A stretch of DNA of 64,000 nucleotides from an uncultured Actinomycetes bacterium (GCA_903843225.1 CAIMOX010000013.1:1-64000); one strand, 5' to 3'. Positions 1 to 64,000 are shown, counted from the first letter of the stretch. Made by a program: numbers and translations. The notes: generated from the letters alone by a model not told the origin.

Positions 1-474
1 AGTTTCTGCGACGAAGCTTTGAGCTTCTGATGGTTTGGTCGCTACGCCAGGTGCGTGAACGCCATCTTTACCGCCAATCTCACCGAGTTCGACTTCGATT
101 GTGGCTCCGTACTCTTTACATAATTTCGCCATTCGCGCACTGGCAGCGACATTATCTGCATAAGAAAGCTTTGAGCCATCGAACATCACAGAATCAAAGC
201 CAAGGTCGAGCGCCTCACGGATTAACTCTTCGCTTTCAGAGTGATCGAGGTGAACCGAGAGTGGAAGCGATGAGGACCGTGCGATAGCAAGGGTTGCAGT
301 GCCGATTGGCTTAAGAGAGCCATGGAACTTTACGGCGTTCTCAGAGACCTGAAGGATCGTGGGAAGGCCTGCGATCTCTGCACCAGCAACGATCGCCTCT
401 GCATGCTCGAGGTGAATGACGTTAAATGCACCGATTGCGCCGGTCGAACTCTTGATGAGATCAAGTGATGACAA
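1..474 (-). CDS. Class II fructose/tagatose-bisphosphate aldolase (partial, N-terminal part)
   Basis: Zinc-dependent class II aldolase that would split fructose-1,6- or tagatose-1,6-bisphosphate into DHAP and glyceraldehyde-3-phosphate. The 158 visible codons run off the left window edge. They contain TGAIGAFNV near the start, the zinc-ligand region SVHLDHSE, the GFDSVMFDGS block and EVELGEIGG, all in the order of the KbaY/GatY/FbaA family. I chose the TTG start at 474 because an AGAGGAGG ribosome site lies 8 bases upstream, inside the end of the deoR-family gene, so the two genes overlap by 14 bases. It is the promoter-distal visible gene of the leftward amino-sugar operon, which favours an AgaY/KbaY role on tagatose-1,6-bisphosphate over glycolytic FBA; the sequence alone cannot separate the two. 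Confidence 0.85.
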   Translation of the reverse strand, partial: MSSLDLIKSSTGAIGAFNVIHLEHAEAIVAGAEIAGLPTILQVSENAVKFHGSLKPIGTATLAIARSSSLPLSVHLDHSESEELIREALDLGFDSVMFDGSKLSYADNVAASARMAKLCKEYGATIEVELGEIGGKDGVHAPGVATKPSEAQSFVAET

Positions 475-1252
475 CTTCAACGCCTCCTCTTTCTAGCTCT
501 TTAATAATCTTAGGGCTCAGACCTGAGTCAGTGATGATCATATCGATATCGCTCACCGGAGAGATTACGGCAAAGGAAGATCTTTCGAACTTCGATGAGT
601 CGGTCACTACAATAACTTTCTTCGCACGTGCTGCAATTTGGCGATTAACTCGAGCCTCATCCTCATGACGTGCGCCGGCGCCACTTTCGAGATTAAATGA
701 TTCAACACCGAGGAAGGCGATATCAATCATTACTTCATTGAGAACCGCTTCAGCGTAGGGGCCAGTTAATTCATACGATTGTGGTCTTGCGACTCCGCCG
801 GTCACAACAATTTTTATCTGGTGTCTCACGGTGAGCTCGGTTGCAATGTTGAGCGCATTTGTCACGATGGTGAGTGCAGGTTGTTCACCTGGCTCGCCAG
901 GTGCGAACTCAGGATTAGCTGCGAGTGCGCGAGAGATCTCGGTTGTCGTGGTTCCGCCGTTTATCCCGATTACCTGATGGCGAGATACGAGTGATGAGGC
1001 ATAGGCCGCGATTCGCTGCTTAGATTCATCGGCTTTGGCAATGCGGTAGCTGATTGGAAGGCGAAATGATCCAGCCGTTGCAGTTGCGCCACCGTGGGTA
1101 CGATTGACGAGTTGCCGCTCTGCCAGAGTATCGAGATCGCGCCTGATAGTTGCAACTGAGACTTGTAGCTGCACCGAAGCGTCATCTACTGCGATCTCAC
1201 CTGATTCAACAACGAGTTCTAAGAGGGCATCTAACCGACCCTGTCGACTCAC
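461..1252 (-). CDS. DeoR-family sugar operon repressor (AgaR-like)
   Basis: Transcription regulator of the DeoR family, 263 aa. An N-terminal winged helix-turn-helix (about residues 1-57, with VSVATIRRDL as recognition helix) is followed by the DeoR sensor domain, which binds sugar phosphates; its GGTTTTE phosphate-binding loop is at 99-105 and FLGV at 180-183. The GTG start overlaps the stop of the upstream permease gene (GTGA). Being in the operon, between importer and aldolase genes, it probably controls this leftward operon and the divergent SIS/GH4/nagA operon through the 4355-4582 control region. The AgaR-like label is from context; the inducer is not visible in the sequence. Confidence 0.88.
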   Translation of the reverse strand: MSRQGRLDALLELVVESGEIAVDDASVQLQVSVATIRRDLDTLAERQLVNRTHGGATATAGSFRLPISYRIAKADESKQRIAAYASSLVSRHQVIGINGGTTTTEISRALAANPEFAPGEPGEQPALTIVTNALNIATELTVRHQIKIVVTGGVARPQSYELTGPYAEAVLNEVMIDIAFLGVESFNLESGAGARHEDEARVNRQIAARAKKVIVVTDSSKFERSSFAVISPVSDIDMIITDSGLSPKIIKELERGGVEVVIT

Positions 1253-2091
1253 TTAACTGAACCCGCTGTGAGTCCGCCAACGAGCCACTTCTCGATCAAC
1301 GCGAACATAATGACTACTGGGATGATCGCAATAAGTGAGCCAGCGAAGAGGTAGTTCCACTGCACCTGGTACTGACCAATAAGTGATGTCAAGCCAACCG
1401 TGAGTGGTTCGTGCTTAACATCCGATGTCAGCGTCAACGCAATCACAAATTCATTCCACGCTGCAATAAAGGTAAAGATAAATGCCGTAACAAGACCTGG
1501 GAGAGCCAATGGCAAGATGACTCGACGCAATGTACCCCAGCGAGATGCGCCATCAATCCACGCCGCTTCTTCGATATCAAAAGGAATCGACGAGAAGAAG
1601 CTAGAGAGAATCCAAACAGAAAATGCCATATTGAACGCTGCATAGATCAAGATCAGCGCCAAATAAGTATTAACCAGGTGGAACTTCACGATTTCTCTAA
1701 AGATTCCTACGACAAGCGCGGTTGGGCTAAACATTTGAGTAATGAGTACGAGTAGTAAGAAGGCGGTACGTCCGCGGAAACGGTTACGCGCAACATAGTA
1801 AGCGGCGGGTACAGCGCAGATCAGAACAATGACAGTCGCACAGAATGCGATAAAGAATGATGATTTAAGATATTGCGCTAACGGGATGATCTTCCAGACT
1901 TCGATGTAATTATGGAAGGACCAAACTTTTGGAGTGTAGGTACCCGGGATGGCGGTGATCTCTGACTTCGGCTTGAGCGAGGTCAACAACATATGGATAT
2001 ATGGCGCAGTGAAGAGCAGCCCAATGATGTAGCCCGAGATCGCAAGCGACACCTTGCGACCAGTGAAGCGCTTGGTGCGAAGTGAACTCAT
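1249..2091 (-). CDS. Sugar ABC transporter permease, MalG/UgpE type
   Basis: Inner-membrane subunit of a CUT1 carbohydrate importer, about 280 aa with six predicted membrane helices and the cytoplasmic EAA loop near the C-terminus (EEAAWIDGASRWGTLRRVILP), the contact site for the ATPase. It ends in GGLTAGSVK, typical of MalG-like permeases. I chose the ATG at 2091 because a GGAGG site lies 7 bases upstream; the first in-frame ATG at 2109 overlaps that site. The start overlaps the stop of the partner permease (ATGA). It works with the permease at 2088-3008 and the binding protein at 3092-4354. No ATPase gene lies nearby. Confidence 0.92.
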   Translation of the reverse strand: MSSLRTKRFTGRKVSLAISGYIIGLLFTAPYIHMLLTSLKPKSEITAIPGTYTPKVWSFHNYIEVWKIIPLAQYLKSSFFIAFCATVIVLICAVPAAYYVARNRFRGRTAFLLLVLITQMFSPTALVVGIFREIVKFHLVNTYLALILIYAAFNMAFSVWILSSFFSSIPFDIEEAAWIDGASRWGTLRRVILPLALPGLVTAFIFTFIAAWNEFVIALTLTSDVKHEPLTVGLTSLIGQYQVQWNYLFAGSLIAIIPVVIMFALIEKWLVGGLTAGSVK

Positions 2092-3008
2092 TCGCTCGCC
2101 TCCTTCCACTTAGATACCTTGAGGAAGGCCATGATGAAGAGCAAAATAATCATGAAATTGATCGTTGCCATGGATGCCGATGCCCCAATGTTTTGATCGC
2201 GGAATGAGAGTTTGTAAGCGAGGGTGGTGGTTGTATCTGTGGCATATCCCGGACCACCACCGGTGATAACCCAGATAATAGGGAATGAGTTAAAGACGTT
2301 GATGAGATTGATAACGGTCGACACCAAGAGCGCTGGACGAAGTAACGGGAAGATAATCGTGCGATAACGCTGGAACCCAGTAGCGCCATCAACGGTGGCC
2401 GCCTCCAAGATATCTTCTGGGACTGTCGTGAGCCCAGCAAGAATGACATATGCGGTAAAAGGAACCGATACAAAGACTGCAACGACCATCAGCCAGATAA
2501 AGGATTGAGTGGTATTTCCGAGCCAGTCGATCGGCTCTTTAATAATATGAAGATCTAGACAGAGCGTATTGAGAATTCCATAAAAGCTATCGAGGATCCA
2601 GCGCCAGCTTGTCGCCGTCATCACAACTGATGCAGCCCACGGAACAATAATTGCGTAGCGGACAAATTTACGGCCCGGGAATTTTGAGTGAAGAATTTGC
2701 GCAACTGGAAGTGAGATCAAAACTGTGGCCAAGACAATGACAACGACCCAGAGAAGGGTACGTGTCATTACTGGAATTAAATCTGGATTCTTAAAGAGGA
2801 CTCGGTAGTTAGTTAACCCGTTCCACTTCTTCATAAACCCGGTTTGATCGACATCATGGAATGAGGTGCGAATCATCTCGTAAGCAGGATAAAGAACCAT
2901 CACAACAATCATGACGATGACGGGAGCTATCCACGGCAACGCACCGAAGCGACTCTTATTGAGAGAACTCTTTTTGCTACTCACGTGAATTAGTTGCTTC
3001 CTTCTCAT
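2088..3008 (-). CDS. Sugar ABC transporter permease, MalF/UgpA type
   Basis: Second permease of the CUT1 importer, with six predicted helices, a large periplasmic loop after the first helix and the EAA motif (ILEAATVDGATGFQRYRTI). The frame is open up to 3056, but a GC-rich hairpin (3028-3053) fills the first codons there, so translation probably begins after it. Candidates are ATG at 3020, ATG at 3008 (used here, no clear ribosome site) and GTG at 2984 (weak AGAAGGA about 14 bases upstream). The product pairs with the MalG-type permease, whose start overlaps its stop codon. Confidence 0.87.
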   Translation of the reverse strand: MRRKQLIHVSSKKSSLNKSRFGALPWIAPVIVMIVVMVLYPAYEMIRTSFHDVDQTGFMKKWNGLTNYRVLFKNPDLIPVMTRTLLWVVVIVLATVLISLPVAQILHSKFPGRKFVRYAIIVPWAASVVMTATSWRWILDSFYGILNTLCLDLHIIKEPIDWLGNTTQSFIWLMVVAVFVSVPFTAYVILAGLTTVPEDILEAATVDGATGFQRYRTIIFPLLRPALLVSTVINLINVFNSFPIIWVITGGGPGYATDTTTTLAYKLSFRDQNIGASASMATINFMIILLFIMAFLKVSKWKEASE

Positions 3009-3027
3009 CAAAACTACCATTGAAATA

Positions 3028-3053
3028 GGGGCCGATGATTTCTCACCGGCCCC
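3028..3053 (-). terminator. GC-rich hairpin between SBP and permease genes
   Basis: Perfect 7-bp stem GGGGCCG / CGGCCCC with a 12-base loop, followed on the minus strand by TATTT. It lies 38 bases after the binding-protein stop codon and just before the permease. It probably works as a partial terminator or 3' mRNA stabiliser that leaves more binding protein than permease. Hairpins sit at the same place in the other two importer operons of this window. Confidence 0.65.
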
Positions 3054-3091
3054 CATAGAGTAACTAGGGCTTGCTGACTATCAAAAGGATG

Positions 3092-4354
3092 TTATCCCTT
3101 TGCAGCCTCAGCCTTTGCCTGTAGATCTGCGAGCGTCTTAGTTGGGTTTGAAGAGATCAAACCAACGCTCTGCTGAATGGCACCCTTCACAGCGTTCCAT
3201 GTTGCGATATCTCCTGGGTAGAAGATCGCGTTTGGAAGCAATGCGATGAATGGAGCAAGTGCAGGATCCTTAGCAGCTACAGCTCCAGCAGACTTTGTTG
3301 CTGGGATGAAGCCACCAGCAGCCTTGAGGAATGCTGCGTAGTTAGCAGGCTGGTACAAGAAGTCCATGAACTTCTGGATCTCAGCTTGGTGACCATTTGC
3401 CTTGTAAGCGGTGAAGTAATCCTGAACTCCAAGAGTTACAGCCTTCTGGCCAGTGTTGTGAACGAATGAACCTGTTCCAACATTGAGCTTATCTCCGCCA
3501 TTTGCCTTCAACCATGAACCGAGGAAGACAGAACCGTTGATGAATGCAGCCTTGCCAGCAGCGAAGAGTGTCTGTGCACAAGCTGTGCGATCACACTTAG
3601 CAGGGTTTGGCTCAGTCAACTTGTTATCAACGAGCTTCTTGATGAAGGTTGATGCTTCAACGTTCGCCTTTGAGTTAAGGGTCCACTTGCCGGTTGTGTA
3701 GTCGTAGAGACGGCCACCGTTTCCGCCAGCCCAGATAGAGAACTCAGCTTGAGCTTCTTCTGGTCCTAGTGGAAGTGCATATGGATATACGCCTGGAACC
3801 TTCTTCTTGATTGTTGTAAGTACTGAATAGAGCTCGCCCCATGTAGTTGGGAGCTTTGTGATTCCAGCCTTTGTAAGGATGTCCTTGTTGAAGAAGAGTG
3901 CACGAGCTGAAGCTAAGTCAGGCACTGCATACGCAGTTCCGTTGTACTTAGAGTTATTCAAGAATGTTGGGATGATATCTGCAAGTGTTGAAGCTGAAAC
4001 CATCTCGCTGGCCTTGTAAAGAAGACCGGCAGCTGCTGGAGCTGAGTAGTCACCCTTGTTAACGATGTCAGGAGTCTGTCCTGTTGCAATAAGAGTCTTG
4101 ACCTTGTCATCGATTGTGTCCCAAGAGACGACGTTGACGGTCATGGTGATGCCAGGGTTTGCCGCATGGAAAGCAGCAGAGAGCGCATCCCATTGTGCTT
4201 GCTGTGTCTTTCCATCTCCTGGATAGTCGGCAGCGACCATCTTGAGATCAACTGTTGCAGCATGTGCAGCGACATTCATAGAGATCGAGACCGATCCTGC
4301 GAGTGCAGCAGCAAGAGCAAGCGCAATGGTGCGCTTGGTTGAAGAAGCCTTCAT
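3092..4354 (-). CDS. Extracellular sugar-binding protein of ABC importer (CUT1, SBP family 1)
   Basis: Solute-binding protein of about 420 aa that would capture a sugar outside the membrane and hand it to the permeases at 1249-3008. It has an Ala-rich signal peptide ending AAHA-ATVDLK, then a typical family-1 fold (VVSWDTIDDKVKTLIATGQ, LFFNKDILTKAGI, PTTWGELYSVLT). The ORF can begin at GTG 4366, but the ATG at 4354 gives the normal signal-peptide length. It is the first gene of the leftward operon, so its promoter should lie in the 228-base region shared with the divergent SIS gene. The substrate is not readable from sequence; an amino sugar or oligosaccharide is inferred from neighbours. Confidence 0.9.
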   Translation of the reverse strand: MKASSTKRTIALALAAALAGSVSISMNVAAHAATVDLKMVAADYPGDGKTQQAQWDALSAAFHAANPGITMTVNVVSWDTIDDKVKTLIATGQTPDIVNKGDYSAPAAAGLLYKASEMVSASTLADIIPTFLNNSKYNGTAYAVPDLASARALFFNKDILTKAGITKLPTTWGELYSVLTTIKKKVPGVYPYALPLGPEEAQAEFSIWAGGNGGRLYDYTTGKWTLNSKANVEASTFIKKLVDNKLTEPNPAKCDRTACAQTLFAAGKAAFINGSVFLGSWLKANGGDKLNVGTGSFVHNTGQKAVTLGVQDYFTAYKANGHQAEIQKFMDFLYQPANYAAFLKAAGGFIPATKSAGAVAAKDPALAPFIALLPNAIFYPGDIATWNAVKGAIQQSVGLISSNPTKTLADLQAKAEAAKG

Positions 4355-4498
4355 TCTGTATCTCACTTCCTGGGGCAGAACCCCAAGGTTGGTTTATCCG
4401 ACTCTCGCGCGGGGTCAGGCTCAGAGGCTGGCTCAGCGCATAGGTCAGCTGGTGAGAAGAGTTCACTCCTTAAAGGCGATGAAGTCAATCATTTGAAT

Positions 4499-4514
4499 GT
4501 AACTGTTTGGTAAC
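4499..4514. promoter_or_regulatory. Candidate DeoR-family operator in divergent promoter region
   Basis: GTAACTGTTTGGTAAC contains two copies of GTAAC spaced 11 bases start to start, about one helical turn, as is common for DeoR-type operators. It lies between the divergent first genes of the amino-sugar regulon and 33 bases upstream of the -35 box at 4547. Binding by the regulator at 461-1252 is an inference from position. Confidence 0.35.
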
Positions 4515-4546
4515 ATAAAAATACGATCAAAATAGTGCAGATTTTC

Positions 4547-4576
4547 TTGACTCAAGGCTCCCGGTACGCCTACCTT
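4547..4576 (+). promoter_or_regulatory. Sigma-70-type promoter of SIS operon, leaderless
   Basis: TTGACT (4547-4552), an 18-base spacer, TACCTT (4571-4576), then six bases to the ATG at 4583. Transcription would start at or next to the start codon, so the mRNA would be leaderless. There is no ribosome site before this ATG. Confidence 0.6.
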
Positions 4577-4582
4577 GCTCAC

Positions 4583-5458
4583 ATGACCCAATACCTATGT
4601 GAAACCGAGCTCGCTACCCAAGGCGATATCTGGCGCCAAACAGCCGCCTTCCTCCCATCAGTTGCCCATCTCCTCCCCAAGCATGGGGCGAGAGTCGCCG
4701 CCGTTGGCTGTGGAAGTTCGTGGTTTATGTCTCAGGGCTATGCCGCAGTGCGTGAAGCTGCTGGCAATGGCGAGACCGATTTCTATGCCGGATCTGAGTT
4801 CAACTACGGCCGTAAATATGACCACATCGTCATCATCACGCGATCAGGTACCACCACAGAGGTAATTGATGTTCTGAAGAAGACGAAGACCCCAACAACT
4901 GTGATCACCGCTGTTGCCGGCTCACCAGTCACAGAGCTAGCAACCCACTCCATCATCATGGATTTTGCCGATGAAGAGTCTGTCGTTCAGACCCGTTGGG
5001 CTACCGCAGCGCTCGGACTATTGCGCGCACACAATGGATTTGATTTAGCAGCCGCAGCAAAAGATGCTGAAGTTGCGATCACGAGTGACCTAGGTGACTT
5101 GGCAAAGGTGGAGCAGATCTCCTTCCTTGGCCATGGTTGGACCATTGCGCTCGCTCAAGAGGCGGGTCTCAAGACTCGTGAAGCTGCTCAATTTTGGTCA
5201 GAGGCTTATCCTCAACTTGATTACCGACACGGACCAATGTCAATCGCTCAAGCTGGTCGTGCCGTCTGGGTCTTTGGTGAACTTGACCCAAAGTTAGAGA
5301 AAGAAATCATTGCAACTGGCGCATTATTAGAGAAGAGTTCACTCGATCCGATGGCTCACCTCATTCGCGCACAGCGAGTAGCTATCGACATTGCAAAGCG
5401 GAAGGGCCTAGATCCTGATCATCCTCGTGGATTATCTCGATCAGTAATCCTGAGTTAA
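4583..5458 (+). CDS. SIS-domain sugar-phosphate isomerase/deaminase (AgaS- or GlmS-isomerase-like)
   Basis: 291 aa, two tandem SIS domains of the kind seen in the isomerase half of GlmS and in AgaS/FrlB deaminases. VGCGSSWF (41-48) and RSGTTTE (87-93) are the sugar-phosphate binding loops; EAYPQLDYRHGPMS carries the Glu and His typical of the GlmS-isomerase active site. There is no glutaminase domain, so it should deaminate and isomerise an amino-sugar phosphate (GalN-6-P to tagatose-6-P, or GlcN-6-P to fructose-6-P) rather than make one. I chose the ATG at 4583 over 4535 because a good promoter ends six bases before it. It is the first gene of the rightward operon and the expected step after NagA. 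Confidence 0.85.
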   Translation: MTQYLCETELATQGDIWRQTAAFLPSVAHLLPKHGARVAAVGCGSSWFMSQGYAAVREAAGNGETDFYAGSEFNYGRKYDHIVIITRSGTTTEVIDVLKKTKTPTTVITAVAGSPVTELATHSIIMDFADEESVVQTRWATAALGLLRAHNGFDLAAAAKDAEVAITSDLGDLAKVEQISFLGHGWTIALAQEAGLKTREAAQFWSEAYPQLDYRHGPMSIAQAGRAVWVFGELDPKLEKEIIATGALLEKSSLDPMAHLIRAQRVAIDIAKRKGLDPDHPRGLSRSVILS

Positions 5459-5466
5459 TTTTTTTT
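5429..5466 (+). terminator. Weak possible terminator at end of SIS gene
   Basis: GGATTA / TAATCC stem (5429-5434, 5445-5450) around a 10-base loop, overlapping the end of the gene; an eight-T run follows at 5459-5466. The stem is short and separated from the T run, so this could only partly stop transcription before the next binding-protein gene. Confidence 0.3.
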
Positions 5467-5549
5467 CGTCATTACGGAATGCACGTCACGCAGGACAGAT
5501 ACACAACCAGATAGATAAGACCACACAGAGAAGAAAGGCTAACCGAAAA

Positions 5550-6869
5550 ATGCTACAAGCAATAAAAGTTAGTAAAGGAACTAAAGGCGCTGCGATAGCT
5601 CTTTCTGTTGCATCAGCTCTTGGAGTTTCATCACTGGGAGCGCCTGCGAAGGCTGCAACGCCTGTGACTATTTCAGTCGTTTTGGCTGCACCTCCTCTAC
5701 CTGCTGCGATGCTCGCTGAGTTCACAAAGGCAACAGGAATCACTGTTAAATGGACCCAACTCGACTGGGATTCACTCCAGACAAAGATCGCCGCAGCCGC
5801 AACAGCAAACACCTACTTTGCCGATGCGACAGATGTCGACTGGTCTCGAGTAGGACAACTTGGAAAACTCAATTGGTTCCTACCGATGGAAAAATATATT
5901 GATACCAAGGCGCTAGCTGCTGATATGCCACAGCTTTCAAGCTTCTCCAAGAATGGCCATGTCGTAGGAATTCCTTACGACGCATCCTTTATGGTCACAA
6001 CAGTGAACAAGGTTCTCTTTGCTAAGGCCGGAATCACAAAACTTCCTACGACAATCGATCAATACACCAAGGACCTCAACACCATTAAGGCAAAGAACAT
6101 TGTGCAGTATCCATTGAATATTCCATTTGCTGCGGCAGAAGGTCTTTCAACATATTGGTACGAAACAACTGGCGCCTTTGGGGGCAACATCCTTGATGCA
6201 ACAGGAAAGCCACTCTTTACAGATCCAAAGAGTGCAGGTTATAAAGCTGCTGCATGGATGGTTAACGCTGTAAAGACTGGACTAGTTCCACCAGGAAATA
6301 TCAACGTTGCTGATAGCCAAGGTCAACAGACACTCATGGCTAAAGGAAAGTCTGCCTCGACATTTAGCGACTACTCTGGCAACGTCGGTTCACTCTACGA
6401 CGTTCCTGCTTCATCATCAGTAGTCCACCAAGTCCAATACTTGGCAACACCAGGAGTAACCGGCACTGCCGCAAATCTTGGTAACCCAGATGGAATTGGT
6501 ATTCCAGCCAAGGCTAAAAACCCAGAAGCTGCCGCCAAATTCATTAGCTGGTTCACCGATGGAAAGAATATGGCTGACTTTGCTGGTGCAAATGGAATTT
6601 CACGCACCTGGGTTGGTTACTTCTTCCCATCACGCTTATCCGGAATTGCGATCTTGAATAAGAAGGGATCGATTATCGGCGGAGATGTTCTAGCCGGAAT
6701 GCTGACGAATTCAGCGGCAGTATTCCCACAAGGAGCACCTGCCTGGTACCCAGAATTCTCAAGCGCTGTCTATACAAATCTCCACGCAGCTGCCGCAGGA
6801 ACTATGACGGTAGAAGCTGCTATTAAGGCTATGGGGGCAGTTGCCACCAAGCTTTCAAGCGGTAAATAG
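5550..6869 (+). CDS. Extracellular sugar-binding protein of second ABC importer
   Basis: 439 aa family-1 solute-binding protein. A signal peptide (hydrophobic stretch about 14-30, cleavage near APAKA-ATPVTIS) leads into the binding domain (FTKATGITVKWTQLDWDSLQ, VNKVLFAKAGITKLP, AAAKFISWF). An AAAGG site lies shortly before the ATG. It is distinct in sequence from the binding protein at 3092-4354, so this regulon carries two importers. It is followed by a strong hairpin and then two permeases. The ligand is unknown; the GH4 glycosidase downstream suggests an alpha-linked sugar or oligosaccharide. Confidence 0.9.
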   Translation: MLQAIKVSKGTKGAAIALSVASALGVSSLGAPAKAATPVTISVVLAAPPLPAAMLAEFTKATGITVKWTQLDWDSLQTKIAAAATANTYFADATDVDWSRVGQLGKLNWFLPMEKYIDTKALAADMPQLSSFSKNGHVVGIPYDASFMVTTVNKVLFAKAGITKLPTTIDQYTKDLNTIKAKNIVQYPLNIPFAAAEGLSTYWYETTGAFGGNILDATGKPLFTDPKSAGYKAAAWMVNAVKTGLVPPGNINVADSQGQQTLMAKGKSASTFSDYSGNVGSLYDVPASSSVVHQVQYLATPGVTGTAANLGNPDGIGIPAKAKNPEAAAKFISWFTDGKNMADFAGANGISRTWVGYFFPSRLSGIAILNKKGSIIGGDVLAGMLTNSAAVFPQGAPAWYPEFSSAVYTNLHAAAAGTMTVEAAIKAMGAVATKLSSGK

Positions 6870-6887
6870 AACCAAAATAGTCGAAGA

Positions 6888-6919
6888 AAATAGCCACCAG
6901 AGCGATCTGGTGGCTATTT
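6888..6919 (+). terminator. Perfect 14-bp hairpin between SBP and permease genes
   Basis: AAATAGCCACCAGA (6888-6901), loop GCGA, then its exact complement (6906-6919). It lies 18 bases after the binding-protein stop and before the AAAGGAGG ribosome site of the permease. It probably reduces read-through into the permeases or protects the upstream message from 3' decay. Confidence 0.7.
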
Positions 6920-6947
6920 CCGCTCATATCTCAAAGGAGGTGACCAG

Positions 6948-7820
6948 ATGAAAAAGAAGGTGGACCTTCTTCCGTACTTCTTGGTCTCCCCGTTGATCAT
7001 CTTTATTATCTGCTTAGCGCTGACTCCTGCGGTCTTCACCACCATCGCTGCATTCTTCAAGGTGCAGCCTCTTAATCCGCCAACTCACTTCTCTGGATTA
7101 GAAAACTTCCGGGATATTCTCCATAACGCTGAGGTTCGTTCCAGCCTTGGTAATACCTTCCTTTACATCATTATCGGCGTCACACTTTCTACGGTACTAG
7201 GCATCTTCTTTGCAGTAGTTCTGCAACGTAGGTTTACCGGCCGTTCAATCCTGATTGCGGTATTAATTCTTCCTTGGGCACTCCCCGGAGTCGTCGAAGG
7301 AATTCTTTGGACCGGCATCTGGGATGCTAATACCGGAGTACTAAATAGCGTTTTAAAATCTTTACATGTTATTGATCACTATCAAGTCTTCCTTGGGCAG
7401 AATAAATTCCTAACAATCCTTGCTATTGAGGTGGTCCAGGTCTGGCAAATAACGCCACTCTCCACAATTCTAATCTTGGCAGTCTTACAGAATATTCCTG
7501 ATGATCTCTATGAAGCGGCCACTATCGATGGCAGTGATGCTAAAAAATCATTCCTACATATTACGATGCCATTAATCCGCCCAGGGATAGCGATAGCCGT
7601 GGTTCAAGCGATCATCGCCACGCTAAATATTTTTGATCAGCCGTATATTTTAAATGGCGCAGCATCGACAGGTAACTCCTTAGCGATGGAGACTTATGCA
7701 GTGAGTTTCACAAACTTAAACTTTGGGCAGGGATATGCCCTATCGTTGTTGATCACTCTCTTTACTCTCTTTACCTCCGTCGTCATTGCTAAATTCATCT
7801 ATAAAAAAGTGGAATACTAA
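6948..7820 (+). CDS. Sugar ABC transporter permease, MalF/UgpA type
   Basis: 290 aa membrane protein with six predicted helices and the EAA loop YEAATIDGSDAKKSFLHITMP at about residues 187-207. The ribosome site AAAGGAGG is close to consensus and 9 bases upstream of the ATG. It pairs with the MalG-type permease, whose start overlaps its stop codon, and with the binding protein at 5550-6869. Confidence 0.92.
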   Translation: MKKKVDLLPYFLVSPLIIFIICLALTPAVFTTIAAFFKVQPLNPPTHFSGLENFRDILHNAEVRSSLGNTFLYIIIGVTLSTVLGIFFAVVLQRRFTGRSILIAVLILPWALPGVVEGILWTGIWDANTGVLNSVLKSLHVIDHYQVFLGQNKFLTILAIEVVQVWQITPLSTILILAVLQNIPDDLYEAATIDGSDAKKSFLHITMPLIRPGIAIAVVQAIIATLNIFDQPYILNGAASTGNSLAMETYAVSFTNLNFGQGYALSLLITLFTLFTSVVIAKFIYKKVEY

Positions 7821-8656
7821 TGAAGTTCCGGAATAAGGGTTTTCGTAGATTTGGTGTTGGGTTCATCCTCTCGTGGTCACTGATCCCCATTTATTGGGTT
7901 ATTAACACCAGTTTCCAGACGGATGCCCAGATCTCTGATACCCCAAGCCATTTATTGCCACCTACCCCAGGTTGGGCAAACTATAAAGCGCTCTTGATCG
8001 GCGATGGCGAACTACCGAGCCTGGTCCGACGTTCGGTCATTAATATTTTCATTGAGTGCATCGCCGCGACTGCGATTACGGTAATTCTCGCCTCACTTGC
8101 CGCCTACGCATTTGCGCGGATGGAGTTTAAGGGACGTAAGTTCTTCTTGTTCGTTGTGGTGATGACGATGGCATTTCCGACCTACACAACGCTCATTCCG
8201 ATGTACCGAATCATGGCGATGCTCCACCTCGTCAACACCTATTTAGGGATCATCCTTTGCTATGTCTCTGGATTCCTACCACTAGCAACATGGATTCTCT
8301 TTAGCTACATGCAGAGCTTGCCGGCGGCGATTGAAGAGGCAGGATCGGTCGATGGCGCATCAAGGATGCAGGTCTTTCGCTTAATTGTTCTGCCACTCAC
8401 CATGCCAGCGATCGCATCTACCGCTGTGATTACATTCCTCTTTGCGTGGGCACAGTTCATTTTCCCTCTGGTGCTCGCAAGTGATCAATCGACGCAGCCG
8501 CTTACAGTTATTGTTGCTGCGATTCAGGGTAGGCACGTCGTTCCATATTCACTCCTCAGCACTGCTGGAGTAATTGCCTTGAGCGTTCCGGCAGTTATCG
8601 CGCTCTTAACGAATCGTTTCATCGTAAGTGGTCTCATCAATGGCAGCGTCAAGTAA
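7820..8656 (+). CDS. Sugar ABC transporter permease, MalG/UgpE type
   Basis: 278 aa, six predicted helices, EAA loop EEAGSVDGASRMQVFRLIVLP and the usual GLINGSVK C-terminus. The start overlaps the stop of the MalF-type gene (TAATG), so the two are translationally coupled. It is followed after 12 bases by the GH4 gene, which links transport to hydrolysis of the imported sugar inside the cell. Confidence 0.92.
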   Translation: MKFRNKGFRRFGVGFILSWSLIPIYWVINTSFQTDAQISDTPSHLLPPTPGWANYKALLIGDGELPSLVRRSVINIFIECIAATAITVILASLAAYAFARMEFKGRKFFLFVVVMTMAFPTYTTLIPMYRIMAMLHLVNTYLGIILCYVSGFLPLATWILFSYMQSLPAAIEEAGSVDGASRMQVFRLIVLPLTMPAIASTAVITFLFAWAQFIFPLVLASDQSTQPLTVIVAAIQGRHVVPYSLLSTAGVIALSVPAVIALLTNRFIVSGLINGSVK

Positions 8657-8668
8657 AGGGGAATGGCT

Positions 8669-10003
8669 ATGAGCAAGAAAGTCTTCACATTGATTGGTGC
8701 TGGTAGCACAGTCTTTACTCCCGGCCTCTTGCACGACCTCGCTCAGTCAGCGCTCTCCAATGATTTTGAAGTTCGCCTCTTTGATATCAACCATGAATCT
8801 TCAGAGGTTATGGCTCAAGTAGGAAACCGGATTGCAAAGCTACATGGATCTTCGATGGTAGTTACGGCTTTCTCTGACCGACGTGAAGCCTTGAAGAACG
8901 CTAACTTTGTGACAACAACGATCGCCGTTGGAGCAGCAGAAGGCTGGAAGGCTGACTTAGAGATCCCTCGCAAGTATGGAATCCACCAGACGGTTGGTGA
9001 TTCAGTAGGTCCAGGCGGAACCTTGCGCGCGCTTCGACATGTGCCTGCACTCGTTTCAATTGCAGAAGATATTGCCGATGTTGCACCCAAGGCTTGGTAT
9101 ATCAATTACAGCAATCCGCTTACCGCCAATGTTCGTGGAATCTTTAAGTACACAGGTGTAAATGTGGTGGGGCTTTGCCACGGAACCATGCATACTCGAT
9201 CAAAGTTATTACAAGATTTGAATATTGCTGACTCAGGCGTCGAAACAATCTTTGCTGGAATAAATCATCTCTGCTGGTTGCTGGATATAAAGAAAGGTAC
9301 TGAAGATCTCTATCCACTCTTGCGTAGTGCAGTAGAAAAGAACGCAGGTGATATTCATTCAAGTATTAATTACGATGAGGGTGTTCACTCACCGGTCTCT
9401 GCTGACCTCTTCAAAGTCTTTGGTCTCTACCCAGCACCTGGCGACAGACATGTTGCAGAATTCTTTGGTAGCTATTTAACTCGTCAAGAATCTGGTGAGC
9501 TCCATTGGGGCCTGCAAGGCGGATTGAATATGACTGAGCTCTACATCGGCGAGAAGGGTGATTTGTGGGATGAATTGCGCGGTCAAGCAGATGGATCAAT
9601 CCCAGTGCATAAGCGTGATAACCAAGAGGCTGAGCGACTCGTCTCGATTGCAGAGGCCCTGATTACGGGTAAGAACCATGTTGAGCTCGCTGTTAACGTT
9701 CCCAATAATGGCGCCATCTCAAACCTTCCGCCAGAAGCGGTAGTAGAAGTGCCTGCCGTTATTGGTGCAAATGGAGTAACACCACTTCGTGTTGGAGCCC
9801 TTCCAAAGGCTATTGCAACTGTTCTGACCCAGCGCTCCCAACAGCAGGAGCTCACTGTCACTGCGGCGCGGGAAGAGAGTAGAGAGATGGCTATTCAAGC
9901 CCTCTATCTAGACCCATTAGTTGCCAGCTATGAGAAGGCAACTGGCATACTTGACGATGCGATCGCCTTTGATCCACACCACCTTGGAGGATTTAAGCAG
10001 TGA
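8669..10003 (+). CDS. GH4 family NAD- and Mn-dependent glycosidase
   Basis: Cytoplasmic glycoside hydrolase family 4 enzyme, 444 aa. GH4 enzymes act by an oxidation-elimination mechanism using NAD+ and a divalent metal. Visible are the NAD fold GAGSTVFT (10-17), FDIN (38-41), INYSNP (145-150), CHG with the metal-binding Cys170 and His171, and GINH (197-200). The CHG signature fits the branch acting on unphosphorylated alpha-linked sugars more than the CN(V/I)P phospho-glucosidase branch. I chose ATG 8669 because AAAGGGG lies 7 bases upstream; ATG 8663 is too close to it. Alpha-galactosidase or alpha-N-acetylgalactosaminidase activity is plausible in this operon but unproven. Confidence 0.85.
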   Translation: MSKKVFTLIGAGSTVFTPGLLHDLAQSALSNDFEVRLFDINHESSEVMAQVGNRIAKLHGSSMVVTAFSDRREALKNANFVTTTIAVGAAEGWKADLEIPRKYGIHQTVGDSVGPGGTLRALRHVPALVSIAEDIADVAPKAWYINYSNPLTANVRGIFKYTGVNVVGLCHGTMHTRSKLLQDLNIADSGVETIFAGINHLCWLLDIKKGTEDLYPLLRSAVEKNAGDIHSSINYDEGVHSPVSADLFKVFGLYPAPGDRHVAEFFGSYLTRQESGELHWGLQGGLNMTELYIGEKGDLWDELRGQADGSIPVHKRDNQEAERLVSIAEALITGKNHVELAVNVPNNGAISNLPPEAVVEVPAVIGANGVTPLRVGALPKAIATVLTQRSQQQELTVTAAREESREMAIQALYLDPLVASYEKATGILDDAIAFDPHHLGGFKQ

Positions 10004-10902
10004 GTTCATCTAATCAAGAGCTAACTATTGGTCTTGATGTCGGCGGTACTGAGATTAAAGCGGGTTTACTCCGTGGTTCGGAAATTATAGCCACGAGGCG
10101 TTGGGCGACCGAGCGTGAGCAAGGTCCCGATCATGCGGTGGGCCAAGTATTGCTTGCTGCGAAATCGATGTCGCAAGAGTTTCCTGATGCGATAGCAGTT
10201 GGAGTTGTTGTCCCTGGAGTTGTAAATACCACCACGGGAGTTGCAGAATATTCTGAGAATATTGGTTGGAAGAACGTTCCCTTTGTGAAGCTCGTCAATG
10301 AATTAACTGGGCTCACAGTTGGTTTTGGACACGATGTTCGAGCCGGTGGCGTTGCCGAAACTATGTATGGCGCCGGAAAAGGTTTTTCGAATTCGTTCTT
10401 CATGCCAATCGGCACCGGAATTGCGGGTGCAATAGTTCTTAATGGTGAGCTCTTCGATGACCCATACGCTGGAGAAATTGGGCATCTCGATGTCAACAGT
10501 GGATATATGTGTGCGTGTGGCGTCATGGGTTGCCTTGAAAGTATTTCGACTGGTCCATCTATCTTACGAATTTTCAATGAAAAGAGTGGATCACAATTAA
10601 CAAGCGCTTCGCAGGTTGTAGAAGAAGCGAAAATGGGCAACTCAATTGCGCAGGAAGTCTGGAAGCAATCTGTTGAAGCGATCGGCTTCACCTTGGCTTC
10701 ATATATCAACATTCTTGCACCAGAAATTATCATCCTTGGTGGAGGAGTATCGAAGGCTGGAGATGCGCTCCTTGTACCGATTGAGAAGTACCTGGATACC
10801 AGACTTACCTTCCAACGAAGGCCAAAGCTAGTAGTAGCTGAACTTGGAGATCACGCTGGCATGATCGGGGCCGGTATTTTCGGATTACGAGCCACCCAAT
10901 GA
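10000..10902 (+). CDS. ROK-family sugar kinase
   Basis: 300 aa kinase of the ROK family (glucokinase, NagK, NanK). The ATP phosphate loop DVGGTEIK is at 13-20, the catalytic Asp lies in GFGHDVRAGG, and GEIGHLDV with the structural zinc motif CACGVMGC follows. The family phosphorylates free hexoses and N-acetylhexosamines. Because the next gene is a 6-phospho-N-acetylhexosamine deacetylase, phosphorylation of GalNAc or GlcNAc on O6 is the likely job. It begins four bases before the GH4 stop (GTGA overlap) and ends overlapping nagA (ATGA), so it is tightly coupled to both. Confidence 0.87.
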   Translation: MSSSNQELTIGLDVGGTEIKAGLLRGSEIIATRRWATEREQGPDHAVGQVLLAAKSMSQEFPDAIAVGVVVPGVVNTTTGVAEYSENIGWKNVPFVKLVNELTGLTVGFGHDVRAGGVAETMYGAGKGFSNSFFMPIGTGIAGAIVLNGELFDDPYAGEIGHLDVNSGYMCACGVMGCLESISTGPSILRIFNEKSGSQLTSASQVVEEAKMGNSIAQEVWKQSVEAIGFTLASYINILAPEIIILGGGVSKAGDALLVPIEKYLDTRLTFQRRPKLVVAELGDHAGMIGAGIFGLRATQ

Positions 10903-11984
10903 TTATTGAAGCGAAAGCGGCGCTGATCGAGGGCGCGCTCCACAGCGATGTGAAAATTGAGATTTCAGATGGTGTTATCACTGCAATCGGCCTTGATGGG
11001 AAATCAGATAAAAGTATCGATGGGACGCTTCTCCCAGGCTTCGTCGATATCCATTGCCATGGCGGTGCGGGCCACTACTTCAGCGCCAAGAGCACGCAAG
11101 ATATTCAAAAGGTGATTGATATCCATCGCGCCAACGGCACCACCACAATGCTCGCGAGCCTGGTCACAGAACCTATTGCAGCGCTCAAAGAACAGATTGT
11201 TCGCCTGCTCCCCTTTGTTCAATCAGGTGCGATTGCAGGTATTCATCTAGAGGGTCCGTACTTATCTCCTGATAAATGTGGCGCGCATGATCCGGCACTT
11301 CTACGCGACCCAGTATCGGCTGAGCTCCAAGAGTTACTCGATGTCGCAGATGGCGCTATCTCGATGGTGACAATCGCACCTGAGTTACCTCATGGAATCG
11401 AAGCGATTGAATTCTTAGTCGAACGTGGAATCATCGCAGCACTTGGCCATTCCAATGCAGATGCCGAGACCACCAAGCGCGCTGTGGCCGCTGGCGCCTC
11501 AGTCGTTACGCACTTCTATAACGGATTACCGAAGCTTGATTCAACGGTACCGAGTATTACCTTGCATGCTCTCACTGAAGAGTCACTCTCACTTGAGCTT
11601 ATTAATGATGGTGAGCATGTTGATCATGGCGCAACCGAATTATTACTCCGAAGTGCACCAGGTCGTGTTCTCTTAGTGACCGATGCGATGAGCGCCGCTG
11701 GGGCGGGAGATGGTGGTTACTTGATCGGAGCGCTCGGTGTTGAAGTAAAAGACGGTATAGCTCGCTTAACATCAAATGGATCACTAGCCGGAAGCACGCT
11801 CACAATGAAGCGAGCCTTCGAATATCTCATGAATAATTTTGAGACCTCGATCGAGTACGCCTCATATTGCGCATCAACTCTACCGGCACAGGTTTTAGGA
11901 ATTGAATATGTTGGCGAGATTAAAGTTGGAGCGCTAGCAAACTTTGTTGAGTATCGCGATGGAGAGATTTTTACCGTTAATTAA
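10899..11984 (+). CDS. nagA: N-acetylhexosamine-6-phosphate deacetylase (NagA/AgaA)
   Basis: 361 aa amidohydrolase that removes the acetyl group from GlcNAc-6-P or GalNAc-6-P. The metal motif HCHGG is at 52-56, with IHLEGPYLSP, LGHSNADAE, VTHFYNGLP and the catalytic Asp in LVTDAMSAAG, all in NagA order; length is normal. It is the last gene of the rightward operon (ATGA overlap with the ROK gene). With the ROK kinase before it and the SIS enzyme after it in the pathway, it gives the core of an amino-sugar route. NagA and AgaA cannot be told apart by eye. Its stop overlaps the convergent LCP gene by 8 bases. Confidence 0.92.
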   Translation: MIIEAKAALIEGALHSDVKIEISDGVITAIGLDGKSDKSIDGTLLPGFVDIHCHGGAGHYFSAKSTQDIQKVIDIHRANGTTTMLASLVTEPIAALKEQIVRLLPFVQSGAIAGIHLEGPYLSPDKCGAHDPALLRDPVSAELQELLDVADGAISMVTIAPELPHGIEAIEFLVERGIIAALGHSNADAETTKRAVAAGASVVTHFYNGLPKLDSTVPSITLHALTEESLSLELINDGEHVDHGATELLLRSAPGRVLLVTDAMSAAGAGDGGYLIGALGVEVKDGIARLTSNGSLAGSTLTMKRAFEYLMNNFETSIEYASYCASTLPAQVLGIEYVGEIKVGALANFVEYRDGEIFTVN

Positions 11985-13113
11985 CGCACGGAATCTTTGA
12001 GCCATCAACGCCATTGCCGTTTGCGAGGTGGGCGTAGTTGATCTTCGTTGGCTTCTTCACAGTAGTAGCGCTTGGTGAGGCTGAAGCCTTCACTGGGTAG
12101 AAGAGATCATGTACAAATTTGCGAACAGTCGGTACATCGATCTTGTTCACGGACTGACTATTAATCATTGCGTAGCCTTCAATAGGAAGGGTATGGAAGG
12201 TGATATTTCCACCGGTGAGAGCCTTTGCCTGAGGCAGGAAGCCGAGCACATCCCAACCACTATCGATCACAACATCCTTCTTTGCAACGTTAAGAAGAGA
12301 GGAGAGCTTGCCGATATCGCCGAAGATTCCTTGACTACGGAACTTGGTGATGACGCCAGTAATAAATGCCTGCTGGCGGTGGGTTCGGTCTAAGTCACCG
12401 TTAGGAAGCCCATGGCGTTGGCGGACAAACTTGAGCGCATCGACACCAGTAATCGTTTGAAGGCCGGCCGGGAAGACCGCCCCAGAATATTGCATGTCAT
12501 TGACAGCGTGATTGAGACAGACCTGGATTCCACCGACAGCATTGGCGAGATCGTAAAACCCAACGAGGTTCACTTCAGCAAAGTGATCAATCGGAACCTG
12601 CAAGAGGTTAGAGATCGTCTTAATCGTTGCGGTACGGCCTGCCTCGCGAGAGAGCGCCTCTAACTGAGGATTCTTTACACCTTGTTTGTAGAGCGCAGAT
12701 TCAGATTGATATTTTGCATAGCCATAGGCTTCCTTGATCTTCTTGGGTGATTGGCCCGGTACTTCGACATAGTCATCGCGCGGAATAGAAATAGCAACCG
12801 CCTTCTTACCGTCCGCGGGGATATGAATCAAAATCATTGTGTTGGTGTTGTATCCACCAACCTGGCTCGTTGAGCCGACATGTAACAAATCTAAGAGTTT
12901 GCGAGGCAGATCTGATCCATCATTGGCGCGACGTGAATCAAGTCCAAGGAGCAAGATATTGGTATCACCGCCGCCAGATTGCGGAGCACCATTAAGCGCA
13001 TGAGACCGAGGGATAGCTGAACCGGCGCTCTTAGCGAAGAAGCCGAAGGCGAGCGAGAGAACCACGATGCTGACCGAGAGACCAGCAATAATCTTTGAGG
13101 GTAATCCGCGCAT
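11977..13113 (-). CDS. LytR-CpsA-Psr (LCP) family cell-wall ligase
   Basis: 378 aa membrane-anchored enzyme that in this family transfers glycopolymers from a lipid carrier to peptidoglycan. One N-terminal membrane helix (about 8-28) is followed by the LCP domain: LLGLDSR, IPRDDYVEVPG with the conserved Arg and Asp, VNLVGFYDLANAVGGIQVCL, and FVRQRHGLPNGDLDRTHRQQ with the pyrophosphate-binding Arg. I chose ATG 13113 over 13185 because a TACAAT -10 box (13121-13126) lies 7 bases before it and the membrane helix then falls at the usual place. It is divergent from the small gene at 13206. Confidence 0.9.
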   Translation of the reverse strand: MRGLPSKIIAGLSVSIVVLSLAFGFFAKSAGSAIPRSHALNGAPQSGGGDTNILLLGLDSRRANDGSDLPRKLLDLLHVGSTSQVGGYNTNTMILIHIPADGKKAVAISIPRDDYVEVPGQSPKKIKEAYGYAKYQSESALYKQGVKNPQLEALSREAGRTATIKTISNLLQVPIDHFAEVNLVGFYDLANAVGGIQVCLNHAVNDMQYSGAVFPAGLQTITGVDALKFVRQRHGLPNGDLDRTHRQQAFITGVITKFRSQGIFGDIGKLSSLLNVAKKDVVIDSGWDVLGFLPQAKALTGGNITFHTLPIEGYAMINSQSVNKIDVPTVRKFVHDLFYPVKASASPSATTVKKPTKINYAHLANGNGVDGSKIPCVN

Positions 13114-13120
13114 TTGAGTA

Positions 13121-13126
13121 ATTGTA
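13121..13126 (-). promoter_or_regulatory. -10 box of LCP gene, leaderless
   Basis: TACAAT on the minus strand, seven bases before the ATG at 13113. No ribosome site lies between, so the transcript is probably leaderless. Confidence 0.5.
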
Positions 13127-13192
13127 GTGGGTGAAAAGTAAGTGGCTGGCGTATCTCCGTCGTGGAAGCCTGAGAATTGCCGCAAAGGCGCG

Positions 13193-13198
13193 TAAAAT
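13193..13198 (+). promoter_or_regulatory. -10 box of gene 13206, leaderless
   Basis: TAAAAT, seven bases before the ATG at 13206, with no ribosome site between. It forms a divergent pair with the LCP promoter. Confidence 0.5.
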
Positions 13199-13205
13199 GT
13201 GAGTT

Positions 13206-13589
13206 ATGAGCAAGATCAATGATTTCAATACAAAGCTCGCGGCGAAGATCACCAGCGGCGTCGCCACAATGTGGTGCGCATACCTCTTCGCTGCAATCGC
13301 TCTCATCTCATTACCGGCAGCAATTAAAAGCCAAGATCTCATCACCATCGTTGCTTGGGTCGCGCAGACCTTCTTACAGTTGGTTCTGCTCTCTATCATC
13401 ATGGTCGGCCAAAACGTAGCCTCAGCCTCAGTAGAGCAGAAGATCAATGAGACACATACCGCCTCACTCGGAGAGTTTGAGTTAGCCAAAGAAGCTCGTC
13501 TTCTAGCTAACCAAGAGCTTGCAGAATTAAAGCTAATCGCTGCCGATATCCACCGCGTACTGAAGGATATTGAAGGCAAATCTAAGTGA
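13206..13589 (+). CDS. Small two-helix membrane protein of unknown function
   Basis: 127 aa, not recognised with confidence. It has a short polar N-terminus, two hydrophobic segments (about 18-38 and 45-70, IVAWVAQTFLQLVLLSIIMV), then a charged, probably helical tail of about 50 residues rich in Glu, Lys and Leu. The VGQN at the end of the second helix recalls small DUF1003-like membrane proteins, but this is only a resemblance. Its stop overlaps the start of the MFS gene (GTGA), so the two are co-expressed and translationally coupled; a partner role in the same membrane process is possible. Confidence 0.75.
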   Translation: MSKINDFNTKLAAKITSGVATMWCAYLFAAIALISLPAAIKSQDLITIVAWVAQTFLQLVLLSIIMVGQNVASASVEQKINETHTASLGEFELAKEARLLANQELAELKLIAADIHRVLKDIEGKSK

Positions 13590-14806
13590 GTTCACTGCGC
13601 GCGATTCTCGCCCGCAGAAATTTTCAGAGATTTCTTGCAGCGAGGTTAATCTCAAACTTCGGTAATGGCATGGGCACTATCGCGCTCGCCTTTGCAATTT
13701 TGCATATGCGTGGCGGCTCAGCGACTGAGCTTGGAATTGTTGTCGGGTCCACATCTCTCGCATTTTTGATCTTGAGTCCCTTTGGTGGCGTGATCGCCGA
13801 TCGATATGGTCGAATTCGAATGGCGGCAATTACGGATATCTGGGGTGGCGTAGTGCTGCTCGCGCAAGCAATCTGGTTTAGCACTGGCCATGTGCCATTT
13901 TGGTTCTTACTCTTTGCCCAGATTAATTTTGGAGCAATGTGGGCAATCTTCTGGCCTTCATTGGCTGGAGTAGTACCTGCTCTCGTAGAAGAAGATCAAC
14001 TGATGAGTAGTAACGCGCTCAATCAGATGACCTCCAACTTAATGTTAATTCTTGGCTCAACTATCGGTGGTGCGATTATCGCCACCCGCGGAAGCACAGC
14101 AGCGTTGATCATTGACTCATCAACCTTCATTATCTCTGGAAGTATTGTTTTGACGCTTCGCCACCTCACCTTCAGCGCACCTGTCACTGAAAATTCAATG
14201 ATTGACGATCTGTTACATGGGTGGAAGGTATTCCTCTCCTTCAGATGGATTGTCATTATCGTTGCGGGTTTCTCGTCAATCATTATGTGTTGGTCAGCTG
14301 TCGATTCTGTGCTTGGACCGTTGCTCTCTATTAAGAAGTTCCATGGTGCTTCATCGTGGGCAATGATTGTCGCCGCTGAGTTTGTGGGCTATTTAGCTGG
14401 TTCGGCGATAGCGCTTAAAGTCAGGCCAAAGTATCCGATGCGCTTTCTTTTGCTCGGTACCTATGGGATCTGTTTCTATCTCATCGCCCTTGCCACTAGT
14501 AACTCCGTCTGGCTCATTGCGATCTTCGCCTTCTTCTTTGGCATGAACTTTGATCTCTGGGGAGCCATCTGGAGTACAGCGTTGCAACGTGAGGTTCCCA
14601 AAGAGTCTCTCTCTCGCGTCTCGGCCTTCGATGGCATGGGATCACTCCTAACCCGCCCCATCGGTGTTGCCTTGGCTGCTCCGCTCGCGGGGGCGATTGG
14701 TTTACGGAGTACCTTTCTTTGGATGGCGGTCTTGAGCGCGGTGGTAGTTACCGGAATGCTCGCCTTCCCGGCGGTCTGGAAGATGCAGCTCTCAGAGAAC
14801 TCATAG
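13586..14806 (+). CDS. MFS transporter, drug/siderophore exporter type
   Basis: 406 aa major facilitator protein with about twelve predicted helices. The loop after helix 2 carries GGVIADRYGRIRM, the MFS motif A (GxxxDRxGR) that sits between helices 2 and 3. The N-terminus FQRFLAARLISNFGNGM resembles the MFS_3 / EntS-like exporters. Substrate is not predictable. The GTG start overlaps the stop of the small membrane protein gene. An 84-base gap separates it from the HtrA gene downstream. Confidence 0.88.
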   Translation: MSSLRAILARRNFQRFLAARLISNFGNGMGTIALAFAILHMRGGSATELGIVVGSTSLAFLILSPFGGVIADRYGRIRMAAITDIWGGVVLLAQAIWFSTGHVPFWFLLFAQINFGAMWAIFWPSLAGVVPALVEEDQLMSSNALNQMTSNLMLILGSTIGGAIIATRGSTAALIIDSSTFIISGSIVLTLRHLTFSAPVTENSMIDDLLHGWKVFLSFRWIVIIVAGFSSIIMCWSAVDSVLGPLLSIKKFHGASSWAMIVAAEFVGYLAGSAIALKVRPKYPMRFLLLGTYGICFYLIALATSNSVWLIAIFAFFFGMNFDLWGAIWSTALQREVPKESLSRVSAFDGMGSLLTRPIGVALAAPLAGAIGLRSTFLWMAVLSAVVVTGMLAFPAVWKMQLSENS

Positions 14807-14890
14807 CCGGCGCTGACTATTCTTGGAGGATAACGGGCTTTGATTGGCCCTAGAGATCGCTAAGTAATCATTCGAGCACAGGAGATAGAT

Positions 14891-16024
14891 ATGCGCTTTA
14901 GTAGCACCGCATCCAAGGTTGCAATCGGCTTCGTCATTGGAGCATCAACCATCGGTGGAATCGCCACCGCAGCTGGCACATTCTCAACATCGTCCGGGGT
15001 CGCCTGTGCGGACAATCGAACTGGTGCTCTCTATGCATCTACTACGGGAAGTTGCGCATCTAATCGAACCGCTCTTGCCCTTGGCTCACCCGCCGGCTCT
15101 CTCAAATCTGTTGTAGCAAAAGTTTCACCTAGTGTTGTTACCGTTAATGTGACCACGCCATCAGGTGGCGATACCGGATCTGGTTCAATCATCCAAAGTA
15201 CGTCCACATTCTCATATGTGCTGACAAACAATCACGTTATTGATGCCGCAACTAATGGTGGCGGAACTGTGGATGTCGAGCTAAACAATGGCGATAGCGT
15301 CAGCGCAACTATTGTTGGCCGCGATGTTAACTACGACCTTGCGGTCTTAAAGATTAACCAGGGAAATCTGACACCTATCTCAATCGGCGACTCTTCGGCA
15401 ATTTCAATGGGCGATGTTGCAATTGCCTTCGGCTCACCACTTGGACTATCTAACACTGTGACATCTGGAATTTTTTCAGCCTTTAACCGTCCAGTCACAA
15501 CTCAGCAGAGCGGTGGCGTTAACTCCTATGTCGATGCTATCCAGACTGATGCAGCAATTAATCCTGGAAACTCAGGTGGGCCACTCACTGATTCTTCTGG
15601 AAACTTGGTTGGCGTAAATTCAGCGATAGCATCTACGGGATCATCTACCGCTGGCGGCCAATCCGGAAATATCGGACTTGGCTTCGCGATTCCGATCAAT
15701 GAAGCGAAGCGCATCTATACCGAGATTATTACCTCACCCACCCACCAATCATCTCGTCCATTCTTGGGTGTCAGTTTTGATACCAACTACACGGGTAAGG
15801 GTGCGAAGGTACTCTCACTCGTCGCTGGCGAAGCTGCAGCGAAGGCCGGAATCCCAGTGGGAGCGATCTTTACCCAGATCGATGGTGTGAAGATTCCTGA
15901 TCTGGTTACAGCGATTGTTCGAATTCGCGCGAGCATTCCGGGTGCAACAATCAAGATTGTTGCAACACTGCCCGACGGCTCTTCCAAGAGTTACTCAGTG
16001 GTCTTGGGAAGCACGACTAACTAA
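14891..16024 (+). CDS. HtrA/DegP-like serine protease with PDZ domain
   Basis: 377 aa, S1C-family trypsin-like protease, secreted or membrane-tethered by an N-terminal hydrophobic segment (about 9-29). The triad is visible: His115 in TNNHVID, Asp149 in NYDLAVLKI, Ser218 in NPGNSGGP. One PDZ domain fills the C-terminus from about 290 (FLGVSFD, AAAKAGIPVGAIFTQIDG). A residue stretch of about 25 with two Cys lies between signal and protease domain. AGGAG lies 7 bases before the ATG, so this gene has a normal leader. The family handles misfolded envelope proteins. It is probably transcribed on its own. Confidence 0.92.
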   Translation: MRFSSTASKVAIGFVIGASTIGGIATAAGTFSTSSGVACADNRTGALYASTTGSCASNRTALALGSPAGSLKSVVAKVSPSVVTVNVTTPSGGDTGSGSIIQSTSTFSYVLTNNHVIDAATNGGGTVDVELNNGDSVSATIVGRDVNYDLAVLKINQGNLTPISIGDSSAISMGDVAIAFGSPLGLSNTVTSGIFSAFNRPVTTQQSGGVNSYVDAIQTDAAINPGNSGGPLTDSSGNLVGVNSAIASTGSSTAGGQSGNIGLGFAIPINEAKRIYTEIITSPTHQSSRPFLGVSFDTNYTGKGAKVLSLVAGEAAAKAGIPVGAIFTQIDGVKIPDLVTAIVRIRASIPGATIKIVATLPDGSSKSYSVVLGSTTN

Positions 16025-16043
16025 TACCCTGCCATCCTTGCTC

Positions 16044-16049
16044 TAGACT
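16044..16049 (+). promoter_or_regulatory. -10 box of GH13 gene 16057, leaderless
   Basis: TAGACT, seven bases before the ATG at 16057. No ribosome site is present. Confidence 0.45.
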
Positions 16050-16056
16050 CGCCACC

Positions 16057-17667
16057 ATGATGAAGCACGATTCATGGTGGCGAGATGCTGTCATCTATCA
16101 GATCTATCCGCGCTCATTTCGCGACGCTAATGGCGATGGCGAGGGTGATCTCGCTGGCGTAATCGAGGGTCTGCCATATCTTGCCTCACTTGGTATCGAT
16201 GCGATTTGGTTATCACCGATCTATCGCTCGCCCAACAACGATGGCTTTTATGATGTTGCCGATCCTCGGGATATCGATCCACTCTTTGGCACACTTGCTG
16301 ATGCCGAACTACTTATAAAAGAGGCACACGCCGCTGGCCTTAAGGTGATCTTTGACATCATCCCTAATCACTTCTCATCTGATCACATCTGGTTCCAAGA
16401 GGCGATGAGGGCTGCACCTGGATCAGCAGCGCGCGCGCGTTTTCATTTTTATGATGGTCGCGGTGAATCTGGCGAGCTCACACCCAATAATTGGAATTCA
16501 CTCTTCACTGGTCCTGCCTGGACACGCTTGCCTGATGGCCAGTGGTACCTCCATCTCTTTGACTCTTCACAACCTGATCTCAACTGGGATAACCCAGAAG
16601 TCCATGCCGACTTCGAGAAGACGCTGCGCTTCTGGCTTGATCTTGGGATCGATGGATTCCGTATCGATGTCTCCCACGGCCTTGTTAAAGAAGATATCTT
16701 GGTTGATCACCGTGATCCCGACCTGCTGACAAAAGCGCTACGCATCGATACAACAGATGTTACTGCAGAGCAGCGCGCTGATTTACTGAGCGATATGCCC
16801 TTCTTCGATCGAGATGGCGTTCATGAGATCTACCGCGAATGGCGCAAGATCTTCAATGAATACAAGGATCGTATGACTGTTGGAGAAGCATTTGTCTATC
16901 CAACATCACGCTTAGCCAACTATGTCAGACCCGATGAACTCCATCAGATCTTTAACTTCGACTTCCTATTAATTGAATGGGATGCAGCAAAGATACGAGA
17001 GGCTGCTTCTCGAGTGATCTCAGAGCTTGCAACTGTAGGTGCGCCACCAACGTGGGCGCTCAATAACCATGATTCACCACGACTGGTCTCGCGGCTTGGT
17101 TCACTAGCGAAGGCTCGCGCTCTCGCACTACTCACCGCCGCTCTCCCCGGTTCGCTCTATATCTATCAAGGTGAAGAGCTAGGACTACCCGATGGCGATA
17201 TGCCAGTAAGTGCCCGTAAGGATCCAATCGCGATTCGATCCAAGGGTGCTGATCTTGGTCGCGATGGTTGTCGAGTCCCACTTCCGTGGAGCGCTCACCA
17301 ACCTCACTTTGGCTTTTCTAGCCATACCCCATGGTTGCCACAGATGAGTTCGTATGGCGACTATGCGATTGAGAGCGAAGTCTCTGATCCAGAGAGCTCC
17401 CTTAACTTCTATAAGAAGACTCTTGAGATCCGAAAGCACCATCCTGCGCTAGGTGGAGAAGGCCAGATCACCTTCTTGGAATCTGAACCAGGAGTTCTTG
17501 CCTTCACACGAGTACCAGGTCTCGTTGTTGTTGCGAACACAACCGATGGATCTATTCAGATGAAGTTAGAAGCGCAATCGATACTCCATCAATCAGGCCA
17601 CGGCGTTAATTACGTGGCAGATCTACTCGATCTGCCAGCACATACAACGGTCTGGCTACAGCGCTAA
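16057..17667 (+). CDS. GH13 alpha-glucosidase (oligo-1,6-glucosidase/maltase type)
   Basis: 536 aa cytoplasmic alpha-amylase-family enzyme, no signal peptide. WWRDAVIYQIYPRSF opens the barrel; DIIPNHFSSDH is region I; GFRIDVSHGL carries the nucleophile Asp; VGEAF carries the acid/base Glu; NNHDSPR carries the transition-state Asp. These regions fit enzymes that hydrolyse short alpha-glucosides such as maltose or sucrose. Start could be either of two adjacent ATGs. It converges on the AglEFG-like importer and closely resembles the GH13 gene at 23720, which bounds the other side of the locus, so the two look like an old duplication. Confidence 0.92.
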   Translation: MMKHDSWWRDAVIYQIYPRSFRDANGDGEGDLAGVIEGLPYLASLGIDAIWLSPIYRSPNNDGFYDVADPRDIDPLFGTLADAELLIKEAHAAGLKVIFDIIPNHFSSDHIWFQEAMRAAPGSAARARFHFYDGRGESGELTPNNWNSLFTGPAWTRLPDGQWYLHLFDSSQPDLNWDNPEVHADFEKTLRFWLDLGIDGFRIDVSHGLVKEDILVDHRDPDLLTKALRIDTTDVTAEQRADLLSDMPFFDRDGVHEIYREWRKIFNEYKDRMTVGEAFVYPTSRLANYVRPDELHQIFNFDFLLIEWDAAKIREAASRVISELATVGAPPTWALNNHDSPRLVSRLGSLAKARALALLTAALPGSLYIYQGEELGLPDGDMPVSARKDPIAIRSKGADLGRDGCRVPLPWSAHQPHFGFSSHTPWLPQMSSYGDYAIESEVSDPESSLNFYKKTLEIRKHHPALGGEGQITFLESEPGVLAFTRVPGLVVVANTTDGSIQMKLEAQSILHQSGHGVNYVADLLDLPAHTTVWLQR

Positions 17668-17674
17668 AAGTCTT

Positions 17675-18595
17675 TTACTTTACAGAGCCCGAGAGCAAGC
17701 CTCGGACGAAGAAGCGCTGTAGTGAGAAGAAGACGATGAGTGGGATCGCGATCGAGATAAAGGCGCCAGCGGTAAGTAGTTGCCATCCAGAACCGAACTG
17801 ACCCACAAGCGATGCAAGCTTCGCATTAATTGGTGCAATCTCTTCTGTGCCGGATGCAAAGGTGAGGGCAACGAGGAGATCGTTCCAGACCCAGAGGAAC
17901 TGGAAGATGGCAAAGGCTGCGATCGCTGGAATAGAAAGTGGGATCACAATCTGACGGAACACTTTGAAGTGGTTCGCGCCATCCATATATGCAGCCTCCA
18001 TCAAATCACGTGGAAGTGACGCGATAAAGTTATGCAAGAGATAGATCGCAAGTGGCATTGCGAACATTGCATGAGGCAACCAAATACCAGCAAAGTGGCC
18101 AGCAATTCCAAGCTTAGGAATTATCGTGATGCTTCCGATATGTGCGCCACCTGTAAAGAGTTGGAGCAATGGAATCAAAGACATCTGTAGTGGAACAATC
18201 TGCAAGGCGAAGATAAAGAAGAAGACGAAATCACTTCCCTTGAACTTCACCCAAGCAAGTGAGTAAGCAGCCATTGTCGCGACAACGATCGGAATAATCA
18301 CCGCAGGGATAGTGATAACAATTGAGTTAACGAGGTACGGCAGAACGCCATTGGCGACAGCTGCTTGTGTCTGGCTACCGAAGAGGACGTCGTGATAGTT
18401 CGCTAGTGTGAAATGAGGGTGGAGAAATACATGCCACCAACCTGTTGCATAGATATCAGCCTTAGATCTAAATGAGGAGACAAAGAGACCAAAGGTTGGG
18501 ATTGTCCAGATGATGGTGATCGTCCAGACAACAAGCGCGGCAATCTTGGAAGAGAAGAGCTTGCGCCCTGGTGTGTGTTCGGCGACTTTGCTCAT
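17675..18595 (-). CDS. Alpha-glucoside ABC permease, AglG/MalG type
   Basis: 306 aa membrane permease with six predicted helices, EAA loop MEAAYMDGANHFKVFRQIVIP and C-terminus GLLSGSVK. It starts overlapping the stop of the AglF-like gene (ATGA). With the binding protein at 19730 it forms an importer; the ATPase is missing, as for the other importers in the window. The alpha-glucoside label comes from the AglF-like partner and the flanking GH13 and GH1 genes. Confidence 0.9.
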   Translation of the reverse strand: MSKVAEHTPGRKLFSSKIAALVVWTITIIWTIPTFGLFVSSFRSKADIYATGWWHVFLHPHFTLANYHDVLFGSQTQAAVANGVLPYLVNSIVITIPAVIIPIVVATMAAYSLAWVKFKGSDFVFFFIFALQIVPLQMSLIPLLQLFTGGAHIGSITIIPKLGIAGHFAGIWLPHAMFAMPLAIYLLHNFIASLPRDLMEAAYMDGANHFKVFRQIVIPLSIPAIAAFAIFQFLWVWNDLLVALTFASGTEEIAPINAKLASLVGQFGSGWQLLTAGAFISIAIPLIVFFSLQRFFVRGLLSGSVK

Positions 18596-19572
18596 CGTTC
18601 TGACCTTTCGAGACGAAGATTACGCATATTAAAGAGCAAGACTGGGATAACTAAGAGGAAGAGGACGATCGCTAGCGCAGCGCCTTTACCTTGGTTAAAT
18701 TGAACGAAGATCTGTGAATACATCTCATTCGCAAGTACGTTAGTTCCAAAGTTTCCGCCGGTCATGGTTCGGACGACGTCGAAAATCTTGAGCGCTCCAA
18801 CGACTTGGGTAGCTAATACGACGATAAAGGTAGAGCGGACCGCTGGGAAGGTAATAAAGCGAAATAAGCGGAATCCATGAGCACCATCTAGGGCTGAGGC
18901 TTCCACGATATCGGCAGGGACTGCCTTGATTGCCGCAGAGAGAATCACCATGGCAAAGCCGGTCTGTACCCAGACGAAGATGATCATGAGTAAAAAGGTA
19001 TTGAGCGGCTTATCGAGAAGCCAGTTCTGTGGATGCCCACCGACAGTCTTTACGACAGCACTGAGCAGGCCAACCTGAGGTTGGTAACGGTTGCTGTAGT
19101 TATAGACGAAGCGCCAGATGATCGAGGCGCCTACAAATGAGATTGCCATTGGCATAAAGAGCAGGGATTTTGGAAGTGATTCGCGCTTCATGCGATCCAT
19201 AAAGACCGCGAGTAATAGTCCAAGGAGTGTGGTGAAGATCGGAACAACACCGATCCAAAGAAGAGTGTTGACTAAGACGCGGCGCATATCTGGATCGGTA
19301 AAGATCCACTTGTAGTTTGAGAAACCAACCCATTTTGAGGAGTCTTCACCTTTAAAACTAAAGAAGATTGTTTGGAAGGCCGGAACAATTAACCCAAGAA
19401 TCAAGAGAAGAGCGGCTGGCCCCAAGAAGACAATATTTGCAACCGGCTTAACTTTGCGACCGTTAGCGCGACCAGCAATCCAAAAGACAACTGCCAAGAT
19501 TGCAAGGAAGCCAAAGACTGCAATAAAGACCTGAGCAAATTTTGGTCCGGCAGTACTGAGGAAATTATTCAC
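18592..19572 (-). CDS. Alpha-glucoside ABC permease, AglF type
   Basis: 326 aa permease. It has an extra N-terminal helix (about 13-32) before the standard six, a feature of AglF proteins of alpha-glucoside importers. EAA loop VEASALDGAHGFRLFRFITFP at about 228-248. The gene lies between a strong hairpin (19651-19684) and the overlapping aglG-like gene. Confidence 0.9.
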   Translation of the reverse strand: MNNFLSTAGPKFAQVFIAVFGFLAILAVVFWIAGRANGRKVKPVANIVFLGPAALLLILGLIVPAFQTIFFSFKGEDSSKWVGFSNYKWIFTDPDMRRVLVNTLLWIGVVPIFTTLLGLLLAVFMDRMKRESLPKSLLFMPMAISFVGASIIWRFVYNYSNRYQPQVGLLSAVVKTVGGHPQNWLLDKPLNTFLLMIIFVWVQTGFAMVILSAAIKAVPADIVEASALDGAHGFRLFRFITFPAVRSTFIVVLATQVVGALKIFDVVRTMTGGNFGTNVLANEMYSQIFVQFNQGKGAALAIVLFLLVIPVLLFNMRNLRLERSER

Positions 19573-19650
19573 ATCAGACCTTCCATAAACAGTGAAAGCA
19601 GAATTTTATTTTTAACTATCTCAACATTGAGAGTACTGAGTCTAGATGAA

Positions 19651-19684
19651 GAACGGGGCCCAACATAACTGTTAGGCCCCGTTC
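19651..19684 (-). terminator. GC-rich hairpin between SBP and permease genes
   Basis: GAACGGGGCC (19651-19660) and its exact complement GGCCCCGTTC (19675-19684) around a 14-base loop. On the minus strand it is 45 bases after the binding-protein stop and about 80 bases before the permease start. No long T run follows, so partial termination or mRNA protection is more likely than full stop. Confidence 0.65.
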
Positions 19685-19729
19685 CTTTACTACTGGTTAA
19701 CTAGAAAATTAATTCCTAATTAAACCTTA

Positions 19730-21052
19730 TTAGGCCTTTGGCCATGCTGCATCAATTGCTGCTGCAACATCCTTGATTGCCTTACCTTCTGCGAACCATG
19801 CTGTGAACTCAGTCCATTCCTTACCGGCACCAACAGCTGCAGGCATTGCATCTGAAGCGTCGAATACGAAGGTTGACTTTGGATCAGCAAGGTACTTCGC
19901 TGAAAGACGATCGATTGGATCCTTGTAAGCAGCTAGTGGAACACCGCTGTTTGCAGATACCCAGTGATCGAGGTTAACGCGTGATGTTGCGTAGGTAGCT
20001 GAGCTTAGGTAAGCCTGAACTGCCTGAACTTCTGGACGTGATGAGAATGCAGTGGTGAATTCGCCGCCGCCTTCTACTGGTGTTGTTACAGAAGCGTTGA
20101 TTGTTGGGAGGTAGAAGGCAAAGACATCACCTGTTGGCGAGATGTTTGTGCCTGCTGGGAGCTGGCTACCGTAGAAAGAAGCCTGCTGAAGCATGTTGCA
20201 ACCGCCTGCTGCGATTGTCTGACCAGCATCCTGGAATGAGGTTGAGGCGATTGCCTTAACATCTCCAACATACTTTGGATTCTGCATCCAGTCAGCAACC
20301 TTCTGCATTGCTGCAATGATCTTAGGATCTGAGAACTTAACCTTGTGTGAGATCCAGTCGTTGTAGGTCTGCTGTCCGTACATACGGACTACAACCTCTT
20401 CGAGCCAGTCAGTTGCAGGCCAGCCTGTTGCTCCGCCTGAACCGATTCCGCCACAGAAAGCAGTCTGGTTGTTAGCAGCCATCTTGTCTGCAAGAGCGAG
20501 CATGCCATCCCATGTTGTTGGAACTGTGTAGCCGTTCTTAGCGAATTGCTTTGGTGAGTACCAGACGAGTGACTTCATGTTTGAACCGAGAGGTGCGGCG
20601 TAGAACTTTCCACCGACTGAACCGAGGTTCTTCCATGATGCGCTGTAGTACTTGTTTACGTTTGCAACAACACCTGCAGGAGCTGTCTTTACTTTGCCAG
20701 TCTTAACCATTGCAGCGAGGAGACCTGGCTGTGGGATAAGAGCGAGATCAGGAGCGTTTCCACCCTTGACGCGTACTGGAAGGAGAGCTTCGAACTGGTT
20801 TGATCCTTCGATCTTGATGTTTACGCCGGTGCATGATGTGAAATCAGCCCATGCTGCCTTCATTGTTGAAAGCTCTGGATCGAGGATTGAGGTGAAGATG
20901 GTTACGGTCTTACCCTTGATGCCCTTGTATCCTGCAAATGGATCACAGTTGTATGCAGCGTGAGCTGAACCAACACCGGTGATCATTGAGGCGATAAGAG
21001 CAACAGCTGCGACGCCCGCTGAAGCGAAACGTCCCTTTTTGCTAATTGTCAT
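19730..21052 (-). CDS. Alpha-glucoside-binding protein of ABC importer (AglE-like)
   Basis: About 440 aa solute-binding protein. A signal peptide with core AGVAAVALIASMITGV ends at SAHA-AYNCD. The mature part (GKTVTIFTSILDPELSTMKAAW, FEALLPVRVKGGNAPDLALIPQPG, YSPKQFAKNGYTVPTTWDGM) matches AglE-type proteins. ATG at 21052 is preferred to ATG 21058 because AAGGA lies five bases before it. It is the first gene of the importer operon, with a 160-base upstream region that contains a candidate LacI operator at 21183-21202 and a second inverted repeat near 21153. Confidence 0.9.
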   Translation of the reverse strand: MTISKKGRFASAGVAAVALIASMITGVGSAHAAYNCDPFAGYKGIKGKTVTIFTSILDPELSTMKAAWADFTSCTGVNIKIEGSNQFEALLPVRVKGGNAPDLALIPQPGLLAAMVKTGKVKTAPAGVVANVNKYYSASWKNLGSVGGKFYAAPLGSNMKSLVWYSPKQFAKNGYTVPTTWDGMLALADKMAANNQTAFCGGIGSGGATGWPATDWLEEVVVRMYGQQTYNDWISHKVKFSDPKIIAAMQKVADWMQNPKYVGDVKAIASTSFQDAGQTIAAGGCNMLQQASFYGSQLPAGTNISPTGDVFAFYLPTINASVTTPVEGGGEFTTAFSSRPEVQAVQAYLSSATYATSRVNLDHWVSANSGVPLAAYKDPIDRLSAKYLADPKSTFVFDASDAMPAAVGAGKEWTEFTAWFAEGKAIKDVAAAIDAAWPKA

Positions 21053-21091
21053 TTTCATCCTTTAGGGGTGAGCGGTCCAGACCCCCCATGG

Positions 21092-21167
21092 AATCCGATA
21101 CCCGCTGTAAGGCTGATTCTTGGGTATAAGGGGCAGCCAGGGCAAGGAAAATTCGGCTAATCCGATA
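21092..21167. repeat. Direct repeats AATCCGATA in SBP upstream region
   Basis: AATCCGATA occurs at 21092-21100 and again at 21159-21167. The second copy is part of an inverted repeat TCGG-CTAAT-CCGA (21153-21165). They lie between the binding-protein start and the candidate LacI operator and could be sites for another regulator. No -10 box is clear; TTATAC on the minus strand near 21123-21128 is one option. Confidence 0.35.
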
Positions 21168-21182
21168 ACAGGTTAGTAACGA

Positions 21183-21202
21183 TTTCTTGCAGAAAATTGC
21201 AG
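21183..21202. promoter_or_regulatory. Candidate LacI-family operator upstream of importer operon
   Basis: TTTCTTGCAGAAAATTGCAG matches the reverse complement of 23624-23643 at 19 of 20 bases. Its core TTCT-TGC-AGAA is an odd-length palindrome, as in many LacI-family operators. The other copy lies directly before the LacI gene, so this pair probably links the regulator to the importer operon. Confidence 0.6.
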
Positions 21203-21216
21203 TTTTCGGGAGGCTA

Positions 21217-22593
21217 TTAGCCGACCGTACCGCCGTTTGAGGCGATGACCTTGCTGTACCACTTGGCCGAATCCTTCAGGGTCCGCTTCTGGGTCGTATA
21301 GTCAACATGGACCATGCCAAAGCGCTTCTCATAGCCCAAGGCCCATTCGTAGTTGTCCATCAACGACCATTGGTAGTAACCCTTGACTGGCGCGCCTTCT
21401 GCGATCGCTTGTGCAACGGCGTTGATATGAAGGTTGAGGTATGAAATTCGACGATCATCCTTCACATTGCCATGAGCGTCGGGCTCTTCAGGATAAGCAC
21501 AGCCATTTTCGGTGATGTAGAAATCTGGGCAGCGATCGTCGAGCTCAGTAGCCCAACGAACAAGGAGCCTGCGCAATCCGTCGGGGTTAATTGGCCATCC
21601 CATATCAGTGAGTTCGCCTTCATGCTTGGTGTTTACTGTTAAGCCAAAGAGTTCGGATAAGTCATACCAACCTTCGGCGGCCGGATCTTTTACACCGATA
21701 CGTTGATCGCAATAGAAATTTAAACCAACAAAATCATTCTTCGCCTGTGCAAGCTCCATATCACCAGGCATCACGACACCAGTGATTTCTGCTCCAAACT
21801 TTTCAATCAAAATTTCGGGATACTTTCCGTGGAAGAAGGCATCGGTCCACCAACGATTTGATTGAGCATCCATAACATCTGCGGCGTGAACTAACTCAGA
21901 ATTATTTGGATCATCGGGGTTGAAGTTAGTCTGATTGATAACCGGTCCGAGCTTGAGATCATCTCGGACGGCGCGCATTGCGTTGAGAGCCGTGCCATGT
22001 GCGATAACTGTGTGATGCGCAACTTTGAAAGCCTTTGCGCGATCCTTAAATCCCGGAGCCATTACACCGATTCCATGGCCGAGCCACGCAACGCACCAAG
22101 GCTCATTAATAGGTGAGAAATTTTTGACGCGATCACCGAAGTGTTCGGCCACAGCTGCGGCATATTTTCCAAAGGCAGTAACCGTCTCGCGAGATTCCCA
22201 CCCACCCTTATCTTGCAAGGCTTGGGGTAGATCCCAGTGGTAGAGAGTGATAAGTGGTTGAATGCCAGCCGCAATTAACCCGTTGATCAACTTGTCATAG
22301 AAGGCAAAGCCACGTTCTTCACGCACGTCATCACCATTAGGGAAGAGTCGGGGCCAAGCCAGCGACATTCGGTAATGCTTGAGGCCAAGGCCCTTCATCA
22401 TTTGGATATCTGATTCCCATAAGTGGTAATGATCGCAGGCAACATCGCCAGTATCTCCATGTGCTGTCTTACCTGGAGTGTGGCTGAAGGTATCCCAAAT
22501 ACTTAAACCTCGGCCATCTTCCTTTGCAGCACCTTCAATTTGGTAGGCAGCGGTTGCTGCGCCCCATCGGAATCCATCTGGAAATTTAGCCAT
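21217..22593 (-). CDS. GH1 beta-glucosidase
   Basis: 458 aa cytoplasmic family-1 glycosidase. FRWGAATAAYQIEGA near the N-terminus, acid/base Glu in SPINEPWC (TFNEP equivalent), nucleophile Glu in FYITENGCAYP, and YYQWSLMDNYEWALGYEKRFG at the C-terminus are all present. It would hydrolyse cellobiose or aryl/alkyl beta-glucosides taken up by the neighbouring importer. I chose ATG 22593 rather than GTG 22599 because a TAGATT -10 box lies six bases before it. It therefore can be expressed separately from the lacI-family gene 17 bases upstream. Confidence 0.93.
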   Translation of the reverse strand: MAKFPDGFRWGAATAAYQIEGAAKEDGRGLSIWDTFSHTPGKTAHGDTGDVACDHYHLWESDIQMMKGLGLKHYRMSLAWPRLFPNGDDVREERGFAFYDKLINGLIAAGIQPLITLYHWDLPQALQDKGGWESRETVTAFGKYAAAVAEHFGDRVKNFSPINEPWCVAWLGHGIGVMAPGFKDRAKAFKVAHHTVIAHGTALNAMRAVRDDLKLGPVINQTNFNPDDPNNSELVHAADVMDAQSNRWWTDAFFHGKYPEILIEKFGAEITGVVMPGDMELAQAKNDFVGLNFYCDQRIGVKDPAAEGWYDLSELFGLTVNTKHEGELTDMGWPINPDGLRRLLVRWATELDDRCPDFYITENGCAYPEEPDAHGNVKDDRRISYLNLHINAVAQAIAEGAPVKGYYQWSLMDNYEWALGYEKRFGMVHVDYTTQKRTLKDSAKWYSKVIASNGGTVG

Positions 22594-22599
22594 GCCCAA

Positions 22600-22605
22600 A
22601 ATCTA
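22600..22605 (-). promoter_or_regulatory. -10 box of GH1 gene, leaderless
   Basis: TAGATT on the minus strand, six bases before the ATG at 22593, in the short gap after the LacI stop codon. Confidence 0.45.
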
Positions 22606-22610
22606 CACAC

Positions 22611-23609
22611 TTATTGAAGTTTTTGAGTAGATCCTCGGACAATAAGTTGTGTGGGTAGGGTGATGTGCTTAGGTTCAGACTTTGAATTCTTCATCTGGTC
22701 AAGTATCTGCCATGCGGCAAGCTCGCCGATTTGTGAAACAGGCTGCCTGATCGTTGTGAGATTGAAGTACTCAGCCATCTCGTGATCATCGAATCCGATA
22801 ATCGAAAGATCGCTGGGGACGGTCAACTCGTGCCTAGCAATCGAACGTATCGCTCCAAAGGCCATCTCATCCGATTGGCAAAATATTGCCGTGGGCCGGT
22901 CACGGCGAGCAAGAAGTTCATCCATTGCTTGCATTCCGGTCGCCATTGAAAAGTCACCCATAACTTCGTGTTCTGGATTCCACTCAATTCCATTTGCTTC
23001 GAGCACACTTAAGAATCCTGCTTTTCGTTCAAAGGGAACAGGAAAATGGAATTGATTGTTCATGGCGCCAGCTACTAGACCGATCTTCCGATGACCTTGA
23101 TTGATGAGATGTTGGGTAGCAATCTTTGCGCCATCTTGGTCATCAATTCCGACGCTGGGAGAGCCTTCGTGTTTCAGACCGATCAACGAAATAGGTACAC
23201 CGAGACCCAAGAGAGATTCGAACTCCTCTTGAGTTGGTGGCAGGCTCACAATAAGTAATCCCACAATGCGACTATTTTTTAATTGCTCACGGAATAACTT
23301 CTCGCGTCCCTTTACCTGGTTGAAGTTATAGATCAATAGATCTAATCCCGCCTCGCGAAGCGCCTGTTCTGCACCCGCGAGAGCCTGGGAGAAGTACCAA
23401 CGATTGATGTAAGGAGCGATAACGCCGACTGCTTGTAAATTTTTGCGCTCCTCATCGAACTCGGCGAAGGGTCCGTAGGAGAGCTTCTTCGCGGCGTCGC
23501 GAACCGCCTTGCGAGTCTCTGCCTTTACATGGGTGATATCCCTCAATGCTCGTGAAGCGGTGGCCTCAGAGACTCCTGCGAGTTGTGCGACTTCACGTAA
23601 TCCAGCCAA
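22611..23609 (-). CDS. LacI-family transcriptional repressor
   Basis: 332 aa from the TTG at 23609. The helix-turn-helix LREVAQLAGVSEATASRALRD begins three residues after this start, as is usual for LacI proteins; the periplasmic-binding-like effector domain follows (VGVIAPYINRWYFSQ, GLLIVSLPP, VGIDDQDGAKIATQHL, LSIIGFDDHE). The frame is open to 23717 (ATG 23696), but that would add about 30 residues with no family counterpart and bury the operator at 23624-23650 and the divergent promoter in coding sequence. It probably represses itself and the importer operon, and perhaps the divergent GH13 gene, and responds to a glucoside. Confidence 0.87.
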   Translation of the reverse strand: MAGLREVAQLAGVSEATASRALRDITHVKAETRKAVRDAAKKLSYGPFAEFDEERKNLQAVGVIAPYINRWYFSQALAGAEQALREAGLDLLIYNFNQVKGREKLFREQLKNSRIVGLLIVSLPPTQEEFESLLGLGVPISLIGLKHEGSPSVGIDDQDGAKIATQHLINQGHRKIGLVAGAMNNQFHFPVPFERKAGFLSVLEANGIEWNPEHEVMGDFSMATGMQAMDELLARRDRPTAIFCQSDEMAFGAIRSIARHELTVPSDLSIIGFDDHEMAEYFNLTTIRQPVSQIGELAAWQILDQMKNSKSEPKHITLPTQLIVRGSTQKLQ

Positions 23610-23623
23610 CAGTGGACCCCTAT

Positions 23624-23650
23624 CTGCAATATTCTGCAAGAAACTGCAAG
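23624..23650. promoter_or_regulatory. Candidate autoregulatory LacI operator with third half-site
   Basis: CTGCAATATTCTGCAAGAAA (23624-23643) is the near-exact reverse complement of 21183-21202, and an extra CTGCAAG follows to 23650. Three TTGCA units in a row on the minus strand lie 15-41 bases before the LacI start at 23609. Confidence 0.6.
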
Positions 23651-23707
23651 ATGATAAAGATACGGTAAAGAGTTTTAAATTGGAAGGTGTAGGCATGATC
23701 TGCCCTT

Positions 23708-23713
23708 TACGAT
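23708..23713 (+). promoter_or_regulatory. -10 box of GH13 gene 23720, leaderless
   Basis: TACGAT, six bases before the ATG at 23720. The -35 position would fall close to 23685-23690, about 40 bases from the LacI operator, so repression of this gene too is possible. Confidence 0.45.
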
Positions 23714-23719
23714 CCACCC

Positions 23720-25423
23720 ATGCTCAAAAAAGATGCGAATTGGTGGAGACAAGCGGCGATCTATCAGATCTACCCAAGGTCATTTAAAGATTCAGATGGC
23801 GATGGACTTGGTGACATCAAAGGCATTACCCAAGGAGCGAAGTACCTCAAATCCCTCAGCCTCGATGCTGTCTGGCTATCACCGTTCTTCCCATCTGCGC
23901 TCGCTGATGGTGGCTACGACGTAGCTGATTACCGCAATGTCGATCCGCGTCTTGGAACACTCAAAGATTTTGATGCAATGCTCAAGGCGCTACATGCTGA
24001 AGGTATTCGGGTCTTTGTCGATATCGTCCCCAATCACTCATCTGATCAGCACGAGTGGTTCCAGGCTGCGCTCGCTGCAAAGCCAGGCTCGAAAGAGCGC
24101 AATCGCTATATCTTCCGTGATGGGCGCGGCAAGAATGGCGAACTCCCACCCAATGATTTTGTCTCACACTTTGCACCATCAGCATGGACTCGCTCAAAGA
24201 ATCCCGATGGCAGCGCAGGTCAGTGGTACTTCCACATGTTCGCACCCGAACAACCAGATTTCAATTGGGATAATCGCGAAGTTCAACTTGATTTCTTAAA
24301 GACTCTTAAATTCTGGTCAGTTCGCGGTGTTGATGGCTTCCGAATCGATGTAGCGCATGCGTTAAAGAAGGACTTTACGCGCTTTAATAAGTCTTACACC
24401 AAGATGGATTCGATGAAGATCAAAGCCGATGGCAGCGATATTCTCTTCGATCGTGACGAAGTCCATAAGATCTATCGCGAATGGCGCAAGCTATTTAATC
24501 AATACAACCCACCACGCGTAGCTGTTGCTGAAGCTTATGTTCCTGCCTCTCGCCGAACACAATATGCATCCCCAGATGAACTAGGGCAAGCATTTAACTT
24601 CGATCTGCTTCAAACCCCTTTCTCGTCAAAAGAATATAAGCGCATCGTCACAGAAAATATTGAATTGGCATCAGAATCAGGATCATCCTCAACGTGGGTG
24701 CTCAATAATCACGATGTGGTCCGAACCGTTACAAAGTTTGGCCTTCCAAATGGCACTGATTTAAATCAGTGGCTTCTCTCAGATGGTAAATCAATCAAGG
24801 TTGATCTCGCGCTCGGTGAGAAGCGTGCACGTGCGGCTGCGATGTTCATTATGGCGCTACCGGGTTGTTCCTACATGTATCAGGGCGAAGAGCTTGGGCT
24901 CTTTGAAGTTGCTGACTTACGGCCTGAAGATATGCAAGATCCAAATTGGAGTCGCAACGTAGTCCTTAAGAAGGAGCGAGTCTTCTTTAAGAAGCAGGGA
25001 AAGATGATTACTGGCCTTGCGGAAATTCACCTCGAGAAAGGTCGCGATGGATGTCGCGTGCCGCTTCCTTGGAGACCCAGTGGTCCCTCGTTTGGTTTCG
25101 GTGCGGGCAAAGCCCACCTCCCACAGCCACGCGAATACGGTCCGCTCTCGGTGCAGAGCCAATCCAACGTTAAGGGATCAACGCTAGATATCTATCGGAC
25201 CGCTCTCAAACTTCGTAAGAAGCTACAAACAACTGAAGAGTTCGAATGGATCAAGACTGGGGATCCGCAAGTGCTTCACTTAAGCCGCAAAAATGGCTGG
25301 CATTGCATCATGAACTTTGATGGCGCCGATTTCACACTTCCACAAGGTGAAGTTCTCCATTCGAGCAGTCCTCTGAAGGGGCGCAAACTCCCGAAGAACA
25401 CAACGGTCTGGTTGAAGGCTTAA
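23720..25423 (+). CDS. GH13 alpha-glucosidase, second paralogue
   Basis: 567 aa cytoplasmic alpha-glucosidase. NWWRQAAIYQIYPRSF, VDIVPNHSSDQH, GFRIDVAHAL (nucleophile Asp), VAEAYV (acid/base Glu) and NNHDVVR (transition-state Asp) are in place. It is about 30 residues longer than the gene at 16057, mostly through an insert around residues 395-425 (RPEDMQDPNWSRNVVLKKER). Overall the two share the same framework. It is divergent from lacI and overlaps the stop of the convergent kynureninase gene by four bases. Substrates are probably maltose-type or sucrose-type alpha-glucosides brought in by the AglEFG-like importer. Confidence 0.92.
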   Translation: MLKKDANWWRQAAIYQIYPRSFKDSDGDGLGDIKGITQGAKYLKSLSLDAVWLSPFFPSALADGGYDVADYRNVDPRLGTLKDFDAMLKALHAEGIRVFVDIVPNHSSDQHEWFQAALAAKPGSKERNRYIFRDGRGKNGELPPNDFVSHFAPSAWTRSKNPDGSAGQWYFHMFAPEQPDFNWDNREVQLDFLKTLKFWSVRGVDGFRIDVAHALKKDFTRFNKSYTKMDSMKIKADGSDILFDRDEVHKIYREWRKLFNQYNPPRVAVAEAYVPASRRTQYASPDELGQAFNFDLLQTPFSSKEYKRIVTENIELASESGSSSTWVLNNHDVVRTVTKFGLPNGTDLNQWLLSDGKSIKVDLALGEKRARAAAMFIMALPGCSYMYQGEELGLFEVADLRPEDMQDPNWSRNVVLKKERVFFKKQGKMITGLAEIHLEKGRDGCRVPLPWRPSGPSFGFGAGKAHLPQPREYGPLSVQSQSNVKGSTLDIYRTALKLRKKLQTTEEFEWIKTGDPQVLHLSRKNGWHCIMNFDGADFTLPQGEVLHSSSPLKGRKLPKNTTVWLKA

Positions 25424-26694
25424 CTAACTCGCGTAGCTGAATTGGCGATCTTTTCGTACTGACGTGTGCTCACAAGCTCGCGAAGCCTCTCGAAGCCATC
25501 CCAGATTTCTACATAACTTGTTGGTAGTGGACTAATCGCTACGCGAATCGAATTGGGTTCGCGGTAATCAGGAATTACATGTGCAAATTGACGAAGCGCT
25601 TGCGCGATCCGCTTAGCCTCAGGATGTACGAGTGAAATATGGCCACCACGTTCTTGAGGGTTGCGTGAGGTGTTGAGAGTAAAGCCAAGCGGGGCAAGCC
25701 ATGCGTCAAAGAGAGCGATCATCATCTCGGTACCGGTTGCACACTTAGCAGCGATCGCATCGATCCCGGCTTCTTCAATGATCCCAAAGGCGGCGTTGAT
25801 TATGCGTAGCCCAATAATTGGTGGCGTAGCGATTTTGAAGCCAGCGATATCAGCTCGCTTCTCAAATTCTGCGCCCATTTCAAATTGATTCGTCTGAGCA
25901 AACCACCCTTGAATCGGAACCTGCAACTCTTTCTGCATTCGCTTTGCGACATAGAGCCAGGCGGGTGCACCAGGTCCGGAGTTTCCATATTTATAAGTAC
26001 AACCCACTGCGAGATCAACACCGGCTTCATCAAAATTCAATTTAATCGACCCAACAGCGTGAGATGCATCCCAGACAACCAATGCACCAAACTTGCGGCA
26101 TAGATCAGTGATCGCCTTAATATCGTTACGAGCACCTGATCGATATTGAATAACTTCGAGTGTCACTACTGCGACATCGTCAGAGAGGTACTTTTCGAGC
26201 AGCTCAGGAGTGATGCGCTCATGAACTGCATCAGATCCATCTTCGTTATTAATTGTGATGAGTTTTAATCCAAGACGATCGGCATACCCCTGAACTATGT
26301 AGCGATCAGTGGGAAAATTGGCCGCATCGATAATGATTGTTTTGCGATCTGGCCGGGCAGCGAGTGCTGCACCAATTAATTGGAAGAAGTTCACAGATGT
26401 TGTGTCGCAGGCTAAGACTTGACCGGCAGCAGCACCAAGCGCAGCGCGCCCAATGAGGTCGCCAGTTGGCTCTGCCTCATCAATCCAGTGCATCCAACCT
26501 TCAACAACTTCATTTGCCCATTCGTTGAGCATGAAATCGCTGACAACCTGCACGGCCCGCTTTGGGAGTCTGCCAAGTGAGTTGCCATCGAGATAACAGA
26601 GATCAGGGTTGTTATTGATGAACTCATCACGATACTTAGCAAGTGGGTCCGCCGCATCAAGGTCGAGAGCATATTGACGATTGGTTATCTCCAT
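25420..26694 (-). CDS. kynU: Kynureninase
   Basis: 424 aa PLP enzyme that cleaves kynurenine (or 3-hydroxykynurenine) to anthranilate (or 3-hydroxyanthranilate) and alanine. YLDGNSLGRLPKRA at the N-terminus, FPTDRYIVQGYA, the PLP aspartate in VVWDASHAVGS, the PLP lysine in CTYKYGNSGPGAPAW, GWF and GGHISL are all typical of the family; length is normal. Usually the CTYKY motif is followed by LNGGPG; here GNSGPG. No tryptophan dioxygenase or kynurenine formamidase gene lies nearby. It has its own leaderless promoter (TAGGGT, 26701-26706) divergent from the ABC-F gene. Confidence 0.9.
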   Translation of the reverse strand: MEITNRQYALDLDAADPLAKYRDEFINNNPDLCYLDGNSLGRLPKRAVQVVSDFMLNEWANEVVEGWMHWIDEAEPTGDLIGRAALGAAAGQVLACDTTSVNFFQLIGAALAARPDRKTIIIDAANFPTDRYIVQGYADRLGLKLITINNEDGSDAVHERITPELLEKYLSDDVAVVTLEVIQYRSGARNDIKAITDLCRKFGALVVWDASHAVGSIKLNFDEAGVDLAVGCTYKYGNSGPGAPAWLYVAKRMQKELQVPIQGWFAQTNQFEMGAEFEKRADIAGFKIATPPIIGLRIINAAFGIIEEAGIDAIAAKCATGTEMMIALFDAWLAPLGFTLNTSRNPQERGGHISLVHPEAKRIAQALRQFAHVIPDYREPNSIRVAISPLPTSYVEIWDGFERLRELVSTRQYEKIANSATRVS

Positions 26695-26700
26695 TTCCGT

Positions 26701-26724
26701 ACCCTATCTGCGCAGCAATAGAAT
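26701..26724. promoter_or_regulatory. Divergent leaderless -10 boxes, kynU and ABC-F gene
   Basis: On the minus strand TAGGGT (26701-26706) lies six bases before the kynU ATG at 26694. On the plus strand TAGAAT (26719-26724) lies six bases before the GTG at 26731. The whole gap between the start codons is 36 bases and has no ribosome sites. Confidence 0.5.
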
Positions 26725-26730
26725 CATCTA

Positions 26731-28518
26731 GTGGCAGCTAAGAGTTCAGTAAACCTCGTTAACCTCGAAGCGGTCTCCAAATCATTCGGCGTAAAGCCAC
26801 TCCTTAATAACGTCTCACTCGGCATTAACGCTGGTGAGCGAATCGGAGTTGTGGGACGAAATGGTGGCGGTAAATCAACCCTCATGAGAGTTCTCGCCGG
26901 CCTTGAAGCTCCAGATACTGGGCGAGTAGCCAAGGGTGCGACCCTTGCGATGGGAATTCTTAACCAAGCAGACACCGCCGCACCAGGAGCGAGCGTTCGT
27001 GATGTAGTCCTTGGTCAAAAAGAGAAGCACGAATGGGCGAGTAGCTCTGATATCCGTGAGATCTTTACCGGGCTATTTGGTGGCTTTGATGATCACCTAC
27101 TTGATCGTGACTTCCATTCTCTCAGTGGTGGCGAACGCCGTCGCGTCAACCTTGCAAAATTATTAGTTGCAGATCTAGACCTTCTTCTCCTCGATGAACC
27201 AACGAACCATCTCGATGTTGAAGGTGTCGCTTGGCTTGCAGAACATATTAAATCTCGGACTAATCTTGCAGTGATGGTGATTACCCACGATCGCTGGTTC
27301 TTGGATGAGATATCTGAGCAGATCTGGGAAGTAGTCGACGGAGAGATCAAGACTTACGAAGGTGGTTACTCGGCTTATGTTCTCTCGAAAGCCGAGCGCT
27401 CTCGCCAGATGAGCGTAGAAGATAGTAAGCGCAATATGTTGATCCGCAAAGAGCTTGCATGGCTTCGACGTGGCGCACCTGCCCGAACCGCGAAACCAAA
27501 GTTCCGTATTGAAGCTGCAAATACTTTAATCGCGAATGAACCCCCACCTCGTAATGAGGCCGAGCTCCTTAACTTCGCTCAGAACCGCTTAGGTAACACG
27601 GTTTATGAATTACACCAGGCTGATATCTACGCCGGCGATAAAGAGTTACTTAAGGATATTTATTGGAACATTGGCCCTGGTAATCGCATTGGTATCGTTG
27701 GAGTTAACGGTGCAGGCAAGACAACTCTGATCAGAACCCTGATAGGCGAGAACAAGGTGAGCGCTGGCAGGCTTGTTACTGGTGTGACAGTGAAGCCTGC
27801 TTATCTATCCCAGCACTTAGAAGAGTTAGATCCAAAGTGGCGAGTCTTAGAAGCGGTTGAAAAGATTGCAAACCGAGTGCAGCTCGGTAATGGTAAAGAG
27901 TTAAGCGCCTCTCAACTCTGCGAGCGACTTGGGTTCTCAAAAGATGCGCAGTGGACACCTGTTGGGGATCTCTCCGGAGGCGAACGCAGACGGCTTCAGC
28001 TCACCAGGCTATTAATGGATAGCCCAAACGTCCTTATTCTGGATGAGCCAACAAATGATTTCGATGTTGAGACCCTCACTGCGCTTGAAGATCTCTTAGA
28101 TTCCTTTGGTGGCACGATGCTAGTTATCTCGCACGATCGCTACTTCTTAGAACGAGTCTGCGACACCTTTGTTGGATTGCTAGGGAATAAGACGATGCGC
28201 GATCTTCCGGGTGGAGTCGAGCAGTATCTTGAGTTACGACGTGCCAAAAGTTCCCCAGTTGCTGCAGCGAAGAACACATCAGGAGTTTCTAACGCGGCGC
28301 TACAGCGCGATTTAAAGAAAGAGATCACCAAGCTTGATCGCCAGATCGAAAAGGCCGCGGTTGAACGCAGTGAATTAATGGCGGCACAAAGTGAGTTTGC
28401 GATGGATTACGACAAGCTTGGGCAGATCAGCACGGCGCTAGATGCAAATGCCGCCCGTCAAGCAGAACTTGAAGAGCAATGGCTTACCGCTACCACCGCC
28501 CTAGAAGAGTTGGGTTAA
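26731..28518 (+). CDS. ABC-F family ATPase (Uup-like)
   Basis: 595 aa protein with two ABC cassettes and no membrane segment. Cassette 1: GRNGGGKST, LSGGERRRVNLAKLL, DLLLLDEPTNHLD. Cassette 2: GVNGAGKTT, LSGGERRRLQLTRLL, VLILDEPTNDFD. A linker of about 80 residues joins them, and a C-terminal coiled coil (about 520-590, LKKEITKLDRQIEKAAVERSEL) resembles Uup. ABC-F proteins act on ribosomes or, for Uup, in DNA/ribosome-linked stability. Translation should start at GTG 26731 from a leaderless message. The stop overlaps the convergent malic enzyme gene by four bases. Confidence 0.92.
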   Translation: MAAKSSVNLVNLEAVSKSFGVKPLLNNVSLGINAGERIGVVGRNGGGKSTLMRVLAGLEAPDTGRVAKGATLAMGILNQADTAAPGASVRDVVLGQKEKHEWASSSDIREIFTGLFGGFDDHLLDRDFHSLSGGERRRVNLAKLLVADLDLLLLDEPTNHLDVEGVAWLAEHIKSRTNLAVMVITHDRWFLDEISEQIWEVVDGEIKTYEGGYSAYVLSKAERSRQMSVEDSKRNMLIRKELAWLRRGAPARTAKPKFRIEAANTLIANEPPPRNEAELLNFAQNRLGNTVYELHQADIYAGDKELLKDIYWNIGPGNRIGIVGVNGAGKTTLIRTLIGENKVSAGRLVTGVTVKPAYLSQHLEELDPKWRVLEAVEKIANRVQLGNGKELSASQLCERLGFSKDAQWTPVGDLSGGERRRLQLTRLLMDSPNVLILDEPTNDFDVETLTALEDLLDSFGGTMLVISHDRYFLERVCDTFVGLLGNKTMRDLPGGVEQYLELRRAKSSPVAAAKNTSGVSNAALQRDLKKEITKLDRQIEKAAVERSELMAAQSEFAMDYDKLGQISTALDANAARQAELEEQWLTATTALEELG

Positions 28519-29831
28519 CCGAACTTTCGGACTGCGGCAGCAACATTTGTCACCACGCGCGGATCGAAGACACTTGGAATAATGAAATTTGCATTGAGTT
28601 GATCGGCAGATACACATTCACTGATCGCATCAGATGCAGCAACAAGCATCTCGTCAGTGATCTTGGTGATCCGTCCATCAAGTAACCCACGGAAGATTCC
28701 AGGGAATGCCAAGACATTGTTGATCTGATTGGGTTGATCGCTGCGACCTGTTGCAACAACTGCAGCATACTTACGAGCAATTACTGGATCGATCTCAGGA
28801 TCTGGGTTGGCAAGTGCAAAGACGATTGACCCGGCAGCCATAGATTTCACATCGGCTTCAGTGATGACATTAGGCGCACTCACACCAATAAAAATATCTG
28901 CGCCGGCCATGGCATCATGGATAGTTCCGGCGAAGTCGCCCACTGCACCTTCTTTATCAAATGCGAGAATTGATGTTGCGCCAGCGGTCCGCAATAAATT
29001 AGCGACGGCTGTCCCCGCAGCACCTGCACCACTCATAATGATTGTGGCAGTCGCGAGATCCTTCTTCACGAACTTCAGCGCATTCTTGAGCGCCGCAAGC
29101 ACAACGATCGCAGTGCCGTGTTGATCATCATGGAAGACTGGAATATCAAGGAGATCGCGTAACCGCGCTTCGATCTCAAAGCAGCGTGGCGCAGAGATAT
29201 CTTCAAGATTAATTCCACCGTACACGGGAGCTATGATCTGAACGGTACGGACGATCTCATCAACATCTTGGGTATCTAGGCATACTGGCCAGGCATCAAC
29301 ATCAGCGAAGCGCTTAAAGAGAGCCGCCTTACCCTCCATCACGGGTAGAGCAGCGGCTGGACCGATATTGCCAAGTCCTAGAACTGCTGAGCCATCAGTG
29401 ACGACGGCAACGGTATTGCGCTTAATTGTGAGGCGTCGGGCATCGGAAGGATCCTTTGCGATGGCCTGGCTGATGCGAGCTACGCCGGGGGTATAGGCGC
29501 GTGAAAGGTCATCACGAGTTTTGAGTGGGACCTTGGATACAACTTCAATCTTTCCACCGAGGTGGAGCAGGAATGTTCGGTCTGAAACTTTACGAACTGT
29601 GAGATCTGGTCGCTGTGAAATCGCTTCACTGATTCGCTCAGCATGATCTGCATCAATCGCATCACAGGTTACGTCGATGACAACATGATCAAGATGGGAT
29701 TCAACGACGTCGAGTGCGGTAATACTTGCACCGGCGGCAATGATTGCATTTGTTACCTCTGCAACAGGTTGCGCCGAAGGAGGACCTTCAACGCGAATTG
29801 TGATTCCGTAACCAGGGCTTGTTGATGACAC
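28515..29831 (-). CDS. NAD(P)-dependent malic enzyme with N-terminal ACT domain
   Basis: 438 aa. The first about 85 residues (GYGITIRVEGPPSAQPVAEV... with DVVESHLDHVVIDV) form an ACT-type regulatory domain; the rest is the short bacterial malic enzyme: SRAYTPGVA with the catalytic Tyr, the catalytic Lys in VMEGKAALFKRFADVDAWP, EDISAPRCFEIE and FHDDQHGTA for metal binding, and the NAD fold GAGAAGTA. It decarboxylates malate to pyruvate. The ACT domain suggests control by an amino acid. It starts at GTG 29831, directly after the upp stop codon, so the two are co-transcribed. Confidence 0.92.
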   Translation of the reverse strand: MSSTSPGYGITIRVEGPPSAQPVAEVTNAIIAAGASITALDVVESHLDHVVIDVTCDAIDADHAERISEAISQRPDLTVRKVSDRTFLLHLGGKIEVVSKVPLKTRDDLSRAYTPGVARISQAIAKDPSDARRLTIKRNTVAVVTDGSAVLGLGNIGPAAALPVMEGKAALFKRFADVDAWPVCLDTQDVDEIVRTVQIIAPVYGGINLEDISAPRCFEIEARLRDLLDIPVFHDDQHGTAIVVLAALKNALKFVKKDLATATIIMSGAGAAGTAVANLLRTAGATSILAFDKEGAVGDFAGTIHDAMAGADIFIGVSAPNVITEADVKSMAAGSIVFALANPDPEIDPVIARKYAAVVATGRSDQPNQINNVLAFPGIFRGLLDGRITKITDEMLVAASDAISECVSADQLNANFIIPSVFDPRVVTNVAAAVRKFG

Positions 29832-30470
29832 TTATACAACTCCGTATAGTCGATCGCCGGCATCGCCCAGGCCTGGAACGATGTAACCATGTTCATTGAG
29901 CTTAGTATCAACAGCTCCGGTAACAAGAGTGATCTGTTGATCTTTTCCTGCAAAGGCCTCTTGAAGAGCAGCAATACCCTCAGGTGCACTCAAGATTGTG
30001 ATAATCGTGATCTCGGTAGCGCCTTTTTCGAAAAGGTATTCAACAGCTGCGATCAAGGTCCCACCAGTAGCAAGCATCGGATCAAGGATGTAGCACTGAC
30101 GACCCTTTAAGTTTTCAGGGAGTCGATTGGCATAGGTAGAGGCTTGCAAGGTGACGTGATCGCGGACCATTCCAAGTAATCCAACTTCAGCAGTCGGCAT
30201 TAAGCGGACCATTCCTTCGAGCATTCCAAGGCCTGCGCGCAGAATTGGAACGACGACTGGACGTGGTTCGGCAAGTTCTATACCTTCGTAGAGCGCAACC
30301 GGAGTAATCACAGTCGCAGGGACGGTCTTAACTTCGCGAGTTGCCTCGTAAGCCAGGAGGGTGACGATCTCTTCGGTGAGTTGGCGAAATGTCGGTGAAT
30401 GAGTGTTTTTATCCCGAAGAACCGTGAGCTTGTGGCCAATTAATGGGTGTTCAGCGATATGAATCTTCAT
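29832..30470 (-). CDS. upp: Uracil phosphoribosyltransferase
   Basis: 212 aa, full length. It converts uracil and PRPP to UMP in pyrimidine salvage. [14 protein letters not shown] near the middle, the PRPP loop [13 protein letters not shown], and the C-terminal uracil-binding stretch [15 protein letters not shown] are diagnostic. It begins with ATG 30470, six bases after a minus-strand -10 box TAGGCT (30477-30482), so the transcript is probably leaderless. The malic enzyme gene follows without gap. Confidence 0.95.
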
Positions 30471-30476
30471 ACGCGA

Positions 30477-30486
30477 AGCCTACTAT
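30477..30486. promoter_or_regulatory. Overlapping divergent -10 boxes, upp and TadA-partner gene
   Basis: Minus-strand TAGGCT (30477-30482) and plus-strand TACTAT (30481-30486) share two bases, and each lies six bases before its start codon (30470 and 30493). RNA polymerase could occupy only one at a time. Confidence 0.45.
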
Positions 30487-30492
30487 GAGCAC

Positions 30493-30942
30493 ATGGCTAA
30501 CGATATTGGCGTGATTGCTTGGCACGAGGATGGTCGGTGGTCGGTGGCAGAGCTCGAGACGCAAGATCTCACCGAGATCATCGATCGCCTTAAAGCCCAA
30601 CAGACCAATGGCGGCGCAGTCGGACTGATCTCGATCGATGAAGAGTTTTTCATCGTGGCCCGAGCGCTCGGCACTACATTGCATATGATGATCAGTGATG
30701 TGACCTATGCACTTGATAATGATTTAGCGGCCGATTTAGTTGATGTCTTAGATCTTCCATTCCCGGAAGAGGATGATGAGTCAGGACCTGGCGGCGATAT
30801 TGATTTACTCGTTGATCTTGGAATGAATGTGATGGAGCTCGAAATACTGGCTTCAGATCCAGAACTCTTTCCAGATGAAGCAATCTCTGCGATTGCTCAT
30901 CGCCTTGGATTCGGAGCGCAGTTCGACGAACTTTATGATTAA
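30493..30942 (+). CDS. tRNA adenosine deaminase-associated protein
   Basis: 149 aa acidic protein of the actinobacterial family found next to tadA. IGVIAWHEDGRWSVAEL at the start, VGLISIDEEFFIVARALGT, an Asp/Glu-rich stretch (FPEEDDESGPGGD) and DLGMNVMELEILASDPELFPDE near the end fit that family. Its biochemical role is not established; a TadA-helper role is assumed from position. tadA starts six bases after its stop, so the two are one transcript. Confidence 0.85.
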   Translation: MANDIGVIAWHEDGRWSVAELETQDLTEIIDRLKAQQTNGGAVGLISIDEEFFIVARALGTTLHMMISDVTYALDNDLAADLVDVLDLPFPEEDDESGPGGDIDLLVDLGMNVMELEILASDPELFPDEAISAIAHRLGFGAQFDELYD

Positions 30943-30947
30943 TTACA

Positions 30948-31400
30948 ATGATTAATTACAACGAAGCAATGCTTAAGGCTTTAGCGGTTGCACAGTCTGC
31001 AACAAAGAATGGTGATGTGCCTGTAGGCGCTGTGATATTCAATCAAGAGGGTTTGTTAGTTGGAACCGGTCACAACCTCCGTGAGCTCGATAACGATCCG
31101 ACAGCTCACGCCGAGATTATCGCCATCAGAGAGGCTGCAACGAAGAACGGCAGCTGGCGGCTCGATGGTTACACACTTGTCGTGACGCTAGAACCATGCG
31201 CGATGTGTGCTGGTGCAATCGCTCAATCTCGAATTAAGACCGTCGCCTTCGGGGCATGGGATTCGAAGGCAGGCGCCGTGGGTTCAGTTTGGGATATCTT
31301 GCGTGATCCACGATCACCTCATCAGGTCGAAGTTATCGCTGGGATTATGGAGCCAGAGTGCGCCGCCCTTTTAACTGCCTTCTTCAAAGAGCAACGTTAG
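30948..31400 (+). CDS. tadA: tRNA-specific adenosine deaminase
   Basis: 150 aa zinc deaminase that converts A34 to inosine in tRNA-Arg(ACG). The catalytic centre is clear: DPTAHAEIIAIREAA with the zinc His and proton-shuttling Glu, and TLEPCAMCAGAI with the two zinc Cys. Length is usual. It follows the TadA-associated protein by six bases and precedes the tRNA-Ser gene. Confidence 0.94.
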   Translation: MINYNEAMLKALAVAQSATKNGDVPVGAVIFNQEGLLVGTGHNLRELDNDPTAHAEIIAIREAATKNGSWRLDGYTLVVTLEPCAMCAGAIAQSRIKTVAFGAWDSKAGAVGSVWDILRDPRSPHQVEVIAGIMEPECAALLTAFFKEQR

Positions 31401-31416
31401 TTGTAGGCTCTCCCTC

Positions 31417-31506
31417 GGTGGCGTGTCTGAGCGGCCGAAAGAGCACGTCTCGAAAGCGTGAGTGGGGGTAACTCCACCGTGGGTTCAAATCCCACCGCCA
31501 CCGCCA
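31417..31506 (+). tRNA. tRNA-Ser (anticodon CGA)
   Basis: Cloverleaf with acceptor stem GGTGGCG / CGCCACC, D arm, anticodon stem CACGT / GCGTG around loop CTCGAAA (anticodon CGA), a long class II variable arm (AGTGGGGGTAACTCCAC) and T arm GTGGG-TTCAAAT-CCCAC. Discriminator G and an encoded CCA end the gene (31503 without CCA). The long variable arm and G discriminator fit serine; it reads UCG codons. Confidence 0.96.
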
Positions 31507-31560
31507 TATCTTCTAAAACCTCAAATTCATCCTTTCTTCATGCTGCAAACCGTTCTCAAG

Positions 31561-31590
31561 TTGCTTGATAGTTGAAAATTAAACTAAAAT
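31561..31590 (+). promoter_or_regulatory. Possible promoter of azoreductase-like gene
   Basis: TTGCTT (31561-31566), 18-base spacer, TAAAAT (31585-31590), in an AT-rich gap after the tRNA gene and about 35 bases before the start codon, so this transcript has a leader with a ribosome site. Confidence 0.4.
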
Positions 31591-31624
31591 CCAGATACTC
31601 AACCGAATCTATCGAAGGATGTAC

Positions 31625-32236
31625 ATGTCAGATCTACTACACATTGCAGTTAGCCCAATGGGTGAAAATTCAATTTCACGTGCAATCGATGCTTCATTCA
31701 TGGCAGCATTCAACGAAAAGTATCCCAATGCAGAGATCATCACCCACGATCTCGCAACCGAAAATATTCCACACCTTGATGGCGAAGCGATCTTTGCCGG
31801 TTACACACCAGAAGCAGATCGCACTCCAACAGCAGCGGCAAAGCACAACTACCGCCTCGGTCTTATCAAGGAAGTTAACGAAGCTAAGCACATCATGATT
31901 TCAACTCCAATGTGGAACTTCTCAGTCCCATCAGCGCTTAAGGCATGGATCGATCAGATCATCATTCCTGGTGCAGTTAAAGTCTCAGGCAAGGTAACTG
32001 TCATCATCTCTCAGGGTGGCTCATACGCTCCTGGTGCACCACGTGAAGGTTGGGATTTCGAGAGCGGTCTTCTTGCACGCACATTCGAATCAATCGAAGC
32101 AAAAGATGTAAAGGTAATTCTCGCTGAGTTTGGTCTAGCGGGCGTAGTTCCTGGAATGGAATCGTTCGTTGAGAACAAGGCAGCATCAGCTGCAGCTGCG
32201 AAGGCTGAGGCAGTAGTACGCGCAATTGCAGAATAA
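31625..32236 (+). CDS. FMN-dependent NADH:quinone/azo reductase (AzoR family)
   Basis: 203 aa flavodoxin-fold oxidoreductase. SPMGENSISRA (FMN phosphate loop), TPMWNFSVPSALKAWIDQI (the PM.NF motif around the isoalloxazine ring) and SQGGSYAPG are as in AzoR-type proteins. They reduce quinones and azo compounds with NADH, usually as a protective two-electron step. AAGGA lies five bases before ATG 31625; the ATG at 31619 overlaps this site. A strong terminator follows 16 bases after the stop. Confidence 0.88.
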   Translation: MSDLLHIAVSPMGENSISRAIDASFMAAFNEKYPNAEIITHDLATENIPHLDGEAIFAGYTPEADRTPTAAAKHNYRLGLIKEVNEAKHIMISTPMWNFSVPSALKAWIDQIIIPGAVKVSGKVTVIISQGGSYAPGAPREGWDFESGLLARTFESIEAKDVKVILAEFGLAGVVPGMESFVENKAASAAAAKAEAVVRAIAE

Positions 32237-32252
32237 ATAACTAGTTCGACTT

Positions 32253-32288
32253 AAAGGCCGCTTCTCTCACATTGAGAAGCGGCCTTTT
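32253..32288 (+). terminator. Rho-independent terminator after azoreductase-like gene
   Basis: 14-bp perfect stem AAAGGCCGCTTCTC / GAGAAGCGGCCTTT with loop TCACATT, ending in TTTT. The clearest terminator in the window. Confidence 0.85.
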
Positions 32289-32303
32289 GAGTACCAACGC
32301 AAG

Positions 32304-32309
32304 TAGTGT
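32304..32309 (+). promoter_or_regulatory. -10 box of photolyase gene, leaderless
   Basis: TAGTGT, six bases before the ATG at 32316, directly after the upstream terminator. Confidence 0.45.
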
Positions 32310-32315
32310 TGGCTT

Positions 32316-33788
32316 ATGGAGCGCATCCTCTACATCCCTTTCGATCATCTCCATCGCCATTATGGTGTTCTGGCGAAGGCGGATCCGAAGACCGATCTTG
32401 TAGTGATGGTCGAGAGCGCTCGCATGACAACTGGTAGTAAATGGCACAAGACCCGACTCTTCTTCATGATTTCTGCTGCTCGCCACTTCGCGGCAGAGTT
32501 GGAATCAGCTGGCTTTACAGTGATTTATAAGCAGGCGGCTACCACTATTGATGGTCTCTCAGAGCTACCAAAGAATTATGCCGCGCTCCCGATCATCTGT
32601 GCGCAGCCATCATCACATCGCCAAGGTGCTTCGCTTAAGGAGTTTGGCGTCGAATTTGTCGAAAATGATTTCTTCCTCACTCCCCGGGAGCTCTTTAGCC
32701 AGTGGGCGCTCACGCAGAAGAATTTCTTGATGGAGAGCTTCTATCGTGCTCAACGAGTGAGACTCAATGTGTTGGTTGAAAATGGTAAACCAGTTAGCGG
32801 TCAATGGAATTTTGATAAAGATAATCGTTTGCCACCTAGAAAGAATCACACTTACCCGCAATATCTCACTCACACCTATGATGAGATTGATAATGAAGTC
32901 GCCCTACAACTCGGCATCGAAGTTCCGGTTGAGTGGGCGACAACTCGAGCCGGTGCGCTGCGAGCCTTAAGAAATTTTATAGAAAATCACTTTGCTGAAT
33001 TTGGCCCATACGAAGATGCGATGACAACCGATAACTGGGCGCTTAATCACTCACTCTTAAGCCCCTATATCAACGTGGGACTCTTGCATCCATCAGAAGT
33101 TGTTGAAGCTGCCGTGAATAAGTTTGAGGATGGAAGTATCCCGATCTCAAGTGCTGAGGGATTCATCCGACAGCTCATCGGCTGGCGTGAATACATTAAT
33201 GGCATGTATTGGCACCTCGGCCCTGACTATGCGCAGTTAAATCATCTCAACGCCAAACGAAAATTACTTCCACTCTTTAAAGATTCAACGAAGACGCAAA
33301 TGAATTGTTTGAAGCACATCGTCTCGGATATCGAAGATCGAGCATGGGTGCACCACATCCCCCGCTTAATGGTGCTCAGTAACCTGGCGCTTATCGCGGG
33401 CGTTAATCCCCAGGAATTTCTTGATTGGATGCGCTCCGCCTTTATTGATGCCTCAGATTGGGTGATGGTCCCGAATGTTATTGGGATGGGAGTACATGCC
33501 GATGGTGGGCAGATGATGACAAAGCCTTATGCAGCAGCTGGCGCCTATATCTCGCGAATGAGTAATTACTGCAAGCCATGTAAATATGATCCAAAGAAGC
33601 GAACTGGCGATGATGCCTGTCCTTTCACGACCTTGTATTGGGATTTCTTAGAGCGACACCGCGCCGAGTTCGCAGGCAATCACCGGATGGCTCAGCAGCT
33701 CGCTGGAATCGACCGATTGAGTGATCTCGAAGAGGTGCAAACTCGGGCCCGCGCTCTCTTGGCTGGCCTGGAAAAGGGAACGATTTAG
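32316..33788 (+). CDS. FeS-type bacterial (6-4) photolyase/cryptochrome (PhrB family)
   Basis: 490 aa protein of the deoxyribodipyrimidine photolyase-related family with FAD and a [4Fe-4S] cluster. The four cluster cysteines are at 331, 419, 422 and 435; the spacings (88, 3, 13) equal those I recall for Agrobacterium PhrB. SGQWNFDKDNR and the FAD-domain stretch FIRQLIGWREYINGMYW are family marks. It would repair UV (6-4) photoproducts using blue light, or act as a light sensor. It stands alone between a terminator and a gene for a secreted protein. Confidence 0.92.
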   Translation: MERILYIPFDHLHRHYGVLAKADPKTDLVVMVESARMTTGSKWHKTRLFFMISAARHFAAELESAGFTVIYKQAATTIDGLSELPKNYAALPIICAQPSSHRQGASLKEFGVEFVENDFFLTPRELFSQWALTQKNFLMESFYRAQRVRLNVLVENGKPVSGQWNFDKDNRLPPRKNHTYPQYLTHTYDEIDNEVALQLGIEVPVEWATTRAGALRALRNFIENHFAEFGPYEDAMTTDNWALNHSLLSPYINVGLLHPSEVVEAAVNKFEDGSIPISSAEGFIRQLIGWREYINGMYWHLGPDYAQLNHLNAKRKLLPLFKDSTKTQMNCLKHIVSDIEDRAWVHHIPRLMVLSNLALIAGVNPQEFLDWMRSAFIDASDWVMVPNVIGMGVHADGGQMMTKPYAAAGAYISRMSNYCKPCKYDPKKRTGDDACPFTTLYWDFLERHRAEFAGNHRMAQQLAGIDRLSDLEEVQTRARALLAGLEKGTI

Positions 33789-33851
33789 AGTTTAGGAATT
33801 TTTTACCCAAAAACCCTGTACAGAGTTGAGCTTCTAGATGAGACTTCTGAT

Positions 33852-34796
33852 GTGCGCCGACCCCTTGCCACCTTAATATGTCTTCTTGGATTGCTCATAC
33901 CAAGTAGCGCATACGCTGACGCAAGCCTAAGTGCTCTCCCTGCAATTCCTGAGTATCAATTTCCAGCGCTCGTTGATCAACCAGTCTCAGATCTACTTGC
34001 CGTCTCGTTACCTTCAATATCTACAGATATGCCCAAGCCTTATAAAGATCGCTGTCATGTGCAACAGAATCTCACATCAACAACAGCAAGTTGTCTTTAT
34101 GGGAATCTCGGCTCAAAGACCACGATTGTGCTCTTTGGTGATAGTCACGCACTTAGTTGGTTCCCGGCAATTGAAAAATTAGCGATCGCGAAGAAGTGGC
34201 GTTTACTCTCACTTACAATGTCATCTTGCTGGCCCGCGACAATGCCTGCATGGAACCCTGCGACAAATGTATTAATGAACAATTGTGCAATCTGGCGAAA
34301 GAGTGCGTTGAATCAAATTGCCCAAGTAAAGCCTTATCTGACCTTCATCACTGGCACTCGAGGCTTTGCAACCGTCGATAATGCAGGAAATGTTTTAGCA
34401 GGTGATGCGCGGAGCGCTGCCTGGCAAGCTGGAATCGCAACGACAATTAATGCGATCAAACACGTATCGAAGAATACAGTGATGATTAGCGATACTCCGG
34501 TCTCGCTCTACAACGTCGCTGATTGCTTGAGCTATTCTCTAGATAGCATTTCATACTGTGCCACCGCCTCTTCAACGGCAATCAGCACAGAGTGGCTTAC
34601 ACTCGAGCGGGATACAGCTGCATCATTAGGAATCCTCTGGATTAACCCAACCGAATGGATCTGCATTACCGATCCCTGCAGCCCAATCTCCGGTGATAAT
34701 GCGATCTACAGAGATGGGGGACATTTAACAGCATCGTTCGCGGTTCATCTCGAAGCTCCACTTTGGGCAGAACTCTCTAGCGAACTTACTCACTAA
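33852..34796 (+). CDS. Secreted SGNH-fold hydrolase/acyltransferase-type protein
   Basis: 314 aa. A signal peptide (LATLICLLGLLIPSSAYA) is followed by an SGNH domain like the C-terminal domain of membrane acyltransferases (OatA/acyltransferase-3 partners): LFGDSHALSWFPA holds the Ser nucleophile and DGGHLTASFA the Asp-His pair near the end. Several Cys suggest disulfides outside the membrane. No acyltransferase-3 membrane domain is attached or adjacent. It likely adds or removes acyl groups on an envelope polymer; the substrate is unknown. Start GTG 33852 has no clear ribosome site. Confidence 0.82.
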   Translation: MRRPLATLICLLGLLIPSSAYADASLSALPAIPEYQFPALVDQPVSDLLAVSLPSISTDMPKPYKDRCHVQQNLTSTTASCLYGNLGSKTTIVLFGDSHALSWFPAIEKLAIAKKWRLLSLTMSSCWPATMPAWNPATNVLMNNCAIWRKSALNQIAQVKPYLTFITGTRGFATVDNAGNVLAGDARSAAWQAGIATTINAIKHVSKNTVMISDTPVSLYNVADCLSYSLDSISYCATASSTAISTEWLTLERDTAASLGILWINPTEWICITDPCSPISGDNAIYRDGGHLTASFAVHLEAPLWAELSSELTH

Positions 34797-34814
34797 CGAC
34801 CTAATTTGTAGCGA

Positions 34815-35792
34815 CTACTCGGTTGGGTAAGTAAGACCGATCTGGGCTCGAACCGCATCCATAACCTTCATAATCTCGACCGTTTCAGCCAAGCTCATGA
34901 TGGGACTTTCAGTAACTCCTTGGCGGATACATTCTTCAACATGGATTCCTTGGTATTGCCGACCCTGACCTTTTATAGCCTCTTGGTATTCGCGTAGGAC
35001 TTCACCCTCGATATCTATTACTCGAAATGATGTCTGGCCATAGAACGAACGATCGAGATCGACTCGGGCGAGTGAGCCCACGATGCTTGCAGTCACAGGT
35101 CCTGCTCCCAAGAACGATACTGTCATTGTTGCCTGCTTACCACCTGCGTACTCAAAGATCATCGATGTTGTTGCATCAGCGCCATCGTTATTGAATCTAG
35201 CCTTCGCAGTTATCGCAGCGGGCTTACCGAAGATGCGATGCGCTAACGAGATTGGATAAATCCCAAGATCGAGTAGTGCTCCGCCACCAAGTGCACGCTC
35301 GACTAATCGTGGAACATGAGTGAGTGCTTGACTATGGTCGGCAGTAAGAAGTTCGATCTCTCCGAGTGAACCAGAATTGATAACTTCAAAGACTGCGTTC
35401 ATGGTTGGTAAGAAACGAGTCCACATCGCCTCCATCACAAAGAGATTCTTCTCTTTGGCGAGTGTGTAAATTTCTTGCGCCTCTTTGGCGTTAATGGTGA
35501 ATGGCTTCTCAACTAATAAATGTTTCCCAGCGTTAAGCGCTAGAAGCGCATCGCGCTTATGAAAGGGATGGATCGTCGAGATGTAGATGATATCTACCTC
35601 AGGATCGGCAACGAGCGCCTCATACCCTTGATGGCGGTTTGGAATCCCGAATCGATCGGCAAAGGCGTTCGCCTTACCGAGATCACGGGCACCTACGGCC
35701 TGAATCGTTAGTCCTGCGTGCTGGAAATCTTGGGCCACTTCTGAAGCGATCCAGCCAGCGCTCAAAAACCCCCAGCGAAGATCGCTACTCAT
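34815..35792 (-). CDS. Gfo/Idh/MocA-family oxidoreductase
   Basis: 325 aa NAD(P)-dependent sugar or cyclitol dehydrogenase. The nucleotide-binding fold is at the N-terminus (WGFLSAGWIASEVAQDF, GxGxxA-like), HPFHKRDALLALNAGKHLLVEKPF holds the EKP catalytic lysine, and LLDLGIYPISLAHRIFG is the His-region equivalent. The set is close to the dihydrodiol / D-xylose dehydrogenase branch. Substrate cannot be stated. A GGGAG site lies 8 bases before the ATG. It is convergent with the SGNH gene and not in an obvious operon. Confidence 0.88.
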   Translation of the reverse strand: MSSDLRWGFLSAGWIASEVAQDFQHAGLTIQAVGARDLGKANAFADRFGIPNRHQGYEALVADPEVDIIYISTIHPFHKRDALLALNAGKHLLVEKPFTINAKEAQEIYTLAKEKNLFVMEAMWTRFLPTMNAVFEVINSGSLGEIELLTADHSQALTHVPRLVERALGGGALLDLGIYPISLAHRIFGKPAAITAKARFNNDGADATTSMIFEYAGGKQATMTVSFLGAGPVTASIVGSLARVDLDRSFYGQTSFRVIDIEGEVLREYQEAIKGQGRQYQGIHVEECIRQGVTESPIMSLAETVEIMKVMDAVRAQIGLTYPTE

Positions 35793-35831
35793 GCGTGAAA
35801 CTCCCTACATTAAAAGTGCCTAGATAGAGCA

Positions 35832-35939
35832 TTAACCCTTGGAAGACTTCTTCTCCTGCTTCGCGGCGCGCTTCTCCTTGAGGGAGAGCTTTGGCTCCTT
35901 CTTGGTATTTGCATTGCTCTTCTGCTCTTTATTTGCCAT
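35832..35939 (-). CDS. Small lysine-rich protein, 35 aa
   Basis: Short frame ATG to TAA preceded by AGGA close to the ATG, coding for a very basic peptide (core EPKLSLKEKRAAKQEKKS; 14 Lys or Arg in 35). Small proteins of this make-up with a LKEKRA(A/K)K core are common in Actinobacteria and remain uncharacterised; nucleic-acid or ribosome binding is a guess. It lies upstream of the Gfo/Idh/MocA gene, with 39 bases between, and could share its transcript. Confidence 0.65.
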   Translation of the reverse strand: MANKEQKSNANTKKEPKLSLKEKRAAKQEKKSSKG

Positions 35940-36010
35940 TTTCCTGTGACCTTCCTTAAATCGACTGTGAAATTAATGATAGTCCTTAATTCGTGCTTTA
36001 GAATGCATCT

Positions 36011-36304
36011 ATGAATAAAAAAGCCTCAGCAGTACTAGCACTCTCACTCATCCTTGGCCTTGCAATCGGAAGTTCTGCCCAGGCAGCATCTCCAAGCGCT
36101 AAGCCAGCGGTTGCCACTAAGAAGAAGCCAGCGGTTGCCACTAAGAAGAAGCCAGCGGTTGCCACTGCAAAGGAAGGCACAGCCACTCATGAGATGTCTG
36201 AAGCCTCTACAGGCACTGGCGAGGAAGGCTCACAGAAGGTTGCTAAGGCAAAAACTTCTGTCATCAAGAAGAAGCCAGCACCAAAGGCATCACCAAAGAA
36301 GTAA
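36011..36304 (+). CDS. Small secreted Lys/Ala-rich repeat protein
   Basis: 97 aa. The signal peptide (VLALSLILGLAIGSSAQA) is followed by a low-complexity basic tail with three KPAVAT(K/A)K units, then an acidic middle (EMSEASTGTGEEG) and a basic end (KKKPAPKASPKK). No family recognised. The tail resembles histone-H1-like or wall-associated Lys/Ala/Pro tails. It ends at a strong bidirectional terminator. A polymeric or wall-binding role is a guess. Confidence 0.75.
   Translation: MNKKASAVLALSLILGLAIGSSAQAASPSAKPAVATKKKPAVATKKKPAVATAKEGTATHEMSEASTGTGEEGSQKVAKAKTSVIKKKPAPKASPKK
36101..36172 (+). repeat. Three tandem 24-bp repeats inside secreted protein gene
   Basis: Unit AAGCCAGCGGTTGCCACTAA plus GAAG, three head-to-tail copies; the first two are identical and the third differs in its last bases. 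It codes for the KPAVATKK peptide unit and is a candidate for copy-number variation by slippage. Confidence 0.9.
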
Positions 36305-36330
36305 TTACTCTCTAGCTTGAGAGCAAGAAG

Positions 36331-36362
36331 AAACCCCCGCAGACACTTGGCTGCGGGGGTTT
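36331..36362. terminator. Bidirectional Rho-independent terminator
   Basis: 12-bp stem AAACCCCCGCAG / CTGCGGGGGTTT with an 8-base loop; T-rich on both strands. It serves the gene at 36011 on the plus strand and ctaE (stop at 36377) on the minus strand. Confidence 0.85.
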
Positions 36363-36376
36363 CTTTATCTAACTTT

Positions 36377-36982
36377 TTAGATGACCGAGAGAGTTAAGGC
36401 CGTGAGCACTGCGGCGATTGCACACCATGTGAACCATGATTGCACAACGCGCTGGCGCCAAAGATCTAACTCGTGAGGTAGGTCTGTGGTGCGGTTACGG
36501 ATCAAGATACCGAGTGCGATAAATGAACCAAGGAAGTAGTGGAAGAGTCCGCTACCGGCCATTAAGACCCAGTTTGATGCATAGGCACCATTGAAGCTGA
36601 CAACGCCACCATCATCGGTAAGAAGAAATGGCATATGTGCCATCTGCTTCCACTGGAGGTATCCACCAACAAGAAGTACTACAAAGGTCACAATAGATGT
36701 GAGGTTTCGAGTCTGCTTGTTCTCTTGTCCCAAACGATGGCTGATCGCTGCGATCACAAATGGAATCGCAACTTGCCAGGCCGAAGAGATGGAGTAGTGG
36801 TGGACGCCCTTAGGCAACCAGCCACCGTTGTTATTGAGGTTACGTAGGTAGAAGTAAGAGAAGATCATTCCGAAGAGGAATGAACCATCTGCAACGATGA
36901 GCAGTCTTACTCCAAGGCGCTCACGACGACCAACAGCTGCATCAGAATCGTGGTGAACGCGGAACTCTGTATCTGCGCTCAT
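36377..36982 (-). CDS. ctaE: Cytochrome c oxidase subunit III
   Basis: 201 aa, five predicted membrane helices, short actinobacterial form of subunit III. The sequence GVRLLIVADGSFLFGMIFSYFYLRN near the N-terminus and the C-terminal WFTWCAIAAVLTALTL are typical. It supports stability and proton uptake of the aa3 oxidase. Last gene of the operon; it ends at the bidirectional terminator and starts three bases after the ctaD stop. Confidence 0.93.
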   Translation of the reverse strand: MSADTEFRVHHDSDAAVGRRERLGVRLLIVADGSFLFGMIFSYFYLRNLNNNGGWLPKGVHHYSISSAWQVAIPFVIAAISHRLGQENKQTRNLTSIVTFVVLLVGGYLQWKQMAHMPFLLTDDGGVVSFNGAYASNWVLMAGSGLFHYFLGSFIALGILIRNRTTDLPHELDLWRQRVVQSWFTWCAIAAVLTALTLSVI

Positions 36983-36985
36983 GAG

Positions 36986-38872
36986 TTACTTACCCTTTCC
37001 ATAGCCGTAAGGATCACTTGTGATGATAGGTAGTTCATCAAAGTTGGTGAGTGGTACTGGATAAGGAACTGTCCACTCGAGTGTCTTTGCTCCCCATGGG
37101 TTCATAGGGGCAACCTTGCCCTTGTTCCATGAGTGAATGACGGCCCAGAGAAGAACAATCATTCCGATTCCGACGCTGTAAGCACCGATCGTTGATACGA
37201 GGTTCGAGTTTTTGTAGAAGGCTGCATAGTCGATAACACGACGAGGCTGACCTTCAGCTCCGGCCATAAACATTCCGAAGAAGAGAACGTTGAAGCCGAT
37301 CTGTACCAACCAGAACGAGATGTAGCCAGCGCGCTCATTGAGCATGCGCCCTGTCATCTTTGGGTACCAGTAAGCGAGTCCGCCGATGGCTCCTGTAAGT
37401 GCAGCACCCATCAATGTGAAGTGGAAGTGTGCGGTCACGAACATTGAACCATGGAGGTAATTATCAGCAGGAACGTCTGAGAGATAAATCCCGGTGATTC
37501 CACCGATCAAGAAGTCCCAGATAAAGGCGAAGACAGAGAGCATTGGCAACTTAAGCCAAGGTTTGCCGCGCCAGATAGTTCCGATCAATACCAAGAACAG
37601 GAGTCCAGTAGGAATCGAGATCATCTCGGTAGTAACCATGAATGGACCGTTCAGCGAAGGTGCCCAACCCGCTAGGTACATGTGGTGAGCCCATACAAGT
37701 ACTGAAAGTCCGGCGATACCTGCGAAGCCCAAGATTGCGGCGTTGTAAGAGAAGAGCGGCTTTCTTACGAAGACCGGAGCAATCTCCATGAGAGCTGCAA
37801 CACCTGGGATCAAGATGACGTAAACCTCTGGGTGACCCATGATCCAGAAGAGGTTGGCGTAGAGCCAGCCACTTCCACCCATATTGGCGTCGAAGAAGCC
37901 AGTGTTAAAGGTTCGATCAAGTCCGGTCTGCACCATGGCAAGCATGAATGTTGGGAAAGCAGGGATAGCGAGTGCAACCGAGATCGTTGCTCCGATAACG
38001 AAGATCGGCACGCGGTTCCATTTCATACCCTTAGTACGCATTGCAACAACGGTTGTCGTGATGTTCATACCGGCAACTGCTGTCGAGACCGCGAAAATGA
38101 TAATTGTCGCGATAAATGAGTTCATGCCTGGCCCAGCCTGAGTGCTGAGAGGTGCATAAGCAGTCCAACCGGTTGGGATTCCACCAAGGAACCAAGCGCT
38201 ACAAAGCACTGGAATCGCAGTGAAGAGAACCCACCAGGAGAGCGCGTTGAGGCGAGGGAAGGCCATATCGTAGGCACCGATCATGATCGGCATGATGTAG
38301 TTACCAAATGGGCCCGTCGCAACGATAATCATTGCGATGATCATGGTGATTCCATGAAGACCAACGAGTGAGTTATAGACAACCGGCGTAACGAAGTGGG
38401 CGCCTGGTCGAGCTAAGTTTGTACGAATCATCATCGCCATGGTTCCGCCCACGCCAAGCATCGTCATGACGCCTACGAGGTATTGGATACCAACAACTTT
38501 GTGATCTGTGCAGTACTTGAAATAACGCTTTGTTCCCTGGCCATCACCAGCGAGATAAAGAATTTCTTCATCAGTGAGATCTTTGCCGATTAACCAGCGC
38601 CATGGACCAATGAAGGCTCCGATACCGACCATGAATCCAACTGACCAAGAGAGCATCGCGCCAAGAAGGACGATGTTATTGTCGTGTGAACTTAGTGGAT
38701 CAGCGACTTTGTCGGTATAGGTCGTGTAAAGGCTATGAAGACCGTAGTACGCAGCGAGAGCGAAGATCACTCCAACAACTACACCAGTTCCCATATGTAA
38801 GCGAGTAATCAGACTGCGCTTTGGATTTGGTACTGGACGTGCGCTTGCAGGCGCTTTATCTAAAGTACTCAT
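36986..38872 (-). CDS. ctaD: Cytochrome c oxidase subunit I
   Basis: 628 aa catalytic subunit of the aa3 heme-copper oxidase, which reduces O2 and pumps protons. Twelve or more helices; MGHPEVYV carries the CuB-ligand His and cross-linked Tyr, VWAHHMYLAG two more CuB His, and HFHFTLMG heme ligands. I chose ATG 38872 because AAGGAGGT lies eight bases upstream; the longer frame to 38902 would overlap this site. Its ATG overlaps the ctaC stop. Confidence 0.95.
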   Translation of the reverse strand: MSTLDKAPASARPVPNPKRSLITRLHMGTGVVVGVIFALAAYYGLHSLYTTYTDKVADPLSSHDNNIVLLGAMLSWSVGFMVGIGAFIGPWRWLIGKDLTDEEILYLAGDGQGTKRYFKYCTDHKVVGIQYLVGVMTMLGVGGTMAMMIRTNLARPGAHFVTPVVYNSLVGLHGITMIIAMIIVATGPFGNYIMPIMIGAYDMAFPRLNALSWWVLFTAIPVLCSAWFLGGIPTGWTAYAPLSTQAGPGMNSFIATIIIFAVSTAVAGMNITTTVVAMRTKGMKWNRVPIFVIGATISVALAIPAFPTFMLAMVQTGLDRTFNTGFFDANMGGSGWLYANLFWIMGHPEVYVILIPGVAALMEIAPVFVRKPLFSYNAAILGFAGIAGLSVLVWAHHMYLAGWAPSLNGPFMVTTEMISIPTGLLFLVLIGTIWRGKPWLKLPMLSVFAFIWDFLIGGITGIYLSDVPADNYLHGSMFVTAHFHFTLMGAALTGAIGGLAYWYPKMTGRMLNERAGYISFWLVQIGFNVLFFGMFMAGAEGQPRRVIDYAAFYKNSNLVSTIGAYSVGIGMIVLLWAVIHSWNKGKVAPMNPWGAKTLEWTVPYPVPLTNFDELPIITSDPYGYGKGK

Positions 38873-39669
38873 GCTGTGTGACCTCCTTGTGCAGTAACCC
38901 AAGCATTAAAGTCGGTCTTCGACATTACTGCTCCGTTGGTCTCCATATATGCGTGATAGAGGCCGCAAAGTTCGGCGCACTTCACCTCAATTGCGCCAAC
39001 CATTGTTGGGGTTGTATGAATAACGGTAGTGACCTGAGCATTGGCATCGACTTTAATGCCAAGCTGGACTGGCCAGAATGAGTGGTTTACATCCGCAGAT
39101 TTCACATCGAAGATCACTGGGACTCCGACTGGGAGGTTGAGATCATGCGTCTCAATTCCTTGAGCTGGGTAGTTGAAGGTCCAGAGCCATTGTGACCCAG
39201 TTACTTCAACTGTGATTGCACTCTTGGCATCATTTGCTGCGGCGACTGCTTGTGAGTTCACTTCTAGCAAACCCCAGACGATTGCAACAATGGTGAAAAG
39301 TAATGATCCCACGGTCCACAACACAACAATCGGACCGTTTGTGCGTATCGCTGGGCCATCTGGTGGTGGCGTATCGCCGCGGTGCGCATTGAGGAATGAG
39401 TTGGTAGCTACTGAGAGCACAATGCCGGCAATTGGCGCTGAGATGTAGGTGAACCAGATCATGATCGTTTCAGCTGATTTCATCTCTTTCGACATGATCG
39501 TTGGCATCCACTTTGGATAGAAATACTTGCCGAGGATTATAAAAATCGCTGTATAAGCCACGAATAGCCCGATGGTACGAGCAACATCGTTGCGCTTTAT
39601 GAAGCCGGTTGCACGCTCACCAGGGGTTGGTGGCAATGCTTCTACTGCGTGATCATCATGATTAGCCAT
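38869..39669 (-). CDS. ctaC: Cytochrome c oxidase subunit II
   Basis: 266 aa. Three hydrophobic segments (about 30-50, 65-85, 110-133), then a cupredoxin domain with the full CuA set: CAELCGLYHAYM with Cys-Cys-His-Met, and an upstream His in VNHSFWPVQL. SQWLWTFNYP is the electron-entry Trp region. It takes electrons from cytochrome c to CuA. ATG 39669 is used since GGTGA lies nine bases before it; GTG 39678 is possible. It overlaps the upstream cupredoxin gene by eight bases. Confidence 0.94.
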   Translation of the reverse strand: MANHDDHAVEALPPTPGERATGFIKRNDVARTIGLFVAYTAIFIILGKYFYPKWMPTIMSKEMKSAETIMIWFTYISAPIAGIVLSVATNSFLNAHRGDTPPPDGPAIRTNGPIVVLWTVGSLLFTIVAIVWGLLEVNSQAVAAANDAKSAITVEVTGSQWLWTFNYPAQGIETHDLNLPVGVPVIFDVKSADVNHSFWPVQLGIKVDANAQVTTVIHTTPTMVGAIEVKCAELCGLYHAYMETNGAVMSKTDFNAWVTAQGGHTA

Positions 39670-40408
39670 TGACGACACTCACCTTTCCAGACATAAATCC
39701 GCCTGCGCCCATTACAGCGCCGAACTTGGCATAGGTGCCGTCACCACATGGATATTCACAGTTCCAGACATATTCACCAGCGCCACCAGTAACAAACGAG
39801 AAGACAACGGTGTGTCCTTGGTTGTTTGTTCCTGGATCCTTTGTTGGGATGTTATTTCCTTTGTCATCAGCGACGACGCGAGGAAGTGGAACGTTTACAA
39901 AGAGCGGATCCTGCGTCTGAGTTGGAAGACCATGGAGAGTAAATGTGTGTTGGACATCTGTAGGCAAGATCGAAGCTGCTGCAACACCATCAAATGTTGC
40001 GGTGTTCTCTACGGTGCCAACAACCTTTGCAAAGTAATTCGTGTTCAGATGCTCACCACTGTCATAGACATGCAACGTCATTGTCACGTAAGCGTGAGCC
40101 GGGAGAACGAGATGAGTTGCCGGACCATATGAAGGCCAACCAGGATGCGAGCCACCGTTTGGCCCGTGCGATTTAGAGGCGACTGAATCTGGATAAACAC
40201 CCTCAGTGATGTAGGCATGCTTAAGGTTCTGGCCGTTGTAGTTGATCGTGCCGTTGACACTTGCATACATCTTGGCTTGAGGATCAGCCGAAACTTTATG
40301 CAATGTAAATCCGACTGCACCGACAACTGCTACGCCAAAGAAGAGGAAGGCGATAGCGCTTGCGATGCGCTTACCTCCCGAGACTTCAGTCTGCGTGGAG
40401 ATATCCAC
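39662..40408 (-). CDS. Membrane-anchored cupredoxin-like protein in the oxidase operon
   Basis: 248 aa from GTG 40408 (AAGGA six bases before it; the open frame extends to 40588 but has no better start). One N-terminal anchor (IASAIAFLFFGVAVVGAVGF) precedes an extracytoplasmic beta-rich domain with HLVLPAHAYVTMTLHVYD, VQHTFTLHG and a C-terminal copper-site-like end GEYVWNCEYPCG...GFMSGKVSVV. The two Cys are spaced like CuA (CxxxC) but the His that should follow is absent. It looks like a subunit-II-like or nitrosocyanin/sulfocyanin-like domain. First gene of the cta operon; a copper electron carrier or delivery role is inferred from position. Confidence 0.78.
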   Translation of the reverse strand: MDISTQTEVSGGKRIASAIAFLFFGVAVVGAVGFTLHKVSADPQAKMYASVNGTINYNGQNLKHAYITEGVYPDSVASKSHGPNGGSHPGWPSYGPATHLVLPAHAYVTMTLHVYDSGEHLNTNYFAKVVGTVENTATFDGVAAASILPTDVQHTFTLHGLPTQTQDPLFVNVPLPRVVADDKGNNIPTKDPGTNNQGHTVVFSFVTGGAGEYVWNCEYPCGDGTYAKFGAVMGAGGFMSGKVSVVNG

Positions 40409-40466
40409 TCGATTTCCTTCTTTCTGATCATGTCCTGAGCAAGTCAGGGCCAGCTTTGAGTCAAGA

Positions 40467-40479
40467 TTTCCTGAGGAAA
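40467..40479. promoter_or_regulatory. Perfect palindrome between divergent cta genes
   Basis: TTTCCT-G-AGGAAA, a 13-base perfect odd palindrome in the 179-base gap between the cupredoxin gene (minus) and ctaG (plus). TTGAGTCAA lies just upstream. It may be an operator for both oxidase units or a chance palindrome. Confidence 0.3.
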
Positions 40480-40587
40480 GGCTACGCTCTCTCCGTACAA
40501 CTGGATAGCCATTACTCCTCATTATTTGTATCTTTTTCATAACGGCTGCACGAGAGAGTGCGCCACAGAGAGTAGGTCTAGAGTTCA

Positions 40588-41370
40588 ATGAAATTAAGCC
40601 CGATCTGGGATATCGCCTTCGGGCTCACCCTCGCCACCATCACTTACTGGTACTTTGCTGAGAATCGAAAGCAGAGGACAGTCTCTCTCACTCGGCAGAT
40701 TCTCTTCTACCTCGCCATCACCTTGATGGCGATCATTCTGGTTGGCCCAGTCCCGCACAAGGCGGTGAATACCTTCTGGATTCATATGATCCAACACATC
40801 CTTCTGATGATGCTGATCTCCCCCCTTATCGTTCTGGGGTCGCCCTTCAAACTTCTGCTCTCCTCAACTAACTCTCAGGCAGGCCGTCTCGGTGCTGTGC
40901 TGGCCCGGAACATCCTTGTCCGACAACTCTTTAAGGCTGAGGTTGGTTTCGGAATTTTCTTGACGGTTTTAGTCCTCACTCACTTCTCACCGCTTGCCAA
41001 TGCAGGAATGCAGAATTCAAATATCCACTCCCTTGAGTTGATTCTCTTCTTAGTGGGGGGCGTGATCTATTACTACCCGGTGATTGAGGGTAACCCGCAG
41101 CCGTATCCCGTTCCTTATTCAAAGCGAGTTCTCTCACTCTTTGCCATGATGTTGCCTGAAACTATGACGGGCTTCTTCTTGTACTCCGGTAATCGTGTTC
41201 TCCATTCACTTCCACACCACACTTCGATGTCGATGGGGCTAAAGGATCAACACACTGGCGGCGCAATTATGTGGGCGATGGGAATGTTGATCGACTCAAT
41301 GTGGATAGTCTTAGCCGCTCGAGATTGGTTTGAGAATGAAAGATTATTAGCGGAGGCGGAAGATGAGTAA
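40588..41370 (+). CDS. ctaG: Cytochrome c oxidase assembly factor CtaG (caa3_CtaG type)
   Basis: 260 aa polytopic membrane protein with about seven helices. The family pattern is visible in NTFWIHMIQHILLMMLISPLIVLGSPF with paired His, HFSPLANAGMQNSNIHSLEL, PHHTSMSMGLKDQHTGGAIMWAMG. It assists assembly of the oxidase copper centre in Gram-positive bacteria. The gene is divergent from the cupredoxin-ctaC-D-E operon. Its stop region overlaps the start of the small gene at 41363 by eight bases. Confidence 0.9.
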   Translation: MKLSPIWDIAFGLTLATITYWYFAENRKQRTVSLTRQILFYLAITLMAIILVGPVPHKAVNTFWIHMIQHILLMMLISPLIVLGSPFKLLLSSTNSQAGRLGAVLARNILVRQLFKAEVGFGIFLTVLVLTHFSPLANAGMQNSNIHSLELILFLVGGVIYYYPVIEGNPQPYPVPYSKRVLSLFAMMLPETMTGFFLYSGNRVLHSLPHHTSMSMGLKDQHTGGAIMWAMGMLIDSMWIVLAARDWFENERLLAEAEDE

Positions 41371-41617
41371 CGAGACGCCACCCCCAGAGACACCTGCACC
41401 TGATCCCCATCGCAAATGGGTTTTGTGGGGCGTACCACTTTGCATCGTGATGGCGTTCTTTGAGTTAGATCGTGCACTCGGCGGCAATCACCGCAGTTGG
41501 GTATATGTTGCTGAATGGCCTTTCTTCGCGATTTTTGTGATTTATATGTATTGGAAGCTGGCCCAGCCCCAAGAGCCATTCGACGACTCAGCTGATCCCA
41601 AGCGCGAGATCGAATAG
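41363..41617 (+). CDS. Small two-helix membrane protein coupled to ctaG
   Basis: 84 aa. A Pro-rich N-terminus (PPPETPAPDPHRKW) is followed by two hydrophobic segments (about 19-38 and 46-66) and an acidic end. No family recognised. It overlaps ctaG by eight bases, so it is translated with it and may be an accessory of the oxidase or of CtaG. Confidence 0.78.
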   Translation: MSNETPPPETPAPDPHRKWVLWGVPLCIVMAFFELDRALGGNHRSWVYVAEWPFFAIFVIYMYWKLAQPQEPFDDSADPKREIE

Positions 41618-41636
41618 TAAGAACTCTTCCCGCAGT

Positions 41637-41642
41637 TAGACT
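41637..41642 (+). promoter_or_regulatory. -10 box of esterase gene, leaderless
   Basis: TAGACT, five bases before the GTG at 41648. No ribosome site is present. Confidence 0.4.
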
Positions 41643-41647
41643 TAATT

Positions 41648-42769
41648 GTGTTGCAAATATCGAGCCTCAGTACTGAAGTTCTCTTCTGGGCGATTGCACT
41701 TATCACCTTAGTACTTACTGTCTTTTTTTGGCACAAACTAACCCCACAAAAGTGGTACCACATCACCGCACGAGTGAGCGTCATCATTTTTATTCAGATA
41801 TTTGCTCTTGCTGCAACTGGAGTAACAATCAACCGTGCTGGACAATTCTATGCAAGTTGGGGAGACCTCTTTGGAAGTAAGAACCAGCTCGCAAAGATTG
41901 CTATTCAGCCAGATCTCTTGGCTCAGATTTCTTCTAAAGATATTAGTGGTGCGAAGAAGACCGCTGGTGGAAGCCTTATCTTTAAAGAAGTTATCAAAGG
42001 TGCGCACTCAAATATTTCAGATGTGGTCTATGTGGTTTTGCCACCGAAGATTGCAACTCAGCTCTTGGCCAATCCTGATGCCCCAACAATCGGTAATGAT
42101 TATCAAGTAGTCGAACTCTTCTCGGGATACCCGGGAGTTCCGCAGACTTGGATCGGTAGTATGGCCGGAATTACAACTCTTGAGAATCTTGAAAATATCG
42201 GCACAGTTCAGAACACAATCGTTGTGATTCCAGCGATCAACGTCGCGCCGGGCCAGGATACAGAGTGCCTTAATCTCGTTGGTGGACCTCAAGTTGAAAC
42301 CTGGATCACCTCCGATATGCACGAATTTGCAACCCGGTTTATCGGAGTTGATTCTCGTAAGTGGTCGACTTTTGGTTATTCAACTGGTGGTTGGTGCGCG
42401 GCAGAGGCAGCAATCCATCACCCTGACCTGTATTCAAGCGCCGTAGCTCTTGCAGGCTACTTCAAGCCACTCTTCTCCATTGGTGTGCCAAAGAGTGAGA
42501 AGAATTATTACGCCAATCAATATGATCTGATTAAAGCGCTTAAGAGTCAGCCAACAACTGTTCGCTTAATGATTATCGCCAGCCAGAAAGATAAATTTAC
42601 TAACACAGCCGCGCAAGATTTTATGAGAGCGGCAAAGTCACTTATTCCGATTCGCTATGTACCAATCCCAAACGGTGGACATAACACCAATGTTTGGAAA
42701 CCCTTTGTTGGTACTGCCTTTCAATGGATCAACCAAGGTAATCAGCAGGCTCTACCGACTACCCCTTAG
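41648..42769 (+). CDS. Membrane-anchored alpha/beta-hydrolase esterase
   Basis: 373 aa. Two N-terminal hydrophobic segments (about 10-28 and 40-60) anchor an extracytoplasmic esterase of the putative-esterase/mycolyltransferase-like family. The nucleophile elbow is GYSTGGW; the catalytic His is probably in NGGHNTNVW, and Asp in ASQKDKF. Esterases of this group act on polyester, sugar esters or wall lipids. GTG start 41648 is set by the -10 box five bases before it. A small shared hairpin separates it from the convergent MprF-like gene. Confidence 0.83.
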   Translation: MLQISSLSTEVLFWAIALITLVLTVFFWHKLTPQKWYHITARVSVIIFIQIFALAATGVTINRAGQFYASWGDLFGSKNQLAKIAIQPDLLAQISSKDISGAKKTAGGSLIFKEVIKGAHSNISDVVYVVLPPKIATQLLANPDAPTIGNDYQVVELFSGYPGVPQTWIGSMAGITTLENLENIGTVQNTIVVIPAINVAPGQDTECLNLVGGPQVETWITSDMHEFATRFIGVDSRKWSTFGYSTGGWCAAEAAIHHPDLYSSAVALAGYFKPLFSIGVPKSEKNYYANQYDLIKALKSQPTTVRLMIIASQKDKFTNTAAQDFMRAAKSLIPIRYVPIPNGGHNTNVWKPFVGTAFQWINQGNQQALPTTP

Positions 42770-42787
42770 TCGCTAATTTTTTAGTGA
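42770..42787. terminator. Possible short bidirectional terminator
   Basis: TCGCTAA-TTTT-TTAGTGA: seven-base stem (one G-U pair) between the convergent stops of the esterase and MprF-like genes; it overlaps the end of the latter. Short but flanked by T and A. Confidence 0.4.
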
Positions 42788-44449
42788 TTTTGAGCGGAAG
42801 CTGCCGATGAACTGTTCTGCACGAATCGCTGCCCAACCAATCTTTGCAACATCCGTCGCCTTTGGATAGACCAAGTAACGAGTCTGCCACTCCGGATCAA
42901 ACTTCGCATTGAAGCGGTAGAGCGATTCCACTTGGAAGAAGTTAGAGAATAGACGAATCAAATTTCGACTTCCGCGAGTAATCGGACCAGCGCTGATCTT
43001 CTCCGCGCGTTCGAAGAGTGATCGAAAGGCGGCAAAATTAAGTGAGATGTTTTCGATCTTATTCTCTTTCGCCCACTCAGCTGTCTGCACAATCAGAAGT
43101 TCATTGATCCCAGCATCAGTCCCGCGCTCTCGTTGCATGCGATCAAGTGAGAGGCCATCATCTGACCAGGGTACAAAGTAGAGCAAGCCTTTGATCTGAT
43201 TGCCCACCTTTGCAATCGTGATGATGCAATCGTCATCAATATCTGATCCGAAACGATCAAGTGACATAGAGAAGCCACGCTCCGGTGCGCCATAACGCCA
43301 CTTCTTTGCAAGGCTTCGAAGTTCGCGCTTTGTAGCCTCATCGAGATTAACCCAGCGAGTTGTGTGAGCTTCGTAGCCTTTGCGCTTGATGCGATTTACC
43401 ATCTGGCGAACATTCGCCATGGGGCGGCCTTCGAGCGTGAAGTCCTTCACTTTAATAATTGCTTCATCACCGATATCAAAGGCGGTCATACCAGCATGCT
43501 CAACCCAAACTTCACCACCGCGATCACTCGCACCCATTACGGCCGGCGTCCAAGCGTGTAAACGAGCTTCTTCAAGGAAGAGGTCAATTGCATCTGCCCA
43601 GAGGCTGTATTCCCCAAAGGGATCACCACTTGCGAGCATGACACCACCCTGAACACGATAAGCGATTCCCGCCTTCTTGTTAGGAGTCCAGATCACGCTC
43701 TTATCGCGGCGCGTAGCGAAGTAACCTAGAGAATCTTGTTCACCATCGTGTTTGATGAGCTTACGTACAACTGCAACATCTTCATTGGTCATCTTTGGCA
43801 GAGGTGTGACTCGTCTAAAGAAGAGGAAGAGTGGAATCACAATAGTAAAAATTCCAAGTGTGGCGAGACTAAATTCAGCGGTATCGGAGACGCGTTGGTT
43901 AACGAATTCAACGGGACCCGAAACCCCAATCATTCCCTCGATAACAGTCAAGAAGACATTCTTAAAGCTGGGGTTGCCAACGAGCTGATGCCCGTGACGG
44001 TAATAGATCATCAGTAGGCCAGCGATGATGGTGAAGGAGAGAATAATAATAAAGGCGTAAATGGGTTGATTGCGTGTTGATGGATCTGAGATTGCGTAGA
44101 ACTCTTTACGTAGTAGTAGCAAAACCACTAAAAGAATAGAGTTAGAAAGAATCTGAATGGGATGATGATGAATTCGAAAAATATCCGAGATCAAATTGAG
44201 AGCAAGTACCAGAACTGTGATGTTCCAGGCTCGGCGTTTTCTACGTCCTAAGCCACGGGCGACGAGAATGAGAACGAGTGATGTAAAGAGCGCAGTAGAG
44301 AAGGCAGTTGAATTAATAAGAGTGGGCAGATATTTATCAATCCGGTGTGCTACCGGTTGAAACTTTCGGAAGATATTCGCAGAAAGGTTCAGAAGGCCCA
44401 AGAGAAAGGTAAGCCGGCCAAGCCAGCGTGGAATGTCGAAGCGTCGCAT
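42773..44449 (-). CDS. MprF-like phosphatidylglycerol aminoacyltransferase (DUF2156)
   Basis: 558 aa. The N-terminal part has about six membrane helices (to about residue 215); the C-terminal part is the GNAT-fold LPG-synthase domain: GYFATRRDKSVIWTPNKKAGIAYRVQGGVMLASGDPFG, ANVRQMVNRIKRKGYEAHTTRW, ISLNFAAFRSLFERAEK. It would transfer lysine or another amino acid from tRNA to phosphatidylglycerol and thus change envelope charge. There is no lysyl-tRNA synthetase fusion as in mycobacterial LysX. Third gene of an operon; its ATG overlaps the stop of the beta-propeller gene. Confidence 0.87.
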   Translation of the reverse strand: MRRFDIPRWLGRLTFLLGLLNLSANIFRKFQPVAHRIDKYLPTLINSTAFSTALFTSLVLILVARGLGRRKRRAWNITVLVLALNLISDIFRIHHHPIQILSNSILLVVLLLLRKEFYAISDPSTRNQPIYAFIIILSFTIIAGLLMIYYRHGHQLVGNPSFKNVFLTVIEGMIGVSGPVEFVNQRVSDTAEFSLATLGIFTIVIPLFLFFRRVTPLPKMTNEDVAVVRKLIKHDGEQDSLGYFATRRDKSVIWTPNKKAGIAYRVQGGVMLASGDPFGEYSLWADAIDLFLEEARLHAWTPAVMGASDRGGEVWVEHAGMTAFDIGDEAIIKVKDFTLEGRPMANVRQMVNRIKRKGYEAHTTRWVNLDEATKRELRSLAKKWRYGAPERGFSMSLDRFGSDIDDDCIITIAKVGNQIKGLLYFVPWSDDGLSLDRMQRERGTDAGINELLIVQTAEWAKENKIENISLNFAAFRSLFERAEKISAGPITRGSRNLIRLFSNFFQVESLYRFNAKFDPEWQTRYLVYPKATDVAKIGWAAIRAEQFIGSFRSKSLKN

Positions 44450-45588
44450 TATCTAAATACTCCTGTGTGGCCAAGTGAATACCTGCCCGGTTGGGGGTAG
44501 ATGGCTAGCCCGTGAGGCTCTCTTCCAACCTTGATACTACGCAAGAACTTGCCATGGACGATATCAAATACATAGACGACATTGTTATAGCGGCCTGATA
44601 CCCAGAACTGAGTGCCGTCAGCGCTTATGCCACCCATATCAGGGCTGCCATTACCCGGGATCTTCCACTTGGCGATCAGTGCGTTATCACTGAAACGAAG
44701 TACTGAAACTGAACCTTCGCCGCGGTTGGTGATCAAGAGCGTTTTGGAATCGCGTGTGACATAGAGGCCATGTGCAGCTTTACCAGTCTTGATCAAAGTA
44801 AATGAACCCACTCGATCAGCCTTCATCACCCAGACGCCATCAGACATCATGTCCGCGATATAAAAAGTAGATCCATCTGGCGAAATTTTTACATCTTGTG
44901 GCATTGGCGTCTTACTTCCACTCATACCTGCCATAGCCGGAATCTTTGGCAACTTCATAACTTTTTCAATCTTCATAGCCTCGGTATTAATCCAGAGCAG
45001 TTGGCCACTGAATTCACAACTCACTAGGAAGTGATTGCCATCCTTGGTCCAATCAGCGTGATTTACACCTGAGCATGGAACATTCACAACCTTCTTGATC
45101 GCCATCGTATGCGGATCCCGGAAGACAATCTGCTTGTCGGATTCAGCCATGACGACTGCGTACTTGCCGTTAGGAGTGAAATAAAGATTATAAGGATCGT
45201 GAACCGAGACTGGCTTACCAGCGAGCCCAGTCATGGGATCAATCGGAGTTAAATAGTTACCGGCGTTGTTATTCACCCACAGTGTTTTGAGATCCCAAGA
45301 CGGCACAACATGTTGTGGGCCAGCCTTCATCTTGATTGTACGAATAATTTTAAATGTCCTTGGATCAATCTCAGTAAGAGTATTTGATGTGTGGTTTGGT
45401 ACATAAACGCGCTCTGGAAAGTTTGCTACAACCGGGGAAAGTTGGTTAGGTCGATCGGCTGAGTAGATATCATTTTGATCGAGAACAGGAGGCATGCCTG
45501 CAAGCGGAGTTGTCGCAGATACACCTGTAAAGATAAATGGTGTCACGGCGAGAAATGTCACCGTTGAAATGATCTTCTTGTACTTCAT
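44449..45588 (-). CDS. Secreted YncE-like beta-propeller protein
   Basis: 379 aa. The signal peptide (TVTFLAVTPFIFTGVSA) leads into seven-blade YVTN/YncE-type repeats: RVYVPNHTSNTLTEIDPRTF, TLWVNNNAGNYLTPIDPMTG, GKYAVVMAESDKQIVF, TFYIADMMSDGVWVMKADR, LLITNRGEGSVSVLRF, QFWVSGRYNNVVYVFDIVHG. No catalytic residues or heme motif are seen; several His and Met (MSGSKTPM) might bind metal. It is sandwiched by overlap between a CE4-type protein and an MprF-like enzyme, so it probably serves the same envelope process. Function unknown. Confidence 0.82.
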   Translation of the reverse strand: MKYKKIISTVTFLAVTPFIFTGVSATTPLAGMPPVLDQNDIYSADRPNQLSPVVANFPERVYVPNHTSNTLTEIDPRTFKIIRTIKMKAGPQHVVPSWDLKTLWVNNNAGNYLTPIDPMTGLAGKPVSVHDPYNLYFTPNGKYAVVMAESDKQIVFRDPHTMAIKKVVNVPCSGVNHADWTKDGNHFLVSCEFSGQLLWINTEAMKIEKVMKLPKIPAMAGMSGSKTPMPQDVKISPDGSTFYIADMMSDGVWVMKADRVGSFTLIKTGKAAHGLYVTRDSKTLLITNRGEGSVSVLRFSDNALIAKWKIPGNGSPDMGGISADGTQFWVSGRYNNVVYVFDIVHGKFLRSIKVGREPHGLAIYPQPGRYSLGHTGVFR

Positions 45589-46301
45589 CAGATAGTTCCG
45601 AGCATTGTTGAGAGCGTGACAGGAGTTAGGCCCTTTGATCGTAGCTGGGTAATGATTGTCGGTAGAGCATCAATTGTGTCTTGATGGCCGAAGTGCAGAC
45701 TCACGATGCTGCCATTTTTAACCGAGTTCATGACATTTTTGATAACTACGGCCTTGCCGACATCTTGGTAATCATGTGAATCGACATCGTAGGAGATACA
45801 TTTCTTATAGCCATACTTCAGTGCCGTTTTACGAATAAGTGGGGTTGAGTATTGAGTGCCAGATGGGCGGAAGAACTTTCCGTGGTTTCCGATGAGCGAG
45901 ACCAACTCGTTAGCACAGCCTGAAATTTCTGACTCTAATTTTTTAGCAGTCAGTGTTTTGCTCTGAAGGTGATTCATTGTGTGGTTTCCAAGATCGTGGC
46001 CATCGCCCAGAATCTGTTTGGCGATTGTGTTATCAGCCTTGAGCCAAGCGCCAACAGCGAAGACGGTCACAGGTGTCTGGGAGCTTTTCAAGATTGCGAG
46101 GAGTTTCTGAGCCATCACCGGGTCGCCAGCGCCGTGGAAGGTGAGCGCAACATGCGGGGCTGAGCGCGAACCATGCGAGATATCTGGAGTCGCCGCGAGC
46201 GCAGCAGGAATATCACCGAGCAACCCAAAGAGAGCTCCTGCAGCCCCAATCCCGAGGAATTTTCTACGCGTGAGATGGGAGTGGCTGCGAGGATTGGTCA
46301 T
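45588..46301 (-). CDS. CE4-like polysaccharide deacetylase with altered motif 1
   Basis: 237 aa. It carries a twin-arginine-type signal (TRRKFLGIGAAGALFGLLG) and a NodB-fold domain. Motif 2 HTMNH (107-111) keeps the metal His pair, but motif 1, normally TFDDG, reads TFHGAGD (54-60), so the catalytic-base and metal Asp positions are changed; motif 3 is FRPSGTQYS. A TAAGAT -10 box lies six bases before ATG 46301. Either it is a divergent active subfamily that uses Asp60, or a non-catalytic binder. First gene of the operon with the beta-propeller and MprF-like genes. Confidence 0.85.
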   Translation of the reverse strand: MTNPRSHSHLTRRKFLGIGAAGALFGLLGDIPAALAATPDISHGSRSAPHVALTFHGAGDPVMAQKLLAILKSSQTPVTVFAVGAWLKADNTIAKQILGDGHDLGNHTMNHLQSKTLTAKKLESEISGCANELVSLIGNHGKFFRPSGTQYSTPLIRKTALKYGYKKCISYDVDSHDYQDVGKAVVIKNVMNSVKNGSIVSLHFGHQDTIDALPTIITQLRSKGLTPVTLSTMLGTI

Positions 46302-46307
46302 GCCTTC

Positions 46308-46313
46308 ATCTTA
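46308..46313 (-). promoter_or_regulatory. -10 box of CE4-like operon, leaderless
   Basis: TAAGAT on the minus strand, six bases before the ATG at 46301. Confidence 0.45.
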
Positions 46314-46400
46314 CTTCCCCGCGTTTCGTGGCAGCGTTGGCACTCGCCGCAGTAGTGTTGCCGTGAAAGCCCAGCTAGAAGAGTGAGAAAGGTGCCCACC

Positions 46401-47357
46401 ATGAGCGAGGATGACGATCTCGGCCAAGATGACATCCTTACCGAAGAGATGCTCTGGGAGCGTATCCCCGAAGTCCAAGGACTAGACCGGGCAAACACTT
46501 TTTACGAATTAAGTGCGCGCATCTATGCCCGCGGCCAGTATGACGAAGCCTTGGCGCTGGCTGAGACTGCCCGAGATATTTACTCAGATCTTGATCCACA
46601 AGAAGCCGTTGATGGCCTCGCCCAGGCTTACTCTGCAATTGGCTATAACCTCAATCAGCTTAAGCGCATGAATGAGGCTGCGGATGCAATGAGTAAAGCG
46701 GTCGATCTCTTGCGCGGATCAAAGTCACCTCTTGCGATCGACCTCGCCTGCACGTTGGGTGAGTGGTGGTACGCATCGAAAGAGTATGAGAAGACCATCG
46801 ACTGTATGCGCGATTGCGTCCAAGAGCACCTCGTTGACGGAAATGATTCGGGTGCAGCGAATGACCTTCATTTAATTGGCTGTGCACTTCGCGAGATGAA
46901 GCGTTATACCGAGGCAACTGAAGCGTTCCAAGAGGCGCGAGCGCTCTTTAAGAAACTCAAGGAAGTTATCAACGTTGCCAGATGCGATCAGAAGATTGCC
47001 CATTGCCTGACTGAACTCGGAGATGCAGAGGGTGCGCTGATTGCGGCGCAGAAGTCACTTGATGTCTTCTCAACCGCCCATGATCACCATCGTGAGACTT
47101 ATTCACTTCTGGAGCTCGGTAAAGCTCAGATCAATCTTGGCAAGAGTGAAGATGGCTTAGCCACCCTAGAACGAGTGCTCGATATCTCTACCGAAGGATC
47201 AGAGAACCGTGATTTCGAATTTATTATTGAGATTGAGCGACGTATCGCCGCTGTTCTGCGCACAGTAGGGCGGTTCCCAGAAGCTGATGAAATTGATCGT
47301 CGAATCGCCTCAGTAACTGAGGTTATTGAAGTGGATGGCGCAACCGACCTTAATTAA
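46401..47357 (+). CDS. TPR-repeat protein
   Basis: 318 aa soluble protein made of about six to seven tetratricopeptide repeats (ELSARIYARGQYDEALALAE, AYSAIGYNLNQLKRMNEAAD, DLHLIGCALREMKRYTEATE, KIAHCLTELGDAEGALIAA, LLELGKAQINLGKSEDGLAT). No enzyme domain. TPRs bind proteins; the partner is not evident. ATG 46401 has AAAGG eight bases upstream; the GTG at 46383 does not. The end overlaps the convergent methyltransferase gene by eight bases. Confidence 0.87.
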   Translation: MSEDDDLGQDDILTEEMLWERIPEVQGLDRANTFYELSARIYARGQYDEALALAETARDIYSDLDPQEAVDGLAQAYSAIGYNLNQLKRMNEAADAMSKAVDLLRGSKSPLAIDLACTLGEWWYASKEYEKTIDCMRDCVQEHLVDGNDSGAANDLHLIGCALREMKRYTEATEAFQEARALFKKLKEVINVARCDQKIAHCLTELGDAEGALIAAQKSLDVFSTAHDHHRETYSLLELGKAQINLGKSEDGLATLERVLDISTEGSENRDFEFIIEIERRIAAVLRTVGRFPEADEIDRRIASVTEVIEVDGATDLN

Positions 47358-47982
47358 GGTGTTGCATCGCCCAGGCATACATCGCGATCGCTGCTGCTGC
47401 GCTCGCGTTCATGGATCTCGTTGATCCATATTGTCTAATCGCCAGGACTACCTCGCAAATATCGACGCCTTCATCAGACATGCCAGCACCTTCTTGCCCA
47501 AAGAACATCACACATTTTTCTGGCAGTGATGCCTTCTCTAACTCCTGCGAGATCGGCAGATTATCAATCCCGATAATCGGGACACCATTCTCATCACACC
47601 ATTTTTTAAAATCCTGAACAGTTGGGTGATGCAATACATGCAGGTAGCGATCGGTCACCATTGCACCACGCTTATTCCAATCGCGCTTACCAACGATATG
47701 TACCTTTGAAACATTGAAGGCATTTGCAGTACGTACGACTGAACCAATGTTCAGATCATGCTGCCAATTCTCTATTGCAATCTGAAGATCGTGACGCTTT
47801 GTATCAAGATCTGCAACGATCGCAGCAACACTCCAATATCGGTAGTGATCCAATACATTTCTACGGTCACCGTTCAGCAATAACTCAGGATCGTATTGTT
47901 CTCCAGTTGGCCAAGGCTGCGGATGTGGTCCCACTCCAACAACCGGGAAGAACTCCCCGGGACCAATCTCTGCCTGTGTCAT
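47350..47982 (-). CDS. SPOUT (TrmH/SpoU) RNA 2'-O-methyltransferase
   Basis: 210 aa. The three SpoU motifs are clear: NIGSVVRTANAF, MFFGQEGAGMSDE and QYGSTRSMNASAAAAIAMYAW, which form the knotted SAM-binding site. It methylates a ribose in tRNA or rRNA; the target base is not predictable. The ATG at 47982 follows a TAGAGT -10 box by six bases. Divergent from dacB. Confidence 0.91.
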   Translation of the reverse strand: MTQAEIGPGEFFPVVGVGPHPQPWPTGEQYDPELLLNGDRRNVLDHYRYWSVAAIVADLDTKRHDLQIAIENWQHDLNIGSVVRTANAFNVSKVHIVGKRDWNKRGAMVTDRYLHVLHHPTVQDFKKWCDENGVPIIGIDNLPISQELEKASLPEKCVMFFGQEGAGMSDEGVDICEVVLAIRQYGSTRSMNASAAAAIAMYAWAMQHLN

Positions 47983-47988
47983 AGATGA

Positions 47989-48019
47989 ACTCTAAATAAG
48001 AGTTGCAATAGGACATAAT
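47989..48019. promoter_or_regulatory. Divergent leaderless -10 boxes, SpoU gene and dacB
   Basis: Minus-strand TAGAGT (47989-47994) lies six bases before ATG 47982; plus-strand CATAAT (48014-48019) lies seven bases before ATG 48027. Confidence 0.5.
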
Positions 48020-48026
48020 CCTCCCC

Positions 48027-49196
48027 ATGCAAACGTCGGCTTATTTGATCAGAAGAGCGCTCTTAGGGATAGCTACCCTCGCTCTCGGGTTCAATGCAGT
48101 CTCGTCGGCCCAAGCCTTTGATGTTCCACCCGCATTTATCAAGCTGGCGCAATCACCGACGCTTAATCATCCAGGGATTCTCGTTATTGATCCAACAACC
48201 GGTGAGACCGTTTACTCGGTGGGGTCAGATACATTGAGAGCTCCTGCATCAGTTCTTAAATTAATTTCAACAACTACTGCGCTGAAAACTTTTGGCGCAG
48301 ATAAAAAATTTACAACCTCCATCAGTGCAACTGCTCACCCAAGTGTCTTTGTCATGACTGGTGAGAGCGATCCATGGCTAACAGGTAGCCAATTTGAGGC
48401 GAAGAAATACCATCGTGCCTACTCACCGGCGCTCATTAATGCTGCAATTGCAGGTCACACTCATTTACACAGCATCACCTTGTACTACAAGGATGTTTAT
48501 GCCGCTGATATCACCGTACTCCAACACTTCTTTAAAGGTCGCGTAAAAATTTTTGCACATGCACTGCCAAGTGCAGCGGCTGCACAAGCGCTCATAACAA
48601 CGCCTATTAAAACTATCTCCTCACCGCCCCTGAGTGAGATCATTAGTTTTACCCTCCTCTGGAGCGACAACGTACTCGCTGATCGACTTGCGCACTCCGC
48701 TGCTCACCAGCTTGGGCTTCCAAGTAATGTGACAGGTCTCCAAACGGCATTTGAGAAGACGTTGACTGCTCTTAATGTTCCAAGCGAAGGTCTTGCTGTT
48801 CAAGATGGTAATGGGCTCTCACACCAGACTCGTGTTTCTGCGCGAACAATCGCAACGCTGCTCGTCGATATTAAGAAAGATCCTGAACTCAAAGTGATTT
48901 ACGATGGGCTACCAACAGCAGGTGAGACCGGAACTCTTAAAACTAGATTTGTTAAAGATGCGCCATCTGCCGTCGGATTAGTTCGAGCGAAGACTGGCTG
49001 GATTGATACAACTGTGAGCCTGGCCGGGTATGTCACATCGGGTGATAAGCAGTACTGCTTTGCGGTCATTGCAGATCGAATCACAAACAGAGAGAGCGCT
49101 AGAGGCGCGGCCCGGGTCACCATCGATAAGATGTTGAGCACAATCGCACATCCAGCACCTGCTGATTCGCCCTCAGCTAGCTCTCCGACTCCATAA
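48027..49196 (+). CDS. dacB: D-alanyl-D-alanine carboxypeptidase/endopeptidase (PBP4, S13)
   Basis: 389 aa secreted penicillin-binding protein. The signal peptide (LLGIATLALGFNAVSSAQA) is followed by the three serine-peptidase motifs: SVLK at 75-78, SDN in TLLWSDNVLADRL, and KTG in RAKTGWIDTTVSLAGY. It trims D-Ala from peptidoglycan stems. A Pro/Ser-rich tail ends the protein. In actinobacteria it often lies just upstream of tilS-hpt-ftsH; here it is separated from them by ctaB, metZ, the exporter pair and the NlpC/P60 gene. Confidence 0.92.
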   Translation: MQTSAYLIRRALLGIATLALGFNAVSSAQAFDVPPAFIKLAQSPTLNHPGILVIDPTTGETVYSVGSDTLRAPASVLKLISTTTALKTFGADKKFTTSISATAHPSVFVMTGESDPWLTGSQFEAKKYHRAYSPALINAAIAGHTHLHSITLYYKDVYAADITVLQHFFKGRVKIFAHALPSAAAAQALITTPIKTISSPPLSEIISFTLLWSDNVLADRLAHSAAHQLGLPSNVTGLQTAFEKTLTALNVPSEGLAVQDGNGLSHQTRVSARTIATLLVDIKKDPELKVIYDGLPTAGETGTLKTRFVKDAPSAVGLVRAKTGWIDTTVSLAGYVTSGDKQYCFAVIADRITNRESARGAARVTIDKMLSTIAHPAPADSPSASSPTP

Positions 49197-49203
49197 CTAG
49201 CCG

Positions 49204-49209
49204 TAGAGT
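49204..49209 (+). promoter_or_regulatory. -10 box of ctaB, leaderless
   Basis: TAGAGT, six bases before the ATG at 49216, in the 19-base gap after dacB. Confidence 0.45.
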
Positions 49210-49215
49210 TCTCCC

Positions 49216-50085
49216 ATGTCCCAAGCCACTCTAATCCGCCCTTATGTGGCGTTGATGAAGCTTCGAGTGGTCGAGCTCCTCTTAGTAACAACACTTCCAG
49301 CGCTCTTTCTCGCATCACATGGCGTTCCTGGCCTCAAGATTACGATTGCGACGCTGATCGGTGGAACCCTCGCTGCTGGTGCATCTAATGCCTACAACAT
49401 GGTGATCGAAGTCGAGTCTGATCGACTCATGGCACGTACATCGAAGCGACCACTCGTCAATGGTGACCTGACAAAAACTGCAGCGACGATCTTTGCAACT
49501 GCGATCACCGTGCTCTCACTTCTTATCTTCTATGTTTACACAACCGTATTAGCAACAATCCTTACTGCCTTAGCAATCGCCTTCTATGTCATCTTCTACA
49601 CAATGGGTCTTAAGCGCCGAACATCGCAGAATATTGTCTGGGGCGGAATCGCTGGTTGCATGCCAGTCCTCATTGGATGGGCCGCAGTTACCAATTCACT
49701 CACACTAACTGCCTGGCTCTTCTTCGCTCTGATCTTCTTTTGGACACCACCACACTTCTGGGCGCTTGCGATTAAATATAAAGATGATTATGCCGCTGCC
49801 GGAATTCCAATGTTGCCAGTCGTTGCAACACTTCGAAATGTTCAGATGCAGATGCTCTTTCATACAACCGGAATGTTCATCACATCACTGGCAGTCGTGC
49901 AGAGCGCTCATCTCCCATGGTGGACTGCCGCGATTACGCTCATCCTTGCGATTGGATTCGGAACCACGCTTACCAAAATTAATGGACCAGATTCAGAACG
50001 CTCCGCTGCGAAGCTCTTCCACTGGTCGATTACTTACTTAAGCGCATATTCAGTCTTACTCGTTGTTGGTGTCTTGCTTAAATAG
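49216..50085 (+). CDS. ctaB: Protoheme IX farnesyltransferase
   Basis: 289 aa UbiA-family prenyltransferase that makes heme O from heme B, the step towards heme A for the aa3 oxidase encoded at 36377-39669. Eight to nine membrane helices; the first Asp/Glu motif is in SNAYNMVIEVESDRLMART, where the usual D(x)3D reads E(x)3D, followed by SKRPLVNG; the second region is WTPPHFWALAIKYKDDYAAAG. Heme A synthase (ctaA) is not in the window. Confidence 0.92.
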   Translation: MSQATLIRPYVALMKLRVVELLLVTTLPALFLASHGVPGLKITIATLIGGTLAAGASNAYNMVIEVESDRLMARTSKRPLVNGDLTKTAATIFATAITVLSLLIFYVYTTVLATILTALAIAFYVIFYTMGLKRRTSQNIVWGGIAGCMPVLIGWAAVTNSLTLTAWLFFALIFFWTPPHFWALAIKYKDDYAAAGIPMLPVVATLRNVQMQMLFHTTGMFITSLAVVQSAHLPWWTAAITLILAIGFGTTLTKINGPDSERSAAKLFHWSITYLSAYSVLLVVGVLLK

Positions 50086-50087
50086 TT

Positions 50088-51314
50088 TTAACCAAGAGCT
50101 TGCTCAAGGTCTCTGATGAGATCGGTAGAGTGTTCTAGCCCCACAGATAACCGTGCAAGTGAGTCACTAATGCCCAAATCTTCACGAATTTCTGGTGCGA
50201 GACGGCGATGAGTTGTGGAGGCCGGGTGTGTGATGAGTGATTTGCTGTCGCCTAAATTATTCGAAATGTCTATTACTACGAGCTTATTCATCATCTTAAA
50301 GAGATCAGGTTGCCCACCTTTGAGCGTAAAGCTCAGGGTAGTTCCGCCCCCCTTCATCTGACGTGTGTTTATTTCATATCCAGAATGGGATTTAAGGCCG
50401 GGGTAATTTACCTTGGTTACCTTCGGATGGTTCGATAAAAATTCTGCAACTAACCCAGCAGTTGAGTTCATTCGTTCAACGCGCATCCCCATAGTTTCAA
50501 GGGATTTGAGCAGTACCCACGCATTGAAGGCGCTTAAATTCGGCCCTGTGTGACGAGCGAAAGGTTGGAAGTGATTATTAATGTAATCAGCACTTCCTAA
50601 GATCGCGCCACCAAGTACTCGACCTTGTCCATCGATATGTTTCGTGGCTGAGTACATGACCACGTCGGCGCCATGTTCGAGCGGCTTCTGCAAGATCGGC
50701 GATGCCATGACATTATCAACGATGACAGTTGCACCAACCCGGTGGGCGACTTCGCTTACCATCGCGATATCAACGATCTCGAGCATTGGGTTACTCGGAG
50801 TTTCAATAAAGACTGCCTTCGTCTTGCGACTTAGTGCCTTCTCCCAATCTGCTCTCTCGCTTCCTTTAACAAATTCAACAGTTACTCCCCACTTTGGAAG
50901 AATTTCCGAGAGGACTACATAGCAAGAACTGAACATCGATGCCGATGCGACTACGTGATCGCCTTGCGAAACAAGACAGGCGACTGATGCGAACATCGCG
51001 GACATACCCGATCCAGTCGCAGCGCAGAGCTCGGCACCTTCAAGAGCTGCGAGTCGCTTTTCAAACATGGCAACTGTTGGATTGTGGAATCGACTGTAAA
51101 GATAGTGATCGGTCTCATCGGCAAAAGATGCGACCGCTTCTTCGGCGCTGTTATAGGTAAAGCCAGATGAGAGGTAGAGCGCCTCACCTGTCTCGCCAAA
51201 GCCTGAACGGGCAAGACCTGCTCGGATGCTCGCTGTGTCAGGGTGAATCTGCCAATCTGGGTTTTTGCCGTGAGTATTGTCGCGATATCCCCAAGGGCGA
51301 TCCGGGTTGGTCAT
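50088..51314 (-). CDS. metZ: O-succinylhomoserine sulfhydrylase-type PLP enzyme
   Basis: 408 aa Cys/Met-metabolism PLP enzyme. YLYSRFHNPTVAMFEKRLAALEGAE, ATGSGMSAMFA, IETPSNPMLEIVD, the PLP lysine in MYSATKHIDGQGRVLGG and LARLSVGLEHSTDLIRDLEQAL are all present. The TKHIDGQGR variant fits MetZ, which makes homocysteine from O-succinyl- (or O-acetyl-) homoserine and sulfide, rather than MetB. Leaderless promoter TACACT (51321-51326), divergent from the ABC exporter. Confidence 0.9.
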   Translation of the reverse strand: MTNPDRPWGYRDNTHGKNPDWQIHPDTASIRAGLARSGFGETGEALYLSSGFTYNSAEEAVASFADETDHYLYSRFHNPTVAMFEKRLAALEGAELCAATGSGMSAMFASVACLVSQGDHVVASASMFSSCYVVLSEILPKWGVTVEFVKGSERADWEKALSRKTKAVFIETPSNPMLEIVDIAMVSEVAHRVGATVIVDNVMASPILQKPLEHGADVVMYSATKHIDGQGRVLGGAILGSADYINNHFQPFARHTGPNLSAFNAWVLLKSLETMGMRVERMNSTAGLVAEFLSNHPKVTKVNYPGLKSHSGYEINTRQMKGGGTTLSFTLKGGQPDLFKMMNKLVVIDISNNLGDSKSLITHPASTTHRRLAPEIREDLGISDSLARLSVGLEHSTDLIRDLEQALG

Positions 51315-51320
51315 GGTCTA

Positions 51321-51337
51321 AGTGTAAGCGTTACTCT
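51321..51337. promoter_or_regulatory. Divergent leaderless -10 boxes, metZ and ABC exporter
   Basis: Minus-strand TACACT (51321-51326) six bases before ATG 51314; plus-strand TACTCT (51332-51337) six bases before ATG 51344. The two boxes are five bases apart. Confidence 0.5.
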
Positions 51338-51343
51338 CAGTAC

Positions 51344-52261
51344 ATGAATCAAGGGCAGGATCTAGCAATCTCAGTAAGTGACCTTTCAAAGGTCTATGGA
51401 GAGCGCGCTGCGCTCTCGCACGCAACCTTTAGCGTTCCACTTGGGACTGTATGTGGCTTTGTTGGACCAAATGGTTCTGGCAAGACCACGACCATCCGAA
51501 TGTTGCTTGGACTCATTTCGCCAACTGATGGAACCGGGACAGTGCTTGGTCACGATATTTCGCAGCCTGAAAAGTACCTTCCTCAGGTTGGCGCAATGAT
51601 TGAAGGTCCAGCCTTCTACCCAGCGCTATCTGGTCGCGAGAATCTTCGCGTACTCGCATCCCTTGGTGGTTTTGATCAAGCAATCGTGGATCCATTGCTT
51701 GAACGCGTTGGGCTTGGCGATCGCGGTGGTTCGAAATTCAAAACATACTCACTTGGTATGAAGCAACGTTTAGGTATTGCTGCTGCTCTTCTACCAAATC
51801 CAAAATTACTTGTCCTAGATGAACCAACAAATGGCTTAGATCCAAACGGTATCCACGAAGTTCGTTCGCTGATAAAAGATCTTGCGGCAGATGGCACCAG
51901 CGTCTTCGTCTCATCACATTTACTCTCCGAGCTTCAGATGATCTGCGAACATCTGGTGATGTTGCGCGAAGGTAAAGTCATATTCAACGGAAAGACTGAT
52001 GATCTCTTATCTGCGCAGCAACCCGTGCTCATTGCCAAGCCAGAGTATGCAGTCGATCTGAATAAGTTAGTCGATATCGTAAAGAAGAGTGGGCACGCGG
52101 TAACCCTTGAAGATGGTGCAGCTCATATTTTGAGCCCAGCGGATTGGGCTGCCACGCTCAACCGTTTAGCCTTTGAAGCTGGAATCACACTCTCATCGCT
52201 TACATCAGTACTACCAACGTTAGAAAAGACCTTCTTTGAGATGACAGGAGCAGGCGAATGA
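51344..52261 (+). CDS. ABC-2 type exporter ATPase
   Basis: 305 aa. Walker A GPNGSGKTT, ABC signature YSLGMKQRLGIA, Walker B LLVLDEPTNGLDP and the H-loop SSHLLSEL, in the DrrA/CcmA-like exporter class; the last about 90 residues form the usual C-terminal extension. ATG 51344 is set by the -10 box six bases before it; the open frame extends back to 51167, into metZ. It pairs with the permease at 52258 and is not the sugar-importer ATPase, as it lacks the regulatory C-terminal OB domains of MsiK/UgpC. Confidence 0.92.
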   Translation: MNQGQDLAISVSDLSKVYGERAALSHATFSVPLGTVCGFVGPNGSGKTTTIRMLLGLISPTDGTGTVLGHDISQPEKYLPQVGAMIEGPAFYPALSGRENLRVLASLGGFDQAIVDPLLERVGLGDRGGSKFKTYSLGMKQRLGIAAALLPNPKLLVLDEPTNGLDPNGIHEVRSLIKDLAADGTSVFVSSHLLSELQMICEHLVMLREGKVIFNGKTDDLLSAQQPVLIAKPEYAVDLNKLVDIVKKSGHAVTLEDGAAHILSPADWAATLNRLAFEAGITLSSLTSVLPTLEKTFFEMTGAGE

Positions 52262-53049
52262 AGCATGTGATCTTTGCCGAGATGCGAAAACTTCGCCGGC
52301 CAACCCTCTTACTCTCAACGATGGCGATCGTCACGCTATTAACCACACTCTTCACCTTCATTACATTCTGGCGTGTAGGAAACCCTCGTGGCAATGGCCG
52401 TCGTGGTGAGGTAGTGACTGCCCAATTCCTGAGTACTCCTCATGGGCTCGTTTACGGCTTTAATCTGGTGGCATTCCTCTTAGGAATTGTTGCACTCTGC
52501 ATCTTCGCATCGCAGACGGCGCAGGAGTACACCTACGGCACTCTTCGTAATCTTCTTGTTCGCCAACCATCTCGAATGAAAATACTTGCTGGCAAGTACA
52601 TCTCTATGGTGCTCTTCGCCATCTTGATGGTTCTCTTCTCAATGACCTCGAGTATTGGTATGGCATTTGCACTTGCCGGGCATGCTCATGTAATTACAAC
52701 CTCTTGGACTACTAGCGCTGGCATCACTGCGCTCGCAACAGCGCTCGGCAATGTACTTTTGAGCGTTGCTTGTTTTGGAACCGTCGGAATGATTTTAGGG
52801 TTACTTTTTAGATCTCCGATCAGCGCAATCGCTACCGGAGTTATCTGGTTCTTAATTCTTGAAAATATCCTCGCTGGTCTGATCTCGAGCACTGCCAAGT
52901 GGCTTCCTGGTCAGAACATCGCCAATCTGACGACGGGTCAAAATTTCACATTCTCTTATCAGCACTCACTCATCTTGGATGCTATCTACATCATCGGGGC
53001 AGCGACCTTGGTTTCGATTCTCTTCAAGCGAAGAGATGTAGCTAACTAA
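52258..53049 (+). CDS. ABC-2 type exporter permease
   Basis: 263 aa, about six predicted membrane helices, with a large loop after the first helix. EYTYGTLRNLLVRQPSRMKILAGKYISM is the conserved cytoplasmic segment of this permease class. It overlaps the ATPase gene by four bases (ATGA). The exported substrate is unknown. Confidence 0.88.
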   Translation: MKHVIFAEMRKLRRPTLLLSTMAIVTLLTTLFTFITFWRVGNPRGNGRRGEVVTAQFLSTPHGLVYGFNLVAFLLGIVALCIFASQTAQEYTYGTLRNLLVRQPSRMKILAGKYISMVLFAILMVLFSMTSSIGMAFALAGHAHVITTSWTTSAGITALATALGNVLLSVACFGTVGMILGLLFRSPISAIATGVIWFLILENILAGLISSTAKWLPGQNIANLTTGQNFTFSYQHSLILDAIYIIGAATLVSILFKRRDVAN

Positions 53050-53134
53050 GATCACCTCTGAAGGTAGAGCTCGATATGCAGGGCTTTACCAGTGGAAGGA
53101 AGTAAAATTCGGAGGAACCCCTAGGAGTCCTCGA

Positions 53135-54358
53135 GTGAAAAATCGTTTTAGCGTCGCCGCAATTATTAGCGCGCTCATTTTTTCCGGGGTGCTATCAAGT
53201 ACAACCTTGAGTGATCTAGCTTTCGCAAAGACCCCAAAGCCAACGAAAGCTCAAATTGATGCTGCAAAGGCGGCAGAAGCCGCTAAGCAATCCGCAGCAA
53301 ACCAAGCTGCATCAAAGCTCAGCGCTGCCCAAGGAACTCTTCGCCAACTCAGTGCAGTAGCAGCAACCGCGCAAGCACAATATGTTAAAGCTCAATCGGA
53401 CTTAAAGGTGGCAACGAATCAAGCCGCCGCTGCTGCTGCTCATGCGGCGCTCACAGCAGCGGCTGTTGCGGAACAGAACCGACAGATCGGCCGCATGGCA
53501 CAAAATGCTTACATTATGGGTTCGGGATTTACGGATCTTGAGTCCGTGCTCCACTCAACTGGACCTCAAGATTTGATCGACCGACTTAACACCTTGAATC
53601 AATTAGGGGCGAGTAACTCAACAGCCTTGAAGAGATACCAAGCAGCGATGGTCGTCGCAAAGGCTGCACAAGCCGAGGCAGATCGCACCAAAGCAATACA
53701 AGTTGTTGCAACTGCGAAAGTTGCGGCAACGAAAAAAGCTGCTGATGATGCCAAGGCAATTCAACAGAAAGAAGTGAATCGACTACTCGCAATTGAAAAT
53801 CAATTAATGGCAGAGCTTGCCAAGGCTCGAACAATTCGATTGACTCTAGAGCAACAGTTGCAACTGGCTCAGCTTGAAGAAGCAAATGCGCAGATTGCGA
53901 CGACAACTAAGTATCAGGCAAAGATATGGCCAGATCGTGGCTTTAAAGGACGTTCTACAACTCGATCCACCGATGCAATCCGTGCCGCCGCTGTCGCCTT
54001 TGCAAAGGTTCAGGTTCTGGCTCGCAAGCCATATATCTGGGGAGCTCAAGGCCCGAGCGCCTTTGACTGTTCGGGATTGGTCTATGCGGCATATAAGTCA
54101 GCTGGGCTTGGTTATCCGAACTGGTCACGTCTGAACGCAGCGCTCTACTTTGTTGATACAAAGCGCGTTCCGCTCAATGCATTGATTCCAGGCGATCTGC
54201 TCTTCTATTCCTTTGATGGCAGCGTTCAAAATATTCATCACATCACGATCTATGCTGGAAACGGCATGATGTGGGAGGCAAATTCCAAGGGACGTGGACT
54301 TCTGTACTCCAATATCTACAGCATCCAAGGACTCATGCCATCTGGTGGACGGGTCTAA
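53135..54358 (+). CDS. Secreted NlpC/P60 peptidoglycan hydrolase with coiled-coil region
   Basis: 407 aa. Signal peptide (about 8-28), then a long Ala/Gln/Lys-rich coiled coil (about 40-250), a short linker, and a C-terminal NlpC/P60 domain from about 285: PYIWGAQGPSAFDCSGLVYAAY with the catalytic Cys, and IHHITIYAGNGMMWEA with the catalytic His. The layout is that of RipA/RipC- or PcsB-like cell-separation hydrolases held inactive by the coiled coil. GTG start has AGGAG seven bases upstream. The 85-base leader is too short for the c-di-AMP riboswitch common at such genes. Confidence 0.92.
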   Translation: MKNRFSVAAIISALIFSGVLSSTTLSDLAFAKTPKPTKAQIDAAKAAEAAKQSAANQAASKLSAAQGTLRQLSAVAATAQAQYVKAQSDLKVATNQAAAAAAHAALTAAAVAEQNRQIGRMAQNAYIMGSGFTDLESVLHSTGPQDLIDRLNTLNQLGASNSTALKRYQAAMVVAKAAQAEADRTKAIQVVATAKVAATKKAADDAKAIQQKEVNRLLAIENQLMAELAKARTIRLTLEQQLQLAQLEEANAQIATTTKYQAKIWPDRGFKGRSTTRSTDAIRAAAVAFAKVQVLARKPYIWGAQGPSAFDCSGLVYAAYKSAGLGYPNWSRLNAALYFVDTKRVPLNALIPGDLLFYSFDGSVQNIHHITIYAGNGMMWEANSKGRGLLYSNIYSIQGLMPSGGRV

Positions 54359-54378
54359 CCGATCTCGGCTTTTCTCTT

Positions 54379-54384
54379 TAAGAT
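54379..54384 (+). promoter_or_regulatory. -10 box of tilS, leaderless
   Basis: TAAGAT, six bases before the ATG at 54391. It would drive the tilS-hpt-ftsH-fol-pan-nad gene run. Confidence 0.5.
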
Positions 54385-54390
54385 AGCGCT

Positions 54391-55353
54391 ATGAAGGCGA
54401 CCCTTGTTCTGCGACAAGCAGTCCGCCCATGGCTTTCTGAGTTTGCCCCCGGTGAGAATATTCTGATCGCTGTCTCAGGCGGCGCTGATTCACTCGCACT
54501 CGCTGCAGCGCTTGCACTTGAATCGAGAGAGCTTTCACTCAACCTTATTCCCATCATTATCGACCATGGTCTACAGAGCGGATCTGATCAGGTTGCTTCA
54601 AATACGGCGAAAACTTTAACGAAACTCGGATTTAATCGGATTGATATTCGTAAAGTGGTAGTTGATATTACCGACGGCCTAGAAGCATCTGCTCGCCGTG
54701 CTCGTTACGCGGCATTTGATTTAGCGTTACAAGAATTTGGAGCGCAATCAATCCTTCTAGGTCACACACTCAACGATCAAGCCGAAACGGTACTTCTCGG
54801 ATTGGCCCGTGGATCAGGAACTCGATCATTAAGTGGAATGGCACCCACATCGAGTGATCGCAAATATCTACGTCCGCTCCTTGGTGTGACTCGCGAGATC
54901 ACCGTAGAAAGTTGCCGCGAACTCGAGATTGATTTTTGGTCTGATCCTCACAATGAGAACGAAGATTTCACGAGGGTGCGAGTGAGAAAAAATATCTTGC
55001 CACGCCTGGAGAGAGATCTAGGCCCTGGAGTTATCGAATCCTTGGGGCGCACTGCCAGGATCCTGCGCGAAGATGCCGATGCTCTTGATCACTTAGCAGC
55101 TGAGTACTGGGCAAGGGAGCTTGATCTCATCGTCGATCACCTGGCCGTCCTGCCCAAGGCGATCCGAGTCCGAATCCTTCGAAGCGCTATTTATGAGGCC
55201 GGAGCCCCATCGGGGTCGATCTCAGCGAGCCATATCGAGCCTGTTGAGGCCCTCATCACATCCTGGCGCGGCCAAGGCGAGGTTGCCTTACCGGGCGGTG
55301 TGAAGGTTTCACGAATTTCGGGCAGACTTTCTCTCTCATCCCCAACCCGTTAG
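54391..55353 (+). CDS. tilS: tRNA(Ile)-lysidine synthetase
   Basis: 320 aa N-type PP-loop enzyme that changes C34 of tRNA-Ile(CAU) to lysidine. The PP-loop SGGADSLALA is at 29-38; IDHGLQSGSD, GHTLNDQAETVLLGLARGSGTRSLSGM and DPHNENEDFTRVRVRKNILP are as in TilS. It has the short actinobacterial form with a reduced C-terminus. It opens the cluster tilS-hpt-ftsH. Confidence 0.93.
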   Translation: MKATLVLRQAVRPWLSEFAPGENILIAVSGGADSLALAAALALESRELSLNLIPIIIDHGLQSGSDQVASNTAKTLTKLGFNRIDIRKVVVDITDGLEASARRARYAAFDLALQEFGAQSILLGHTLNDQAETVLLGLARGSGTRSLSGMAPTSSDRKYLRPLLGVTREITVESCRELEIDFWSDPHNENEDFTRVRVRKNILPRLERDLGPGVIESLGRTARILREDADALDHLAAEYWARELDLIVDHLAVLPKAIRVRILRSAIYEAGAPSGSISASHIEPVEALITSWRGQGEVALPGGVKVSRISGRLSLSSPTR

Positions 55354-55390
55354 CCCGTACCCCATTATTTATCGCCTCTAAAGGAGCACA

Positions 55391-55942
55391 GTGGATCTCA
55401 CAACAGCTGGTACCGATGTTTCACGTGTGATTGTTACCGGTCAAGAGATCAGTGCACGTCTTCAAGAATTAGCACGACTTGTAGAGAAAGATTACGAAGG
55501 TAGAGATTTACTTATTATCGGAATTCTTAAAGGCGCAGTAATGACGATGGCTGACTTCTCCCGTGCCCTCAATCGCCATGTAGAGATGGATTGGATGGCG
55601 GTTTCAAGTTATGGCTCCGGAACAAAATCAAGTGGTGTTGTCCGGATTCTGAAAGATTTGGATAGCGATATCACCAATCGCCATGTACTTATTGTTGAAG
55701 ATATCGTCGACACTGGATTAACCCTCTCCTGGTTAAAAGCAAACCTTGAATCCCGAGGAGCTAAGAGCGTTGAGATTCTCACGATGCTTCGTAAGCCAGA
55801 GGCAGCGAAGGTTGACGTTGATGTGAAATATGTTGGCTTTGATATTCCAAAAGCATTTGTTGTTGGTTACGGCTTAGATTTCAATGAGAAGTACCGGAAC
55901 CTAGATTTCATTGGCGTGCTCGCTGAGCATGTCTACGCTTAA
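55391..55942 (+). CDS. hpt: Hypoxanthine phosphoribosyltransferase
   Basis: 183 aa purine-salvage enzyme, converting hypoxanthine (and guanine) with PRPP to IMP (GMP). IGILKGAVMTMADFSRAL, the PRPP loop VLIVEDIVDTGLTLSWL, and VGFDIPKAFVVGYGLDFNEKYRNLDFIGVL are diagnostic. GTG start 55391 has AAGGAG four bases upstream. Between tilS and ftsH as in most Gram-positive bacteria. Confidence 0.94.
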   Translation: MDLTTAGTDVSRVIVTGQEISARLQELARLVEKDYEGRDLLIIGILKGAVMTMADFSRALNRHVEMDWMAVSSYGSGTKSSGVVRILKDLDSDITNRHVLIVEDIVDTGLTLSWLKANLESRGAKSVEILTMLRKPEAAKVDVDVKYVGFDIPKAFVVGYGLDFNEKYRNLDFIGVLAEHVYA

Positions 55943-55966
55943 GAGAGATGCTGGAGATTATTAAAA

Positions 55967-58006
55967 GTGGCAGATAAGAAGATTAAGCTTCCCACGAATA
56001 AGACGACAAAAAAGAATATACGTCGTTGGATGCGTGCTCCGCTCTTCTGGATCATTATTGCAATTGTTGTCATCTCAATCTTTGGCCGAATCTCAAACTC
56101 TGGCGTTCAATTTACGAAGGCTGATACCTCAGTAGTTCTTGATGAGATTTCAAACAATAAAGTTGACTCTGCATTGTTGATCGATAAAGATCAAAAGATC
56201 CAGGTGATTCTTAAATCTGGTGTTTACTACAACGGGTCTCAGAAGCTTGAAGCTTCCTATGTAGCGAACGAAGAGCAGCTCATTGTGAGTCTTTTGACGA
56301 GTAATCCACCACCAAAGGCGTGGAATGTGAAAATTCCAACGACCTCGTTCTTACTCACGCTGCTCTACAGCTTTGGTCCATTCCTCATTATTGGTTTCTT
56401 GTTGCTGCTCTTCATGGGTAATGCGGGTGGCGGAAATCGCGTAATGCAATTTGGTCGCTCGAAGGCAAAACTGAACAACAATGAGGTTCCAGCAACGACC
56501 TTTGCCGATGTCGCCGGTGCAGATGAGGCGGTCGAAGAGCTCCGCGAGATAAAAGATTTCTTAGCTGATGCGAAGAAGTATCAAGATATCGGTGCAAAAA
56601 TTCCTAAGGGCGTCCTTCTTTACGGTCCTCCAGGAACTGGTAAGACCTTGCTCGCCCGAGCAGTCGCAGGAGAAGCGAAGGTTCCGTTCTATTCAATCTC
56701 TGGCTCTGATTTTGTCGAAATGTTTGTTGGTGTTGGTGCATCACGAGTACGTGACCTTTTTGCGCAAGCAAAAGCACACGCACCAGCGATTATCTTTATC
56801 GATGAAATTGATGCGGTGGGTCGTCAACGCGGTGCCGGGCTTGGTGGCGGAAACGACGAGCGCGAGCAGACCCTCAATCAATTACTTGTAGAAATGGATG
56901 GCTTTGAAGCTAACGGACAAGTTATCTTGATCGCGGCATCTAACCGCCCAGATGTTCTGGATCCAGCACTCCTTCGCCCAGGTCGTTTTGATCGACAGAT
57001 TCCTATCGATCGACCTGATCTAAAGGGTCGTACTGCGATTCTTGAAGTGCATGCAAAAGGAAAGCCGCTGGCAAAATCTGTTGATCTCTCTGACTTTGCA
57101 AAGCGCACCCCTGGATTTACTGGTGCCGATTTAGCGAATGTTTTAAATGAGGCAGCGCTTCTCACGGCTCGTCACAACGGTAAGGTCATTACAGTTGAAA
57201 ACCTTGATGAGGCGATCGATCGCGTGATGGCTGGGCCACAGCGCAAGACCCGCTTAATGACTGAGGAAGAGCGCCGAATTACTGCATATCACGAGGGTGG
57301 CCACGCACTTGTTGCCGCTGCGCTCCCGCACACAGATCCAGTTCATAAGATCACGATTATGCCTCGCGGCCGCGCTCTGGGTTACACCATGGTCCTTCCT
57401 GATGAAGATCGATATGCAACAACTCGTAACCAGATGTTGGATCAGTTGGCCTACTCACTCGGAGGACGTGCAGCGGAAGAGCTAATCTTCCATGATCCAA
57501 CTACTGGTGCATCAAACGATATTGAGAAGGCGACGGCGCTAGCTCGAGCGATGGTTACTCAATATGGAATGACAGAGCGTCTGGGTGCGATCAAACTTGG
57601 TACATCAGATAGCGAGCCTTTCCTTGGGCGTGACTACGGCAATCAACGCGATTACTCTGAATCGGTAGCGGGGGTCATCGATGAAGAAATTCGATTGCTC
57701 ATTGAGAATGCGCATCAAGAGGCATTTGATATTCTCGTCGCTAATCGCGAGATTCTGGATCAACTAGTAGTAGAACTGCTCGCACGCGAAACTCTTCTTA
57801 AGGATGACATCGCGAAGATTTTCAAGGATCTAAAGCTTGTAAAGGCTCGTGCTGCGTGGACAGGTTCAGCGACGCGTGTTCCCTCTGCGCAACCACCAGT
57901 TCCACTCTCACCTGCTAACTCTGAGAAGGTAGAACCAGTGAAGAAGGCTGCTGTGAAGAAGTCAGCAAAGCCTGCGCGCAAAAAGGCTGCCCCAGCCAGT
58001 GAGTGA
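55967..58006 (+). CDS. ftsH: ATP-dependent zinc metalloprotease FtsH
   Basis: 679 aa membrane AAA+ protease for quality control of membrane and soluble proteins. Two membrane helices (about 25-41 and 127-149) flank a small extracytoplasmic domain. AAA module: Walker A GPPGTGKT at 220-227, Walker [12 protein letters not shown] near RPGRFDRQ. Zinc site HEGGH at about 442-446. The C-terminal 25 residues are a Lys/Ala-rich tail. GTG start with GGAGA nearby. The stop overlaps folE by eight bases. Confidence 0.96.
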
Positions 58007-58628
58007 TAATCCTGTAAGCCCGATTTCGATGGGGTCGCATGATGGCAATGCTTCAGAGCCATTTGATCAGGCGCGGGCTGAAAGGGCTGTCACCGAGTTA
58101 CTCCTCGCTTTGGGTGAAGACCCAACGCGTGAAGGGCTACGAGATACACCTAAACGTGTAGCAAAGGCGATGCACGAAAACTTTGCCGGTTTGTGGCAGA
58201 AGCCGGAAGATGTACTCACTACTACCTTTGATATTGGCCATTCTGAGTTAGTAATTGTTCGCGATATTGAACTCTTCTCGCATTGTGAACACCACTTAGC
58301 ACCGTTCCATGGCGTTGCCCATGTTGGTTATATCCCAGGACCCTCTGGCCGCATTACTGGACTCTCAAAGATCGCGCGCCTAGTCGATATGTATGCACGC
58401 CGTCCTCAGGTGCAAGAGCGTCTCACCACTCAAATTGCAGATGCGATGATGGAAGTACTCGAGCCCGCTGGCGTCATTGTGATTATTAATTGCGAACATT
58501 TCTGCATGTCGATGCGTGGCGTCAATAAATCTCAAGCTCGTACCGTCACGAGCGCAGTTCGTGGCCAACTCCGCAATTCAGCGACTCGCGCCGAAGCGAT
58601 GGCTCTTATTACTTCACATAACAAGTAA
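57999..58628 (+). CDS. folE: GTP cyclohydrolase I
   Basis: 209 aa, first enzyme of folate synthesis: GTP to dihydroneopterin triphosphate. [19 protein letters not shown], the zinc site in [21 protein letters not shown] (Cys and His) and [12 protein letters not shown] with the third Cys are diagnostic. It begins inside the end of ftsH (GTG 57999). First of four folate genes in a row. Confidence 0.95.
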
Positions 58629-58638
58629 GCGCTAGATC

Positions 58639-59475
58639 ATGATGAGCAACCAGAGCCCAATCGATGGTCGTCAAGATCATCAACGCACTCTGGTGATGGG
58701 TATTCTTAATGTCACTCCTGACTCTTTCGCCGATGGCGGCGAGCACTTCGACTTTGAAGATGCTGTTCGTCATGGTCATAAACTCTTTGACGAAGGTGCT
58801 GACATTATTGATGTGGGCGGCGAATCCACAAGACCTGGTGCTGAGCGCGTCAGCTTAGAAGATGAACTCCACCGAGTGATTCCGGTTATTACTGAGCTCC
58901 GAGAACTCGGTGCAATAGTGAGCGTTGACACAATGCGACCTGAAGTTGCGAAAGCTGCAATTAGCGCAGGGGCAACGATTGTTAACGATGTGAGCGGTGG
59001 TTTAGCAGATCCGTTAATGGCAAAGGTGATCGCTGGCGCACCTGATATTCAATATGTAGCGATGCATTGGCGGGGACACTCAAAGAATATGCAAAACCTC
59101 ACCTCTTACGATGAAGTAGTTCGGGATGTAAAGAACGAACTCGATGATCGAGTATCCGAGCTATTACAGGCGGGAGTAGCGCCAGAACAAATTATTTTGG
59201 ATCCAGGTATCGGTTTTGCCAAAGATTCAGAGCACAACTGGGCGCTATTACGTGGGCTAGAGCGGCTGCAATTATTGGGCTACCCACTACTCGTTGGTGT
59301 TTCACGTAAGAGATTTTTAGGTGAGTTAGTCGGAGCGGAAGTTCCGGCTGATCGAGATCACGCAACACTTGCAATCACCTCGGATCTGGCGCGGCGTGAA
59401 GTTTGGGGAGTTCGCACACATAGCGTGAAGCCTCATCGCGATGCGATTGAAGTGATCGAGGAGTTGTATTACTAA
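58639..59475 (+). CDS. folP: Dihydropteroate synthase
   Basis: 278 aa TIM-barrel enzyme joining dihydropterin pyrophosphate and p-aminobenzoate; target of sulfonamides. MGILNVTPDSFADGG, DIIDVGGESTRPGAE, VSVDTMRPEVA, INDVSGG-like VNDVSGGLADP, LDPGIGFAKDSEHN and VGVSRKRFLG are all present. Two adjacent ATGs are possible starts. The stop overlaps folB by one base (TAATG). Confidence 0.95.
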   Translation: MMSNQSPIDGRQDHQRTLVMGILNVTPDSFADGGEHFDFEDAVRHGHKLFDEGADIIDVGGESTRPGAERVSLEDELHRVIPVITELRELGAIVSVDTMRPEVAKAAISAGATIVNDVSGGLADPLMAKVIAGAPDIQYVAMHWRGHSKNMQNLTSYDEVVRDVKNELDDRVSELLQAGVAPEQIILDPGIGFAKDSEHNWALLRGLERLQLLGYPLLVGVSRKRFLGELVGAEVPADRDHATLAITSDLARREVWGVRTHSVKPHRDAIEVIEELYY

Positions 59476-59825
59476 TGGATCAGATTCGTATTAGCGGCAT
59501 CAATGGTTTTGGCTTTCATGGTGTCTACCCAGAAGAGCGCCGAGTAGGCCAACGCTTCATGGCAGATCTCATACTCTTCACCGATCTCTCGGCAGCAGCG
59601 CTCTCAGATGATGTGAACGACTCAACCGATTACTCGAAGGTTGTCCCTGATGTTAAAGAAATTCTTGAGGGCGATCCAGTAAATCTGATTGAATCACTCG
59701 CAGAACGGGTCTCGAGCCACGTCCTTTCAAAGTATCCGCTCGTCCAAATCATTGAAGTGACGATTTATAAACCAGAGGCCCCGGTAGAGGCTGCAGTCGC
59801 TGTCCATATCCGACGAGATCGATGA
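59475..59825 (+). CDS. folB: Dihydroneopterin aldolase
   Basis: 116 aa, converts dihydroneopterin to hydroxymethyl-dihydropterin and glycolaldehyde. GFHGVYPEERRVGQRFMADL near the N-terminus, the family's DSTDYSKV, LIESLAERV and VTIYKPEAPVEA are typical. Overlaps both neighbours (folP, folK). Confidence 0.94.
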   Translation: MDQIRISGINGFGFHGVYPEERRVGQRFMADLILFTDLSAAALSDDVNDSTDYSKVVPDVKEILEGDPVNLIESLAERVSSHVLSKYPLVQIIEVTIYKPEAPVEAAVAVHIRRDR

Positions 59826-60256
59826 AGGTCGTCATTGCCCTCGGATCTAATCTTGGGGATCGTCATGTGACACTCAATGCAGCGGTGGAGGCACTCCGTG
59901 CGATTATCACAGTAAAGGCAGTATCTACATATATTGAGAGCGCACCAGTTGGCGGACCCGAACAACCTGACTACCTCAATGCGGTATTACTAGGTGAGAG
60001 TGATCTGGCGCCAGAAGTACTGCTAGAACAGATGCAATTGATTGAGAGTAAGGCCGGCCGGGAGCGAATCGAACGATGGGGTGCACGCACACTCGATCTT
60101 GATCTCATTATCGCCGGTGAGATTATTCAGGAGAGTGAGTTTTTAACCTTGCCGCATCCACGTGCTCATGAGCGTCGCTTTGTCTTGGACCCTTGGCTTG
60201 AGCTTGATCCTGCGGCAACTCTGCCTGGTTTTGGCGAGGTACGATTACTCCCATAA
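59822..60256 (+). CDS. folK: Hydroxymethyl-dihydropterin pyrophosphokinase
   Basis: 144 aa. ALGSNLGDR, TYIESAPVGGPEQPDYLNAV, ERWGARTLDLDLIIAG and LPHPRAHERRFVLDPW are the family's pterin-, Mg- and ATP-binding stretches. It acts between FolB and FolP. Overlaps folB by four bases (ATGA). In many actinobacteria a small membrane-protein gene (DUF3180) follows; here panC follows directly. Confidence 0.95.
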   Translation: MKVVIALGSNLGDRHVTLNAAVEALRAIITVKAVSTYIESAPVGGPEQPDYLNAVLLGESDLAPEVLLEQMQLIESKAGRERIERWGARTLDLDLIIAGEIIQESEFLTLPHPRAHERRFVLDPWLELDPAATLPGFGEVRLLP

Positions 60257-60288
60257 GGCCTGGTACCCGAAGTGGACTGGAGCAGTAC

Positions 60289-61056
60289 ATGAGCAAAGGC
60301 ACGGCGTTCGTCCCTACTATGGGCGCACTTCATGCTGGGCATTTGTCCTTGATTGAACTTGCAAAGAGTTATAGCGATGAAGTTGTGGTCAGTATCTTTG
60401 TTAATCCACTTCAATTTGAAAACCCAGATGATCTAGCAAAATACCCGAGAGATATCGAAGGCGATTCCGCACTTGCCCTTAGTGCAGGTGCAACAAAGAT
60501 TTGGGCACCAACGATTGAAGAAATTTATCCAAGCAACCCCACCATCATCAGCGCGGGAGCACTCGCAAATAAATATGAAGGCGTTAATCGCCCTGGACAC
60601 TTTGATGGAGTAATTACCGTTGTAGATCGACTCTTTAAGAAGGTGGATCCTGAGTTTGCAATCTTTGGTGAAAAAGATTTCCAACAACTCTTTCTCATCA
60701 AGCAATGGGTGAAAGAGCAACAGATTCCGGTCACAATTATTGCGGCCCCGTTAGTGCGAGATAGTGATGGTTTAGCGCTCTCCTCTCGAAACGTCAGACT
60801 TGGAGAAGATGGCAGAAGGCAGGCACTCGTCATTTCAAAGGCGCTCTTTGCAGCACGGAAAAGTGAGAACCCAGAAGAAGTAATGGCTCAGATACTGAGA
60901 TCAGAGCCAGCCTTCACGCTTGATTATGCAGTCATCATTGATGAAGAGAGCTTTGAGATCGCATCAATTCAGACTAAGCACCGTCGGGCTCTGATCGCTG
61001 GTTGGGTAAATGGCGTCAGATTGTTGGACAATATGACCATGAGCGTGAACGCATGA
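60289..61056 (+). CDS. panC: Pantothenate synthetase, short N-terminus
   Basis: 255 aa. It joins pantoate and beta-alanine with ATP. FVPTMGALHAGHLSL with the HIGH-type site, ANKYEGVNRPGHFDGVITVV, FGEKDFQQLFLIK, PLVRDSDGLALSSRNVRL are typical. It begins only seven residues before FVPTMG, while most PanC proteins have about 20 to 25 residues there; no in-frame start lies upstream and GGAG is placed six bases before the ATG, so the short form looks real. No panD follows. Confidence 0.92.
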   Translation: MSKGTAFVPTMGALHAGHLSLIELAKSYSDEVVVSIFVNPLQFENPDDLAKYPRDIEGDSALALSAGATKIWAPTIEEIYPSNPTIISAGALANKYEGVNRPGHFDGVITVVDRLFKKVDPEFAIFGEKDFQQLFLIKQWVKEQQIPVTIIAAPLVRDSDGLALSSRNVRLGEDGRRQALVISKALFAARKSENPEEVMAQILRSEPAFTLDYAVIIDEESFEIASIQTKHRRALIAGWVNGVRLLDNMTMSVNA

Positions 61057-62663
61057 AGTTGTTAGCGGGTAAGCCTGGCTGGACCACGAAGGCTGATGTC
61101 GTTGTTATTGGATCTGGCGTCGCTGGATTAACAACGGTCTTAAATCTGCGTGCCTCTGGATTGTCAGTACTTCTTGTCACGAAAGCCTTGCTTGATGAGG
61201 GTTCTACGAAGTGGGCACAGGGCGGTATCGCAGCTGCACTTGGGCCAGGAGATTCACCTGATCAACACGAGAGTGACACAATCGTTGCAGGAGCAGGACT
61301 TTGCGATCTTGAAGCTGTAAAAATATTAGTAACCGAAGGTCCAGAAGCGGTTCGTAAACTCATCGCGCGCGGAGCAATATTTGATAAATCTGATTCTGGT
61401 GAGATCTCACTGACAAGAGAAGGTGGGCATCACCGTAATCGAATCTTGCATGCTGGTGGCGATGCTACCGGCGCGGAAGTTTCACGTGCACTCCTTGAAG
61501 CGATTAAGGGTGACCCTGGAATCGAAGTCATTGAGCAGGCACTCGCTATCGATGCACTTCAAGATGGGCAAGGGACAGTGTGCGGAGTAACGCTTCACGT
61601 CATCGGCGAGGGTAGTCGTGATGGTGTCGGTCAGGCGCTTTCGAAGGCAGTTGTCATCGCTACCGGTGGGCTTGGTCAGGTTTATTCACAGACCACGAAC
61701 CCGTCTGTTTCAACCGGTGATGGAGTAGCCCTCGCACTTCGCGCAGGTGCAGAAGTCGCCGACGTTGAATTTATTCAATTCCACCCTACGGTTCTATGGC
61801 GCGACACAACTGAAGGCGGACAACAGCCACTCATTAGTGAAGCGGTTCGCGGTGAAGGCGCGATCTTGCTTAACCACAAGGGCGAGCCGTTCATGGTGAA
61901 GAAGCACGAACTCGCAGATTTAGCGCCACGCGACATTGTTGCGAAAGAGATCTTCACCCAAATGCGCACCGCCAATGTCCCACATGTCTGGCTCGATGCG
62001 ACTGGCATCAAGGACTTTGAAGGCCGTTTCCCAACGATTTACGCATCTTGCAAGGCAAATGGCATCGACCCTACTCAGCAACTTATTCCAGTTTCGCCGG
62101 CATCACATTACGCATCTGGCGGTGTCTTAGTCGATCTCAATGGCCAAACGACGGTTGCTGGGCTTTATGTTTGCGGAGAGACAGCATGTACCGGTGCCCA
62201 TGGCGCTAACCGATTGGCATCGAATTCATTACTCGAAGGACTCGTCTTTGGTGCTCGCATCGCAACTCATATTGCCGCGCATCTACCAGAACAGGTAGTG
62301 CCGGTTGAAGATCAGAACGAAGGCTTCTTATTGAGCCCCGCAATCAAATTACAACTGCAATTGGCGATGAGTGATGGCGCAGGCGTAATGAGATCCGAGG
62401 AGTCGTTGCTGCAAACACTCGCGACGCTTTCGCAACTTGCTGTCAGAACCAGCTCTGAGCCACGGATCGAAGCGTGGGAGGCATCCAACCTTTATCTCTT
62501 GGCCCTTGCGATTGTTCGAGGAGCACTTGAGCGGAAGGAATCACGTGGATCTCATTGGCGTAGTGATTTCCCACTTACCGACCCATTGTGGAGCAAGCGA
62601 GTTGTTCAACGTTATAACGTTAAAGGTCAGTGGAGTACTCGATACCTTGAGGTGACCCAATGA
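61053..62663 (+). CDS. nadB: L-aspartate oxidase
   Basis: 536 aa flavoprotein that oxidises aspartate to iminoaspartate, first step of NAD synthesis. FAD fold VVVIGSGVAGLTTVLNLRASG, STKWAQGGIAAALGPGDSPDQHESDT, EGGHHRNRILHAGGDATGAE, EFIQFHPT, SPASHYASGGVLVDLNGQT and GANRLASNSLLEG are all present. ATG 61053 overlaps the panC stop (ATGA). nadA (quinolinate synthase), the usual partner, is not in the window. Confidence 0.94.
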   Translation: MKLLAGKPGWTTKADVVVIGSGVAGLTTVLNLRASGLSVLLVTKALLDEGSTKWAQGGIAAALGPGDSPDQHESDTIVAGAGLCDLEAVKILVTEGPEAVRKLIARGAIFDKSDSGEISLTREGGHHRNRILHAGGDATGAEVSRALLEAIKGDPGIEVIEQALAIDALQDGQGTVCGVTLHVIGEGSRDGVGQALSKAVVIATGGLGQVYSQTTNPSVSTGDGVALALRAGAEVADVEFIQFHPTVLWRDTTEGGQQPLISEAVRGEGAILLNHKGEPFMVKKHELADLAPRDIVAKEIFTQMRTANVPHVWLDATGIKDFEGRFPTIYASCKANGIDPTQQLIPVSPASHYASGGVLVDLNGQTTVAGLYVCGETACTGAHGANRLASNSLLEGLVFGARIATHIAAHLPEQVVPVEDQNEGFLLSPAIKLQLQLAMSDGAGVMRSEESLLQTLATLSQLAVRTSSEPRIEAWEASNLYLLALAIVRGALERKESRGSHWRSDFPLTDPLWSKRVVQRYNVKGQWSTRYLEVTQ

Positions 62664-63499
62664 TAGATATTGATAAGCACATTCATGAGCTCATCACTAT
62701 GGCGATCAGTGAGGATCTTGCTCGCGGAATCGATATCACCTCGCACGCGACAATTAGTAAGGATGCAACTGGCGTTGCGCACTACCGAACTCGTGAAACT
62801 GGAGCCATCGCCGGTATTCCAGTGGCAGTGGCGGTCTTAAATACGTTAGGAATTACAGATATTGATATCCCTGTCACCTGTGCCCACGAAAATGTGGCCG
62901 GGACTACTATTTTGACGGCTCGTGGAAACCTACGTTCCTTGATGCTGGCAGAGCGAACGACCCTTAACTTTTTAACTCACCTCAGTGGAATTGCTACGTT
63001 GACTCGCAAGTGGGTTGATGAGGTCGCTGATACCAAGTGCCAAGTGCGTGATACTCGCAAAACGACGCCTGGTTGGCGCACCCTTGAGAAGTACGCAGTT
63101 CGCATGGGAGGCGGAACCAATCACCGAATGTCCCTCTCGGATGCAGCGCTTATTAAAGATAATCACATTGTTGCCGCTGGTGGAGTCCTGCAAGCCTTTG
63201 ATCTAGTTCGTTTGCAATATCCCGACGCGCCAATCGAGATTGAGGTAGATACCCTCGACCAACTAGCGATCGTCATGGACCGCGATCCAGATTTAATCTT
63301 GCTCGACAATATGAGCACCAAGCTGTGCAAAGAAGCGGTTGAGTTAGTTGATGGTCAATTCCGTCTAGAGGCTTCAGGCGGAATTACTTTCGAGAACGCC
63401 CGCGCATATGCGCAGACTGGCGTGGATTACATAGCTGTTGGTGCGCTTACGCATTCTGCAAAGGCGCTTGATATCGGGCTAGATCTAAAGATGGAGTAA
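62660..63499 (+). CDS. nadC: Nicotinate-nucleotide pyrophosphorylase
   Basis: 279 aa. It turns quinolinate and PRPP into nicotinate mononucleotide. EDLARGIDITSHAT, ERTTLNFLTHLSGIATLT, RDTRKTTPGWRTLEKYAVRMGG, LIKDNHI, and IEVEVDTLDQ with LEASGGI are typical. Overlaps nadB by four bases (ATGA). Confidence 0.95.
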   Translation: MIDIDKHIHELITMAISEDLARGIDITSHATISKDATGVAHYRTRETGAIAGIPVAVAVLNTLGITDIDIPVTCAHENVAGTTILTARGNLRSLMLAERTTLNFLTHLSGIATLTRKWVDEVADTKCQVRDTRKTTPGWRTLEKYAVRMGGGTNHRMSLSDAALIKDNHIVAAGGVLQAFDLVRLQYPDAPIEIEVDTLDQLAIVMDRDPDLILLDNMSTKLCKEAVELVDGQFRLEASGGITFENARAYAQTGVDYIAVGALTHSAKALDIGLDLKME

Positions 63500-63502
63500 T
63501 AA

Positions 63503-64000
63503 ATGCTTCTGACAATCGATGTTGGCAATACCAACACAGTTCTAGGACTCTTTACCGATGATGAGATGACTCGTTCTTGGCGAGTTAAAACTGATCCGCG
63601 CGATACCGCAGACGAACTTTGGCTGCTCTATCGACAACTCATTGAAGACTATGACGTCACGGGTCTAGCAGTCTGCTCGACAGTACCTGCGATATTGCGT
63701 GAGCTTCGGGTGATGATCTCCAGATACTTTTCTAATGTCGATTGCACCATTATTGAACCTGGCACCAAAACGGGTGTTTCATTAATCGTAGATAATCCAC
63801 GAGAAATCGGCGCCGATCGAATTGTGAATACGCTCGCAGCGCACACCTTGTATGGCACAAATGGGCCATGCATCGTTGTGGATTTTGGAACATCAACGAA
63901 CTTTGATGTGGTTTCGCCGAGTGGTGAGTTCTTGGGTGGAGCGCTTGCTCCGGGTATTGAAATTTCAGTTGAGGCGCTAGCTGCACGTGCTGCGCAACTT
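63503..64000 (+). CDS. coaX: Type III pantothenate kinase (partial, N-terminal 166 codons)
   Basis: First step of coenzyme A synthesis, BadF/ASKHA-fold kinase. LTIDVGNTNTVLGLF is the ATP phosphate loop; KTGVSLIVDNPREIGADRIVN and CIVVDFGTSTNFDVVSPSGEFLGGALAPG give the pantothenate- and metal-binding regions. It begins three bases after the nadC stop and runs off the right window edge. It closes the nadB-nadC-coaX order common in actinobacteria. Confidence 0.93.
   Translation, partial: MLLTIDVGNTNTVLGLFTDDEMTRSWRVKTDPRDTADELWLLYRQLIEDYDVTGLAVCSTVPAILRELRVMISRYFSNVDCTIIEPGTKTGVSLIVDNPREIGADRIVNTLAAHTLYGTNGPCIVVDFGTSTNFDVVSPSGEFLGGALAPGIEISVEALAARAAQL

Follow-up and report, generated by a model that had tools for sequence, protein, structure and literature searches.

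A CE4-fold protein with a rewritten active site and its seven-bladed propeller partner, beside an aminoacyl-lipid synthase/esterase module, in a small actinobacterial genome

The CE4/NodB deacetylases Bc1960 and SpPgdA carry two aspartates in MT1, the catalytic base and a metal ligand, as well as the MT3 Pro, and in ordinary CE4 enzymes the second Pro of the MT3 RPP can become 2-hydroxyproline (PMC10967932). SwsB is a CE4 protein in which the base has been replaced and which works as a metal-independent muramic-lactam cyclase (PMC12444981). Another CE4 protein, Ba0150, has been called inert (PMC10967932). With regard to aminoacylated lipids, AlaDAGS of C. glutamicum makes Ala-DAG, and a pesT-alaDAGS double mutant without the genes for Ala-DAG and Ala-PG has been described in this organism (PMC10580965).

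In the present work we compared with these systems a locus from an uncultured actinobacterium, contained in a stretch of 64,000 nucleotides (the window). The gene content and size of the host genome (1.35 Mb, 99.9% complete) point to a streamlined planktonic actinobacterium with a small freshwater-type genome. ORF calling, Pfam and alignment identified three genes on the minus strand at 42773-46301, which are in contact as an earlier note on this DNA had claimed: a TFHG-class CE4/NodB-fold protein (45588-46301, 237 aa; Polysacc_deac_1, PF01522, 8.7e-20), an exported, YNCE-like, seven-bladed propeller (44449-45588, 379 aa; YNCE 9.8e-22) and an aminoacyl-lipid synthase with an LPG_synthase_C domain (1.4e-78) and an N-terminal membrane region (42773-44449, 558 aa). 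The CE4 stop and the propeller start overlap by one base at 45588 (TGATG, 45586-45590), and the propeller stop and the synthase start overlap in the same manner at 44449 (TAATG, 44447-44451). The twin-arginine signal of the CE4 protein (LTRRKFLGIG), its TFHG in place of TFDD and its intact MT2 His pair (NHTMNH) were also confirmed, and the signal peptide claimed for the propeller proved to be of Sec type. A fourth relevant gene lies outside the coordinates covered by the earlier note; it is found on the plus strand (41648-42769), encodes a putative membrane-anchored esterase (PF00756, GYSTGG nucleophile motif) and is convergent with the synthase, the two gene ends being four bases apart. A terminator-like stem-loop between these convergent genes (42756-42772, plus strand) is a consensus match only, with a total not above that of shuffles. 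The promoter scan at the locus scored below shuffles, and Rfam gave no match in 40-50 kb of the window.

The alignment of ALTFHGAGD (within ALTFHGAGDP of the window protein) to the ALTFDDGPx of CE4 structures places a His at the catalytic-base Asp and a Gly at the metal Asp. Among 132 distinct aligned TFHG-class sequences (numbering of the window protein), His is present at MT1 position 56 in 130 and Gly at position 57 in 128, so that the tandem Asp of CE4 enzymes is missing, and the second Pro of the MT3 RPP, the hydroxyproline site, is Ser (S147) in all 132. These are the three active-site positions at which the window protein differs from Bc1960 and SpPgdA, whereas the fold, the MT2 HxxxH pair (H107 and H111, each in 132/132), the MT3 Arg (R145, 132/132), the MT4 Asp (D177, 132/132; the window protein has D174/D177) and the MT5 His (H203, 130/132) are shared with them. 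Position 60 is Asp in 112 of the 132 sequences and otherwise Ser, Glu, Pro, Thr or Asn, varying even inside the window genus; the earlier proposal that Asp60 replaces the lost metal ligand has therefore been abandoned. Only two sequences, L143 and L161, have Asp at position 56, and both are without the MT5 His and without a propeller neighbour. In the CE4 tree the TFHG proteins group as a single clade (support 100/99) that includes L143 well inside it, and the stem leading to this clade is long, at 1.56 changes per column.

A NodB fold was confidently predicted for the CE4 protein by AlphaFold, with Bc1960 as the best fold match (Foldseek E 9.8e-19, TM 0.85 by target). The best NCBIfam match is the PdaB family (TIGR02764), yet the score of 128.8 bits against a curated cut-off of 237.4 does not allow membership; PdaB-type CE4 proteins are a family of sporulating Bacillota, and no pairing with this propeller was found as far as searched. 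SwsB (YlxY, P50850, Bacillus subtilis) resembles the window CE4 in its fold, in a naturally changed MT1 base and in the retained MT5 His. However, SwsB has Asn at the base, has lost the MT3 Arg and possesses an extra N-terminal domain, whereas the window protein has His at the base, has lost the metal Asp as well, keeps the Arg and lacks this domain. Since the substitutions differ, SwsB would represent a parallel to the TFHG proteins and not evidence of membership. No paper on the TFHG CE4 or on the CE4-propeller pair was found in the literature searched, and the data support the TFHG proteins as a distinct CE4 subclass absent from that literature, in agreement with the new subclass that had been suggested. 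From these residue patterns we take the CE4 protein to be an enzyme that has changed and not one in decay, with a binding-only role as a less probable reading. This subclass, whose active site is altered in a consistent manner, is conserved over the class and constitutes the only CE4 kept in a minimal genome, which makes a lack of function improbable. The pair it forms with the propeller bears on the question whether CE4 proteins without the base tend to be alternative enzymes like SwsB more often than dead ones.

For the propeller, 27 strands were predicted (AlphaFold, pLDDT 90.5), consistent with seven blades, and the fold matches were generic YVTN and surface-layer propellers. It is alike in fold and repeat type to the YncE/YVTN and surface-layer seven-bladed propellers (PDB 1l0q, 3vgz), but differs by its own invariant residues and tail. 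Assignment to YncE (NF052280; 38.4 bits, cut-off 400), to L-NosZ (NF052460; 72 bits, cut-off 700) and to lactonase or PQQ-associated families (scores far below cut-offs) was rejected. About 70 columns are invariant across 48 propeller sequences, including H93, N134, H177, D232, H273, D317 and H359, which lie where innermost strands begin or close by, as well as C191-E-F (with C172 nearly invariant) and the tail PQPGRYSLGHTG, also given as PQPGRYSLGHTGxxR. Judging from the strand positions, the conserved His, Asp and Asn residues are expected to surround the opening of the central channel, and the invariant polar residues represent a strongly conserved candidate site. With dozens of invariant residues, the propeller no longer fits its earlier description as a protein devoid of a known active site.

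The conserved unit is the CE4-propeller pair and not the triplet. In a survey of 297 genomes of the class (thresholds E <= 1e-28 for CE4 and E <= 1e-45 for the propeller), CE4 was found in 52, the propeller in 66 and both in 49 (odds ratio 219, kinship ignored). The two genes lie within 3 kb of each other in 38 of the 52 CE4-bearing genomes, in 29 of them as a CE4-then-propeller tandem. The tandem also occurs in 68 of 80 named loci, mostly from Streptomyces, with further representatives in Actinomadura, Micromonospora, Rugosimonospora, Amycolatopsis, Pseudonocardia and Terrabacter; in the three loci inspected for this (L094, L096, L111) the genes overlap by four bases. For the propeller the partnership is not an obligate one, given that 17 genomes of the class, and other classes too, have a propeller but not this CE4. 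The synthase is present in 133 of the 297 genomes; within the CE4-bearing ones it was not found adjacent to the pair outside the window genus and L133, the exception being a distant homologue in G155. The region upstream of the pair contains, in many Streptomyces, genes for an L,D-transpeptidase, for an enoyl-CoA hydratase and for a HATPase-domain protein, a neighbourhood not seen kept outside that group in the loci examined. A canonical CE4 next to a TFHG locus was observed in just two loci of one family.

Of the 31 other genomes available for the window genus, 26 have the CE4, and the five in which no match was found are only 62-86% complete. In the genus loci examined, the order CE4, propeller, synthase is kept in every case in which the contig extends over them all, and the synthase makes contacts of 1 or 4 bases, so that the triplet is not a matter of chance; the exception is L042, which has no synthase. 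Several genus loci are without the esterase and carry a different gene in its place (IMPDH-like in L036). The absence of the triplet from sister genera, which the earlier note had named as evidence against its proposal, is largely borne out, most of the sister-genus genomes examined having none of the three genes. One sister genus has the synthase in several genomes. In G320 it is located beside a TPR-SpoU-DacB block, the same place as in the window genus, without CE4 there, while the CE4 of this genome is encoded elsewhere without a propeller (L186, L187). In L133, a MAG labelled Streptomycetaceae that the CE4 tree and the synthase tree both place in a clade with the window genus, CE4 adjoins the synthase and there is no propeller. 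Three genomes of the family to which the window genus belongs (G034, G270, G296) have the synthase, and neither CE4 nor the propeller was detected at the thresholds used. The synthase has joined the pair essentially in the window genus. Of the envelope system that had been proposed, the exported genes and the translationally coupled triplet stand; the triplet as a conserved unit does not, because outside the genus the pair is conserved without the synthase.

The synthase is the only PF09924 (LPG_synthase_C) protein of the genome. It is not a bifunctional MprF flippase/synthase, since with 558 aa it has no flippase domain, scores 206 bits against the NF033480 cut-off of 600 and is aligned to this model only from model position 325. 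Nor is it LysX, the LysRS-fused synthase: a LysRS domain is missing, the score is 444 bits against the NF002821 cut-off of 742, with an alignment covering positions 25-572 of 1102, and the protein falls outside the LysRS-fusion clade of the synthase tree. Relatives of the window synthase in other actinobacterial families have a neighbouring esterase that belongs with the window esterase in one protein family. The window thus presents what defines an AlaDAGS/PesT module, namely a stand-alone membrane and LPG_synthase_C protein beside a putative esterase, and by these sequence features the synthase and the convergent esterase match the known module; the likeness to C. glutamicum AlaDAGS with PesT is one of architecture, not of direct sequence comparison, and the convergent orientation of the esterase is a difference. 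Smith and co-workers reportedly showed in 2015 that C. glutamicum requires the esterase for Ala-PG. The synthase belongs with the esterase rather than with the CE4-propeller pair. The lipid module is already known; the CE4-propeller pair is an old unexplained exported unit and the part worth pursuing.

We propose, with about even confidence for and against, that the locus consists of two old envelope modules that have been joined, an exported CE4-propeller pair acting on a common substrate and an aminoacyl-lipid synthase/esterase module. In the first, an exported NodB-fold protein whose catalytic site is rewritten and a propeller of seven blades that has an invariant polar pocket would most likely act on the same envelope substrate; the propeller may bind the substrate or a metal, and the CE4 protein may perform a non-canonical amide reaction, which could be metal-independent like that of the SwsB lactam cyclase or could use a His-rich metal site with His56 replacing the lost Asp. 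In the second, which also includes the esterase, the membrane synthase would use an aminoacyl-tRNA, probably one charged with alanine, to modify diacylglycerol or phosphatidylglycerol. With the synthase gene as the last of the CE4-propeller operon in the window genus, the three proteins would be made together, and glycan and lipid charge might be coupled. The stronger proposal of the earlier note, according to which the three genes are one dedicated system altering both charges together, is improbable in our judgement: the one-base contacts are kept across the genus, and the synthase occurs in 46 of the 49 genomes that have both CE4 and propeller, compared with 87 of the remaining 248 (kinship ignored), but the pair is without the synthase nearly everywhere and the synthase elsewhere has its own esterase. 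The same order of CE4, propeller and LPG_synthase_C does recur in the distant lineage of G155 (L180), where the third gene starts about 36 bases after the propeller, and an esterase-synthase pair adjoins the propeller in another class (G431, L211); these two loci, however, carry synthases of only 28-29% identity, on very long branches of the synthase tree, so that they may reflect separate or chance associations. Genome streamlining alone, by which unrelated envelope genes would have been pushed together in a 1.35-Mb genome, is a minority view that we still take seriously, given the small genome and a sister genus (L187) in which the synthase already occupies this position, next to the TPR and SpoU genes, although the pair is not there; it would account for the synthase contact alone, however, and the CE4-propeller pair holds in genomes of 7-11 Mb too.

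Two other readings concern the reaction of the CE4 protein. It could be a pseudoenzyme that uses the NodB fold and its sugar-binding groove without catalysis, in a structural or sensory envelope complex with the propeller. Both MT1 aspartates are indeed lost, BA3943, a pseudoenzyme per PDB, is among the closest folds, and Ba0150, which has been called inert, can be counted on the same side; nevertheless, the retained MT2 His pair, MT3 Arg, MT4 Asp and MT5 His and the near invariance of the substituted residues themselves are not the pattern of relaxed catalysis, and the only two sequences with D56 have lost H203 and the propeller neighbour as well. We regard this reading as less likely than not. 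A working hydrolytic deacetylase, with His56 as third metal ligand, another residue as base and the propeller as substrate-binding partner, appears to us a weak candidate, about one chance in a few. H107, H111 and H56 could in principle make a three-His site for which G57 makes room, rim histidines of the propeller could hold metal, and in the creatininase-fold partner from Burkholderia treated below a metal Asp is also replaced by His, but a base of the canonical type is missing and the hydroxyproline site is Ser. As to the SwsB-like variant of the two-module reading, the MT3 Arg lost in SwsB is kept in the TFHG class, and SwsB needs an already deacetylated substrate, for which the window genome, having no other CE4, offers no obvious supplier; both observations count against it.

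Moreover, the same propeller family was found in a plasmid collection, in ten Pseudomonadota records (Burkholderia/Paraburkholderia/Rhizobium, five of them P. fungorum), with 45-50% identity to the window propeller and the same motifs and tail. All ten also encode an exported-type creatininase-family protein (PF02633), directly upstream of the propeller by coordinates. In creatininase we take His36, Asp45 and Glu122 to be the metal/active-site positions; in the propeller partner the first two are Ser and His, and Glu122 has apparently become Gln. This pair resembles that of the window in having an exported amidohydrolase fold directly upstream with a metal-site Asp changed to His, but the fold is unrelated and the phylum another. 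In Actinomycetota just unrelated distant matches to the creatininase partner occurred, in one family, and no paper on the creatininase-propeller pairing was found in the literature searched. A constant propeller is therefore combined with one or the other of two amidohydrolase-fold proteins that are unrelated to each other, and in each of these an active-site Asp has become His. Acidic metal ligands are gone from both, a His having appeared where a metal-site or catalytic Asp would be, which suggests convergent recruitment for one same reaction, possibly lactam or cyclic-amide chemistry. We tentatively put forward, while considering it doubtful, an undescribed exported system of amidase-like type with two components, in which the PQPGRYSLGHTG propeller would be the constant half and the catalytic half would be an unrelated protein in each of two phyla, the TFHG CE4 in Actinomycetota and the creatininase-fold protein in Pseudomonadota. 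The constant propeller and the parallel change in an unrelated hydrolase fold of another phylum offer a concrete handle on which amide or lactam the pair may act on. Several of the creatininase-propeller plasmid loci sit among heavy-metal genes.

At a locus from another actinobacterial family (L180:5680-9505), the genes for the CE4, the propeller and an LPG_synthase_C protein, here a distant one, follow each other as they do in the window, and in another class of the phylum the propeller is divergent to an esterase-synthase pair (L211:1287-7254). At some loci the place of the window's esterase, adjoining the synthase, is taken by an IMPDH-like CBS protein, Pfam-checked in L036:1573-3009 and assigned by size and position in L038:857-2293, L034:3674-5128 and L044:6335-7768. 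On Pseudomonadota plasmids, the propeller family is paired with an exported creatininase-fold protein with an altered metal site (L251:5038-7089, L252:4009-6059, L253:4045-6035, L255:3010-5059 and L256:3010-5059), and heavy-metal genes often adjoin these pairs.

In one family, the TFHG CE4 is directly adjoined by a canonical CE4 with the motif ALTIDDGY (L181:8832-9704, L182:7232-8122), and the two might form a deacetylase/second-step pair. TFHG-clade CE4 proteins of loci L143 and L161 (~7001-7582) carry Asp at position 56, and their MT5 His is replaced by Ser, a correlated change of two catalytic positions; no propeller lies close to their genes.

The window gene 39662-40588 (-), adjoining cytochrome oxidase subunit II, encodes an exported-looking protein with zero Pfam matches and, close to its end, a CxxxC stretch that is possibly metal-binding.
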